The notes beneath the pieces were generated by a model, which saw only the letters and a program-made list of their open reading frames with translations, did not search any database and was not told the DNA's origin. From Pleodorina starrii (taxonomy: Eukaryota > Chlorophyta > Chlorophyceae > Chlamydomonadales > Volvocaceae), in NCBI GenBank assembly GCA_030267565.1, contig BRXU01000032.1:868001-932000 (forward strand): DNA of 64,000 nucleotides. The letters are read 5' to 3'. Position numbers and translations under genes: made by a program. Each line of letters opens with the position of its first letter. Within the stretch, counting starts at the first letter, position 1. Positions 1-64,000 of this stretch are shown here, piece after piece.

Positions 1-128
1 GCACTTGTTGATGGTACGACGGGATCGAGACAGACGGAGCGAGAGTTGGGCGTACCGTAGTCAGACAAGTATTAGCTGCGCTAATGACGAACATGTTCAC
101 GCACTTGTTGTTATTTTATGCTGATTAG

Positions 129-518
129 TATGGACAACCAGTAACGATAAGGGCAGTATCGGCGTGCGACAGGCGCCAATAATGAGCTACGCTAATTACA
201 GTGCCTTTGATGGGCTTGATAGTCGAGCAACTCGGAGACAAACGACATGGTACAATCGCGCGAGGATATGGGTAAGCCTGAGGTGTTGGCTTATGGCCGA
301 GTTTGATTACCGACTAAACATCCCAATACGTGTAGGCTAAGACCCACCCCACGGAGAGCAAGATCATTGGACTCGCAGTTGCTGCATGTGCGCTTATTGT
401 GATTATCGTAGCGTCCGTCTGTGGATCGGGTAACTGCGGCAACAACAGCAGCAAGTCATCATCTACGCAGGTGGGACCAGCCTGCGCTTCATCTAAGTGG
501 CAGGTCTATTCATTATGA
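129..518 (+). CDS. 3' end of a small single-pass membrane protein gene, unrecognised
   Basis: Two exons can be read: about 129-271 and 342-518 (TGA at 516-518), joined across a 70-bp intron (GTAAGC donor at 272, AG at 340-341). The frame is also open upstream of the ATG at 182, and a pyrimidine-rich acceptor ends at 128, so earlier exons may lie off the window or in 1-100. From ATG 182 the product is 88 residues. It has a basic stretch with R and W residues, then one hydrophobic segment (IIGLAVAACALIVIIVASV) that fits a membrane helix, then a short C/S/N-rich tail. I do not recognise a family, and the topology is inferred only from the single hydrophobic run near the C-terminus. The match of phase across the intron and the intact stop are the evidence for a real gene. 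Confidence 0.42.
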
Positions 519-1640
519 TTTTGCTGTTTAAAATACACCTGAAGAATGCCCTTTCCGGTTTGCGCTATCTCGTCCGAAGGAAGCCACGGCGTTTGTTTTT
601 CGATTCTCGCGCTACAGTTACACGCTGCTCGTCCGCGTAAGATTTAGAAGTTACGGCTGTGCCTGGCAACACTGACACAAATTTGTTCGCGCTCCGTGTA
701 CTGCTCCCGCTTTCCCTTGGTGGGGGGCTCTCAGGCGGTGTCGAGGCCGCCCCCGCTGCAACCTCTCCAAGCACCCTCTCCACCTCCGGTGAGAGCACTG
801 GGCTGCTGGGGTACACCTGTCCATGACGGGGGGGTTCTGGGTTGAAAAGAGAGTGTGAACGGGATAGCCCTCACCGTGCGTCTACGGTGGCTCGTGCTGA
901 GTGGCGGTGCAATGGGGGCCTCGGCACGCTTTGCCTTGATCTAGGTCGCGCCTCCATGCAGCCCCAATCGTCATCGCCCCCCCCCACACACACACGTGTC
1001 CTCCCCGTTGCGGTGCGCAGGTCGTGTCTAGTCAGCCGCCGCAATCGCTCATGCAGCCGCTGACCCCGGTAAGGACTGGACTGGACTGCACCGGACCAGA
1101 CTGGAACGGACCCGGCGGGGGGTAATTAAAACGGCCCGGGGCGAGGGAACGCAACGCAGTTACCTGGGATATTACCTGAGGACTACCTGATATCTCCAGC
1201 AGAAATAAAACGAGCGCGCGGCCGCGTCGCCGCCGACCAACCCCAGACGGACCGGCACACCCGGGGGGGGGAGGGGGGGTGAGGTACCCGCCCCCCACGA
1301 GAGGGGTGTGTATCGAGTCGTTGTTGAGAGGGGTGTGGGCTTAGGGGTCCGCCACCGCTGGTCCCGCGGATGGATCTGGTGCAGTGATGAAGTACGACAC
1401 CGTGGCCGTGAGCGAGATAAGCTGTGGGCCTTGCATGGATCCCCAGATGGCAGCCGTAAATGGTCGGGGTATGGCCTATGGCGCCGTACCACGCGGCGCC
1501 GTACCACGGGAAGCGACACGTCTGTGTCATCCCCCCCCCCCGCCGAGACGCTCCCTCCCATTGTCGTGCATGTGCCGGCGCCTGCGGGGGGTGCTGGTTG
1601 CCGCGCGACTCATGTTTAAGGCCCCACGGCTAGGCTAGGC
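519..1640. other. Unassigned stretch with possible + strand exons
   Basis: No complete gene can be built. Two segments look exon-like on the + strand. One is about 620-797, with C-ending codons and a GTGAGA donor. The other is 1021-1068, flanked by GTGCGCAG and GTAAGG and reading VVSSQPPQSLMQPLTP. Their phases do not join directly, so an intermediate exon would be needed. The stretch also holds homopolymer runs and a (CTAGG)n tract near 1630-1650. Confidence 0.25.
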
Positions 1641-1984
1641 TAGGCTAGGTAAGGGGTTGATCTCACGGAGGCATCGGTGCCGGCCTGCGGGCTGCAGAAC
1701 CCTAACCTAGGCCCAGCAAGGTGACCACCGCCATGGCTGCGGCTGATGGCCTCAGCAATGCAGTTGATCGTCTGCAGGTGGCGTGACATGGAAGGGTTGG
1801 GTGATGGGGGGGAGAGTGGCCAAGTGTGTAGGGACAGCTGGGAAGCGAACTCGTCTCCCGCTGTGTCTGTTCGTCTGCTTTTGCCCAATGGACGGTCTCC
1901 CCGCCCCCCCTTCCCTCCCTCATGCTGCTCCGAACCCACGCCATGCCGGGACACGCTCTGGTTCTGTGATCCGCAGTCGCTGAG

Positions 1985-2617
1985 GGCCTCTCCACCCACA
2001 TCACCACCTCCACCGCCGCCTCCACCCCCACCACCACCGCCGTCTCCCCCATCGGCGCCGCCGTCACCACCGCCGCCACCACCGATGTCACCGGCACCAC
2101 CATCACCACTGCCGTCTCCCCCGTCGCCATCGGTGCCGCCGCTGCTACCGCCGTCGTCACCGCCGTCAACCCCGTCGCCAGTGCTGCCGCCGTCGTCACC
2201 GCCGTCAACCCCGTCGCCAGTGCTGCCGCCGTCGTCACCGCCGTCAACCCCGTCGCCAGTGCTACCGCCGTCGTCACCGCCGTCAACCCCGTCGCCAGTG
2301 CTACCGCCGTCGTCACCGCCGTCAACCCCGTCGCCAGTGCTGCCGCCGTCGTCACCTCCGTCAACCCCGTCGTCAGTGCTACTGCCGTCAACCCCGTCGC
2401 CAGTGCTGCCGCCGTCGTCACCGCCGTCAACCCCGTCGCCAGTGCTGCCGCCGTCGTCACCGCCGTCAACCCCGTCGCCAGTGCTGCCGCCGTCAAGCCC
2501 ATCCCCCCCGTCACCGGCACCCCCGTCGCCAGAAGGAACATCCCAACGCCGTCGCCGTCAACGCCGCCTGCACACCCACTAGTCGGCCGTTGCATTACAC
2601 CACCACACCGTCACAAC
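1985..2617 (+). CDS. Possible repeat-rich exon (13-residue repeat), frame uncertain
   Basis: A long stretch open in several frames overlies a 39-bp minisatellite. The reading I favour starts at ATG 1732 ([15 protein letters not shown], donor GTGGCG after 1776), splices to an acceptor at 1983-1984 and runs to TGA at about 2615-2617. It gives an Ala/Val/Thr-rich chain with a 13-residue repeat ([13 protein letters not shown]). In this frame almost every codon ends in C, as expected for this genome. A second + frame gives a Pro/Ser-rich repeat ([13 protein letters not shown]) like the hydroxyproline-rich spacers of volvocine wall proteins, and some differences between repeats are silent only in that frame. 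The minus strand is open as well. No domain outside the repeat is recognisable, so product and frame are both open. Confidence 0.3.
2150..2500 (+). repeat. 39-bp minisatellite, about nine units
   Basis: The anchor GTCAAC recurs at 2165, 2204, 2243, 2282, 2321, 2360, 2387, 2426 and 2465. The spacing is exactly 39 bp except one 27-bp step (2360 to 2387), so one unit has lost 12 bp. All steps are multiples of three, which keeps any reading frame intact. Variation between units is limited to a few G/A, G/T and C/T changes. Confidence 0.95.
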
Positions 2618-2619
2618 TG

Positions 2620-5600
2620 ACTACGGCCCCTGACCCCCAACAGCAACACGGGGCCCATAGGCCTGCTCCTTGCCCCCAAACCGCTTGGCGAACCCTCCAC
2701 GGCTAGTTACGGTTAGCATTAAAAGACTTCCTTCATCGGACCACTCCACTAGCCCCCTAAGCTGTGGCCCACGGAAGGCCCGCCACGCACGTGGCAACAG
2801 CGTCAGCGTATCCTGCCACGAGCTGAACTCGCTCTGCCTGCTGCGGTGGCTTTCAAGGACAACTGCCCAGTCGTGAGCTCACCGCGGAAATGATGGCATT
2901 CCTAACGAAGAGGTTGGCGGATCCAAGCAAGAGGGCGGCATCGGATCCAAAGCGCAGCCGCAGGGCCCGCGGCGGGGGGACGCCTGAGCGCATCGTGAAC
3001 CCCTTCAGCCCCATTCATCCCGGCAGCAGCTCGGGGGCTTCTCCTGGCGCTACCGTGTTTGCATGCGGTCAGGGAAGCGCGGGGGGGAGGAGTGCAGCCG
3101 CCGGCGCCACAGCGGCCGCCGGCTGAGGACGAGGACGTGGTGGAGGTGGAGGTGGCGCCAGAACTGGGTTCTCGGTGGGGCTGCCACGCCTCGACGCCTG
3201 GCAGCAGCGCCCCAAACGTGGCCGCCCCCACCAGGACTCCACATATGGGGATGAGCAGTGGCGGTGGTATTGCATGTCAGTGATGTTTGGGGGCTGCGGG
3301 TTGGGCGACTGGAATATAGATACTGGTAGGGGAGGTGTTGGGGCAAACTGTCACAGAAAAGGCCATAAGTATGAGGTTGGGCTCGAACCGGGTACTCACG
3401 GTGACACATAGCGCCTAAGGCTCCCATGTGCGAGCGATGCACGACGGCCAATCGAGCATACCATGGCATGTCCGGGCAAGTTACAAGTTCCACTTCATGC
3501 GGCCGCTCCAAAGCGCCGGTGAGCAGAGGCAGAGGCACGGGCGGGGCTTCCACACCGCCGAGCGGTGTCCGTCGGCACTCGGCAGCGGCGGCACCGCCCT
3601 TGCCACTGCTGTTCATATAACGGTAGCTTGCAATGCATTGTGCCCTTCGTGCTGTTTACCGTACAAAAAAACATGAAGTTGAGTGATCGCGCCGTCATTG
3701 CTTCCGCGCCGCTGCGCTGTCACACGTAGCTGGGTCTGGTTGGTTGGGTTGGGTTGGATTTGGCTCAAGGTTTTGAAGAGTGGCGGTGTGTGTCCTGATG
3801 GCGCTTGTCCCTGTCGTTCTCTTCTTTCGTGTGTATGTATGTAAATAAATCAGGTCGCGGCCGCTCTGTGTTCGTGTTATGGCGCCCCCCTGGGACGCCA
3901 CTTTGCTGCCGGAGGGTGGTAAGTAAGGATGCGGTGCGACGTGCCGGGCCGGAACGAAGGCCGTGGGTACCGTAGCCGCATCCGGGCGAGCGTGCATGAG
4001 GGTGTGGCTGAAAGCAGGCGGAAGTGGGGAAGGAAGTGGGGAAACGCGTTGCAAGTTTGACCCGACGATGTCAGGAGTGGTCGTGGGTGCTGCAAGTGGA
4101 GTATACGGAGCGGGAGGGTCTGTAGGACTTGCATGTTGGGTGGTGTCGGTGGTAGCGGGCAACATAAGGGGCGTTGTCCCTCTGCCCGCTGCAAGTTGAT
4201 GCGGGGCATGGGCATGGGCATGCGCATGGGATTCACAGGGTGGTCATTCTTTTTTTGGGGTCCACTGCGAAACGTTTCATTCGGGGGAGGTGGCTTCCTT
4301 CCGTCCGTCTCTGAGGACTACGGTAGTGTGGGTCCGTGCCTTGGAGTGCGGCATGCACGGGGCCTTATGTATGTGGGGGCTCGCTGGGCACATGTCTTCC
4401 CTGGTTGCAGCCCGTGCGTGGGTTACTGTCAGCAGGCCCGCGAACGGGCATATCTAGTAGTGGGTCATCCGTCAGTAGTTTGCAGCAGTACGGTATGGGG
4501 AGCCGAGCCTAGAGGCCAACTCCCCCGTGGCTGCGGCTCACGGTCTGTCCCCGTGAGGCTCGCGCGTTCGTTCCTGACGGCGGGTAGATCGTGTTGTCTG
4601 ATCCGGGTGGAGGCCCCTGTGCCCGAAGAGCCTTTCGACAGAGCCAGGCAGGCTGTACCCCTCTCCTTCTCCGCTGCGGTATTTTCTTTTTACCCCTCTC
4701 GGGGGGCCTGGAGCCCACTGTAACAAATACTACTAGCTATGGGGTGGGGTCGTGACTAGACGCTCAAGTTTATCACCTTTTCATCACCGACGGTGGCGGC
4801 ATGAAGCGACGTTGGACAGCGCCTGCGGCGGGTGAGGCTGGCGGGGGGGGGGCCGGGGGGGGGGGAGGGCGGAACGCGGAAGTTCACGCGGACGTGAAGG
4901 TCCAGAACCAAACCGCTGACGAGAGGTGCCATTCCGAGAAGCCCGACGCCCGCGCACCTCTGACGGAGCGTCTCACAGCGTCACAGGCCGTCCCTGGCCC
5001 TTCTGCGTCGCTGAAAGCTCCGGTAAGCCCTTGGAAGCGTCCATGTCTAACGACCGGCCATCGGCCTGGTTATACTCCTTAGACAGCCCTCTCCGTCGCC
5101 TGTTTTAAACGGACCGCGACTGCCCCCGGGGTGTGTGTGTCAACGCAGCGTTTGCCGCGAAATAATTGTCATCAGCCCGCAGAACCATACCGCCTTGTAG
5201 AGGAAACTGCAAAGAGCTGTTGGCGATCTGGGGCCGACCTGTCGAGACTTTGGACAACCGCAGACTCGCACGCGGACAGGCAGGCAGGGTCATACCCAAC
5301 GCCGGGGGCCATCGCCCTTGAAGCTGCTCCACGTACCGGTAGGGGGTTCCGCCCTGCCTGCCTGCCTGCCTGCCGACTGACGTCTGCATAGGTTTCGTTG
5401 ACTCGGCCCCCGACCAGCTCCAATGAAGAGGTCTGGTCCGGTCTGGGCGGGGAACTGGAGATGGCGTCCACGCCTGCCCGGGTGGGCGAATGCAGCGAGG
5501 CGGGGGGGGAGGGCGGATGCAGCGCCGTGCGGCTTCAGTGGCACCGGGAGGGCCCCCACCCCCCAGTAGCAGCGACCCGGTGCCGCCGGACGTGTGCTGG

Positions 5601-7867
5601 CCCCCGGGGGCCGTAGCGGCTGTGTCCCTTGTCGTCCTGGGGCCTGCCTGGCCTACCGGTAAACGGAGCCAAACGGGAAGCTGCATCCCAGACCGTCACA
5701 CCGAAACATTGTAGTCGCCATGCCCCCGGCATCTTCGCAATCTAGCACAATTGCACAACTTTTCGTGGAGCGAAGCGTTGATCTAAGGCGCGGCTACCGT
5801 ACAGCGTGTAAGCGGTGTCGTATGCCAGGCTGTCTCGTCGGTGGCTCTTGGGCGAGCAACCTGCCCTAACAACTCCCGGCGACTACCGGTAGATTGAATT
5901 GAAGATGGGGGCATTCCATTCCATTCCAGGGGGCCAGTTGATGGCGAACCCGACATCGGACACCTCCTTCGCTTTCGCTGACACGGTGGGAGGCGGGCGG
6001 GGCAGCCAACAGGTCGTATCGCTCGTCGCCCCCCTGCGGACAAACAAGGCCGCAACCATTCCTGGATGGACAGGCGCACGCACCTCATCAACCAGCCAGA
6101 GTCTCTGCGAAGTTGCTGCACACGATTCCGCGCATATCCAAGCAGTTGCTACAAGCCGACGCACGCCACGACCAGAAGCCACCCGCCCGCTCCTGCAGCG
6201 TCCCACGACCCCCCCCCCTGCTGTCGAGGCCGGGATGATACGCCTCTCCGTCCTCTCGTTCAAACCCTGACCACGAGCCACCTCCCGCAATTTCAGCCGC
6301 ACCCCGCATCAAGCAGCCATCGCCACACGCACACACACATACACACGAAGAAACACGAAGAATAACAAAATACGGCAGCGGCACAAAAGGCCTTGCAGCC
6401 TGCCGGCACCGCACTCGGGTGCCCTCCGTCCGCAAAGGCGCCAATCAGGACCCACTCGCCTCCAGACGCAGCCAGCCATCGGCCTGCCACCGAAAAACCG
6501 CCGATTGGCTGCAAAACAGCATCCATGTTGTCGCGGCTAGGCGGCCCTGGCACACACGATATAAAAAACCGGCCGCAAAACGTATCTCTTGTGCGTGAGT
6601 GGCGGTCATGACTGCTGTTTGCCAGCCGGGGGGGACTTCGCGCGCGCTGATAAACGAAGCGATCAGGTAGTGCCAGGGCGGAAACCCTAAACCCTAAGGC
6701 CTTGTGGGCCTTGTGGGAGCCCGAACCGCCGACGCAAAAAAAGCGAGTCACCAGGCCGAGAGCACAAGCCTGGCGGGGCGTCACGTCATGGAGCCAGTCC
6801 CCCGCACCGCACCGCCCCCTCCACCCGCCCCCTCCACCGGCCCCCAACCAGCCGGGCCCTGCAGTACCCCTCACAGCGGAGCAGCGGTGTCCGCGGGGGG
6901 GGGGGGGGGAGGGGCTGCGCTGTCCACTCCACACCGCTCACACACCGCTCAATCCCTCCCCTGCCTGCGACACACAGCCCCCTCCCTCATCATCAAAAGG
7001 AAACTTCGAGCGATCAAACGCGACCGCGACCGCGACCAGTCCTCCGAGCTCACAACCTCCCGCGGAGGCTGTGGATGTGGCTGTGGATGTGCGGGTGCCG
7101 GCGCGGCGGCAACACCAGCACCACCCACCATCGCCCCCCTCCCCCTGTCAGACAGTACGCCCAGTGCGGCCACCTCTCCACTGACACTGACACTGACAGC
7201 GGCTACGGCTGCAGGGACCACCCGCTGTGCCCGCCTCGCGCCGCCTGTGGGTCCTCCGGGCGCACTCCCAAGTCAGTCACCAGGTCTGTGCCACCCCAAC
7301 TCAACCCAGCACCTCCTCCCTCCCTGCCAGCTATCGCGGAGTGGCCGACCGACCGACACGGCAACCGTCCGACCGCCGGCTTGCTGCCGCTGCTGCAGCA
7401 GTTGGTCGGGAGGCCGGTCGCGTGGTGGTGTTGCACAGACAGCCACATGATGACACCGATGATGACGCAGTGAGCGGAGCGGCAGTGACGGGAACGGGAA
7501 CGATTTGCTGCGGACGCACCCGATGCGGGGGGGGGGGGGCCGGCACTGCTGCACCGCGGCACCCCCCTGACGCGGGGGGGGGGGGGCACACACAACATCG
7601 CCTGCCACATTAGAGTGTCAAAAGCACGCACCTTCCACCAACTCACAACCTCTCCCCATGTACGACATAAGGCCCTGCGATCTCTCCTCTTGATCCCGGC
7701 GCCCGCTGAGTGCCTCCCCGCCCGCTGCCACGTCCACGTCCCCACGGCCCCCTCGCGAGCGGGCGGGGAAACCCGCCTACCGCTCCCCTCACCGAGCCCC
7801 ACCTCCTCATCTTTCCCGCCCCGATCGACTTGCCCGTCTAACCCGCCCTCCACCACCCTCCCTTCCC
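2620..7867. other. 5.2-kb stretch without an assignable gene
   Basis: Many overlapping open frames exist on both strands, as expected from GC-rich DNA, but none shows a recognisable family or a consistent exon chain. Items seen: a TGTAA motif at 3840-3844 that could end a + strand transcript; a B-box-like GGTTCGAGCCC on the minus strand near 3380-3395 without a tRNA fold; a (GGGCAT)n tract near 4205-4230; (CTGC)n near 5355-5378; a telomere-like CCCTAAA pair at about 6682-6697; and long G/C homopolymers. The right part must include the 3' UTR of the SET gene that ends at 7868. Confidence 0.6.
3840..3844 (+). terminator. Candidate TGTAA polyadenylation signal
   Basis: TGTAA in an AT-rich context (TGTATGTAAATAAATC), the usual volvocine poly(A) motif. 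It could mark the 3' end of an unidentified + strand gene lying between about 2650 and 3800; no coding exon could be assigned to it. Confidence 0.3.
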
Positions 7868-10800
7868 CTACCCGCAGTGCCCCTGCCCGTCAAACAGACT
7901 GCCCATGCGCAGACCCGTCCCCGCCAGCCGCGCCTGCGCCGCCTCCAGAGCCGCCGCGTCCGTGGGCGCCCCCGCTGCTGCCAGTGCCTCCGCCGAGGCC
8001 ACCAAGATGGACTTTTCAATCTTGGTGAGGCGGGCCGCCACCTTCTGGCGGGGGGAGGAGCTGGGGTCGTTGATGATCTGAGGGCAGAGGGGGGCAGGGG
8101 CAGGGGAGGGGAAGGCGGGTGGCGCGACAAGGGTGTAAGGGGTAGATGGAGGAGAGGTGGTGGGTACAGGGCGGGGCCGAATGGGGATAGCGGGGTGGAG
8201 GCAGGCGTGGCTTCGAGAGGTGCCGTGGGGCAGTTTTTAGGACGCCGCACGTTGAAACGGGGGGCGATACAAGCTGGACAGCATCCCTCAGCACGAGTTA
8301 TGTATCACGCCACATCCGGGTCGAAACAGGGTCGAAACGATTTCAGCGGCCCGAGTGGCGGACCGCCGCCCCCTCCCAGCTGCACCTCCCCTCCCCTCCC
8401 CTCCCCAGAGGTACCTCGAGGTCGCGCCACAGCGGGTGTGCGTACGCCGCCATGCGACGCTGCACGTACGACATGAGGGCCGCCAGCGCCGCCGCCTCCA
8501 GATCGCGGTTGTGGACCGAGGCGCCCCCAGCGAACGACACGGAAGCCACCTGGAGGCAGGGAGGGAGGGAGGGAGGGGCGGCCCGGATTGCGGAGGGGGA
8601 GGGGGGTGGGAGGCGCACAAGTTCGAGGTAGGAAATGGAAGTAGGAGCCCCGACAGAGAGGCGCGGGTGCTGTGGGGATGTGGGTTGGATGGAGGGGCAA
8701 CGAGCGGGGCAAGGCAGCGCTCCTGCCCCTCCCGCCATGCTGCCTGCCGCCCCGCCGGGTGCCTTGCCGGCCTCTCCCAGCGGGTGCGTCACTTCCCCGG
8801 CTTGCTTCCCTGGAGCCATGGACCGGCCCACTGCCTGACGAGTCGGCACTGCACGGCGATCCCCCCCCCACCCCCACGCGGGGGCAACTGCCGCGGAATC
8901 CTTCAGAGCCCACCGCAGCCCCGACCTCTCCCAGGGAGGGGGGGAGGGGGGGGGAGCTTCCACTCCAGGGGTCCGCCCCCCCTCCCCCCGTCTCCGCTGC
9001 GGTATCATTTTTTACCCCCCTTCCCCCTCCCTTTTCACTGCCTCTCTCCATGCAAATGGGATGGGGGTGAAGTGGTAATTCGTGGACACGAATCATGTGT
9101 GCCATGCCGCGGCCCTTCCCCCTTCCCTCCCCTCGCGCAGCCACAAGCCCCAGGCCTGCAACCACATCCTCCCCCCCTCCCCCTCCCCCGCCCCCACCTG
9201 CTCCGGGCTGGTGGCCAGCGCCAGCATCATGTACGGCAGCAGCTGCTGCGGCAGTGGTCTGGATGTGGACACATCGAAGCTCTGTTGTGAGGCCAGTCCC
9301 GCCTCGGTCAGCACCGCCCGCTTCGCAGAGAAGAGCGGGTCACTGGTGGGCAGTGTGAAGGTGTACTGCCCGGGGGGGAGGGTGGGAGGAAAGGTGGGAG
9401 GGAGAGGGGGAGAAAGACATTGGAAGGGGTGAGGGAACATGTGGGTTGATGAGGGTTGAGGGTTTTAGGGGTGGATCAGGGGGGCGTCCGTGTCACGCTG
9501 CTGACGCGGGTGGAACATGCTGGTGAGCTGGCCTGGAGGAGGGGAGACGAGTGAGGGGCCCTGGAACAGCCGAGAAGCTGCGAGCTGGGACCCAGGTGTA
9601 CGGCAGCGGCTGGTGTGTGTGGGGTCAGGGGGTGGTGGTGTTTGGGGGGGGGACCAGCGGCACCGGTGGGGCCAGCAGCAGCAGCAGCAGCAGCAGGGCG
9701 AGGTGCAGGAGGAGGGCTTGCTATGTGGACGTTGACGAGTCGCGTCGCGCGGAGGGCGCTCCCCCTCCCCCTCCCCCTCCACCCAACCGGTTCCACGCCG
9801 GGGGGGTGTCCCCTTCGACTCCACCCAGCCGCCAGGCCCGCCTCCATAACCCGCATGCGATACCCCACCCCACCCCCTCCCGGGGCTCTGCAGTCGCACA
9901 CACACAGCCCAAGGGTTAGGTCGGGTGGGTTACCTTACCTGCAGTTTGTCAAAGGGGTTGTGTTCATCCACAATTCCGTAGTTGAGCAGCAGCCGGGAGT
10001 TGGGCTGCGGACCGCACCACGCGGCAACCGGCCGACCCGCCTCCACCGGCCCCGAAACCACCAGCCGTACGGCGCGGTTCTCCTCGTCGTACGTCATCAT
10101 GTTCTTGGAGGTTGAGCTGTACGCCAGGAGGGGCGGGCCCAGCGGCACCAGCGCAAACCGCTTGGCGATCGGCACACCCTGCGCACGAGACAGAGACAGA
10201 GACAGACACAGAGCCGGCACAGGGGGGGGATGAGAGCAAGGGCCCGAGCGAGGGGAGTGTGTGGGGGGAGGAAGGGGGAAGGGAGTCGATTTGGTGGGTG
10301 CCGCACAAGGTACCCATCCCCGGCGCAAGGCACCGTGCGGAAGGTAGGGTAATGCGCGGGAGCAACGTACTCCGCGGCTGCCGCCGGCTGTGTCCAGGCG
10401 CCAGCCCAGCCCCGAGTGCCGGTACGTTGGTGGTGCCGCCCGGGGACACAAGTCCAGAACGCGCCGGCAGAGGCCGCCGCCCCCCCCCACCACCACCAAT
10501 GCAATGTGTGCCCGGCCGTCATGTCGTCCTGCCTGGCAACCCCGAAGCAGATGTACTACCCCACTCGCGCCCACTTCCGGCTCCCCCCCCCCTCCGCATG
10601 CACAGCCCGACAGCCGTGTGTGCCAACCAGTGCTCCGCTCGCCTCCGACCCGACCCGACCCGACCCAGCTCCTCGCGCCGCTCCCTGCCACGCTCTCGCG
10701 CCGCCCTTCCGCAGCCACTCTGCATTTGCAATGACCCCAACCCCCGACCTGCCAGCCCGCCCTCCATAATCCTTTTGCCTTCCGTACTCCTCCCCCCCCA

Positions 10801-13800
10801 CCACCTCCCCCCCCTCCCCCCCCGCTCCTCCCCTCACTCGCCTGCAGGTGCACAATGGCCGCCTGCACCGCCGCAAAGGCCTGCTGGAAGCGATCAAAGG
10901 TGAAGGTCTCGGTGGGCAGGTCGAAGGGGTACTTGTTGAACAGGGAGCCTGGGGGGGAAGGGGGGCGGGGGTGTGGGGGGTGGGAAGGAGGGGTGAGGAG
11001 TGCAATACCTTTTGCAATACCGTAGTAGCGCACCCAGATATCCGCTGGAGGAGCCATTGACAGTGCGATGAGGCTGGGTGGGATGGGATGGGATCGGGGG
11101 TGGGGGGGGGGGGATACCGTAGGATAGGGTTTGGGCAGGGATGTGCAAGCCGTGTTTGTATCGTACTGAAGCCACCCAACACGATGACCGACTGACCGAT
11201 GTGGGTCCCGAGTGGAGGGCGCTGGAGGCGGATTGCCCCCCGGGGGCCACACCACACCTGCTTGTGACCCCCGACATGCATCCACCCAACCCCCACCCAG
11301 GCACTTTCACAACCCACCCATACGACCTCTTTTTCCGACCCGGGGACTTCCCCCCCTTCCCCAGTTCTCCCGTCCCCTGCCCTCCCCTGCTCTTCGGTTC
11401 GTAACAATCCCCCCTGCCTGCCCGGGGTCAGGTGCACTCTCTTCCCTTCCCCCTCTCCCCCCCTGGTCTCACAACCCTTCTCCCCTCACCCCCCCGCTCC
11501 CCCTCCCCTCCCCCACCCACCCGCCATGAACCACACGGTATCCAGCGCCTCGTACTCCTTGCGGATCCCCGACTGCCGCTGACGGACCGCGGGCAGCAGC
11601 GGTGAACCTGCGGGGGGGGTCAGCGGAGGTGCGTCCCATTCAGACGAGTCATGAAGCCTTCAGCCCCCCGGCTTCTTCCCCTTAGTTCTTCGAACAGGCG
11701 CCACAACCCGACAACCCTACACCGAACCCCCTCGCTCCCAACCCTCCCCGCCGGATTGCGCCTGAACCCAAACCATAAATCCCACAACCCAGTTGAAACC
11801 CTCTTCGCACATGCCCCCCTTCTCCCCCCTCTCCTCCCCCCCCCCAACCACACACGTGTATATATGTCCCTCCCCCCTCCTCCCTCCCCCCCCTCTCCCC
11901 CCCCCACCCTGCAGCAGTGAGTCCAGCTCGGTATCGCTCCACAGCAGGGGCGACTCCACCGCCTGGGGCCCGCGAGCCTGCTGCTTGTCCAGCTCCTGAG
12001 GGGGGGGGGCAGGGGTGAGTGCAGGGGCCGGCAGGTGGGGGGACAACAACGTCACACGAAGGGAATTTCAAGAGAACTATTGAGACATGTTCTGGGGGGG
12101 CCGGTGGGCGTGTGTGTGGGGGGGGCAGCCGCGAGAGGGGGGAAGGGGGGGCAAGCGGGGCTAGCGACGAAGAGGCCGGGGATCCCCAGGGGGATACGGC
12201 AGGAGAGCCATACCAACGTACGGTCCGATATCCCACGTTCAGCGGGCCGCAAAACGGCGGCTCCGAAACCCGTGCCCTCTGGTTTCGCAGCTTGGCAAGA
12301 CGTGGGTCGAAGCGGCATGGGCCCCCCGGGAGCAGTGAGCCACGGCACCGGACTGAGGGACTGAGGGACGGGTTTGGAGACTGGCTCACTGGTCGGAGGG
12401 GTCTGAAGTCTGCGCCTGCCACCCCGGCTGAGCGGCGACATATGGCGCAGGTGCCGGGTCGGGTCGGGTCGGGTCGGGAGGTGACTGTCCCTCCGGCAGT
12501 GGCGGTGCTAGGTAGCGGCGGTGCTGCCGAGGCGATGCGGCCCTCCCTTGACGGCCCCCGACAGCCCACTGAGCCACAGTGCCATCTACACATCTACCCC
12601 CAACACGTTTTCCCAGCCCCCGCCGACTTCGCCCTCCATTCCCCAACGCCCTCCCCCCCACACAGTATAGGGCCTGACCGAAATTACACCGTATGTTCTG
12701 TTCCCCCTCTATTGGCTTAAGGGTCTTTGCAATTCCCCCCCCCTTCGGTTGGCTCTCGCCCTCTGCTCGGAGCGCGGCCTCTGTCGCTCGAAGGTCTCTC
12801 CCCCCCTGCATCCCCCGCCGCCGGCCCCTCCACCCTACCCCCCCGGTGCCGTACCCGGATGTACGGGTACCAGAACGACTTCTTGCCCAGCTTCTTCTCG
12901 TACATGAGGTACAGGGCCAGACAGGCCAGCTCGCTCAGCTTGTCGGTGGTGAGCAGTTCGGCTGTGGGGGGGGGGGAGGGGTGCGTAGCGAGTGGCATGA
13001 GGTGCGTTGCGAGTGGGAGCCCACCCTAACACACGATGAAATCACTTCGAACACGAAACGGCACTGAGGGCTCGGGGGCCGGGGAGTGAGAGCTCTATGG
13101 GGCGGGCGGGGCGGGGCGGGGAGCTGTAAAGACTGTCGGAAGTGATGTGATGGAGGCGGTGGAGAGATGTCGGGCGGGGCGGACCGGACATTTGGTGCTC
13201 GGGCAGGCCAGCGCAAGGGACCCACCAGGACGCTCCCACCCACCCACCCACCCACCCACCGGTACACAGCGCGCCCACAGCGACCATCGCGACCCCGCCC
13301 GCCATCCCACCACTCGATCCGGACCCGACCCGACCTGACCCGACCCGGGAAACCCCCCCTGCCCCCCCTCCCCGACCCGGAACCCATGTGAACCTACCAA
13401 CAGAGCTTATCTGACGACACACACCCGCACCCGCCCGCCCGCCCGCTCGCATCACCTCGCATGTCGGGTCCAGTGGGACTGACCGCACGAGCACTCTCTC
13501 CCCTCACCCCCACCTACCCGGCTAGCGCTGGGGAAACTGCGTCAAGGCCCGGGGCTGACGATCCCGCGCCCTCTTTCCCACCCCTCCGTGCATGGGCGGC
13601 GTGTGTGTATGCCTGCCCTCGCGCCCGGCCCCCTCCGGTCACATCAGAAAGGCAGTTGATCCCCATACGCCGGGGAGCTCCCCCGCCAGCCACCTGATCG
13701 CCCGCCCCCACCCCAGCCGGCCCCGCCCCGCCCCCCCCCCGCTCCGAGAGCCCCCTCCCCCCAGCAGCACACGGGCCCTGCCACCAGCTGCCGGTGGAAA

Positions 13801-14524
13801 GCAGCCGCCGCTACTCGCTGGTCAGACAGTCAACCCAGGCACCAGGCGCCGGTGGTAGTCAGTCTCACCCACAAACTCGCTCTCAAAGATTCGGTCCAGG
13901 GTGACCACCAGGTGCTCCGGAATGCTGAGGACAGTCTCCCCGGGCGCCAGGGGCCGGCCTGGAGGGGGGAGAGGAAGGAGGGGTTGGGTGTTAGAGGAGC
14001 GGGTGGCGAGGGGGGAAAAGAGCGCAAACGGGAGGGTTTCACACGACGAGTGAGCGTCAAGGAAAGTGGTGACGAAACGGGTGGCACTGCGGTGGCGCCT
14101 TGTTTCGTCCGCGGCGTCGATTGGGGGAAGCCTTCAGCCTTCGGCAGCCAGGGGCGCGGAGACCACGAACCCCCGGGGGAGCGCCAGCTAGAGCACGGCC
14201 GGCCCGGTTATAATGTACCGATCCAGCCCGTAAAAGGGGGCCCTCCGGGGCTGGGATCTCCGGCAGAGGCATCCTTGTGTCGCCCGAGCTGCGCCCTCCC
14301 GAGGGCTACATCCACGAGCCCCAGCTGCCCCGAGGCGCCTGCGTCTCCCCCAGCAGCAGCAGCAGCGCCAGCCAACCCACCCGCAACGACCACGTCAAGC
14401 GGACGCCCTGCCGACGGCACGTCCAGCGTCTTCACCTCCACCGCATCGATCTTAGCGCCGTTCTCCTGCGATGCGCGAACCAGCACGCGCGCGAGCTTGA
14501 GATCGGCCCATGCATTACGGAGCG
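7868..14524 (-). CDS. PTAC14: SET-domain protein with LSMT-type C-terminal domain, PTAC14/PAP7-like (5' end unresolved)
   Basis: Exons read on the minus strand: about 14524-14219 (N-terminal, tentative), 13958-13869, 12961-12855, 11995-11908, 11607-11521, 10948-10842, 10178-9939, 9365-9198, 8549-8415, 8077-7868 (TAG). Phases agree from the second exon on. The SET part starts at GRPLAPGETVLSIPEHLVV and includes LMYEKKLGKKSFWYPYI, AVESPLLWSDTELDSLL, EYEALDTVWFMAGSLF and NSRLLLNYGIVDEHNPFD; the last three exons match the RuBisCO-LSMT substrate-binding domain (SSPRQKVAARLTKIEKSIL). This order is that of plant PTAC14, a subunit associated with the plastid-encoded RNA polymerase. The usual SET Asn-His motif is not seen; the equivalent stretch reads YSSTSKNMM. 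A possible targeting peptide starts at ATG 14720 (MNRNAARQC...), but the joining splice is unclear. The intron after 10842 starts with GC instead of GT. Family assignment is from recall of the PTAC14 pattern. Confidence 0.8.
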
Positions 14525-14720
14525 CTGACTACTTTCCAGCTCCGAAACGAAGAAAACTTCGGGAAATGAAGGAGTCCATCAGCGTGTCCCAACGCGACTT
14601 GCCTTCAGCCAGCCGACCAGCTCGCTGGCTGTGTGAACAGCGGTTGAGCGAGGCACGCTGTACACGCGACGCCCAGCCCGCCTCGCCTGCGCGGCATTGA
14701 CGAGCCGCATTTCGGTTCAT

Positions 14721-16612
14721 AGAATCATCTTCGCGGGGACATGGTTTCTCCGCAGCGCAGAGGTCCGATTCAACCTCCGGCAAGCGTCAGCTGACATATC
14801 AATACAACACGCACCGGGCATCTCGAGTGCGCTGCTCCTCGCTGTAAGGAGCCTGGGGCCCTCAAGGATGACATTTTCCGTGAGACGAGCTCAGGCCTAT
14901 GGCAGCAACGAGTGCTACGTCAAAATCCCAGTGGGCTGTTAATCAAAGAATGCACCTCCACGGCAGTTTGCTACCGATGCATTCTCGTGTTAACAGGAAT
15001 GGATGGATGGATGGATGTTACAAGATTTGGTCGAGGGCACGCAAAGTCCAGCTGCCGTACAATCGTTTACAGCAGTTTTTAGATAAACTTTCTTGCAAGT
15101 TAGCCTTGCATGTTACTTTAAAAATTATATTGGGAGGACCAAACACCGCGCGCTTGCCGATATCGCTCTGTCAGACCTCCAGCAGCAGGCCGGATCCTAG
15201 CATTTTCATTTAACGATGTTTATGTCAGGATTTGCCATGCTACCTTGTACTATGAAAATGTATGCCGTCACAGCGACCAATGGGTCGATGCAGCGCGCCC
15301 CATCGTCCGTACGATCGCGGATGATGTGAAAGGCTCGAAGGTTCAAGGGCAGAGGTGCGCCCCCGTCTTCCCCGGCGGGTGATGAGCAGGGATACGGCAT
15401 TCCGCCGGAACGTCAAAGCCTGCGGTGAGGTTAGGCGTCCAGCCGTCCCCAGCTGCTGCACAAGCGAAGCGCAGCTAGCTGCTGCATACGGGTACAGATA
15501 CACACGGCTACGCACGCATCTTGGTTGCGAACGCGAATGAACATGACATGAGGATCCGTTTTTTGCAACGTGTACGCCCGGTATCAACCTGAATGAACCA
15601 CAAGTACGGCACGCATTTGTAAGGCCAATTGCACCGGCGCGTATGGTACACGTGCCAGTTCTTTGCACAAGGCAAGTCTACTATGGGGTTCAACCATATG
15701 TCTGCCCATGCTGGCGCGCGGGCTCCGGTGCCAAACACGGCCCAACGCAGGCGGTGTTCCAGCAGCTAGCAGGAGGCGGCGGCCAGCGGCCACGCGTGCC
15801 TTATGGAGTGGCTGCTGCACCCTACCTGCCCGAGCTCTGCGCTTTAGGAAATAAGCAATGGCGGCATTTAGGGCGTGGATGTTACAGCTCGGGCCAAACC
15901 AGCGGTCCAGGCAGGATCGATGCATCCGTACAGTTGTCCGCCCGGCGGCGCAGCGTTGGGAGCATTGGGCGGGCCTACCTAGATAGGGTAGGCATTCCTA
16001 ATTTTTGATCCGTCCATTGTACTTCACAGAGCAGCCATAAATAATATGTAGTTACCGAGCGGTTACGTTTCTGATGCTGTTTGAATTCCGGGTTTCGTAT
16101 CGTGGTAACGGCTCGTGATGAACTACAGCTCCGATCCAATGTTCATGCCGCCTTGGCATCCCCGATCCATCATCCCGCTTCCAGCATCACCGATAGCCAG
16201 GTAGGTACGTGCGTCCTTATTGCCATCGATTATAACACAATGCCATCATCGTTCCCGGGCGCATCCCGGGACATGCACACTATTCCGAAACAGTATTTTG
16301 AGTCAAGCACGAGGTATGGTTGTATGTACGATGATGACATACCATCGATCTGCCTCGCGTCGGACCGTCCGAGGGAAGGCAGGGTCGCTGACAAGCAACC
16401 GACGGCTGAAGGGAATGCAGCAGAGGAGCCAGGAGACCACTGCGTGCCTCGGGCCGGTCTGCGTTCCTGCTGAGAAACAGTCACACGCACAGGAGCAAAT
16501 AAATTCTGTTCATTATTGCTAGCGAAGCGGCGGAACCCCGTCGGTTTAGTGCCAGGCGGGGTTAGGTTCCTTGGTCGAGTTGCTCGCGCGGCCTCTCCGT
16601 CATAGTCGTAGC
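14721..16612. other. Intergenic region between divergent SET and SNARE genes
   Basis: About 1.9 kb, clearly more AT-rich than the genes around it. It must hold the promoters of the minus-strand SET gene and the plus-strand SNARE gene. A (GGAT)n tract lies at 15001-15016 and a TGTAA at about 15618. An open frame from ATG 15643 to about 16008 exists, but it has no recognisable domain. Confidence 0.6.
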
Positions 16613-19600
16613 ATGTCGATCTACGACTTGATTCAGCGCACCGACATCATACTTCAAAAGTAAGCCTTATCTCGCGTGTTGGCCGCCGGCGTGCGTGAAC
16701 CTGCCTCGCGTGCCTACAGCAGCAGGCAGGGCCGACGCTACAGCTAGCAGCGTAGCGGACGAGACTTTACCCGTCTATCTGGCGCGCACCAAGATAGATC
16801 CCCCCCTGCCTGCGCGCCCGCCTGGGGACGTGCCCTGTGATTGCAAGCACACGCAGGTATGCGAAATATGATCCCGAAACCCCAACAAAGGGCAAGAAGA
16901 AGAAGAACACCTTCGCGGAGTTGTACCAGGAGATTGAAGCTGAGGTGGAGAAGCTGATGGAAGTAAGCAATACGAATAGTCGTACGCGCGGTCCCCGCGT
17001 GGTTCAACCCATACATACGTACAATCGAGCATTTGATATCGCACGCTCGCTCATCGTCTGCTGCTCGTCCTGAACGTGCCGTGTGCGCTTGCACGCAGGC
17101 GGCGAGTGATGTAGCCTGTGAGCAAAACAGGGCGCTGATCGCATTCAAGAATGCGGAAATTCGCCGCGCCAAGAATGTGCTGCTAACAGAGGCCGTAGCT
17201 TCTTTGGAGAAGAGGGCCAAAAAGGGCAGAGGCGTCACCCGGCAATTGATCGAGGAGCGCCAAAACAAGGCAAGCATACATACATAGGACGCAGGGACCA
17301 AGCGCACGTGCGTGCTGTGGGCGAGCTAGCTATCTAGGCTGCTGATCCCAGGGCGGGCATTCAAAAATAATTTGACGTGTTGCCCCCGCCCGCCCTGCAA
17401 AAGCCGCCCGCCGCAAGTTCAACGAACGTACCCGCCCGGGGTCGACCGCTCACCCGCCACTCCAGCTGATCCCCTTGCTTCGTTCGTTCGCCGACCGTCC
17501 CTTACTTCGATCGCTCCTCCCGCTCGCTGGCTGTCTGGTTGACAACGATGCGCTGGGCGGGCGGCGGGGTTCATGGTCGTGGGTGCAAACAAGGTGCAGC
17601 CCTACCTGCCTCCTGATTGCGTTGCAGATCAAAGACCTCATCGAGCGGATATACGCGGTCCCGGATGGCTTGAGCTTCTCCACGAACAGGCGTCCAACAG
17701 CGCGGGTGGGTGGGTGGGTATGTCCATTCATTTGTGCGTGTGCCCATCCATCCGTTCGATTCGTCTGCTTGTGTGGTGGAGTGTGTGTGTGTGTGTTGTG
17801 GTTTGGTACCGTACAGACATACAGGTGCGAATGTATGTAACTATATATGTGCATACATACATGCATACACGCGGGAATCGCAGCGAGTTGCTTGTACGAC
17901 ACACCGACGTGCGCAGGCTTCCGTAGCTGAGCTGTACGGCACTCCATCCGACTTTTTCGTGGACCTCCGGGTCTTCATTCCGGGCATCCGGGGGACCCCT
18001 CCCTCCCTCCCTCCGGGCGGGGAAGGCTTCCTTTGTTATCTGTTTCTGACCTTTTCCGTCCGGCCCCGATTCACTCGGTGTGACGACCCTACATACATAC
18101 AGCCGCACGCACGTACACGCTGGCCATACCGTTTGCGTCGCGCCCGCCGCCGTATGCAGGCCAGCAGCAGCAGGAGGGGCAAGAAGGGCGACCCCATCCA
18201 TATCAACGGCGACCTGCTGCAGCAGCCGGCCCACCCCGCCAACCAGGCCGGGTACTTCAGCCACACGGAGGCGACACAGAGATTCGAAAGGGTGCGTGCG
18301 TGCCATGCGCGTCTGTCTGTCTGTCCAGCATGTTCATTCTGAGCGGCTAGCTGCTTACTTGCTTGGCACGTCGCCGCCAGCCGTCTGTCTATCTGATGCA
18401 TACATGCCTACGTGCCTGCATGCCGCAGGAGTGGGATGAGCGCAGGGCGCGGCAGGACGAGCAGCTCGAGCAGATCGGACACACAGTCGAGGAGCTTGGC
18501 GATATCGCTCGGAACCTGGGTACGTACTACATACGCAACATACGATTCCGCCGGGATGAACCACGCCATTGCGAACCTGCTGGGGATGCACCGCCGTGGG
18601 TGGCCCGTGGCCGATAACTCAGGCAGCCCATGTCAGGGCGGCGGTTGAACTTCCCATGTGCCTAAGCGGCGCCGTACAGCGAGGCCCATGCAACGTAGGT
18701 TCTAGCAAAAAGCTTTACATACGTAATTATATATGGGATTGGGAAATATGATACGTAGCCATTCGTCATCCAGGAGCTATCTAGCCATCGCCGTGCGTAT
18801 AACGTGCGAGTTAGTATGTGCGTGGGTCATGACGGGAGGGCAAATTTTTTGACGGAACGCAAAATTGGTTTTTAAAAAATATATTCATATGCCCATTGCA
18901 TTTGTTTTACTAGCTATTGTATGCAAATTCTCTTAAATTTTGCGAGTATCCATTTCGCAAATATTTGTGCTAGCTGTCTTTAATATGTATGTATCCGTGA
19001 TGAGGATGCAGCTATGTTCGCTACATTGAGAAGAAAATAGCTAGTTGTTGGCTGGTGGGCTGTGCCGTACTGGTGTAATATTAGTAATCCATGCCCCGTT
19101 CGCCGCTGCTTGCTGGCTCTGCTAGCTTTCTTGTTGCCCTAGAGCACGCGGCTACATATCTACGTGCATATGTGGCTCATCCGCAGCTGCCTGCGTGCGA
19201 GCCTAGTCGTCGTTGGGTGGGTGGCGGCGCTGCTGAGGGTGCCTGGCTGCCTGCTGCAAAGGGCTGCAAGCGATCGACCGATAAACGAGCGAGGCAGCAG
19301 CTAGCGCATCGACGACATTTGTACCACAATATATAAATGCATACGCACACAAGAGCATTATTCAACGATGCAGTTGGTCTGAATCGTGCCTGCGCACGTC
19401 CGCATGTATGGCCGTCGCTGCTCGCTGCTACTGCTACTGCTGCTGCTGCTGCCCTGCCTGCCCCGCGCGACGCACGGCTGCACGCATACACGCAGGCGGC
19501 GAGCTGGACCGCCAGGCCCCTGTCATCGACGACATCGAGCGGCAGCTGGACCGGGTGACTCGCAGCCTCAAGAGCAACAACGCCAAACTGCACGGGCTGG

Positions 19601-19698
19601 TGACCCGGGTGCGCTCCTCACGCAATTTCTGTGTGGACGCTATCCTGATTGCCGTACTGCTGGCAATCGGCGCCTACATCTACGCAATGTTCATGTGA
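16613..19698 (+). CDS. SYP71: Qc-SNARE, SYP7 (SYP71-like) family
   Basis: Eight exons: 16613-16659, 16857-16962, 17099-17269, 17628-17705, 17917-17970 (least certain), 18160-18291, 18429-18519, 19496-19698; about 293 residues. SYP7 proteins are plant-type Qc-SNAREs that drive membrane fusion at the ER and plasma membrane. The start MSIYDLIQRTDIILQKYAKYD is the family's conserved N-terminus. The SNARE helix runs from about residue 198 to 262, with the zero-layer Gln at about 233 (ELDRQAPVIDDIE), followed by RSSRNFCVDAIL and a C-terminal membrane anchor (ILIAVLLAIGAYIYAMF). A Lys-rich segment (KGKKKKN) follows the N-terminus. The third intron begins GCAAGC, a GC-AG intron. The fifth exon depends on a weak GTCTTC donor and could end elsewhere. 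The seventh intron is the longest (976 bp) and AT-rich. Confidence 0.9.
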
Positions 19699-20254
19699 TG
19701 ATGAATGAATATCGATGGATGCGTGCTTGCTTGCATGAGCGCATGAGCGCATGGATGGATGGATGGGTATCTGTTGTGAGTGAGCAACACCCATATACGA
19801 AGAGAAGTCGTAGCAGTTAATACGGCCCACAGAGGGGCCGGGCGCTTTGCTGACTTCAACAGTATCGATGCAGATGGACGGCCGAATGTGTGGATGACGG
19901 ATGGATATTTGCGGGTCTAACACCGTAGTAGTGATGATGCGCGTGCGATCGAGCGAGACGTGGCGGCAGAGGGAGTGGGGTTAGCCCTGGTAAGCTGGGC
20001 CAATTGTTACCTGTTGGTGTCCTGCACGCACACGCACGCACGCACGCATGATGCGTGCTGCTGCAGGCAGTCAGCAGGAAGCTGCGGTCAGCAGCTGTGG
20101 GGAACGACCGAGAAACCTTCCAGCCTCTTCCTAGATAGCAGGCAGGGTCCATCCGATGATGTAATGCTGGGGCGGAGCAAAGGCTGATCGACATGCTGTG
20201 CGACGCCTTTCTTTGGGCTTGTTACTAGCCGTTAATACGGCATCTGTACGGCTT

Positions 20255-20259
20255 TGTAA
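20255..20259 (+). terminator. TGTAA poly(A) signal of the SNARE gene
   Basis: TGTAA lies 557 bp after the SNARE stop codon and is the first such motif on the + strand after it. Confidence 0.6.
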
Positions 20260-20267
20260 CCGCCGCG

Positions 20268-20272
20268 TTACA
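20268..20272 (-). terminator. TGTAA poly(A) signal of the OPR gene
   Basis: TTACA on the + strand, i.e. TGTAA on the minus strand, about 920 bp after the OPR stop. Cleavage normally falls 10-20 nt past the motif, so this transcript and the SNARE transcript would overlap by a few bases. Confidence 0.55.
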
Positions 20273-21190
20273 GATGGCTGCTTTGACGACATTTTTCAGG
20301 CTCGACGTTCATGGTGTGCATGAGGCAGGGAGAGGTCTCATTCGCCGCTCGTGTCCAGCCCGCTGATTACCGAATAGTACTATATTCGGGTCGTACGGTA
20401 CAGCGCACGGGGCGGCGTGCAGCAGGCAGCTAGCTAGATAGATAGGATCCGGGGCCTATCTCACCCTGAAGCCCGTAGTCCACCCAGCGGCAGCCTACCG
20501 CTCTGCCCTTCTCCCCCGGCGTGACAGCGCCTCGAACACACACAGCAGTAGTGTCATTGCCGTAAGCCTGCCGTACAGGTCCCCATCCATCTGCGCTGGC
20601 TTTGCACCCGCATGCCTGCCTCGCTGCCATTATCAACCACTACTGGCTACTAATGGCTACTACTGGCCCTTGAGCCCCCTTGGCTAGCTACGTACCGACC
20701 CCCCCAATGCAACCCCCAGCGGCTGGCACCTCGACAACACCTCCCTAGCTAGCTCCGCACACGACATCCACACAACTACCGTAGGTTGCCAACCAACCAA
20801 GCTTCCGACAAACTCCTCAATCCAGGAATGCCAACCGCTGCTCGTCTATCTGTCCGCCACCGATGCACCGCCGCAATGACTCTTGCGGGTGGGTAGGGAG
20901 GGAGGGAGGAGACCAAGCCGGCCAACAACACCCACCCCTCTCGCCCCCTGACTGGAGGGCCCTGGCCCCAGACGCCACCCCCTTCCCCTCCCCCTCCCCC
21001 TCCCCAACACACCAACACGCACCATATACGACCACGCCCACGCTACCAGACCCAACCGGCCCACCTACTGGCCCGCCTACCGGACCGCCGGCAGGTTTTG
21101 CCAGGACACCCCTCGCCCTCCCTCCCCGGCCACCCCAAATACACACACACCCGAGCCACGGCGGTGGTTTCTGGCCCCTGCCTCCCTCTG

Positions 21191-24100
21191 TCAGTACGTC
21201 TCCCCCGCCTTGGGCGCCGCGTACTCCTCCTCCGTATCCTCCAGTGCCGCGTAGGCCCCCATCAGCAGCTGCCACTGGTAGGGACTCAGAACGCCGCTGC
21301 CGCCGCGGGGGCCACCGCTGCCGGCCACTGCACCGGAGCCGCCCCTCCCGGATGCGGCTGTGGGTGCGGTTCCGCCTGCTCCCCCCCTTCCCCACCCCCC
21401 TGCTCCTCCCCCTGCTCCTCCGCTGAGTGCCATATGCGCCTCGTGTGCGACCATCCACGCATCCCCCGGGTACACGTACAGGTCGGCCAGAGCGACTGGG
21501 GATCGGGGGCGCGGGGGGTGGGAGGGTGGGGGTTCGTTTGATTGAAATGCGAAATGGGGGTGGGTGGGAGGGGGTTGAGGAGAAGGGGTTTTCGGGGGGT
21601 GAGAGGAAGGAGCCTCGAGAGGCAGAGGGGGGTGGAGGCGAAAGGGGTGGTTGAGGTCCAGCCAGGTGGGGGCGACAGGCGGCTGGGCTGTCCACTGAAA
21701 CCGCCCGAGGGGTTGGGTGGGGTGGGGTGTGGGGGGAACTGCGTCCAACACGACATGGCATGCAGCCAATCCATCAGCCAGTCCGTCCGTCCGCCCGCCC
21801 GTCCGTGAGAACTCGCGGCCGACGGCCGAGTAAGAAACTGAGCGCAGCCCCCCACCCAGCCTGCTTCCCCACCAACCACCAAGCTTCGTACGTACACCCC
21901 CCCCCCAGAAGAACTCCATCGGATCGCGACCCGCCCTTCCCTCTCCGTCGCTCTCCCCTCCCCCCCCTCTCTGCTGAAGTCGCGCACCCACCCGCCAGGT
22001 CCAGCATCTGGTTGGTATCCAGACCGGGGAAGGCGTAGCGGGAGGGGGAGGGGGAGGAGGAGGGGGAGGAGGAGGGGGAGGAGGAGCGGCCGGGCGGGGA
22101 GGTGGTGGCGGCGGTGGAGGAGGCGGAGGAGGAGGACTTCGGGGCTGCGTCCGGCACAATGCCCGCCGCTGCCATTGCGAAATCCTGGTGCGGAGGGGAG
22201 GCGGGAAAGGGGGGATGTTCCAAAGCGAATGAGAGAAGGGCCAGCGAGTCGCGATGGCGAGAAAGCGCCGAGTGGAGTGGAGGGCTCAGGAGGGCTGGGG
22301 TGGGGAGGTGGGACGGCCGGGGGAAACAGGGCGGGGCGGGGGGGGGGGGGGCACATGAGAGCGACCAGAGATGAAGAGACCCCCCTCCAGCTACGTCACC
22401 GTAGTCCCAAACAAAACACCCTCTCCCCCCCTCCGGCCCCCCTCACCCTCAGCAGCGGATAGTAGCGCACCAGCCACTTGCGCGGCGGCCGCAGCGCCAG
22501 AGGTGTCGCCGCAGAACCCATCGGGCTCCGTTCGTCCGCCCCGAAACCAAACCCAAACCCCAAATCGTCGGCCACCAACAGAAGCTCCTCCGGGGTTAAG
22601 CCGCTCAGCCGCCGCCGCCGCGGCGGAAGACGAACCGCCGCCGCCGCGGCGGCGTCGCCTGCGGCGGCGGCGACCTCGAGCGCTGCCGCCGCCGCGGCTG
22701 CGGTGGCTGCTCGCTGGCGCTCGAAGCGACTGACGGCCCACAGCACCGCAACGGCGGAGGAGGGGTCCGTGGTGGCCAGCTTTCTGATGAAGTAGAATTG
22801 TACCGTACGACACAACCACATATGTTGCAGTACAGCCACGCGGCAGGCAGTGACACCAGGGGTGGGGAAGTTGAGGGGAAGTGCGTCGTTGCATGAGTTG
22901 ACGGAGGCGGCTGAAGCTGTATGTCGGGGCGGGCAGCACACGGACGCATGGCGGGCAGCACCCAGACGGGCAGCTGATCCCGCAGCCAGCTAGCTGGGCG
23001 GGCAGCTATGACCGGGAGGCAGCTGTGACCGGCAGGCAGCTCCAGCACCGGCAGCAGGGGGCCCCGGTGGCAGACACAGCGCTAACCCAGTCGGAGTCAG
23101 GAGGGAGGGAGCAGTCCGCAGCGCGTCGGTTCACTGCCGAACCGCACACGTCCCCTCAACCCGCTTGAAAGCAGCACAGGCTTCCCCCCCCCCCACTCAT
23201 CAGGAGCCAGCCTTACACCCCCTCACCCCGGCCAACCGCCGCATCTCCCCCCCCCCGTTCCCCTTGTGCTGTCCGGGCTGTGTGTCTGTGTTGGTCTCAC
23301 CAAACACCCCATCTCTCCACCCTCCCCCCCCCGGCCCCCTCCGCCCCTCCCCCACCTGTGCGCCGTCTCCAGCGCCAGCCCCACCCACTCGGGCGGGGGT
23401 GTGTGCCCCAGGTCCGACAGCGCCAGCAGCAGCACCGCCAGCCCCCGGGCATCTAGCGTGTGGAGCCACCGGGCGGACTGAGACACACGAAGGGGGGGGG
23501 GAGGGGGGGAGAAGGGGAGGGGAGGGGGGGAAGGGAGCGGAGGGGTTATCAACTTGTAGGCCCGAGCCCCTGGGTGGGGCGGGGGAGGGGTGCGTGGGCA
23601 GAGGTGGTGGGCGAGTCCCCCCCGTCTGGATACACAGAACACAGGTGACTGACACACTGTGTGACTGACGGGTCATCGCTCTCACTTGCTTGTACACAGC
23701 TTAGGGTCCGGTCCTAATGTCCTAAAACCCCTGCCCTCCCCTCCCCTCCCCTCCCCTGCACTCACGTGTTTGCACGCCTCCACCAGCCACGCCTCCCCCG
23801 GGCGCATCTCCCTCTGCCAGGCAGCCGCCGCCCACAGCAGGTTGGAGAAAGACATACCGTTGCTGGCGTACGGCAGGGTGGCCTGAAACGGTGGATCGAG
23901 AGGGGAAAGTGTGTGGGGGGGGGATGTGGGGTGTGGGGGTATAGAGCATAACCGGGGGGGCACAAGGCAAGGGGGATGTAAGTGCGGCAGGCGCGCACGG
24001 CGTGTGCCCAGGTACAGGTACCGGTACTGCCGGGTGTGGAGCTCTCGAGTACTGCGGAGGGGTGTTGGGTTAGCAGTCCCCCCCCCCCCGATGAGGGCCG

Positions 24101-27100
24101 CGGCCGCAGTCCCCCCGGTGGTGAGGGTGCGCGGCCCCACGCAGCCCCCCCCTCCGGAGCTGCCGGGTAGCCCGGGGGGGGGGGGCAGTCGGGCGCAATT
24201 GGTGGCTCGCAGACACCGGCACGCCGCCAGTGGTCCTCCCCCCGAACGGTGCCTGGCCCCCGGGTCCGGGGCGTCTCCCATCCCATCCCCATTCGCACAC
24301 CCCTTTCCCCCCCCTGGACCACACACACTTGCTTCCCCCCCTCGGGCATCGGGTCGTGTCTTGGCTTGTCTGCACCCTCCCTTCCCTTCCAACCTACTAC
24401 ACTCATGTGCGCCCATGCTCCCTCGCCTTCCGACTTCACCACAACACCCCTTCCCCCAGTGCTCTCCTTCCCACCAAAACCCTAGCGCCCCCCCAGGTAG
24501 GCCCCACGTATAGGCTCCGGCCTATACGAGTGTAAGCACCCCCCCCCTCCCTGCCCACCTTTGCCGCCTCCCAGAACTCCCTCAGCCAGAAGCGGGGCGG
24601 CTTCACATCGCAGCAGCACAGCCCCCAGGCCACGTGGGCCAGACCCTGACTGCCCAGAGAGGGGAGACGAACCTGGGAGGGGGAGGGAAGGGGCAGGGGG
24701 GCGGAGGGGGGGGGGGTCAAATAGGCTGGCTGACTGGCTGGGGGAAGACGAGGGGGGTGGGTGGGTGGGTGGGGGAGGGCTGCCGACCGATGGCACGCGG
24801 TCGCCTCATCCACAGCCCTGCCGTTGCAGCAGTCAGGTCAGGTCAGGTCAGGTCAGGTCAGGTCGGGTGAGGTGAGGTGAGGTCAGGTTCTATGTTGGGG
24901 AGGGCTCTCTGTTCCCCAAGGGCCCGAAGGTGCAGCACCGCATCGCCGGAGCCAGGACATCACACAACCCTTTGTAATGCACCCGGGCGAGACCGATACA
25001 GGAGGAGACTGATACCCCGCTGAAATCCACGCGTACCCAGGTCCGTCCCCCCCTCCCTCCCAAGCAACCCGTCCTCTGCCACCCTCCTCACCTCTCCCCC
25101 TCATCCAACCCCTCAGGCCCCCTTAGCCCCCCCACCCCCCCACACACACACCAGGACTTTCCGGTTGGCACCTCCGAGCCGGGCCTCCGATCCAGTCACC
25201 GATTCATTCGCAACCACCTCCCGACGCATCTTCTCACCCGCCCCCCCGCCCTCTCCCGACCCCCAACCCCGCTCCTCCTCCTCCTCCCCCCCCCACCTGC
25301 ACCTCCAGCATTATCCGGTTGGTGAAGCTGTCCGGGGGCCGGGGGCCGCCCCCCATCGCCCCCACACCGATCGCCCAACACACCATCGCCAGCTCGCGCT
25401 CCGTTACCCGCTCGCCACAACCTGGGGGGGGGGGGGAGATGAGGGGGCGATGCGGGGGGTGGGTGGGGGTAGTGAAACCGAGGGCCACAGCGGGAGGACG
25501 GGGCGGGGATCAGCGAATGCATGCATGTGGGTGGTGTGGAGAACGAACGATGTCAAGCGGGGGAGGGGGGGTCAAGATGACGAGGGACAGAGTGGCATGC
25601 GCGCGCGGGGCACTGGTAGCTGGTCGCTGCGTCGTAAACCCCAGCAGCAGCAAGTGGCGCCCAGTGGCAATCAATTTTGTGCAACCAACCTGCCACATCC
25701 CCCTACATAGGGCCCACGGGCTGTTACGAGGAGCACCGGGCGGGGGGAACTGACCATGCTGCATGCTTCATGATGATGACACACCCATACCCCTCCTAGC
25801 CCAACCACCCACCCACCCACCCGGCCCAACCACTCACCCTCGAAAGCCTGATAGTACTCCTCCAGCCATGCAGCCGGGGGCCTGAAGGCACAGGGGGGGG
25901 GGGGCGGGGGCGGCATCTGGGTCGGCATCCGACAACGTGGAGCCATCGAGTGCGCATAAGAGCCCGTGAGGGCACCACAAACAACATGGAAACCCGCTGC
26001 GGAGGGTGGTGTCCGATTGAACCGAGGGGGCCCTTTCCTTTTCATTGGGACACTCCTGCTGCCCCCACCCCTTCCACACACATACACACCCACCCACGCA
26101 CTCCCACCTGCCCAATCGTCAACCGCTCGCCCCCCCCCCCCGAACAAGCGCACACTCTCTCACTCTACCCCCGACCCCCTTGCACCTACATTGCCTTCCA
26201 CTTGGCCATTGCCCACAGCAGGAAGCCCAGGTCTATGGGCCGCCAGGAGGCCAGACGACCGCTGGTGGCCTGGGGGGAAGAGGGGTGAGGGGATGGCGGC
26301 GAGAGGGGTGAGGAAACCTTCACATCCAGTCAGGCGATAAGCGGCGAGGCTGCGCGCGGGACGATACCGGTATACCGGACGGAGCCGAGGCCAGAGGGGG
26401 GAGGGTAGCCAGAGGCGGGTGGAGCAGCCGGGAGCTAAACCGGCTGCGGAGCACTGAGGGGCCCAGCCCCAGGGAGCCTCGGCGGGGTCAGAGCGCCGCA
26501 TCCCCACATCCCCACATCCGCCCACCCCCATCCTCACCTGCCCTTACTGAATTCCTTTGCTTTCCGAATCCTGCTCGCTAACCTCCCCCCTTCCCTCCCC
26601 CTCTCCTCCTCCTCCCTCCCCCCCGCCCCGCCTGCCCACCTCAATCAGGGTCTCCAGCCAGCCCCTGCCCGGGAAGTACCTCAGCCGAGCAAACGAGGAG
26701 GCCGCGAGAGCAATCTCGCCACTGCTGTACTGCTCCAGACTATTCAGACTGCGCAAGGGGGGGGGGTGAAAGAGGGGAATGGATGGGGGCTCAGAAGGGG
26801 GAAAAGGTGCGGGTCGGGTCGTGGAAGCGCTGCCGGGGTGGTCCGGGAGGGCGGACTCGCGGCTGCCTCGCAGGTCAGCCCGGTCGTGCCCCGCGCCAAC
26901 TTCCCCTCCCCTCCCCGCCAGAGACGCACTCCGAAGATCTGCGGACCGCTATCGTTGATCCCACCGTATGTTTCCCAATCTTCACCCGCACCTTCCCACC
27001 CACCCCCCGGGAGCCTTTGAACTGGTACTGCCAGGCCCGGCTGCAACGCCCGCACACCCCCCAATGGACAAACCCTCCTCCTCCTCCCGCGCCCTTGCCT

Positions 27101-29932
27101 CCTCTGAACCCCGACCTTTCTCCCCCTTTCCGTTATCTAGGAAGCTGGTTGATGCAACCAGTACCACCAGAACATCGCAATCCAACCCCCGCCCCGCCCC
27201 CCCCTCCACACCCCCCCACCCACCTGTCCTCCACCAGCAGCCCCAGGTGCTGCTCCATCCCCGGATACCTCCCGCCGCCTCCTCCTCCTCCTCCTGCTCC
27301 TGCTCCCCCGCACACCACCATGAGCGACAGCAGCAGACAGACCTTCTGGGGCGGCAACCGCTCGGCCCACAGCACCACGCCGCATGCCTCACGAAGGAGG
27401 TGAGACAGCTGAGGGGACACAAGGGGGGAGAGGCAGCGCGGGGGCGGGGGGAAGCAGGGAAGGGGAGGGAAGGTGAGGTGAGGGCAGGGAGCGCCCGGAC
27501 ATATTGGGAGGGCGGCCAGCGTGGGGTGAGGTCGAGAAAGGCGGCGAGTACCCAATGGGGGGCGGAGCGAGGGTGGGCGTGGGCCGTATGCGTGTGCGTA
27601 TGTGTGTACGGGTATGGGGCATGCAGCGACGGACCGGGTGTGGACTGCTTGCCACGCGCGGCCACCAGCGCGGAACTGGACCCGGATGCGGTGGGATGCG
27701 ATGTGATGGAGGGCCGGCTACGGCGGAGGACCTGTCCGGGCAGAGGCGGCTCATGCTGCCGCAGCCCTGCCCTAACCACCCACCCACCACACCCTGCCCC
27801 CGTCTGTCCCCTTCCACTTCGCTGGCAACGCCGCCCCATCTTCCTTCCCAACACGGGGCCGAACGGTCGAACCCGCCCCCCACCCTCCACCCTGATCTCC
27901 CCCGCCCCTCCCCGCCCCGCCCTGTCTCCCGAGTACCGCTGCGGTGCATTTCAATCACCCCTCTGTGTGTTTGAGTCCCCCGCACCTGTGCGCGCATCTC
28001 CCTGGCCCCCCGCAGTCGCGCCGTGCGGTATCCCGCCTGAATGCGCTGCCGCCAGCTCGCCACCAGCTCCCCCGCAGCCGCCAGGAACATCCACACCGTG
28101 CAGGCAGGCAGACCCGCAGCGCCCGCCGCCAGACCCACCGCCGCCGCCGCCGCCCCGGCATCCAGCGCTGCGGAGCGGGCATGTGCCTCCGCCTCGCGCT
28201 GCGTTGCGTCGAACAGCGCCACCAGCTCCTCCACGGACCTGGAGCACAGGGACACAGGGGCACAGCCGGGGGGTTGAGGGAGGGAGGGAGTGCGTGGGTG
28301 CGGGTCAGGGCCTGGAGGGGCGGAGGAGGAGGACGCGAGCAAGCGGGTAGGGACTGGGGAGCGGACGAGCAAGGAAGGCGCGAGAAGGGCGCCCCAGGAA
28401 GATGCGTTGCGAAACCGGACAGCTTTTGGACCCGCACAATAACATTCATTACCCGTCGGCGTGGGCCCGTGCCCAAGGGTAAGGACGTGCCATGCGGACC
28501 GAAACTGTTGTGCGGCATGCCGGAGGACCTCTCAGCGTGCTGGCCAGGCCATGAACCAGACACGGCACGACACTCCTGCCCCCACCCCGCGTTTGCAGGT
28601 TCCCCGTGGGTCTTGCCCCACTGACTCAGCCGCATCGGTGCCCTCGGCCGTGCTGATCCCTCCCCTCCCCTCCCCTAGCCCTCGGTACCTCATTCCTTCC
28701 CAAACACACACCACACACACACATACAGCCCACCCACACCTGCACGCCTGGATCCGCTCCGGCAGCGATCTGCCCGAGGGCTGGCGGGCCGGGCCCGACG
28801 ACCGACCCGCGGCAGCAGCGCCCCTCCCGCCGCCGTCGCCGCCGCCGGGCTGGCTCCGGCCGCCGTTGCCTCCGGCGCCGCGGTGCTCCCGTCCGTCGTC
28901 GCGGCTGCCCAGGCCGCTGCCGCTCGGACTGGCAGACTCCCTCTCAGTGACGACAACAGCCTCGCCACCACTGCCGCTGCCGCCACCATGGGCATGAGCA
29001 GTCGGGGCGTCAGCGTCATCGGCGCCGGACGGATTCGGCCCCCCGGCGGCGGAAGGCTCACGTGTGCCCTTGGATGCGCGCTTCCTGGTGCTGCCGTACA
29101 GGTCGTCGCCGCCGCCGCTGCTGCCACCCGCGGTCCCGTCCATGCTGCCAGTGCCGGTCGCCGCAGGCGCACCGTCCACGCTGCCCAGCGGTTGATCTGT
29201 ACCACTGCCCAGCGGCCCGTTGCCGCCGCTTTCACCGCCACCTCCCCGGCGTCCACTCCTGCGGTCGCTGTTGCGGCGCCTGGCAGCCCTGCCTCGCGCA
29301 CTGCTCCTGCGCTCTCGATCGCCACCGCCTCCACTGTTGCCGCCCTCGCCGCTGCTCGGGGCCTTCGCAGACCCCTTCGTCCCCAGGGCCGCCCCTGCGG
29401 CACCTCTCGCCGCTGCGCTGCGGCCAGAGTGCCCCGCAGGCACAACGTCTGCTGCTGCCTCTGCAACCGCCGTCGCTGGCGGTGCTGCCGTGGCGGTTGT
29501 GGTTGCGGGCGCTGCCCCGCGTGCTGCATCTCCTGCTGCTGCCGTCGCAGGTGGTATCGCACCTGCTGCGACTGCAACGACGTGTGGAGATGTGACCAAA
29601 CGGTCCCCCGTTGAGGGCAGAGCCAGGTGTCGGGCTGCGGCAAAGTGGGACCGCGTCAACAAGCTGGACTGAGCATCCGGGGCCGTCGACGTCGCAGGGC
29701 CAGCGACAGACGAGGTGGCTCCCGCTCCGCGAATGGAACGCCCCTGCGCGAGGGCTGGCCCCGCACGAATGGCGCGAGACGTGGCACGCGCAAGGGCTGC
29801 AGGCCAGAACACGCCCAAGGCTCGGCGGTTCCCGGGGGGCCGGGCGTGCGGTTGGCCGCAGCTCGACAGCAGCGGTTCCGAACAACAACGCCTGTGCCTC
29901 AGCACCGATACCGCCTGGCTGTAGGGCGACAT
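21191..29932 (-). CDS. OPR (octotricopeptide repeat) protein, probable organelle RNA-binding factor
   Basis: Thirteen exons on the minus strand, all in phase: 29932-28740, 28238-27986, 27408-27224, 26748-26640, 26269-26190, 25881-25838, 25421-25297, 24672-24559, 23882-23766, 23477-23356, 22783-22447, 22184-21992, 21495-21191 (TGA); 1058 residues. OPR proteins are helical-repeat factors, expanded in green algae, that stabilise, process or promote translation of single plastid or mitochondrial mRNAs. Repeats are seen from about residue 480 to 780, each with a helix of the type LLWAMAKW and a PPPEW-like motif: MPPAAWLEEYYQAFE, KPPRFWLREFW, MRPGEAWLVEACKH, TPPPEWVGLALE. The first 70 residues are rich in R, A and S and suit a transit peptide. 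Residues about 90-400 are low complexity (Ala, then Gly/Ser). Ala-rich (about 795-820) and Ser-rich (about 910-935) stretches interrupt the C-terminal half. No RAP domain is visible. The target RNA cannot be inferred. Confidence 0.8.
24834..24889 (+). repeat. (AGGTC)n pentanucleotide tract
   Basis: Seven or more tandem copies of a 5-bp AGGTC/AGGTG unit inside an intron of the OPR gene. Confidence 0.9.
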
Positions 29933-31363
29933 TATATCGATGGGGACTGTCTGGCAACCACGCCGCAGTTTACCGGCGGCTTGCGATGCCAGTTAGCACA
30001 CGTTCACGCCCATGCCACGTATGCCACCATCACTACGAAGCGGGATAAACCATATACCACTTCTGTGCGGTGAATAAACGCAGCTCCGCACGTTGTTAGC
30101 GACAGCTCCTGTCGGATTGCTTGATATTGCTGTCTAGCAGTATTTCCTAAATGGCTCACGAGAGCTATATACAACGCATGCAATTAATGGCGCAATTGAA
30201 TGAAAGGACTCGACCCCGTACGGCACAACCAAAACTTTGTTGGACTTGGCATGCCTAGATCTACAGCATAAGCCATATTATACCTAGCCTCATAGGTTTT
30301 AGGTTGACGTAGTCGCTGGTCGAATATCTTGAATCTGCCGATAAACTGGTCGCAGCCGCACGTTCCTTGTCCGGCAACACGAGGTGGTCAGGATAGCAAT
30401 TCCCAACATTACCAGTACCTCTTGCTTTTGTGGAGACTTCGAGCCACACCCGTCATCCCGCGTCGGCGGCTTAGCCACAAGGAATATGCACGCCCTATCT
30501 CGGGGCGTCAGGCCCGGTGCACCCGTCGCCGCCAGCCGGCTGACTTGCAACCTTGCACCTCAGACTATCATCCATGGAAACTTGGCGCTGGCGATGCAGC
30601 ATCAAGCACAGCGGCAGGTGCGTTGGGCGTCGCCCTGTCAGCCTTCCAAGAGAAGCTCTATGCGTGAAAACGATTGCTCGCTTTCAATGTAAAGCATTAT
30701 CCTATATACGCATGTGCAAAAAGATCTGAAAGCGTGCAACGGAGGGGGTCGTCGGAAGTCCGTGGCTGTTGGGCAACCGCGCCGAGCGCTGAATATGCCT
30801 TGGCTGTCAGAGGACGCTCTTCTGTACCGGATGCATCCTCGCGTTTCAAGAGCGGCATCTGGGTGTCACTGCTTCGGGGCTGTCGACGTGTTGGTTTGCG
30901 CTTCGTGCACATTTGGGTGGTCCATGGTTGCCGTGGTCCGAGTTTGCAATGTCCCGCCGCGGTTGCATGCACTCGCTTTCTGTCTGCACGCAACATTGCA
31001 ATGGGAGGTGACTTTTGTTGGCGAGGCAAGCCCGGCGCTGTCCATGGGCTTTGCCGACACACATAAACCGCCGAACGGAAGTACGCATCACATCCCTCGC
31101 GTCTTCGGCTATCATGGAGGCTAACGTGTTATCTGCAGGCTGGGCACCTGTTTGTAGGCATCGCCGAGGTCACCGCGGCGAGAACCTTGACGTCCCCCGA
31201 AGAACCCTAATCCACCGACCTCACTTGTGCGTTACCAGGACACACTCGCAAGATTGCGAGGCGATAACATCTCTCCCCTTCTCCAGCCTTGCGAGCACAT
31301 CCGCTCGCTGCATTCACCATCCCTCTCGCCATCTATCCAACCTCGGTGCGCACAGCACATCCC
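29933..31363. other. Divergent intergenic region between OPR and IF-3 genes
   Basis: About 1.4 kb holding the promoters of both flanking genes. No recognisable coding exon was found. A first exon of the IF-3 gene could lie in the right part if the pyrimidine tract ending at 31485 is used as an acceptor. Confidence 0.55.
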
Positions 31364-34300
31364 ATGCTGCCCGTGCAATCCGCGCACCGCATCGGCGTCG
31401 CCCGCCACATCCGCAGGCTGTGCCTCCACCTCTCCAGTCACTCTGCGCTTTTTTCCCCTCCCCCCGTTTCCTCCTCTGCTCAGCTGGTGCTGGCGGCTGC
31501 TGCCTCCCGGCGCAAGGGCTACCAGGACCAGGACGCCAAGGACTCGCTGGACGTTGACAGCCTGGACGAGGGGGATGGCAAGCTCAGCAAGTACGCGGGT
31601 CTGCTCAGCAAGAAGAACGGAGCGGCGGCTGGAGCAGCGGTGACAGCAAACGGCAGCAGCCCACAGGTGGGGATGCGGCCAGAGTGCGGCCAGAGGAGAC
31701 GGGAAGGGGGCAGAGAGGATGGGTTTGAAGCTGTCAATGGATGACAGGCGCGGGGGCGCACGTCGGTGATCGGGCGGCGCTCGGGGGCAGCTGCCGAGAA
31801 GGAGGAGGCTGCCGCAGGCCACATACTGTACTCGGGCCCTTCCACGGCGCCCTGCCTGGCCAGGCATCGGACCGGCCGGTTCCTGCACCAGCCGCATGAC
31901 TTGTTAAATGCTTGTACCACTGGGTATCTGCGGCCAGGGGAGAAAGGGGTGTGCGTGTGAGGGCAGCTGGACCATGCGTGTGATGAGCGTCCACCCCAAC
32001 CCGACTCCCCAGGCCTCGTCGGCGGGCAAGACGAAGACATACACGCAGCAGGCTCCGCCACCTCCCTCCCGGGCTCCGGCGGTGTTCACCGATGACTTCG
32101 GCTTCGACGACACGTGGGGCACCACGCCCATGCCGCCCAGCCGAGACGGTGGTGGCTACGGTTCCGGCGGCGGCTACATGAATGGGGGCGGATACGGCGG
32201 CGGCGGCGGCTATGGCGGGTACGTCAATGGCGGCAGCGGTGGCGGCGGCGGGTACATGAACGATGCTGGGTACGGTGGCTACAGTGGAGGCGGCTACGGT
32301 GGCTACGGCGGGTACGGCACTAGCGGTGGATACATCAACACAGGGTACGGCGGATACGGCACCAGCAGCGGCCGGGGCCGCAACCGTGGCGGCTCCATGC
32401 GGTTGCATTACGACGACTACGATGACATGGACGAGACGGGTGAGTGCGAGCGGCGGGGAAGGTGGGGAGGGCGTTAGGGTTAATGGTCTGAGTGGTACTC
32501 GTTGCGGCAAATGCGGCGATAGTTCGAATGGGAGAGTGCTGCTCAGTGGGAACGAGGGCGGGTTGGCCGTGCAGAGTTGAAGCAGCAGGCGGTGCGTGTA
32601 GGGGGCCTGCCATCCTTCCTCTCCCGTTGAGGCTTGCATTTTCATGGTTGTTTAACACGCAATCCACTCTTCCCATACCCAACCCATGCGCCAACACCTC
32701 CACCAACCATCCGCACCCCAATTCCCCTGGATGTGTGGCCGCACCATCGCTTGCCATGGGCTGTAATTCGTCCATACCGCTGCTGCACCGCTGTGCCTCA
32801 CCTGCGGCTTCCGCTGCTGGCTGCTGCTGCTGCTGCTGCTGGCTACCGCTGCCGATTACTTGGGCCGTTGCCGTTTGACTGGCTGATGGGTTCGATGCAC
32901 TGTTTTTTTCCTGCGGCCCGCCCGCAGACGGCGAGATGCCTCGCGTCAAGGTGGACTCGTGTAATATCAACGGAAAGACGATACAGTGCAACCACGGGAT
33001 CACGTGAGTCAACCAACTAACCAACCAACTAACCACCAGTCGGTCGGTCGGTCGGCCGTGGGGGTTTGCCGCTGGCGTGGCGGCGGCGCGGGTGGGCGAC
33101 AGGGGTGGGGGGTTCACCGCGGATAGGCCGGAGCCCGCAGGGGCGGCGGAGCCGCGGACTAACAGGCGGGCAGGCGGGCGTCCGGTGGCTTGTTGCATTG
33201 AGGAGGAGGGAGGGGACGGATGAAGATGGAGGGGAGAGGGCATGGAGCGAAGCGCTAGGTGCATGGATGATCGCTCGCTCATTTCGTCATCTGATTGATA
33301 TATTAGGTTGATGGAGGACAGGAGGATCGGGGAAGGGCGGGTGGGTGGGGCAGCGGCTTGTCTCCCACGGCTGCTGGCGACATGGCCTTGCTCCTCCTGA
33401 CGCCCCAGCTGCCGCGCCACCTGGATTGGGGCATTCGTGTCCATTTCCCCACCTGCACGGCGGCCCTCGCTTCCCATGTCACCTTCCGGGCAGCCCTGGC
33501 CATGGCGCCATGGCACCCGCATGCGCCGCCCTCCCACGCGGCGGCTCGTGGTGATTCTGCTGCTGCTGCTGGTGCTGTTGCGGCTCTGCTCGCCCGTTGC
33601 CCGCACAGGGCCAAGGAGGTGTTTCTGCTGGGCGCTGGACCCGACCGGGCACCTCTGGGGCTCATGCCAACCAACCGCGCACAGGTGCGTCCATGCGCAC
33701 GTACGTACCTTGTGTGCATGCGCTCGAGTTGGGAAGGGTGCGTGTGCTCGTGGTGTGCCGATGGAGGTGCCGGGAGCCCAGGCGGTACCCGCGCGGTTAT
33801 GTCGTCATGTGTCCTTTCTGAAGCTAGGGGGGGGGGCTCGTCGGAAACGGCGGCTCGGTTTGCGCTGCTGGCCTGCCCTGGGAAAAGCCGCGCCGCTGGC
33901 GAATCAGCCCGCCCGCTACCGCGGCGAGCCAGGTGCTGCGGGAAAGCGTGTTAGTGTGTGTTGGGGGGGGGGGGAGGGGGGGGGCGGTAAGGAGAGAGTG
34001 CGCCATGCAGTCGCGACAAGAGCGCGTGTTGTGCTCACCGCCGTAGTGGGACATGCGCCATCGATCCCGGGCCCTTCCCTAGCCGCCGGTGTCGCCCTGA
34101 TTGCCCCCCACCCACCCACTCCCACCTTCCCGCCTCCTTCCGTCGTGCAGGCCATGGCTGACGAGGCCAAGGAGGACCTGCTGCTGATCAACCCGGACGC
34201 CTCCCCCCCGGTGGCTCGCATCATCGGCTGGTCCAAGTACAAGTACGAGCTGGAGAAGACTGCCAAGGAGAAAAAGGCCAAGAGCACCAAGTGAGGGGGG

Positions 34301-35618
34301 AATCGCGGGGAGGATATGGCGGAGGGGGAGGGGGCGGGTTGTCAAGATACTTTGGAGGCTCGAGGGGGGAGGTGAGGGGAAGGGAAGCCCACCCGTTTGT
34401 CCGCCCACCGGCAGGCACACACACACACCATAGGCGGTAGATGTCGTACACGGAGGCATGTACCTATCAATCCATCTCGGCTGCAGCCGGCAGGTCGCCC
34501 GCCGCGCGACGTAACGCCCCTCCTTCGTTCTCCGACACCGCTGCCGCGCCACCCGTCCTGATTACCCCTCCGTCTCTCGGCCCCTCCGCGGCCCCCCCCG
34601 CCCCCACACCTTGATCTCCCCATCCCACAGCACCGAGACCAAGGAGGTGCGGCTGCGGCCCTCCACCGACTCGGGGGACATCGCCGTCAAGCTCAAAAGC
34701 TGCTCCAAGTTCCTTTCCAAGGTAAGAAGGCGCAGTCTGGAGGAGGTGGCGTGTTTCACCCTCCCCGTAAACCCAAACCTACTCCCGCCGCCATCCGCCT
34801 GAAGCCCGTCCCACTAGCGCCTCGGATCCTTCGACCCAGTCCCGCTGTCCCTGGTGTCTTTGCCCATGTCCCATAGTGAAGCACCCAAGCAGATGGCATG
34901 TTCATGTTGGGTAGCAGTCGGGCTGTTGTTTCGTAGCACATGCGTTGATCTTCCTCTTTCCCGTTGAATGGCACTCTCGTCCTCTCCTGCATCCCCAGTC
35001 CCTCGTTGCCCGCCCACCCGCTGCCCCTCCCCCCCCCCGTAGGGTGACCGGGTGAAGCTGGTGATGAAGTTTGAGGGTCGCGAGCTGCAGTTCAAGGAGC
35101 AGGGCAAGGAGGTGCTGCTGGTGAGATACTGGGGCTGAGGCTGGTCCTGAGACTGGGGCTGGGGCTGGGGCGGTTGGAGTCAGCGGTGCGCTGACTCTAG
35201 CCGCCAGGTGGGTGGGGGCGGGGATGGGCGGACGGAGTTGAGTGGGCGACGACTGCCGGGGACAGGTGGGGCGTTGTTCGATGTGGGCCGCCACTGCGCC
35301 ACAGCACCTCCCTGCGCGAGGGGGGGGGGTAGATGCAGCACGAGCAGCGAGGGCGCGACGTCCTGTAGGCGTATCAAGCTTGTGGCTTGTGGCGCGTCAC
35401 GACTTGCTCGGCTCTGGGCTTGTTTCATTTCACCGAATGACAAGTCACTGCCGGCGCCCTCCTCCCCTCCTCTTCCCTTCCCTTGCCTGCCCTTCCTGCC
35501 GAACCCCCCTCCCCCCCGCCAGAACTTCATTTCCGAGCTGGCCTCTATTGCGAAGGTGGAGGGCCCGCTCAACTTCAAGACCGGCACCTACACCATCCTG
35601 CTCTCGCCGAACAAGTAG
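31364..35618 (+). CDS. Organellar (probably plastid) translation initiation factor IF-3
   Basis: Eight exons: 31364-31666, 32013-32439, 32928-33003, 33609-33684, 34151-34290, 34631-34721, 35043-35120, 35523-35618; 428 residues. IF-3 binds the small ribosomal subunit, prevents premature joining of the large subunit and proofreads the start codon. The N-terminal domain reads AKEVFLLG, LGLMPT, then AMADEAKEDLLLINPDASPP and ARIIGWSKYKYE; the C-terminal domain reads TKEVRLRPSTDSGDIAVKLK, GDRVKLVMKFEGREL and ends at LSPNK, as in bacterial IF-3. Residues 1-40 (MLPVQSAHRIGVARHIRR...) suit a targeting peptide. Residues about 145-233 are an unusual Gly/Tyr/Asn-rich segment ending in RGRNRGG, followed by an acidic linker. 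The start is the first in-frame ATG, but the pyrimidine tract ending at 31485 looks like an acceptor, so the first exon may lie further upstream. Confidence 0.9.
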
Positions 35619-37266
35619 ATCGACTGACCCCCTCCCCGCCCGCGGGGCAAAGGGACATGCAGCAGACTGGACTGGAACTGGACTTGACTGGAGTGGAGTG
35701 GACTGGAGTGCGCCGACTGGCGCAGACAGGCATATACGATGGGTAGTAGGTTACGCTGGGGTGGGGGTTAAAGCATATGGTGCGGCGCGGCGCGGCGGGA
35801 GTGTTGCGTTATATTATTATCGAATGTCGTAGGGAGGTGGCATTGATACGGCAGTGCAGCAGCGGTGGCCTCGATAAGAAGGGCGGGCCGGGGTCTGGAG
35901 GGTGTTAGCGCGGGTTCGGTACAGGTTAGGCCCAGCAGCCGTGAACTCCACCTTGAGGCTCAACGCAATGTAGTAGTAGGACGGAGTGGTGAAAGCAGTG
36001 AAGTAGTGCGTTGGTGGAGCCCTGCTGTCACGGGCGGGCTGTGGGCTCGTTGAAGCTATTGGGTCCGCGTTCGCCGCGGCACTGCTGCCGGGCAATCCGG
36101 TGGACGTGGCGTATGTTCTCCCCTCCCCCCGGGTCTGTTGCGCTTCGGGGCGCCCTGAGACCACCACCGCGCGCTGCGGCGCAGGCCTTCCTGCGGCGGA
36201 AAGGGCGCACGGATCTGAGAATAAAGCGGGGCGGCGGCGGATGCATTTACTGCTGTTTCCTGGAGGGCTTCCGCCGCCCTAATCGCAGCAAGGGTTGTCG
36301 CCTCGCGGCTCAATGGGGCTCGGCTCGGGGGACCTGCCCCTACACAGTGACGTTGAGTGACACAGGCTGGTCACACAGGTGGATGGGTGAGTGTACACGT
36401 CCGATCCCCACAGACCTGTGCCTGGACGGGATCTGCCCCCGCGGGATATGCGATGTGAAGGAGCGGCGCGGGCTTGGCGGCTTGGGCTTAATGCGGAGGG
36501 GCGCCGCGGCGAGGTCGGGTCGTATGGTGGTATGAATGCTAGGGCTGGAGCCAAGAGAGAGGCGAGGTGGTGAGAGACAAGGGTTTCAAGCTTTTTGTTC
36601 CCGAGAGAGATTATAGCGGGCGATTTTGTCGGGTGTTATGGTGGACAGCGCAGAAATGCACATTGGCGACACGGTACGTTATCAGTATGCAGCGGGCGCC
36701 AGCGGCTGTGATCATTGTCTGGCCCCCCTTGCCTTGCAGCCGCGGGTTTTGCGTCGTCTCCTACCCCCTGGCCCCAGTATCGCCGCCGCGTTGTGGTTTG
36801 CTGCTGGTGCGGGAGCGTGCTGCTGCTCGGCAGATGCTCCACAATCGGCAAAGTGTACAAAGCATTGTGTGTGTGGCAGATGTGCACCGTGTGTGCGGTG
36901 GGCGCATGGCACGTGTGTCCCCTGTAAACTGGTCCATTCACATACGGAACCATGGCTGGCTGCAGAGCAAGCCTCGACAGCCTGTATGGTATTGTATTTC
37001 TCAACAAATCTAGGTTGACACAGCTGGGGGTTTTGTCGCCAGCCCGTTTCAGGTTGTGCGTGCCAACGGTGGGATAGCAGCAGCAGGTAGGAGCATTGGC
37101 GGGTCGGATGCACAGGCACATGGATAGATGGATGGGGCGACAGCGGCCGCCCTGGATGGATCAATCGCCAAGTACCGTACTAGGAATTATAACACTTGGA
37201 AACAGCAATGGGAATAAGTCACGAAAGGGCGCAGCCGACGACGCAGCAGTTTAGGGCATACGTTGC
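35619..37266. other. Intergenic region between IF-3 and the tandem array
   Basis: No gene recognised. A TGTAA at 36923-36927 is the first clear poly(A) motif after the IF-3 stop, which would imply a 1.3-kb 3' UTR. Open frames here lack family signals. Confidence 0.5.
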
Positions 37267-37740
37267 GTTGCCCCGGACAGACTTGCACACAGCGTGTAGT
37301 AGTCGGCTTGGGCCATAGTAGGGCCTAGGCCCTCCTAGCTTCTCACAAGTACGGCGGCTCCAGCTAAGGATTCCAGCAGCTGCCTCCACCGCCCATCACC
37401 TCAATACACCATTCATTCACCCCCGCACTGCCGCACAGCAATAAATAGCAACGCACGCGCGAAGTAAAACTCGTCGGTTCGAACATATGACAATGCCGAT
37501 GACTTCCTCGCAATATCCGGCAGAAGCCTCGGTTTTGCCCCGTGGTGGTGCGTGGTTTGCGTGGCACTGACCGGCGGCTTGCTGATCATGTTTAGTTATA
37601 TTTTGTACCGCATATATGTATGGGCCACACAGCAGCAGCTGGGCATCGCTCTCGCCCACGCACGCAAACTGGTGCAGGACCTCCGTCGCGTCGCGTCCGC
37701 CTCGCTTTGCAGCCTGCCGTGTTTCCGCCCAGCCCTGGTA
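37267..37740. repeat. Diverged left arm of the tandem array
   Basis: This stretch is related to 41671-42059 and 45990-46380. Shared landmarks in the same order include TTGCCCCGGACAGA, GGATTCCAGCAGCTGCCTCC, ATTCATTC, ACTTCCTCGC and GCCCCGTGGTGGTGCG. It differs at many positions and by indels, unlike the near-identity that starts at 37741. Confidence 0.7.
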
Positions 37741-38225
37741 GCGAGGTACCGACTGGGGGTCGTCGCTGGTGGTGCTGGCTCGTTTTCATGCATGATGACT
37801 GCCGCTCGCGCGACCGCGTACACGTACAGGCGTTTTGCAAGGAGGGGAGCGCGTGCCGTCCCTTTTCTAAGCCGTGCACGCGACAAAACACACACTCATT
37901 GCGCGCCGGGCAGGCGGGGCCTACGTACTGCACGCCGGTCGGTCGGCGAACTCGCAATTTGAATTAGTTGGGATTGCATGTTGCATCAAGGTCCAAACGT
38001 ACAATAGTACGTGGTTCGAGTCCTTTTCGCGAAACCCAACGGGTCAGTCACACCTCGCTCTCCCAGCCAGCCGCTTTTTGCCTGCCTGGCTTCCAAATGC
38101 CGCGTGCAGCAGTCCTTACATGGTGACGGTTTTAGAAAAATGGAAAGGAGCACGTCATGGCCCGCCCATGTGCGTAAGCCGTTCAGCTCATATTCCAGGG
38201 CCGCAAGCGCCTTATTCATCAATCC

Positions 38226-38232
38226 TATAAAA
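38226..38232 (+). promoter_or_regulatory. TATA box, array gene copy 1
   Basis: TATAAAA followed by GCCGCC, 136 bp before the start codon. It sits at exactly the same distance in all three copies. Confidence 0.75.
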
Positions 38233-38361
38233 GCCGCCTCGGACGCACAAAACTCTCTCCTATTCACCCAAACATACTCAAATACAAATTTGTTACTCTT
38301 CAAATTCAATTAATTGCCCTCCAAGGCCAGCAAGCTCTACGTGGTCAGTGAGACATTGCAA

Positions 38362-40089
38362 ATGGCTTCGCGTCCGGTCCTGACCCGCAAGCCTCAGCAG
38401 GCCCGCATAACTGCTGGAAAAGTCACAGTCTCGAAGGCTGTGGGATGTGCTTCTGCCGGCGCGAGAATGGCCGCTGTTGCTCCGCCGCGCGGCATCATGG
38501 TGAGCTAGCGCCTTTTGCGTTCGGCCAGGGAGCAGAAATTAAGCTCGATTTGATGCATCCAGTATTTCAGATTATAGAATAGCTGCGGGTTTTCGGTACT
38601 GAACCCAAGGTTGCGACTTCGGGTGCGCATTGCAGGCCGCTCAAGATCTTGGCAGCAACAGGCCACAGAGCAAGCTGGCAGCGCAACACCTTCCTTCGAG
38701 GCCTGCGTGGCAGGTGTGTGAAATTCTGGCAGACCCTTGATCGAAGTCCGTACGTGTTCGGTGTTCGGCCCGCTGGTGCCACCTGCTCTGTGCGTGTGCC
38801 CGCGTGCGCCCTGCCTGCTGCCCGCACCATGCATAAGGAACCGCTGTATTACGATGTACCCATATTTGCATTGGGATGTGGACCGCTGTTTGGTATGGGG
38901 CTAGGCTGACGGGGAGAAGCTTGCTTTGTTACATGTTGCATCGTGCGGTGGGTGCGCGTACCTACGTACCGGCTTGGCTGCCATCCACGCGTCTGCCATC
39001 GTACCTGCCAGTGCGCCCAGCGGGAACCGATAAGCAGCAGCATACGGTACCTCCCCTCTCACAAACCCCATCCATTTGCACCTCGAACCAGGAACCCTCG
39101 CTGTCTCCCACAACGATTGCCCACTCGCTTCCTGCTTACCCACCGTTTTCCTCCCCGTCTTCCCCGCCTGCCATCCGTGCACGCAGCTGTCGTACAAGCC
39201 GTCGGACCCCGTCGCCCTCAAGGCCGCCGAACCGCGCCGCGCCACCGCCCAGCTGGTGTCCGGCCTCACTCGTGGCAGCCCCACGCGAGGAGCTTCACCG
39301 CCCCTGCGAGTGCACAGCGGCATCCGCGTCTCACCCGGCGGGCTCGCGCGGCCCCGGCTGGCACAGCCGCAGCGGTACAGCGCCCTCGCTGCCTCGATCG
39401 ACATGACCGCTGCCGCCGCCGCCACCGCCGTTGCCACCGCCGCCATTCGATCCGCCGACGGCTCCACTGACGACTTCTCCGCCGTCCCCACCCCAGCGCA
39501 GCGGGCCAACACCCAGCTTCTCGCAAAGATCGCCGCCTGTGCCGAAGCCTCCGTGTCGCGCCTTACCTTCCCTTCCGCCGGCTCGTCGGGATCATCCCGC
39601 CGCGTGGTCACGCCCTCGCGCCCGGCCTCACCGCCGCCGTCACGCTTTGCGGCCCCCACGACTACCACCACCACCATCGCCGCCGCCGTCACCCTCGCCA
39701 CCATCCCCGCCCCCCCCACCACCCCCGCCGCCAGCGCTACGACCAGCGCCTGCGGCTCCACGGTGTCGACCTTCACCACCGCATCTGAGCGCGAGGCCGC
39801 CACCGCCACGTCCACCACCTCTTTTTCCCCCTCGGCCAGCACCGCCTCCTCCTCCGCCTCGTCCTTCACTCGCACCGCCTCCGACACCGCCAGCTCGTAC
39901 GACAGTGATGAGGACTACAAGAAGGAGGAGCAGGGGGAGGACGACCTGCCGCTGCTCGGCGTCTCGTTCATCGGGAACAGGGGCGTGTTCGTCGCCGCCG
40001 GGGAGGGCAGCGCTGCCCCTCTGCGGTGGTCCGGCATGGGGGCGGACAGGGCCGCTGAGGAAGACGGCGACAACAATGCCGCAGCATGA
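38362..40089 (+). CDS. Tandem array gene, copy 1; unrecognised 372-residue low-complexity protein
   Basis: Exons 38362-38499, 38636-38713, 39187-40089 (TGA), all in phase 0, with GTGAGC and GTGTGT donors and TGCAG/ACGCAG acceptors. I do not recognise the family. The N-terminal 72 residues are basic and rich in A, R, S and Q (MASRPVLTRKPQQARITAGK), which could be an organelle-targeting peptide or a disordered head. The middle (about 75-305) is Ala/Ser/Thr/Pro-rich, with a poly-Thr run and many possible phosphosites. The C-terminus turns acidic (SYDSDEDYKKEEQGEDD) and then has a compact hydrophobic block (LPLLGVSFIGNRGVFVA). A TGTAA at 40838-40842 fits its 3' end. Codons end mostly in C. Against copies 2 and 3 it has V for I, lacks an Ala-Pro pair, has one Thr fewer in the poly-Thr run and has R for Q near the end. 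Confidence 0.7.
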
Positions 40090-40837
40090 TGGGCTGCGGA
40101 GATGGGCTGCGTGCGTTTTGCGACAGCTCATCCGACCCGGTTGCGTCCCTTGTTACGGTCGTGCGTGGTGGCAGTCAGCAGCGTATGTTCGTGGAATGAT
40201 GAACTCTTGCCCGACTGGACAGGCAGCAGGGGAAGGGGGGGAGGGTGGGAGGGAGGGAGTGATGGGGCGCGTTCTTGCGTATGGAGCTAGCATTCAAGGT
40301 GTCACTTGCTTCGAAGTACGCTCCCTTTACATTTGTTGGCATGCATAGGTGGCGAATGCTTGGTCCGCAGGGCTGCTGTCGATCTAATCCACCTGGTATG
40401 ATAATCAGGTCTTTGTTGGAGACGCGACATGAAACACAGCGGCCGAAGGACTGATAGTAGAAGCCGCATGCCCTACCACCTGTTACTGCGTGTATTTTGC
40501 GGCGACGATCCCAGCATAGCATCAATACTGCGCGGTTTGTGCGAATGCGTGAGGCGGCAGTAGTGCCTGGCAAGGTATGTGGGGACCTTTGTGCGCGCGT
40601 TACAGCAGGCCGGCAGTTAAGGTTGGCCATGAGCAGCAGTAATGGCGCGCGGGTCGGCGCCTTTAGTCGAGCGTCGGCGGGTGAAGCGCGCCCCGGGCCG
40701 TTCTTATTGCCCCGGGTTTGGCGATGGATATCGGAATCCAGGAGTAATGGCGAGACGTGTACTTGTATGTGTGTGTATGTGTATGTGAATGTGAGCAGAC
40801 TCGCCGCTGATGTGACTGGCAGAGAGTGGTTTAAACA

Positions 40838-40842
40838 TGTAA
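40838..40842 (+). terminator. TGTAA poly(A) signal, array gene copy 1
   Basis: TGTAA in an AT-rich context, 749 bp after the stop, with an identical counterpart in unit 2. Confidence 0.6.
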
Positions 40843-42548
40843 TATATCTGACGTAAGGGTATGTGCGCAGCGGCCGATCGAAGGGCTGCTAATAACCGGC
40901 GCGCACAAGCCGCTTATTAGATAGTTGCCTGCGCTCTCAAACCCAACCTACCCCCGCCCCCCCCCATCAATCCGCCACACAACAGTTCGGATATGCGTGC
41001 GGCTTCGTTCATATCCATGTGTGTATGTCTGTAGATAGCCTGTAAGAGCAAGGTAGGCAAACAGGAAAGGCTCTACATATCCGTTCGAGGGTCTGGATGG
41101 AGCCCTTTGTGACCACGACACAAATGAAAGGCAAACGGCCGCGCGCGTGCACTGCTTGATGACCAGCGAGCTAAGCGGACATGGATGGGTTGCAAATAGA
41201 GCAGGGGGCGGGGCCATCCTAATCGGAGTCTGTCCCATGTGTCGTATCTTGCCGTACGTACCGGAACAAGTGTTGGCCATACGAGCCGGAGGGCCAATAA
41301 TGGCTAACAAATATCCCATTAAAAAACGACACTGACGACAACGCACGCACTGACTGGAGAGAGGGGAGGCACACGCGACGGACACGTAGAACACTTCGAG
41401 GCTGGGTTGCGCAGTTTGGAATACGTGTAAAAGTGCACGCGCCCCTTCCCCCGATGGATGGCTCCCGTCATACATCCGTCGTCTGCTGGTCCAGGAAGGC
41501 GTACGAGCTGATGAGCTAAAGCGGAACGCAAAGGGCGAGTTTGCGTTTGCAAGAAGGCGGAGTGAGAGCATCAATGTCATGCATATGAGCGATACGGCAG
41601 GCCTGTGCAGCAGTGGTCGGGGCGGGCCGGAACATGGGTTTCTGTTGCTTGGGCGGTTTACCTGCTAAGTTGCCCCGGACAGATTTGCAAGCGGCATTTA
41701 ATTAGGATAATACTCGGCTCCGGATTATTATCAGGGCCTGACTTCTATGAAATACGTACGGCGGCGGCGCCAAGTACGGATTCCAGCAGCTGCCTCCGGC
41801 CCTCATCACGCACCTACGTATCTAATTTCCTCATTCATTCAGCAATGACTATCAACGCGGGCGCGGAACAAAACTCGTAACGAATACATTATTAGGCCAA
41901 CGAATTACTTCCTCGCGGTTATCCGGCAGATCGCAGATGCCTCGTGCGTTTTCGCCCCGTGGTGGTGCGGCTCCCGTCTGGTTCGCTTTGCAGCCTGCCG
42001 TGTATCCGCCCAGCTCTGCCGCTGCTTCATCCGCATTCGCAACCTGCTGCAGGTTTGTAGCGAGGTACCGACTGCGTGGGGGTCGTCGCTGGTGGTGCTA
42101 GCTCGTTTTCATGCATGATGACTGCCGCTCGCGCGACCGCGTACACGTACAGGCGTTTTGCAAGGAGGGGAGCGCGTACCGTCCCTTTTCTAAGCCGTGC
42201 ACGCGACAAAACACACACTCATTGCGCGCCGGGCAGGCGGGGCCTACGTACTGCACGCCGGTCGGTCGGCGAACTCGCAATTTGAATTAGTTGGGATTGC
42301 ATGTTGCATCAAGGTCCAAACGTACAATAGTACGTGGTTCGAGTCCTTTTCGCGAAACCCAATGGGTCAGTCACACCTCGCTCTCCCAGCCAGCCGCTTT
42401 TTGCCTGCCTGGCTTCCAAATGCCGCGTGCAGCAGTCCTTACATGGTGACGGTTTTAGAAAAATGGAAAGGAGCACGTCATGGCCCGCCCATGTGCGTAA
42501 GCCGTTCAGCTCATATTCCAGGGCCGCAAGCGCCTTATTCATCAATCC

Positions 42549-42555
42549 TATAAAA
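42549..42555 (+). promoter_or_regulatory. TATA box, array gene copy 2
   Basis: TATAAAA at 136 bp before the start codon, in the same context as in copies 1 and 3. Confidence 0.75.
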
Positions 42556-42684
42556 GCCGCCTCGGACGCACAAAACTCTCTCCTATTCACCCAAACATAC
42601 TCAAATACAAATTTGTTACTCTTCAAATTCAATTAATTGCCCTCCAAGGCCAGCAAGCTCTACGTGGTCAGTGAGACATTGCAA

Positions 42685-44414
42685 ATGGCTTCGCGTCCGG
42701 TCCTGACCCGCAAGCCTCAGCAGGCCCGCATAACTGCTGGAAAAGTCACAGTCTCGAAGGCTGTGGGATGTGCTTCTGCCGGCGCGAGAATGGCCGCTGT
42801 TGCTCCGCGCGGCATCATGGTGAGCTAGCGCCTCTTGCGTTCGGCCAGGGAGCAGAAATTAAGCTTGATTTGATGCATCCAGTATTTCAGATTATAGAAT
42901 AGCTGCGATTTTTGGGTACTGAACCCAAGGTTGCGACTTCGGGTGCGCATTGCAGGCCGCTCAAGATCTTGGCAGCAACAGGCCACAGAGCAAGCCGGCA
43001 GCGCAACACCTTCCTTCGAGGCCTGCGTGGCAGGTGTGTGAAATTCCGGCAGACCCTTGATCGAAGTCCGTACGTGTTTGGTGTTCGGCCCGCTGGTGCC
43101 ACCTGCTCTGTGTGCCCGCGTGCGCCCTGCCTGCTGCCCGCACAATCCATAAGGAACCGATGTATTACGATGTACCCATATTTGCATTGGGATGTGGACC
43201 GCTGTTTGGTATGGGGCTAGGCTGACGGGGAGAAGCTTGCTTTGTTACATGTTGCATCGTGCGGTGGGTGCGCGTACCTACGTACCGGCTTGGCTGCCAT
43301 CCACGCGTCTGCCATCGTACCTGCCAGTGCGCCCAGCGGGAACCGATAAGCAGCAGCATACGGTACCTCCCCTCTCACAAACCCCATCCATTTGCACCTC
43401 GAACCAGGAACCCTCGCTGTCTCCCACAACGATTGCCCACTCGCTTCCTGCTTACCCACCGTTTTCCTCCCCGTCTTCCCCGCCTGCCATCCGTGCACGC
43501 AGCTGTCGTACAAGCCGTCGGACCCCGTCGCCCTCAAGGCCGCCGAACCGCGCCGCGCCACCGCCCAGCTGGTGTCCGGCCTCACTCGTGGCAGCCCCAC
43601 GCGAGGAGCTTCACCGCCCCTGCGAGTGCACAGCGGCATCCGCGTCTCACCCGGCGGGCTCGCGCGGCCCCGGCTGGCACAGCCGCAGCGGTACAGCGCC
43701 CTCGCTGCCTCGATCGACATGACCGCTGCCGCCGCCGCCACCGCCGTTGCCACCGCCGCCATTCGATCCGCCGACGGCTCCACTGACGACTTCTCCGCCG
43801 TCCCCACCCCAGCGCAGCGGGCCAACACCCAGCTTCTCGCAAAGATCGCCGCCTGTGCCGAAGCCTCCGTGTCGCGCCTTACCTTCCCTTCCGCCGGCTC
43901 GTCGGGATCATCCCGCCGCGTGGTCACGCCCTCGCGCCCGGCCTCACCGCCGCCGTCACGCTTTGCGGCCCCCACGACTACCACCACCACCACCATCGCC
44001 GCCGCCATCACCCTCGCCACCATCCCCGCCCCCGCCCCCGCCACCACCCCCGCCGCCAGCGCTACGACCAGCGCCTGCGGCTCCACGGTATCGACCTTCA
44101 CCACCGCATCTGAGCGCGAGGCCGCCACCGCCACGTCCACCACCTCTTTTTCCCCCTCGGCCAGCACCGCCTCCTCCTCCGCCTCGTCCTTCACTCGCAC
44201 CGCCTCCGACACCGCCAGCTCGTACGACAGTGATGAGGACTACAAGAAGGAGGAGCAGGGGGAGGACGACCTGCCGCTGCTCGGCGTCTCGTTCATCGGG
44301 AACAGGGGCGTGTTCGTCGCCGCCGGGGAGGGCAGCGCTGCCCCTCTGCAGTGGTCCGGCATGGGCGCGGACAGGGCCGCTGAGGAAGACGGCGACAACA
44401 ATGCCGCAGCATGA
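42685..44414 (+). CDS. Tandem array gene, copy 2; 374 residues
   Basis: Exons 42685-42819, 42956-43033, 43503-44414. It has the same structure as copy 1 and is intact. Exon 1 has lost one Pro codon (AVAPRG instead of AVAPPRG). Exon 3 carries the longer APAPATT form, seven Thr in a row and Q in place of R in the C-terminal AAPLQWSGMG. The C-terminal block from the acidic run onward is otherwise unchanged, which suggests that part is under constraint. The TATA box and TGTAA are retained, so the copy looks expressible. Function unknown. Confidence 0.7.
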
Positions 44415-45162
44415 TGGGCTGCGGAGATGGGCTGCGTGCGTTTTGCGACAGCTCATCCGACCCGGTTGCGTCCCTTGTTACGGTCGTGCGTGGTGGCAGT
44501 CAGCAGCGTATGTTCGTGGAATGATGAACTCTTGCCCGACTGGACAGGCAGCAGGGGAAGGGGGGGAGGGTGGGAGGGAGGGAGTGATGGGGCGCGTTCT
44601 TGCGTATGGAGCTAGCATTCAAGGTGTCACTTGCTTCGAAGTACGCTCCCTTTACGTTTGTTGGCATGCATAGGTGGCGAATGCTTGGTCCGCAGGGCTG
44701 CTGTCGATCTAATCCACCTGGTATGATAATCAGGTCTTTGTTGGAGACGCGACATGAAACACAGCGGCCGAAGGACTGATAGTAGAAGCCGCATGCCCTA
44801 CCACCTGTTACTGCGTGTATTTTGCGGCGACGATCCCAGCATAGCATCAATACTGCGCGGTTTGTGCGAATGCGTGAGGCGGCAGTAGTGCCTGGCAAGG
44901 TATGTAGGGACCTTTGTGCGCGCGTTACAGCAGGCCGGCAGTTAAGGTTGGCCATGAGCAGCAGTAATGGCGCGCGGGTCGGCGCCTTTAGTCGAGCGTC
45001 GGCGGGTGAAGCGCGCCCCGGGCCGTTCTTATTGCCCCGGGTTTGGCGATGGATATCGGAATCCAGGAGTAATGACGAGACGTGTACTTGTATGTGTGTG
45101 TATGTGTATGTGAATGTGAGCAGACTCGCCGCTGATGTGACTGGCAGAGAGTGGTTTAAACA

Positions 45163-45167
45163 TGTAA
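45163..45167 (+). terminator. TGTAA poly(A) signal, array gene copy 2
   Basis: Same position and context as the motif of copy 1, 748 bp after the stop. Confidence 0.6.
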
Positions 45168-46869
45168 TATATCTGACGTAAGGGTATGTGCGCAGCGGCC
45201 GATCGAAGGGCTGCTAATAACCGGCGCGCACAAGCCGCTTATTAGATAGTTGCCTGCGCTCTCAAACCCAACCTACCCCCGCCCCCCCCCATCAATCCGC
45301 CACACAACAGTTCGGATATGCGTGCGGCTTCGTTCATATCCATGTGTGTATGTCTGTAGATAGCCTGTAAGAGCAAGGTAGGCAAACAGGAAAGGCTCTA
45401 CATATCCGTTCGAGGGTCTGGATGGAGCCCTTTGTGACCACGACACAAATGAAAGGCAAACGGCCGCGCGCGTGCACTGCTTGATGACCAGCGAGCTAAG
45501 CGGACATGGATGGGTTGCAAATAGAGCAGGGGGCGGGGCCATCCTAATCGGAGTCTGTCCCATGTGTCGTATCTTGCCGTACGTACCGGAACAAGTGTTG
45601 GCCATACGAGCCGGAGGGCCAATAATGGCTAACAAATATCCCATTAAAAAACGACACTGACGACAACGCACGCACTGACTGGAGAGAGGGGAGGCACACG
45701 CGACGGACACGTAGAACACTTCGAGGCTGGGTTGCGCAGTTTGGAATACGTGTAAAAGTGCACGCGCCCCTTCCCCCGATGGATGGCTCCCGTCATCCGT
45801 CGTCTGCTGGTCCAGGAAGGCGTACGAGCTGATGAGCTAAAGCGGAACGCAAAGGGCGAGTTTGCGTTTGCAAGAAGGCGGAGTGAGAGCATCAATGTCA
45901 TGCATATGAGCGATACGGCAGGCCTGTGCAGCAGTGGTCGGGGCGGGCCGGAACATGGGTTTCTGTTGCTTGGGCGGTTTACCTGCTAAGTTGCCCCGGA
46001 CAGATTTGCAAGCGGCATTTAATTAGGATAATACTCGGCTCCGGATTATTATCAGGGCCTGACTTCTATGAAATACGTACGGCGGCGGCGCCAAGTACGG
46101 ATTCCAGCAGCTGCCTCCGGCCCTCATCACGCACCTACGTATCTAATTTCCTCATTCATTCAGCAATGACTATCAACGCGGGCGCGGAACAAAACTCGTA
46201 ACGAATACATTATTAGGCCAACGAATTACTTCCTCGCGGTTATCCGGCAGATCGCAGATGCCTCGTGCGTTTTCGCCCCGTGGTGGTGCGGCTCCCGTCT
46301 GGTTCGCTTTGCAGCCTGCCGTGTATCCGCCCAGCTCTGCCGCTGCTTCATCCGCATTCGCAACCTGCTGCAGGTTTGTAGCGAGGTACCGACTGCGTGG
46401 GGGTCGTCGCTGGTGGTGCTAGCTCGTTTTCATGCATGATGACTGCCGCTCGCGCGACCGCGTACACGTACAGGCGTTTTGCAAGGAGGGGAGCGCGTAC
46501 CGTCCCTTTTCTAAGCCGTGCACGCGACAAAACACACACTCATTGCGCGCCGGGCAGGCGGGGCCTACGTACTGCACGCCGGTCGGTCGGCGAACTCGCA
46601 ATTTGAATTAGTTGGGATTGCATGTTGCATCAAGGTCCAAACGTACAATAGTACGTGGTTCGAGTCCTTTTCGCGAAACCCAATGGGTCAGTCACACCTC
46701 GCTCTCCCAGCCAGCCGCTTTTTGCCTGCCTGGCTTCCAAATGCCGCGTGCAGCAGTCCTTACATGGTGACGGTTTTAGAAAAATGGAAAGGAGCACGTC
46801 ATGGCCCGCCCATGTGCGTAAGCCGTTCAGCTCATATTCCAGGGCCGCAAGCGCCTTATTCATCAATCC

Positions 46870-46876
46870 TATAAAA
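46870..46876 (+). promoter_or_regulatory. TATA box, array gene copy 3
   Basis: TATAAAA at 136 bp before the start codon. Confidence 0.75.
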
Positions 46877-47005
46877 GCCGCCTCGGACGCACAAAACTCT
46901 CTCCTATTCACCCAAACATACTCAAATACAAATTTGTTACTCTTCAAATTCAATTAATTGCCCTCCAAGGCCAGCAAGCTCTACGTGGTCAGTGAGACAT
47001 TGCAA

Positions 47006-48746
47006 ATGGCTTCGCGTCCGGTCCTGACCCGCAAGCCTCAGCAGGCCCGCATAACTGCTGGAAAAGTCACAGTCTCGAAGGCTGTGGGATGTGCTTCTGC
47101 CGGCGCGAGGATGGCCGCTGTTGCTCCGCCGCGCGGCATCATGGTGAGCTAGCGCCTTTTGCGTTCGGCCAGGGAGCAGAAATTAAGCTCGATTTGATGC
47201 ATCCAGTATTTCAGATTATATAATAGCTGCGGGTTTTCGGTACTGAACCCAAGGTTGCGACTTCGGGTGCGCATTGCAGGCCGCTCAAGATCTTGGCAGC
47301 AACAGGCCACAGAGCAAGCTGGCAGCGCAACACCTTCCTTCGAGGCCTGCGTGGCAGGTGTGTAAAATTCTGGCAGACCCTTGTTCGAAGTCCGTACGTG
47401 TTCGGTGTTCGGCCCGCTGGTGCCACCTGCTCTGTGCGTGTGCCCGCGTGCGCCCTGCCTGCTGCCCGCACCATGCATTAGGAACCGCTGTATTACGATA
47501 TACCCATATTTGCATTGGGATGTGGACCGCTGTTTGGTATGGGGCTAGGCTGACGGGGAGAAGCTTGCTTTGTTACATGTTGCATCGTGCGGTGGGTGCG
47601 CGTACCTACGTACCGGCTTGGCTGCCATCCATGCGTCTACCATCGTACCTGCCAGTGCGCCCAGCGGGAACCGATAAGCAGCAGCATACGGTACCTCCCC
47701 TCTCACAAACCCCATCCATTTGCACCTCGAACCAGGAACCCTCGCTGTCTCACACAACGATTGCCCACTCGCTTCCATCCTGCTGACCCGCCGTTTTCCT
47801 CCCCGCCCTCCCCGCCTGCCATCCACGCGCGCAGCTGTCGTTCAAGCCGTCGGACCCCGTCGCCCTCAAGGCCGCCGAACCGCGCCGCGCCACCGCCCAG
47901 CTGGTGTCCGGCCTCACTCGTGGCAGCCCCACGCGAGGAGCTTCACCGCCCCTGCGAGTGCACAGCGGCATCCGCGTCTCACCCGGCGGGCTCGCGCGGC
48001 CCCGGCTGGCACAGCCGCAGCGGTACAGCGCCCTCGCTGCCTCGATCGACATGACCGCTGCCGCCGCCGCCACCGCCGTTGCCACCGCCGCCATTCGATC
48101 CGCCGACGGCTCCACTGACGACTTTTCCGCCGTCCCCACCCCAGCGCAGCGGGCCAACACCCAGCTTCTCGCAAAGATCGCCGCCTGTGCCGAAGCCTCC
48201 GTGTCGCGCCTTACCTTCCCTTCCGCCGGCTCGTCGGGATCATCCCGCCGCGTGGTCACGCCCTCGCGCCCGGCCTCACCGCCGCCGTCACGCTTTGCGG
48301 CCCCCACGACTACCACCACCACCACCATCGCCGCCGCCATCACCCTCGCCACCATCCCCGCCCCCGCCCCCGCCACCACCCCCGCCGCCAGCGCTACGAC
48401 CAGCGCCTGCGGCTCCACGGTATCGACCTTCACCACCGCATCTGAGCGCGAGGCCGCCACCGCCACGTCCACCACCTCTTTTTCCCCCTCGGCCAGCACC
48501 GCCTCCTCCTCCGCCTCGTCCTTCACTCGCACCGCCTCCGACACCGCCAGCTCGTACGACAGTGATGAGGACTACAAGAAGGAGGAGCAGGGGGAGGACG
48601 ACCTGCCGCTGCTCGGCGTCTCGTTCATCGGGAACAGGGGCGTGTTCGTCGCCGCCGGGGAGGGCAGCGCTGCCCCTCTGCAGTGGTCCGGCATGGGCGC
48701 GGACAGGGCCGCTGAGGAAGACGGCGACAACAATGCCGCAGCATGA
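47006..48746 (+). CDS. Tandem array gene, copy 3; 375 residues
   Basis: Exons 47006-47143, 47280-47357, 47835-48746. Intact. Exon 1 has the two-Pro form of copy 1, while exon 3 has the longer APAPATT form and the Q variant of copy 2, so it is a patchwork. Private changes include LSFKPSD for LSYKPSD at the start of exon 3 and a rearranged end of intron 2 (about 47760-47834). Because the unit is truncated, its transcript must use a different 3' end; the first TGTAA downstream is at 49461-49465. Function unknown. Confidence 0.7.
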
Positions 48747-49130
48747 TGGGCTGCGGAGATGGGCTGTGTGCGTTTTGCGACAGCTCATCCGACCCGGTTG
48801 CGTCCCTTGTTACGGTCGTGCGTGGTGGCAGTCAGCAGCGTATGTTCGTGGAATGATGAACTCTTGCCCGACTGGACAGGCAGCAGGGGAAGGGGGGGAG
48901 GGTGGGAGGGAGGGAGTGATGGGGCGCGTTCTTGCGTATGGAGCTAGCATTCAAGGTGTCACTTGCTTCGAAGTACGCTCCCTTTACGTTTGTTGGCATG
49001 CATAGGTGGCGAATGCTTGGTCCGCAGGGCTGCTGTCGATCTAATCCACCTGGTATGATAATCAGGTCTTTGTTGGAGACGCGACATGAAACACAGCGGC
49101 CGAAGGACTGATAGTAGAAGCCGCATGCCC

Positions 49131-50781
49131 GTCGTCCAGTTACAAAGCGGAAGTACAATTTCGGTCGTCCGTCCTGCGCTGCCGTACGTGTGACCTGGCC
49201 TGATATGGACATTTTGTGTGCGACTGCACAGGCCACTGATAAAGATTGCAAATGAACAATCAACGGTGAATGCCAGGAAGCACGAGCGCATGTTGGCGTG
49301 TGTCGAGTGTTGAAAGCGCGCCCCCGGTAGTGTGTATGTGCCGGCGAGATGAGGCGCGGCGCTGCGGTCCCGTGGTGAGGGATTGTTGATGGCGAACGCT
49401 GCATGTATTTGGCCAGCTGGCCACAGGTTCTCGCTCTTCTGATATGAGTGAATATTATTATGTAACTGCTGCGCGGACTGCTAGCTGGAACGCAGACACC
49501 GCTTGTGTGCCCCCACCCCCCCACCCGTGCTGTCTGGGTCCGGTCCTCTGCAGTGCGCGGCCGACTGCACCGCTGCCTTCCACCTTCCGAACGACACTTC
49601 GGAGGGTTAGCAAATCACTGTAACAACAAGAACAAAAGGACAACAAAAACACCTTGTTTGCCAGAGCAGCCCTCGGAAATACGGTAATCCGTATGCACTG
49701 AAGTACTGCGGAGCTGGAGCATTAGGCTTAGGCAATGCAGCGCCTCGGCGCCCCTTCATTCCCCGGACGACCCTGCATGTGGGCACCGCTTGTGGCGAGT
49801 TGCCACAGGTTGAGCTCCAGAGGTCCGCCGACACCGGTACCGGATTACCGGTACGTGGGAGGGCGGTGCTGTGCAGTGTCACATTCCGCTCGGCACACGG
49901 GTCCGAGCCGTCACCCGCTCCGTCGAATCACAGCCGGTCGGTGTGTGCACAGACAAGACACACACGGGGCTGGTTGGTCCACAGCTGCGGAGGCCCCTTC
50001 CCCCCCCTCCCCCCGCCCGCCCGGGTCGATGGTGGGTCGCACACGGACCCAGCCGGAGAGACTGCGAGCAGTCGACAGATGCACGTCCAGATGCACGGCA
50101 AACGTCCGCTGCTCACGAAAGCAAGGAGCACTCGCACCGCCCCCCTTCCTGTGTGCGCGCAGCGCACGACCGCCACCGCAACCCACCGCACGTAGCTCAG
50201 CCGCACACACGCGAGTCAGCTGCCCCGAAAAGGCAAAAGGGGCTTCAGATGCACCGCCGCCAAACTCTGAAAGTCGGCGGCTCGGCGCCACAACAGTCGC
50301 AGCCGCAAAGACACGTTTGCAGACAACCAAGACAATCCAACAATAAGTGAAATGTTCACACACTCGAAACCCAGCCAGCCAGCCCGAGCGAGTCCCAGGC
50401 TCCCAGCATACGGCGCTACCATACGGCTCCGGAGCGACTGTGGACGTGCGTGTAGGGGCCGGCCGGCTGGTCGTAAGATCATGGCCGCCTCGCATTACCA
50501 TTTGAGTCACGAGGCTTTAACTCGTACACGTACGGGACACGTACGGAAGCACGTACAAACAACTCCAGTTGCTCCATCCTGCCGACAGCTTCCGTCCTTT
50601 CAAACCTACACCCCCGTGCACTGTTGGCGGATTCCGTTTGGGCGGCTGGGTACGTGAGCCGGTCGCCGGATGACGCAGCACGGCACACAGCCCAACCCAG
50701 ACGCGCTGCGCTACGCGCACATACATGCATACATGTAACATCACAGTGGGCAAGCGTCCGCCCATCCGGCCCACCCACACA
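49131..50781. other. Region between the array and the ankyrin gene
   Basis: Not part of the repeat unit. It holds the new 3' end of array copy 3 (TGTAA at 49461-49465) and the 3' UTR of the minus-strand ankyrin gene. The only TGTAA I see on the minus strand is at 49139-49143. A near-palindrome of ACCGGTA motifs lies at about 49833-49855. No coding exon assigned. Confidence 0.5.
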
Positions 50782-53700
50782 TCACTCGTCGGCGTCACCC
50801 CCATCGTGGGCGCGCAGCAGCTGTGCCACCGCCTGGTGCCCCGCCGCCTCCGCCAGCTGCCGGGGGATGAGCCCGCGAGCGTTGCGGAGGCAGGCGACGG
50901 CGGCGGCAGCGGCGGTGGCCGCCCCCCGCCGCAGCCCCTCCAGCAGCGCCCCCACAGCGGCCGCATTGCCCCTGCAGGCAACGCATTCGATGGCGGGCGG
51001 GCGAGGAGACGGGCGGACGCGGGCGGGCGGCTGGGCGCGAGGAGGCTTGTTACGAGTTGAAAGCTAAGCACGACCAGCGAGTAGTCAAAGGCGGGGGAGG
51101 GGTGGCCACGGCCGCTGCTCCCGGTCCTGTCCTCTTGCCCTTGCCCCGCACCCGACGCTGGCGCTGCCCCTGTCCCTCCCAGCCTCCCAGCGCCGCCTGT
51201 CCTGGCTGGGCCGAACCGGTCTGCTCTCCCTCAGAAGGGCTGTGGCTTGTGGTCCTCCCGTTCTCGCTTCCTCCGCGTATCTTGCCCGGTGGGAAGTCCC
51301 TGCCGACCCCCAGCGGCCCCTTATCCCCTCCTCCTCCTCCTCCTCCTGGCCGTCCCTCGCCCGCAATCCCCCCCTCAGGTTGCCCGTCCCTCCACACCGG
51401 TCCCACCCATCCCCGCCCGTCACTTTGCCCCGTCCATACTGACCTCCCAGTTGAACCCTATCCCAATCCCCGTCTCAACTCCACCCACCCGTCCACCCAC
51501 CCACCCGCCCAACCAGCCAGCCAGCCAGACACCCAGCCAGACACCCACCCGCCTACCCACCTGGCCGCAGCCACATGCAGCGGGGTGTTGCCGCCACTGT
51601 CCACAGCGCTGCAATCCGCCCCCCCACCCAGCAGCGCTTCAACCACCGCCGCCGCAGCCGCCTCCTTCCCCTCCCTCTCCCCCTCCGCTGCCGCTGCCGC
51701 TAGGTGCAACGGCGTCACCTTCTGCGCGTTCTCCGCCGAGTTGACCGCCAACACTGCCGCCTCCGCGGGCAGTGCCGCCATCAGCGCCCGCACCAGCGGC
51801 AGCCCCGGGGGACCCGCCTGGGCCGCTGTGTGGAGGGGCGTCAGGCCGCTGATGTCGGGGGAGGTAGGGTTGGCCTGCGGGGGGAGGGGGTAATGAAAAC
51901 GATAACGCAGCGGAGGGACGCAGGCAACCGAGAAGCCATGCTACTTGACCAACTAATACCGGAAGAGCTGCGACCGCGTCGCCGCCGGATCAACCCAAAC
52001 GGGCCAGTACGCGCGGCAGCACAGCAACTGCACGAACGCCCAGGCAGCACGATCCGACATAAGATGAACTTACCTGCGTTTGACACAGGAAACGGAGCGG
52101 GCGGGAGCGGAAGGGAAGGGTGTCAGTGATTGCATTTGGGAAGGAAAGGAAAGGAAGGAATGGGCGAAGAATGAATGCAGGAAAGCATGAACACCAACAA
52201 GACGAGGCGGCGACGCGGTGCGAAGGAGGGCGGGAACGGAATGCGAGCGAGGGGTACGGACGAAGGGACGCGGAACGAGAAAATGGACGAGCATGGGCGA
52301 GTTGGAAATGGGAGGGAGGAATTGATGCAAAGGACAGAAAAGCGATCCGATACCGGGAAATGAAATCGCAGCAAAGGGGTGCGACGAGCCTCGCCCGCCG
52401 TCACCTGCCGCAACCGCGCCCCCGTGTACTACCTTTCACGTCGTATGCGGCACACCCGCACACCCGGCCCCGACCCACGCCCCGGCCGCTGAGCGGCTGA
52501 GGTACCTTTTCATATCCGGCTCCGGCTCCAACACCGCCCAACGAACCACCGCCCCGACATCCCTCTCCCACTCCGCCTCACAGCGACCCCCCCCCCTCGC
52601 CCGCTGCGTTACGGCACCACGTACCCTTCCCCCCAACTCAAACACAACCCACACATACAACCCACCCCCACGCCGGCTCGCACATAACCAGCAACCAAGG
52701 CCCTGGGCCCCGCCCCGCCTCCCTCCGCCTCCCTCCCCGCACGTACCCCCGCAGCAAGCAGTGCCTCCACCGCCTCCAACTGTCCAGACTGTACGGCAGC
52801 GTGCAGTGGGGTGAGCCCGCCCTCAGCCTCCCTGGACCGTGGGGAGGCATGGAGTGGAGTGGAGTTGAGTTGAGTGGACCCAGAGGGGTTGCGGGATTAA
52901 GGGCGGGATTCAGACACCGGCAGCGGGAGAGGCAGAGGCAATGTGGGTATCACGGAGGGAGGGAGACACAGGGAGACAGGGGGTTCGGGGGCTCAATCGA
53001 TCGCTGCGTTCATGTGCCTGTTGATCGTCCGGGCTCTTAACTGATCGCGTTACCTGTATGGAACTGCGCTCTCGCGTCAATCTGTAAAGACCGCTGTATT
53101 GCCGTACAAGGCTCAACCGTTTGCTGATACCCACATGCCATTTACGGCGCACGAGTGCGGGCGCGGGCGCTGTCGGCCGTCCGGGGGCCGTGCAAGTCAG
53201 CCGTACAGGCTAGGTACAGCCGTACAGCACCTGCGCCGCACGCCGTGCTCGCGCGCACCTCTTCCCACCCTCGCCCCCACCCTCAAGAACCCCGCGGGTC
53301 CATCGCATACTGCGCCGTGCAAAGATGCACTTTCGCATCATGATCCCTAATAGGGCACCCCACCCCACGCCCCGGGCCGTTATCATTACCCCACGCCACC
53401 CCACCTCGCTTCCAGGGGCGCCCCCGCCGCCGCCAGCAGCCTCACGCTCTCCGCCTGGCCCCCGGCCGCCGCCAGGTGCAAGGGAGTCAGGCCCCGGGGG
53501 CTCGCCACCGCCACACCCGCGCGGGCCCCGCACAGCACCGCAACCACCTGCGTGTGTGTGTGTGTGTGGGGGGGGGGGGGGTTGAGGGGGCAGGAGGGTG
53601 TTTTAAACCTGTGTGCAATGCGAAGTTGGGACTGGTTGCAGCTCTCCGAACGAAGGGGGGAGCGCCGGTGCCCCAAGCCCCCCTTTGGCCGCATGGGCAA

Positions 53701-56700
53701 CTCACTCACTCCTCACTCGCCCGCCCATACCCCCATCACACCGCCTTCAAAAGACGCATGTCCGCACACAGACACATAGACACACACACATATACACACA
53801 CAAGCGCGCACGCCCTCCCGGTCGCACGCATTCAGGTCCACAGCCACGCACATGGCCAGCTGCTTGCTACCGCTGGCGCGGCTCCAATCCACGCGCGGCG
53901 CGGCGCGGCTCCCCTGGCTCCCCCCCACCTTTCCTCCCACCCCCTTACCCCATCCCGCCCTCTCCCTCCGCCCCTCCGCCCTCCGCCCTCCGCACCCCCC
54001 CACCCCTCTCTGATGCCCCTCCCCGCCCTCCCCCCCCACCCCACCCACCTGCACGTTTCCTGCCCGCACCGCTGCGTGAGCCGCCCCCTCCCCGGACGAG
54101 TCCACCTCACAGCCCACTGCCGGACCCACTGCCGGACCCCCATCAGGCCCCGCCTTCGCTCCACGCAGCTGCAGCTCCATTTCGCACCCGCCACCACTCC
54201 CTGCGCCACTGCCAGCTCCAGAACCAGACCCAGAACCGGCCGTTGCCGCCTCCGGCCCTCCTTCCCTCGCTGCCGCGCCCGCCCCCGCCGGCTCCGTCCG
54301 GGCCCCCGACTGCGCCTCCGCCTCCGGCTGTGCCGCCCGCAGCAGCCTACGGACCACCTCAGCATAATCGTAATGACAGCTTTCGCCGCCACCTTGCTCC
54401 TGCCCCTCCTCCCGCTGCTGCTCCCCTTGCTGCTCCTGCCCCGCCCCCTCCCCCACCCCCTGCTGCCCCTCCCCCTGCTGCTGCTGCCCCTGCTGCTGTC
54501 TCCCCACCCAGCGGCAGCCGCTCGCCTCCGCGGCCACCAGCAGAGGAGTCTGACCGCCGTACGTGCGTGCAAGCACCTGAGCAAGCGGGGTAAGGGGGAC
54601 GGGTCGGGGTCTCGGGCAGGCACGTGGCGGGGTGCAGGCGGGGTGGGGCGGGGCGGTGTACGTACAGCCGAGGCAAAGGTTACATCCGACGACCCCGGAA
54701 GCCCTCCAACCCCTCCCCCCCGAGGTCAGGGTCAGGGTGAGGCTTCCCCGTTGGCCCAGCCCCCGCAGGAAGGGTGACGCAGGCCCCCCCCAAGGATAGG
54801 ACGCACCCCCTCAGGGGGGCTTCGGCCGGTGACCTCCTGCGCACGGCCCCGGCCCTCGCTCCCCTCCCCTCCGGCCGACCTCCTTCAACCCATTTGTTGT
54901 GTGGCCCTGCCCTGCCCTGCCCTGCCATGTCGGAACTGGTCAGGACTGACGCCTCAGCCCCCTCTGCCGCCCGGAGCCTACCTGCACCCACTGCCCCCGC
55001 CTTCGCTCCTGGGAGACACCCTCCCTTCCCTGACCTCCCTCCCCTCCCCTCCCCTCCCCGGCGAACCTCCTAACCCGCCTTCCCCCCCATCCCTTACCCG
55101 CCCACTCCCCTCCGCTCCCCCCATCTCGCGACACTCCCTCCCCCCTCCCCCCTCTAGGTAAGTAAGGGCGGTACCTACCTTTGCCCCCGCGTCCAGCAGC
55201 GCCTGCGACCCGACCCGACCCGACCAAGATGGGGCCATACCGGACCGGACCGGGCAAGACGGGACCAGGCCGTTGGGGACCCCGTGGCGGTGACCCACAT
55301 GGACACGGGGGGGGGGGAGAGGGAAGGGGGAGGGGGGAGAAGGGGGAGGGGGGGTTGCTGCCGCGCACGCCGTCGCGTCGAGGGACACACGGGGCCGCTC
55401 GTGTGTGTGTGTGTGTGTGTGTATGGATGGATGCAGGGGCGGGTGCTTGGTGGGGTCGGGGTCGGCACAGGCCGGGCACGCACGTGCATCAGGTTGGTTC
55501 GGGGACTGGGGTCCACCCACAGGCGGGGGCGGGACTGGGGCACTGAGGTGGAGTGGAGTCCAGCCCAGTCGAGTGCGGACCAGTCCGCTGGGGCGGACAC
55601 TGGCCAGGGCCCGATCAATGACACTCAGGACGGCAAGGCGAGGAAGGAAGCAGTGTAACCCCTTTTGCCAGGCCCCTCCACCGCCCGTCCACCACTCCAC
55701 CGTATTGATCGGTCCCATCACACAAATTAGGAAACCGCGGCCCGACTCGACACAGCTGTCGCGGGTGCGTAGGTATGTGCATGGATGACAGTACGGCGCA
55801 GCAAGATCTGTACAAGCCACCCACCTGTACGACACGCACGTCGCCGTAGTGCGCTGCGCAGTGCAGCGGAGTGCTGCCGTCAAAGTCCTCCGCCGACACC
55901 GCCGAAGCCGCCCCGCCGGCCAACAGCTCCGAAACCACCTGCCCTTTCGTAATGCGCAATGTGGGACGACGGGAGCGAGAACGGATGAGAGCTGTGATGT
56001 CAACGGGTGATGTAAGGGAGGCGGGTTGCACCCATGTGAAAGGGGAGGTGGAGGAGGAGGTGGAGGGGGCACAGCATCCGAGACGCGGTCATTTGTGAAA
56101 GTGGCACGGCATGCCCCGGGCGAGGTGCCCGGTGAGGTGAGGTGAGCTGAGGCCAGCAGCCATCGCGGCAGCGCCGCCGCAGGTGCAGAAGGGGACGGAC
56201 AACCGGAGGATCTGGTGGGCGGGTTGGTGGGGGCCGGTGTGGTTGTTGTCTCTTGCCTCTCCAGCCGGCGTCGAACCGTGGTGCGTGGCACCCGACTGGC
56301 CATGATTGCCCAGCAGGCCGCCCATCTGCAAATGTGCTCGCACATTGAGCCTCACACCGACTAACCCACCCACCGTCAGGTGGCCCTCCTCGGCCGCCAG
56401 GTGCAATGCCGTACGCTCGTCCTCGGGCCGCTTCCGTGCGGGGTCGGCGCCCGCCGCCAGCAGCGCCCGTACGACGGCGGCGTGACCCGCTGCCGCCGCC
56501 AGGTGCAGCGCAACGCGGCCCTCGCCATCGCGGGAGTCCACAGGTGCGCCGGCGGCCAGCGCCGCCTGAACCTTGGCGAGATCACCTGGCCAACCGCGCA
56601 GAGAAGGTGATGGCACAGGGCGGAGTGCGAGCTGCCAAGAGCTACCGCGAGTTGTCTAGATCTATGGTAGGAATGCGCTCTTGTGTCTAACCTTCTTCAG

Positions 56701-56740
56701 CCGCCGCCAAGAGCTGCTTCTTTGCCGACGCTGCAGCCAT
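50782..56740 (-). CDS. Ankyrin-repeat protein, 552 residues
   Basis: Nine exons in phase on the minus strand: 56740-56692, 56585-56374, 55938-55825, 55202-55179, 54576-54049, 53547-53405, 52831-52747, 51874-51561, 50971-50782 (TGA). The start MAAASAKKQLLAAAEEGDLA leads straight into the first repeat. About ten ankyrin repeats with TPLH/ALHLAA and VVxxLLxxGA motifs fill the chain, for instance GRVALHLAAAAGHAAVVRAL, GLTPLHLAAAGGQAESVRLL and GNTPLHVAAARGNAAAVGAL. A Gln/Glu/Gly-rich insertion (about residues 155-195) and a Gly/Ser-rich one (about 225-290) break the repeat array. The fourth exon is only 24 nt and encodes ALLDAGAK. No kinase, channel, F-box or membrane segment is seen, so it is a repeat-only scaffold whose partners cannot be told. 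It is divergent from PF22, 326 bp apart. Confidence 0.92.
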
Positions 56741-57066
56741 CGTGTTTGCTTCCGACTTCCGAAAGCACAAACAATTTAGGTAATGAAAGCTGAATGTGAA
56801 TTTTATATTATAATTGCAAGGTTGTGAATTTACCTCTTTCTAACAGTCTTGCGTGTAGCGCCCTACTGCACGGCCGTAACGGTCAACGCCTTAGAACCTT
56901 CCGCGAACTTGTATGCATTGTAGCATTGATGTTTCACGCTGCTTCCGATGCTCAAAACGGCATAAGCCGACATGTGCTCCGACAGCAGTCCAAATATAGG
57001 ATTTCAAAGTTAGCGACTGAAGACCGACCCTTGGATCCCTAACCTTTCTCACCTGCGTTTTGCCAA
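56741..57066. promoter_or_regulatory. Shared divergent promoter region, ankyrin gene and PF22
   Basis: The 326 bp between the two start codons must hold both promoters and both 5' UTRs. An AT-rich core (about 56775-56830, with TTTTATATTATAAT) lies in its left part. No TATA box at a standard distance is obvious for either gene. Confidence 0.7.
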
Positions 57067-57667
57067 ATGGACGAAAACAACGTGCATCACTTTTGGGGAA
57101 TCAGCCCGGCGTTGGACCTCGGAAGCCTGTTACCGGCGGGTGGCGACGATGCAGCCGCGGTTCTACCCGTGGATCAGCCCATCCGCATGCTACAGGTGCG
57201 TGACATAAGTCTAGCCTTAGGTATCTGCAATTGCGCCCAAGCATAGCGACCTTGCCGCCCTGGCGCTTGGTCGACCAAAGCCCTTGCTCACCGAGACTAG
57301 TAATATGCGTCGACGCGCATACGCCCTGAAGTGCGGCCTTCCCTCACTAACCTTCCGCCCTCCAACTATCCCTCTTTCCTTCCCTTCGCGTCTGAAGAAC
57401 CTTGCCGAACCTTACCGACCCAATTTCGCTGCGTGCCCGTGCAGGTGGCACCGTACGACGCCCGCCACACGCTGACAACCATCTGCCGTGTGACACGCCA
57501 CCCGCTGCTGCTGCAGCAGAAGCAGCCGGTGGGTGTGGTACGTATGCTAATTGTTCAAGAGGCGCTGGGATCGGGAGAGTCGGATTTTCGCGGTGGAAGG
57601 AGCGCAGCCCTGATCAGCTCGCTCCGTTTGCATGCGCGCCTACCTGCCCGTCTGCCTACCTGCCCGT

Positions 57668-57702
<35 letters not shown>

Positions 57703-60700
57703 CCGGTTTCCCCTCTGCTCCGCTCCACCCCGCAGGTGCATCTGGTCGTGTGGGAGGACTCCCCCGAGGGTCTTGCCCGGCACATGCTGCTGCTGGCAGT
57801 GCTGCTGGACGGGGGGTTGCTGCCCCGGGAGAGAGGGGAGCTGCTGCTGGAGCTGCACGGCAACGTGGTGATGAGGGAGAGGGCGGCGACGTACCTGGGT
57901 AGGGGGGGTTGGGAGGGGGGGCGGTGGGGGCTGGGGCTGTGTGGGGGAAGGCGCTGGGGAGGAGCAGTTGTTGGAGGGCGTTGGGGGAGGGGCGATGGCA
58001 GGGGTGCGGCGCCCGCCCTGCCAACCTCGAGGGGAGGGGAGGGGGGGGGCGATGTGGGTTGTTTGGTTTGGGGTTGTATGGTAGGAGCAAGGTTTTGTAT
58101 TTCGGGGGGAGGGTGGCTGCATTGGGGAAAAGTTGCCGGCCCGAGCTCACGTGTGCCCCTGCCTGCCTGCCGGCACCAGCCACTGCCACGCCTCGTAACC
58201 CACCCTCACCAGTTGAGGTACCGTATTGCAACATGCCCCCCTCCACGGAGCTCCCTCCCCTCAGCTCCCTTCCCTCCACCGTTGGCGTCTTTTCAAAAGT
58301 GCGCCGTCGTTTGAGCAACCCATCTCCCCATCATTCTCCCCATCGTTCGCGCCCCTGCCCCTGCTTCTGCCCCCGCCCTGACCCGCCCTTCCGCAGACGA
58401 GAAGGCCCGGCAGCTGGAGGCGCTGGTGGTGGAGCTGTCGGGAGGGGGCGCCAGGGGAGGGTGTGGGAGGGGAGGGGGGGCGGCAGGCGGTGCCGGGGGC
58501 GAGGCGGCGGCGGCGGCGGCGGATGGCGACCACCGGGGCCTGGCGGCTCTGGGTCGCATGTTGGATCTGTCACTACTCAAATTCCAGGTGGGTGGGTGGG
58601 TGGGTGGGTGGGTGGGTTTGGTGTTTCGTTGGCCTTTGGGCCCCCGACTCGTATGGCAAGTTGTTTAGGTATGGGGTTACGCACGCACTCCCAAGCCATG
58701 TAACACACACGCGGGTTGACGGGGTGTGTGGTTACTGCCAAGGGAAAGGGCGATATGTGTGGTTGTAGAATCGAGGCTGAGGTGCGGCAATGGATGCGTC
58801 GAGGAGGGTTTTGGAAAGCTTGCGATCCGCGAGGGGATGTTTGGGTGTTTCGGGCGTGTGGATGTAAGGCCTAGCGTCTACGGAGTGGTATCTGCTGCTC
58901 TGCACACAAGCTGGTGGGCCCTATCCTTGCTACACGCAGGTTGGCCCTGTTCTCAGACCGGGATGTACCCACCCACTTTCGGTGTCGGGGTCGGGGATGC
59001 CGGCATGCAATGGGATGAGGTGTCGAGGAGGCAACCAAAGGGCTTTGGATCAGTGCCGTACCACCACCACCTCCCCTACCGCACCCCCCCCTCGCGTCCC
59101 TTCCCTCCGGCACCCCACAGGAGAAGGACCAGCTGGTGGAGGCCCTACAGAAGTGGCGTACGACAGTGGCGTACGACATGGTGAAGGCCTGGGACGCCCG
59201 CGCGCGCAAGTGGTACGGCGACCGGTACGACTTTCGCCGCAACATGGTGGACTGGGATTACCACATGCGGCTGCAGGTGGGCGATGAGGCTGGGTCGGCC
59301 TGATTTAGGTGTGGCGAGGTGTGCGGCCATTCGCGGTGCCACACAGCGATACAGCGCAGATACGCTCCCACCCCCCCCCCCGCAATCTCGAGAGTGTGTT
59401 GGCGCCACCAGTTGAATCACTTCCTTCCACATGGACGGAGTGGGTGACGAGGGACAGGATTCGGAAATGTTGGATTGCACTGCATTGCTAATGTGTCGGA
59501 TTCCGGGTTTTAGGGGCTTCGTGGAGACGGGCTGTGTCTTTCATGGCCCTTACCTGCCATGTGCCTACCCAGACCTCTTAACAGGACACGTGCCCCCGAA
59601 CATTTTCCTCACCGGCATTCATCGCGACAGCACGCACTCGCGCGCCATCTCCCCCCCTCCGACGCATATCACTCCTTGACCCCCTCCGTCGTCTCCGTCC
59701 CGTCGCTGTGCTTTCATCCTTGTGTCCCTCCCCGCCCCCCACCTCTTCTCCCCAGGCCGCTGGCACCCCCGGCCAGGACTCGGCTCACGGCTCCATCATC
59801 CACTTCCACCATTTCCGCCACTGGCGCATGCACGGCGTGGCGCACGAGTTGCGCGATTCGCACTATAATCAACCCAACCGCTCGTTGCTCAGTACGGCTT
59901 ACGGCAGGACGAGGGTGAGTCAGCAGTCGTCGGCAGAACTGGAGAGCGGGCCGGGCACAGGGTGTATCAGTTGCTGATACCGGTATGCCGCTCAGGGGCG
60001 AGCCACTGGGAAATGGAACCTGATACAGATGATAGGTTATCTGTTATCCTCCGAAAAGGCGAGGTTCGCTCCCTGATACACTGTAACGCAGGTCCTGCCT
60101 GCCTGCATATGGAACAGTCGCCCGTGGAAAAAATTGTTTCGACCGAGCAAGGGGTCGAACCTTGGACCTGAGCCTTAGGAAAGCTCCGCTCTATCCACTG
60201 AGCTACACGGCCACGTGCAAAGTTAGGATAAAAATTACATATGTGCCGCCTTTAATCGTCGTGTCTTGTGTGGTTCGGCATCGCCGCACTCCTTGTGCTC
60301 CCCGTTTCCCCTCAGCTCCCCTCCCTCCATCGGCGTGCGGTTTCGATTGTTGACGACGTTGATATGATCCCATTGTCAAACTTGTCTGCATATGCCTCTA
60401 ATGGAATTTTGGTGTCAGGGACGTTATGGTTGTTATTTATTACAGTGGGTTGCAGTCCCTCTGAACGGTCATTTGGACTTGATACTTGAACGACTGCAAC
60501 GATATACAAATATCCTTAGTCTCTATCCACCCCCCTACACGTAATTTATGTCACCTTGTGTAGTTTTGTGTAGGTGTTTAGGGTTTATATATAGGCTTTT
60601 CAAGGCCTTTAATAAGGGTAAGAATTCGCTGGGACGCCTCGAAGCTGACTTTCAATCCGACCTCGGTTTCGCCCACATGTGAACACATGTGAACCCTAAT

Positions 60701-63700
60701 GACACAAATCAGAATTCGTGTTCGCATGTCTTATTGCCTTACAGTAGGGTTTGATCTTAATCCAAAGACAGTCGTGTTTGTAGTTTTATTTGAACGACAT
60801 GCTCAAACTGGCGCGGGCAAAGTCAAGGGTACGGCACGGGTTTTAAAGGCTCAGGCTCTCAAGGCACCGACAATGGCTCTAGGGGAGTGCGTTTGTGGCC
60901 AGTTGGCCATCCTGCCAGATGCTTTACGGAGTTCCTGATTTCCCGAACCCGTCTTCGGGCCTGCCAGAAGGTAGAGACTGAAGGGTTTAGTTACGAAATA
61001 TATATCAATCATGTTTTCTAAAGTGGGCATCACATGCTTCCCGGATCTCGGGAGAGCGCCTGTGCCGGAGTGGTCTAACGGGTGGGTCTCAAGCTTTGAG
61101 AATGAGCTTTCCCATAGCGAAAGCTGCGTGAGTTCGAACCTCACCGGGCGCACTGCTCATGTTTTGTCGTGGCATCACCATGTGTCGTCATCATATTTCA
61201 TCTATGCTACGCGCTTTGCCGAGTCCGTTCATGCATTTCGCTCTTTGCATTTCGCTCTTTGGCTTCCACATGCATGCTGGCCCGTCCCAACCCCCACTCC
61301 ACATCCCCAGGAGTTCAAGGACCGCAACATGCGCGACGTGGGCCGTTCCGTGAGCGCGTGGGGCTTCTGGGCCGACATCCAGAACGGCCCCTACCACTGC
61401 TTCGGCACGCTGACGGAGGAGTCGTCATTTTACAAGGTCACAAACAAGCAGTACGCCCGTACGGCAGTGGACGTGGCGGAGCACAACGTGACGGTGGGGT
61501 TGGGTATTGGGGGAGGGATGGGGGGGAGGGCTATTGGGGGACGCACATGGGAGTCAGTGACGACGATGGCCTAGACGAGTGCGCGAGGGCTGTTCCCAGG
61601 CGGCGAGGCAGGATGAGATGGGAGGGGCGGTAGAGTGGGATTTAGTTGACGGAAGATTTGCTAGGCTGGGTGTGGCTATTCGTGGTGGGGGAAGGTGGTT
61701 GAGTGTGAGGTGCCGCTCGCCTGGCGCTAAGGAAGGGACTGGCCGCTGACCTGCAACTGTTCGACTTCAGTAATCCCTTCTCCCCCATCCGCCCGCCCCG
61801 TCCTTACGCCCCCGTCAACTCAACTCCTCCCTCCACCACCACTCAACCCCTCCCCCAACCACCACGTCTCCACCCCACCCTCCCCCTTCAGGCTCTCCTC
61901 CACGAGCTGCGCACGGGTCAGCGGCTGACCCTGGCTGCGGGGAGTGAGCCCCCCCGCGCCCAAGTGGCCCGAGGCCCAACCTCCCTGGAGGACCTGCAGC
62001 AGCAGCAGCAGCAGCAGCAGCAGGGGGAGGGGAAGGGCGACGGGGAGGGGGAGCGGAAGGGGCAACAGGGGCAGGGCGAAGGCGGCGCGAGCGGGCAGGA
62101 TGACGCCGCACCGGCCGCGGCGTCCGATCAAGCATCCACTGGCTCACCCACACCGGCCGCCGTGGCCACTACCGCGGCACCAGAGCCGCAAGGAAAAAGT
62201 GGCGAATCGGGCAACTCCGGGCCGCCGCCGCCACCGCCTCCCCCACCGCCGGCCCCTGCACCCTCGCCACCGCCGCCGCCACCGCCGCCCGAAGCTGGAC
62301 AGCGGGAGCCGCCCTCCGGTCTGGCGCCCGAGCTGCCGCCGGATGAGGTCCCCCGGTACACCTCGGGAGGGAGGGCCGCGGTCGCCAAGGCCGTCGCAGC
62401 GGCGGCTGCACCCCCGCCATCATCGGCGGGGGCACCCTCGGGAGGAGGGGCAGGGGCAGGGTGCGGAAGTGGCGAGGCGGGCGGCGCGGCGCCGGCCCAG
62501 GCAGATGCGAGGGCGGAGGTGCAGGGTGCCGCTGCTGCAGCCGGGGAAGTCGGTGGCAGCGGAGACGGCGGCAGGGGGCCTGGTGCCGGCACCGCTGATG
62601 CCGCCACCCCGGCCGTCAAGCAGCAGGTGTGTCCTTGGAGCCAGAGTTCGTCTGGGTGGGGGGATGGGGGGTTACCGTACACCTCTTGAGGAGGTGGGCC
62701 TCTGCTGTACCGTTGCGCATGGCCATTACGGTTGTGTTCGCGGATAACCGCGTCCCCGCTGCGTTCAGCGTGGCCGCGGCTTCACCACCTGCCCGCTCAC
62801 TCACCCCCCCCGGCCTTTCTCGCAGCACAGCGCCCGACGTTCGCGCGGCGCTCTCTCCCTCCGCAGCTGCCCCGCACTGCCCCTTTGCCCCGTTACCCTC
62901 TCCCCTTCGTCCCTACGGGTTGCTGCAACCAGATGCAATGAGCAAATGACGCAATTCACGCTGAAGTCCCTCCCCTCCCCATCAGCCATCATCCCCCCCC
63001 CGCTGTGTGTATGTGTCAGATGGCGGCTGAGGAGGCGGCGCTGCGAGCTGCCGAGGCGGCTGCCGACGCTGCGGGCCGCTGCCGCGCCTCGTCGCTGTTC
63101 CAGTTGCAGCTGTTGACCGGGGACCTGGCCAAGGGAGTCACGGGTGGGTGGGGGCTGGTGGCTGGGGGGGAAGGCGGGTGCTCGGCGTGGAGCGGGAAGG
63201 TGTGGCGCGTGTGTCGGCAGTCCAGTCCAACTGAAACTGACTGGAGTGGGGACTGGACTGGGGATATGCTTAGCATGCACGAGACAAGCGCTGGCTGGGC
63301 CCCAACCTCCCCATCCCAATGAACCTACCGCAACACCCTCTCGCCTCTCCCCAAAACACACAAGCACACACGTACTCGTCCCATTCCCCTTCCACAAATT
63401 CCACAATCCCCGCTTGCGTCCTCAGGCCGCGCCAAATACACCGGTGCATTTTCCGTACTGACCCTGGGTCACCGTCACATCCACATGCTGGCCCCCGAGT
63501 ACGGCCTCCACGCGGCGGCGGCTCCAGGGGCGGTTCTGGTGGCGGAGAACGCCAGGTGCGGTGCGGTGTGGTGCGACGGATTGGGGGTTGGGAAAGGGCA
63601 GGGGGGCGGGGGTCCGTGATCCGCAGTAGCACTGGGGGCCGCGAGGCGGGAACGGCGCTGATTGGGTTGTTGAGCGGTGGTTATGGGGGCGATCATCTGG

Positions 63701-64000
63701 ACAGCGACCCCTAGGGGCCGGCTGCTCCAGCCACGCAGGGTGACGGCACTGCGGGAGGGCCACACGCACGCAGGGGCAGCGGCGGGCAGGTGGGTGAAGG
63801 GGCCGGGGTGGCCCCCCGACTGGCGTCACCCGTCAGCCCGCGTCCTAGCCGGTAGCTGCTCGTCAACATACCGGTAACACTCGCCATGGTTCTCGTCACG
63901 TCACGTCACGTCATGTCGCTGGCCCGTCCGCCCCGCAGCTCTCAGCCCCGCAACCCACATGGCGACAGATATGCCCCCGCCCTCGCGCCGTGTCGCCACC
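57067..64000 (+). CDS. PF22: Dynein axonemal assembly factor 3 (PF22/DNAAF3), partial at right edge
   Basis: Ten exons: 57067-57195, 57445-57528, 57736-57898, 58397-58587, 59121-59276, 59756-59914, 61311-61493, 61892-62626, 63020-63143, 63426-63555; the gene continues beyond the window. DNAAF3 acts in the cytoplasm in folding and preassembly of axonemal dynein arms; loss in Chlamydomonas (pf22) gives paralysed flagella. Family signatures: HFWGISPALDL at the N-terminus, VVWEDSPEGLARHMLLL, DFRRNMVDWDYHMRL, FRHWRMHGVAHELRDSHYNQ with PNRSLL, and SAWGFWADIQNGPYHCFG, EHNVT. Exon 8 (residues 356-600) is a low-complexity insert with nine Gln in a row, Gly/Glu runs and poly-Pro, between conserved parts. 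Conserved sequence resumes with LTLGHRHIHMLAPE. The intron at 59915-61310 contains two tRNA genes. The exon after 63555 is not confidently placed. Confidence 0.93.
57668..57704 (+). repeat. (CTGC)n tetranucleotide tract
   Basis: About nine tandem CTGC/CTGCC units in PF22 intron 2, just before the exon-3 acceptor tract. Confidence 0.9.
58588..58617 (+). repeat. (GGGT)n tract at a 5' splice site
   Basis: PF22 intron 4 starts with GTGGGT and continues as seven GGGT units, giving many G3 runs on the sense strand directly at the donor. Confidence 0.9.
60128..60133 (-). terminator. Pol III terminator of tRNA-Arg
   Basis: Six T on the minus strand, 6 nt after the tRNA 3' end. Confidence 0.85.
60140..60212 (-). 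tRNA. tRNA-Arg (anticodon CCT)
   Basis: A 73-nt cloverleaf on the minus strand. The acceptor pairs GGCCGTG with CTCGGTC (one T-T mismatch). The D arm is GCTC-AGTGGATA-GAGC. The anticodon arm GAGCT-TTCCTAA-GGCTC has CCT at 60177-60179, reading AGG. The T arm is CAAGG-TTCGACC-CCTTG. A and B boxes are intact, there is no intron and no encoded CCA, as expected for a nuclear gene. It lies antisense inside PF22 intron 6. Confidence 0.95.
61056..61152 (+). tRNA. tRNA-Leu (anticodon CAA) with a short intron
   Basis: The acceptor pairs GCGCCTG with CGGGCGC, with A as discriminator. The D arm is CCG-GAGTGGTCTAA-CGG. The anticodon CAA is at 61090-61092, followed by a purine and an intron of about 15 nt (about 61094-61108) at the usual position after nucleotide 37. 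The class II variable arm is AGC-GAAA-GCT and the T arm is GTGAG-TTCGAAC-CTCAC. The anticodon stem has one T-T mismatch at its last pair. It lies in the sense direction inside PF22 intron 6, 844 bp from tRNA-Arg. Confidence 0.92.
61162..61165 (+). terminator. Pol III terminator of tRNA-Leu
   Basis: TTTT starting 10 nt after the tRNA 3' end. Confidence 0.75.

Follow-up and report, generated by a model that had tools for sequence, protein, structure and literature searches.

A young tandem gene array and its dispersed relatives in Pleodorina starrii: a probable protein-coding family with an undescribed product

Introduction

Recent tandem duplicates under concerted evolution are typically arranged as head-to-tail units, form mosaic copies and retain their promoters. 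In Pleodorina starrii, the account of GCS1/HAP2 in the genome paper (PMC10256686) describes seven tandem autosomal paralogs of this gene, dated to P. starrii or a recent ancestor, and the same source assigns the sex-determining region to bisexual contig_12. Coding-exon siRNA precursors are listed for three genes of Chlamydomonas reinhardtii in PMC4817775, and phased siRNAs are likewise listed for V. carteri (PMC5093975).

Here we describe a gene family that resembles the GCS1/HAP2 cluster, as outlined in PMC10256686, in having tandem paralogs in P. starrii. However, the GCS1 copies are presented there with a known domain and diversified exon-intron structures, whereas the present family has a common exon plan and no known domain, and its copies are mosaic and dispersed. 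Nothing categorical separates it from ordinary duplicates under concerted evolution; only the encoded family is undescribed here.

Results

Organization of the array

The window, i.e. the whole stretch of DNA analysed, comprises 64,000 bp of P. starrii (C32:868001-932000), and the assembly searched contains 136,057,477 bases in 95 contigs. Self-BLAST of the window revealed a head-to-tail array at 37738-49130, made up of two complete units of 4319 and 4321 bp plus an incomplete third, all 98-99% identical. The tandem arrangement and both spacings given in the initial annotation are thus confirmed, with the qualification that the third unit is truncated: A3 lacks ~1.6 kb at the end of the repeat and stops at 49130, where different DNA begins. 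Positions 37738-44798 match 42057-49130 over 7085 columns with 98.8% identity, and positions 37738-40473 match 46378-49130 at 98.4%; the unit-to-unit match (BLAST E-value 0.0) is far beyond chance. The layout on the plus strand is as follows.

37352..37737, plus strand, diverged (67-87%) remnant of the unit tail in two pieces, upstream of A1
37738..42056, plus strand, unit A1 (4319 bp), from self-BLAST
42057..46377, plus strand, unit A2 (4321 bp), from self-BLAST
46378..49130, plus strand, unit A3, 3' side missing, from self-BLAST

The diverged tail remnant upstream of A1 implies that an older copy lay next to the array as it expanded.

One could suspect that the triplication is an artefact of merging two assemblies with gap filling, and according to the assembly description in PMC10256686 the bisexual assembly was indeed merged by quickmerge and then gap-filled. 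However, the same description calls the reads, which are long, high-fidelity PacBio; every unit carries copy-specific patches; the third unit runs out into different DNA; and an A1-type public protein, P0006, bears a male-strain locus tag and comes from a contig of 691,620 bases. An artefact of this kind is extremely improbable.

In the surroundings, 20 selected other open frames of the window were scanned, three of which scored above the Pfam cut-off.

33401-34291, IF3 N-terminal domain (Pfam)
57304-58311, DUF4470 (Pfam)
60975-61571, DUF4471 (Pfam)

DUF4470 and DUF4471 together presumably mark a dynein-arm assembly factor (DNAAF3/PF22).

Gene structure and promoter

Each unit contains a three-exon gene preceded by a TATA box.

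38226..38232, plus strand, TATAAAA of A1, 136 bp upstream of the ATG
38362..38499, plus strand, A1 exon 1
38636..38713, plus strand, A1 exon 2
39187..40089, plus strand, A1 exon 3 including the stop codon
42549..42555, plus strand, TATAAAA of A2, 136 bp upstream of the ATG
42685..42819, plus strand, A2 exon 1
42956..43033, plus strand, A2 exon 2
43503..44414, plus strand, A2 exon 3 including the stop codon
46870..46876, plus strand, TATAAAA of A3, 136 bp upstream of the ATG
47006..47143, plus strand, A3 exon 1
47280..47357, plus strand, A3 exon 2
47835..48746, plus strand, A3 exon 3 including the stop codon

The exons of A1-A3 measure 135-138, 78 and 903-912 bp, with the stop codon in the last, and the ATG codons lie at 38362 (A1), 42685 (A2) and 47006 (A3). 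All three coding sequences are open, end in a single terminal stop, have GT donors and AG acceptors, and specify proteins of 372, 374 and 375 aa, so the three intact three-exon frames of the initial annotation hold, as does the TATA box 136 bp before each ATG. The further claim that every copy retains a full promoter also stands: TATAAAA is present in each, and the 300 bp 5' of the ATG show no differences among A1, A2 and A3. The introns had been called near-identical, which is roughly correct, but they differ in patches (5/136 sites of intron 1 in A2 and 14/473 sites of intron 2 in A3, both versus A1).

The wider family in the genome

The triplication of the initial annotation, which was based on the window alone, is not a lone event: searches of genome DNA and proteins placed the gene at no fewer than nine loci in both orientations, a count that is a lower bound, and the triplet is the youngest part of this family. 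A1-A3, B1, B2, C and F are on C32, D is on C24 and E is on C53. The six loci beyond the window's triplet, elsewhere in the genome, are these.

C32, 862 kb, minus strand, copy B1
C32, near 852 kb and roughly 52 kb away from the triplet, minus strand, copy B2
C32, 1083 kb, minus strand, copy C
C32, 680 kb, plus strand, copy F
C24, minus strand, copy D
C53, plus strand, copy E

A distant locus on C5 has only the core motif (see below) in common with the family. The exon plan is common to the family copies that were aligned. Site differences from A1, by segment up to 40473, amount to 1.3-2.8% for B1 and 0-6.5% for C and D; past 40473, alignment of the C and D tails with A1 is poor. Divergence from A1 is 5-41% by segment for F, and 18-55% per 100-bp window at 37850-40450 for E, with a single window at 8%. 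Seven of the nine copies share an identical 38-bp block surrounding the TATA box; in E this block has 4 changes and in F it has 5. Some copies are damaged or have altered splice donors: B2 is broken, E has one frame change, the intron-2 donor of D is TT rather than GT, and the intron-1 donor of F is AT.

Dispersal in both orientations over three contigs could be expected if the units belonged to a mobile element or a virus carrying the gene. However, introns and 5' flank were copied along with the exons, and the A1 and F proteins are without a Pfam match. Inverted self-matches, moreover, are absent around C, D and E and reach only 26-29 bp around B1 and F. A pattern search for viral relatives, with patterns taken from the C-terminal part only, matched 149 viral stretches and yielded 0 confirmed relatives. 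We consider an origin of this sort a remote prospect, on a par with the assembly artefact.

Mosaic copies and gene conversion

We found that private substitutions of A2 and A3 are clustered and recur in other family members. In A2, 8/11 private substitutions are common to B1, four of these to B1 alone, and the eight sites span only 257 bp (38588-38844; such clustering in 0/2,000,000 random draws). One private A2 site inside the B1-like patch, 38676, is absent from B1, and a 4-bp gap of A2 also occurs in B1, C and D. In A3, 10/19 private substitutions fall at 38988-39181, and each of these ten also occurs in C, D or both. A3 additionally has a 4-bp insert in common with C. Divergence of F from A1 is 2-8% in the seven windows at 39750-40449 but 15-47% in 18/20 preceding windows.

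A run-length permutation test used 699 variable sites free of gaps and was driven mainly by the diverged copy F. It left the A2-B1 tract unsupported (1768/2000 shuffles as long) and was significant for several pairs (0/2000 for A2-A3, B2-C, B2-D and each A copy with F). Our mosaic claim is based on the site lists and not on this test. Judged from these lists, the mosaic structure of A2 and A3 suggests gene conversion, with putative donors and direction. Mosaics that come from conversion mean that likeness between copies may understate their age. The traits of a tandem family in concerted evolution are present: head-to-tail near-identical units with open genes, and clustered shared sites. Recent expansion, as proposed in the initial annotation, is supported by the low dS among the A copies (0.006-0.019), but their near-identity may in part reflect gene conversion rather than youth.

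Evidence for protein coding

Distinct gap lengths in exons are multiples of three in 17/17 cases among A1-A3, B1, C and D, versus 9/29 outside exons. With F added, the counts are 29/29 for exons and 20/64 for noncoding DNA (promoter, introns and 3' flank). In all these counts, gap events come from pairwise comparisons and are not fully independent. In the gene frame, dN/dS is below 1 in 21/21 pairs (range 0.26-0.80), with 0.26-0.39 within the triplet and 0.64-0.80 for pairs with F. Variable sites among six copies number 25, 21 and 43 at codon positions 1, 2 and 3. Between A1 and F the counts are 52, 34 and 49, with no third-position excess; together with the top dN/dS value of 0.80 for D-F, this indicates that constraint is modest. 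In the core block 4-6/67 codons differ between A1 and B1, C, D or F, and in exons 1-2 28/70 codons differ between A1 and F. Exon and intron divergence is about equal on average (A1-D: exon 3, 0.053; intron 2, 0.054).

The open frames could, in principle, be by-products of GC-rich DNA around a gene whose real product is a noncoding RNA, and further long frames are open in that stretch on both strands. This explanation, which we regard as very unlikely, is opposed by the frame-keeping gap lengths (17/17), by dN/dS below 1 in every pair and by the codon-position counts of 25, 21 and 43. As judged by comparison of the copies, the reading frame of the family is under selection.

The case for protein coding is good for exon 3 and weaker for exons 1-2, because exon and intron divergence are similar, the splice donors of D and F are changed and the public protein models start elsewhere. 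Among these models (P0001-P0006), 0/6 start at the ATG modelled here: Met36 is the first residue of P0001, P0002, P0006 and P0004, of which the first three skip exon 2 and P0004 keeps it; P0003 starts within intron 2 and P0005 elsewhere. Hence exons 1-2 as modelled may not be part of the main mRNA. The public P. starrii annotation drew on genome-wide RNA-seq reads, according to the annotation summary in PMC10256686.

Protein product and search for relatives

The initial annotation recognised no protein family, and Pfam bears this out for the two proteins scanned: A1 and F matched 0 families at E-values up to 1. In PDB, the only matches were two to TFIID subunit 9 (E-values 0.065 and 0.086), in the low-complexity Ser/Thr/Ala-rich stretch 185-317. 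Protein relatives form six clusters, each named P. starrii, and are hypothetical proteins with PLESTB, PLESTM and PLESTF tags. No relative outside P. starrii appeared among the best-word-sharing candidates scored (7992 and 7996) or among 471 in another search, with lengths of 0.55-1.75 times the query covered. Provisionally, then, these searches point to a family restricted to P. starrii. It is not mentioned in the outline, abstract and Results passages of PMC10256686, and a literature search by the locus-tag prefix PLESTB gave no match.

The protein has a conserved core (SYKPxDPVALxxAxPRR..QLxSGLTRGSPTR), followed by a Ser/Thr/Ala-rich middle and an acidic C-terminus. In the seven open-frame copies no acidic residue occurs before position 49 or 50, where the first one lies, and the first 45 residues contain 5-8 Lys/Arg; the seven copies open under the three-exon plan have 6-8 SP/TP sites per protein. 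AlphaFold, run with an alignment of five sequences, returned a mean pLDDT of 41.5, a pTM of 0.17 and two low-confidence helices; scores from so shallow an alignment are weak evidence of predicted disorder.

The N-terminus suggested mitotic cyclin B as a candidate. This candidate was rejected: the A1 and F proteins show no cyclin box in Pfam (0 matches). Exons 1-2 gave 20 matches in the genome, 18 within the family and two weak ones (C18, E-value 0.53; C9, E-value 2.33). None of the 20 coincides with any of the 16 Cyclin_N matches, the parts of the cyclin genes that this comparison covers.

The hairpin copy B2

Copy B2, the most unusual part of the family, lies outside the window. In it, the sense part of exon 3 is followed by an inverted copy of that part, and its 38-bp promoter block is unchanged. 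The fold predicted for the transcript strand (L032:3750-4640) has an energy of –874.4 kcal/mol, versus a shuffle mean of –473.8 (sd 8; 0/20 shuffles as good). Between the arms (370 and 331 bases) 7/318 aligned sites differ and there are 5 gaps; this per-site difference is slightly below that of either arm versus the five paralogs compared. The male-tagged model P0004 reads through the inverted arm, so more than one assembly has the rearrangement. The antisense arm contains 394 distinct 21-mers; perfect complements of 86-89 of them occur in each of A1, A2 and A3, of 128 in C, of 7 in E and of none in the remainder of the window.

B2 might be a newborn hairpin gene under the family promoter, whose dsRNA would be cut into small RNAs that pair with the other copies, such that a rise in dosage would bring its own brake. 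We hold this to be quite unlikely, and a simple broken copy is the more likely reading. The mRNAs listed for C. reinhardtii in PMC4817775 have siRNA precursors in coding exons, and B2 has a long predicted fold in exon 3, though it may be only a broken copy. If B2 does make small RNAs, it would show how the duplication of a gene can give rise, in the same step, to a locus that silences it. New small-RNA genes have been proposed to arise in this way.

Discussion

Overall, we suggest, with a probability of roughly 0.75 for this reading with its mechanism and product included, that the array represents the most recently formed tandem section of a protein-coding family so far found in P. starrii only. 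A segment with gene and promoter would have been copied head to tail via unequal exchange between repeats, and other copies would have moved to nearby and distant sites on C32, C24 and C53. Ectopic gene conversion may then have evened out patches between oppositely oriented copies that lie as far as ~170 kb from each other. Going by composition, the product might be a largely disordered protein acting as a phospho-regulated scaffold, and its basic acid-free N-terminus could resemble an organelle presequence or a nucleic-acid-binding tail.

Why three copies are kept is a separate question. The expansion could have been selected for dosage, as additional copies with full promoters would raise the amount of a needed product; no triplet copy has lost its promoter or frame, and dN/dS in the triplet is 0.26-0.39. 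However, values below 1 speak for protein constraint in the copies compared and not for a benefit of three over one, and the broken B2 and E together with the changed splice donors of D and F have the look of loosely held copies. Selection for dosage is rather unlikely. Extra copies most likely arise from recurrent exchange and may be tolerated, or mildly favoured for output.

Taken as a whole, this is an ordinary kind of young tandem gene family with an undescribed protein. It is larger and more mobile than the window alone shows, and it clearly illustrates what a young gene family looks like while it is growing in tandem, exchanging patches and dispersing.

Copies of the gene family and their boundaries

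Homology of the third tandem unit of the array, A3, stops at window position 49130, which corresponds to 40473 when positions are scaled along the first unit, A1. The homology of copy F, which lies on the same contig at ~680 kb on the plus strand, stops at nearly the same repeat position (L037 ~5948, or 40470 in A1 coordinates). We compared the DNA past these two homology ends and found no match between them.

Copies outside the window carry several sequence changes. Exon 3 of copy B2 contains an inverted duplication (L032:3750–4640; G000:C32, ~851.7–852.6 kb) that folds into a near-perfect hairpin with arms of roughly 330–400 bp each. The intron-1 donor of copy F (L037) is AT and the intron-2 donor of copy D (contig C24, L035) is TT, whereas the other copies have GT at these positions. 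Copy E (contig C53) has a single reading-frame change at L036 ~4018–4098, in or adjoining a run of C and flanked on both sides by family-like protein in two frames; the change may stem from an error in base calling or from recent damage to this copy.

The core motif QYSYKPANPVALNAAQPRRTTTQLVSYLTR is also present at a separate locus on contig C5 (L048; G000:C5:606010–606177). A TATA-like box lies upstream of the motif there, and the exon plan of this locus is perhaps similar to that of the family gene.

Other features of the window

Pfam matches in the window
33401–34291, plus strand: exon for an IF3 N-terminal domain
57304–61571, plus strand: DUF4470 and DUF4471 matches

A minisatellite-like array occupies positions 2023–2500. 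The DUF4470 and DUF4471 matches perhaps belong to one gene.
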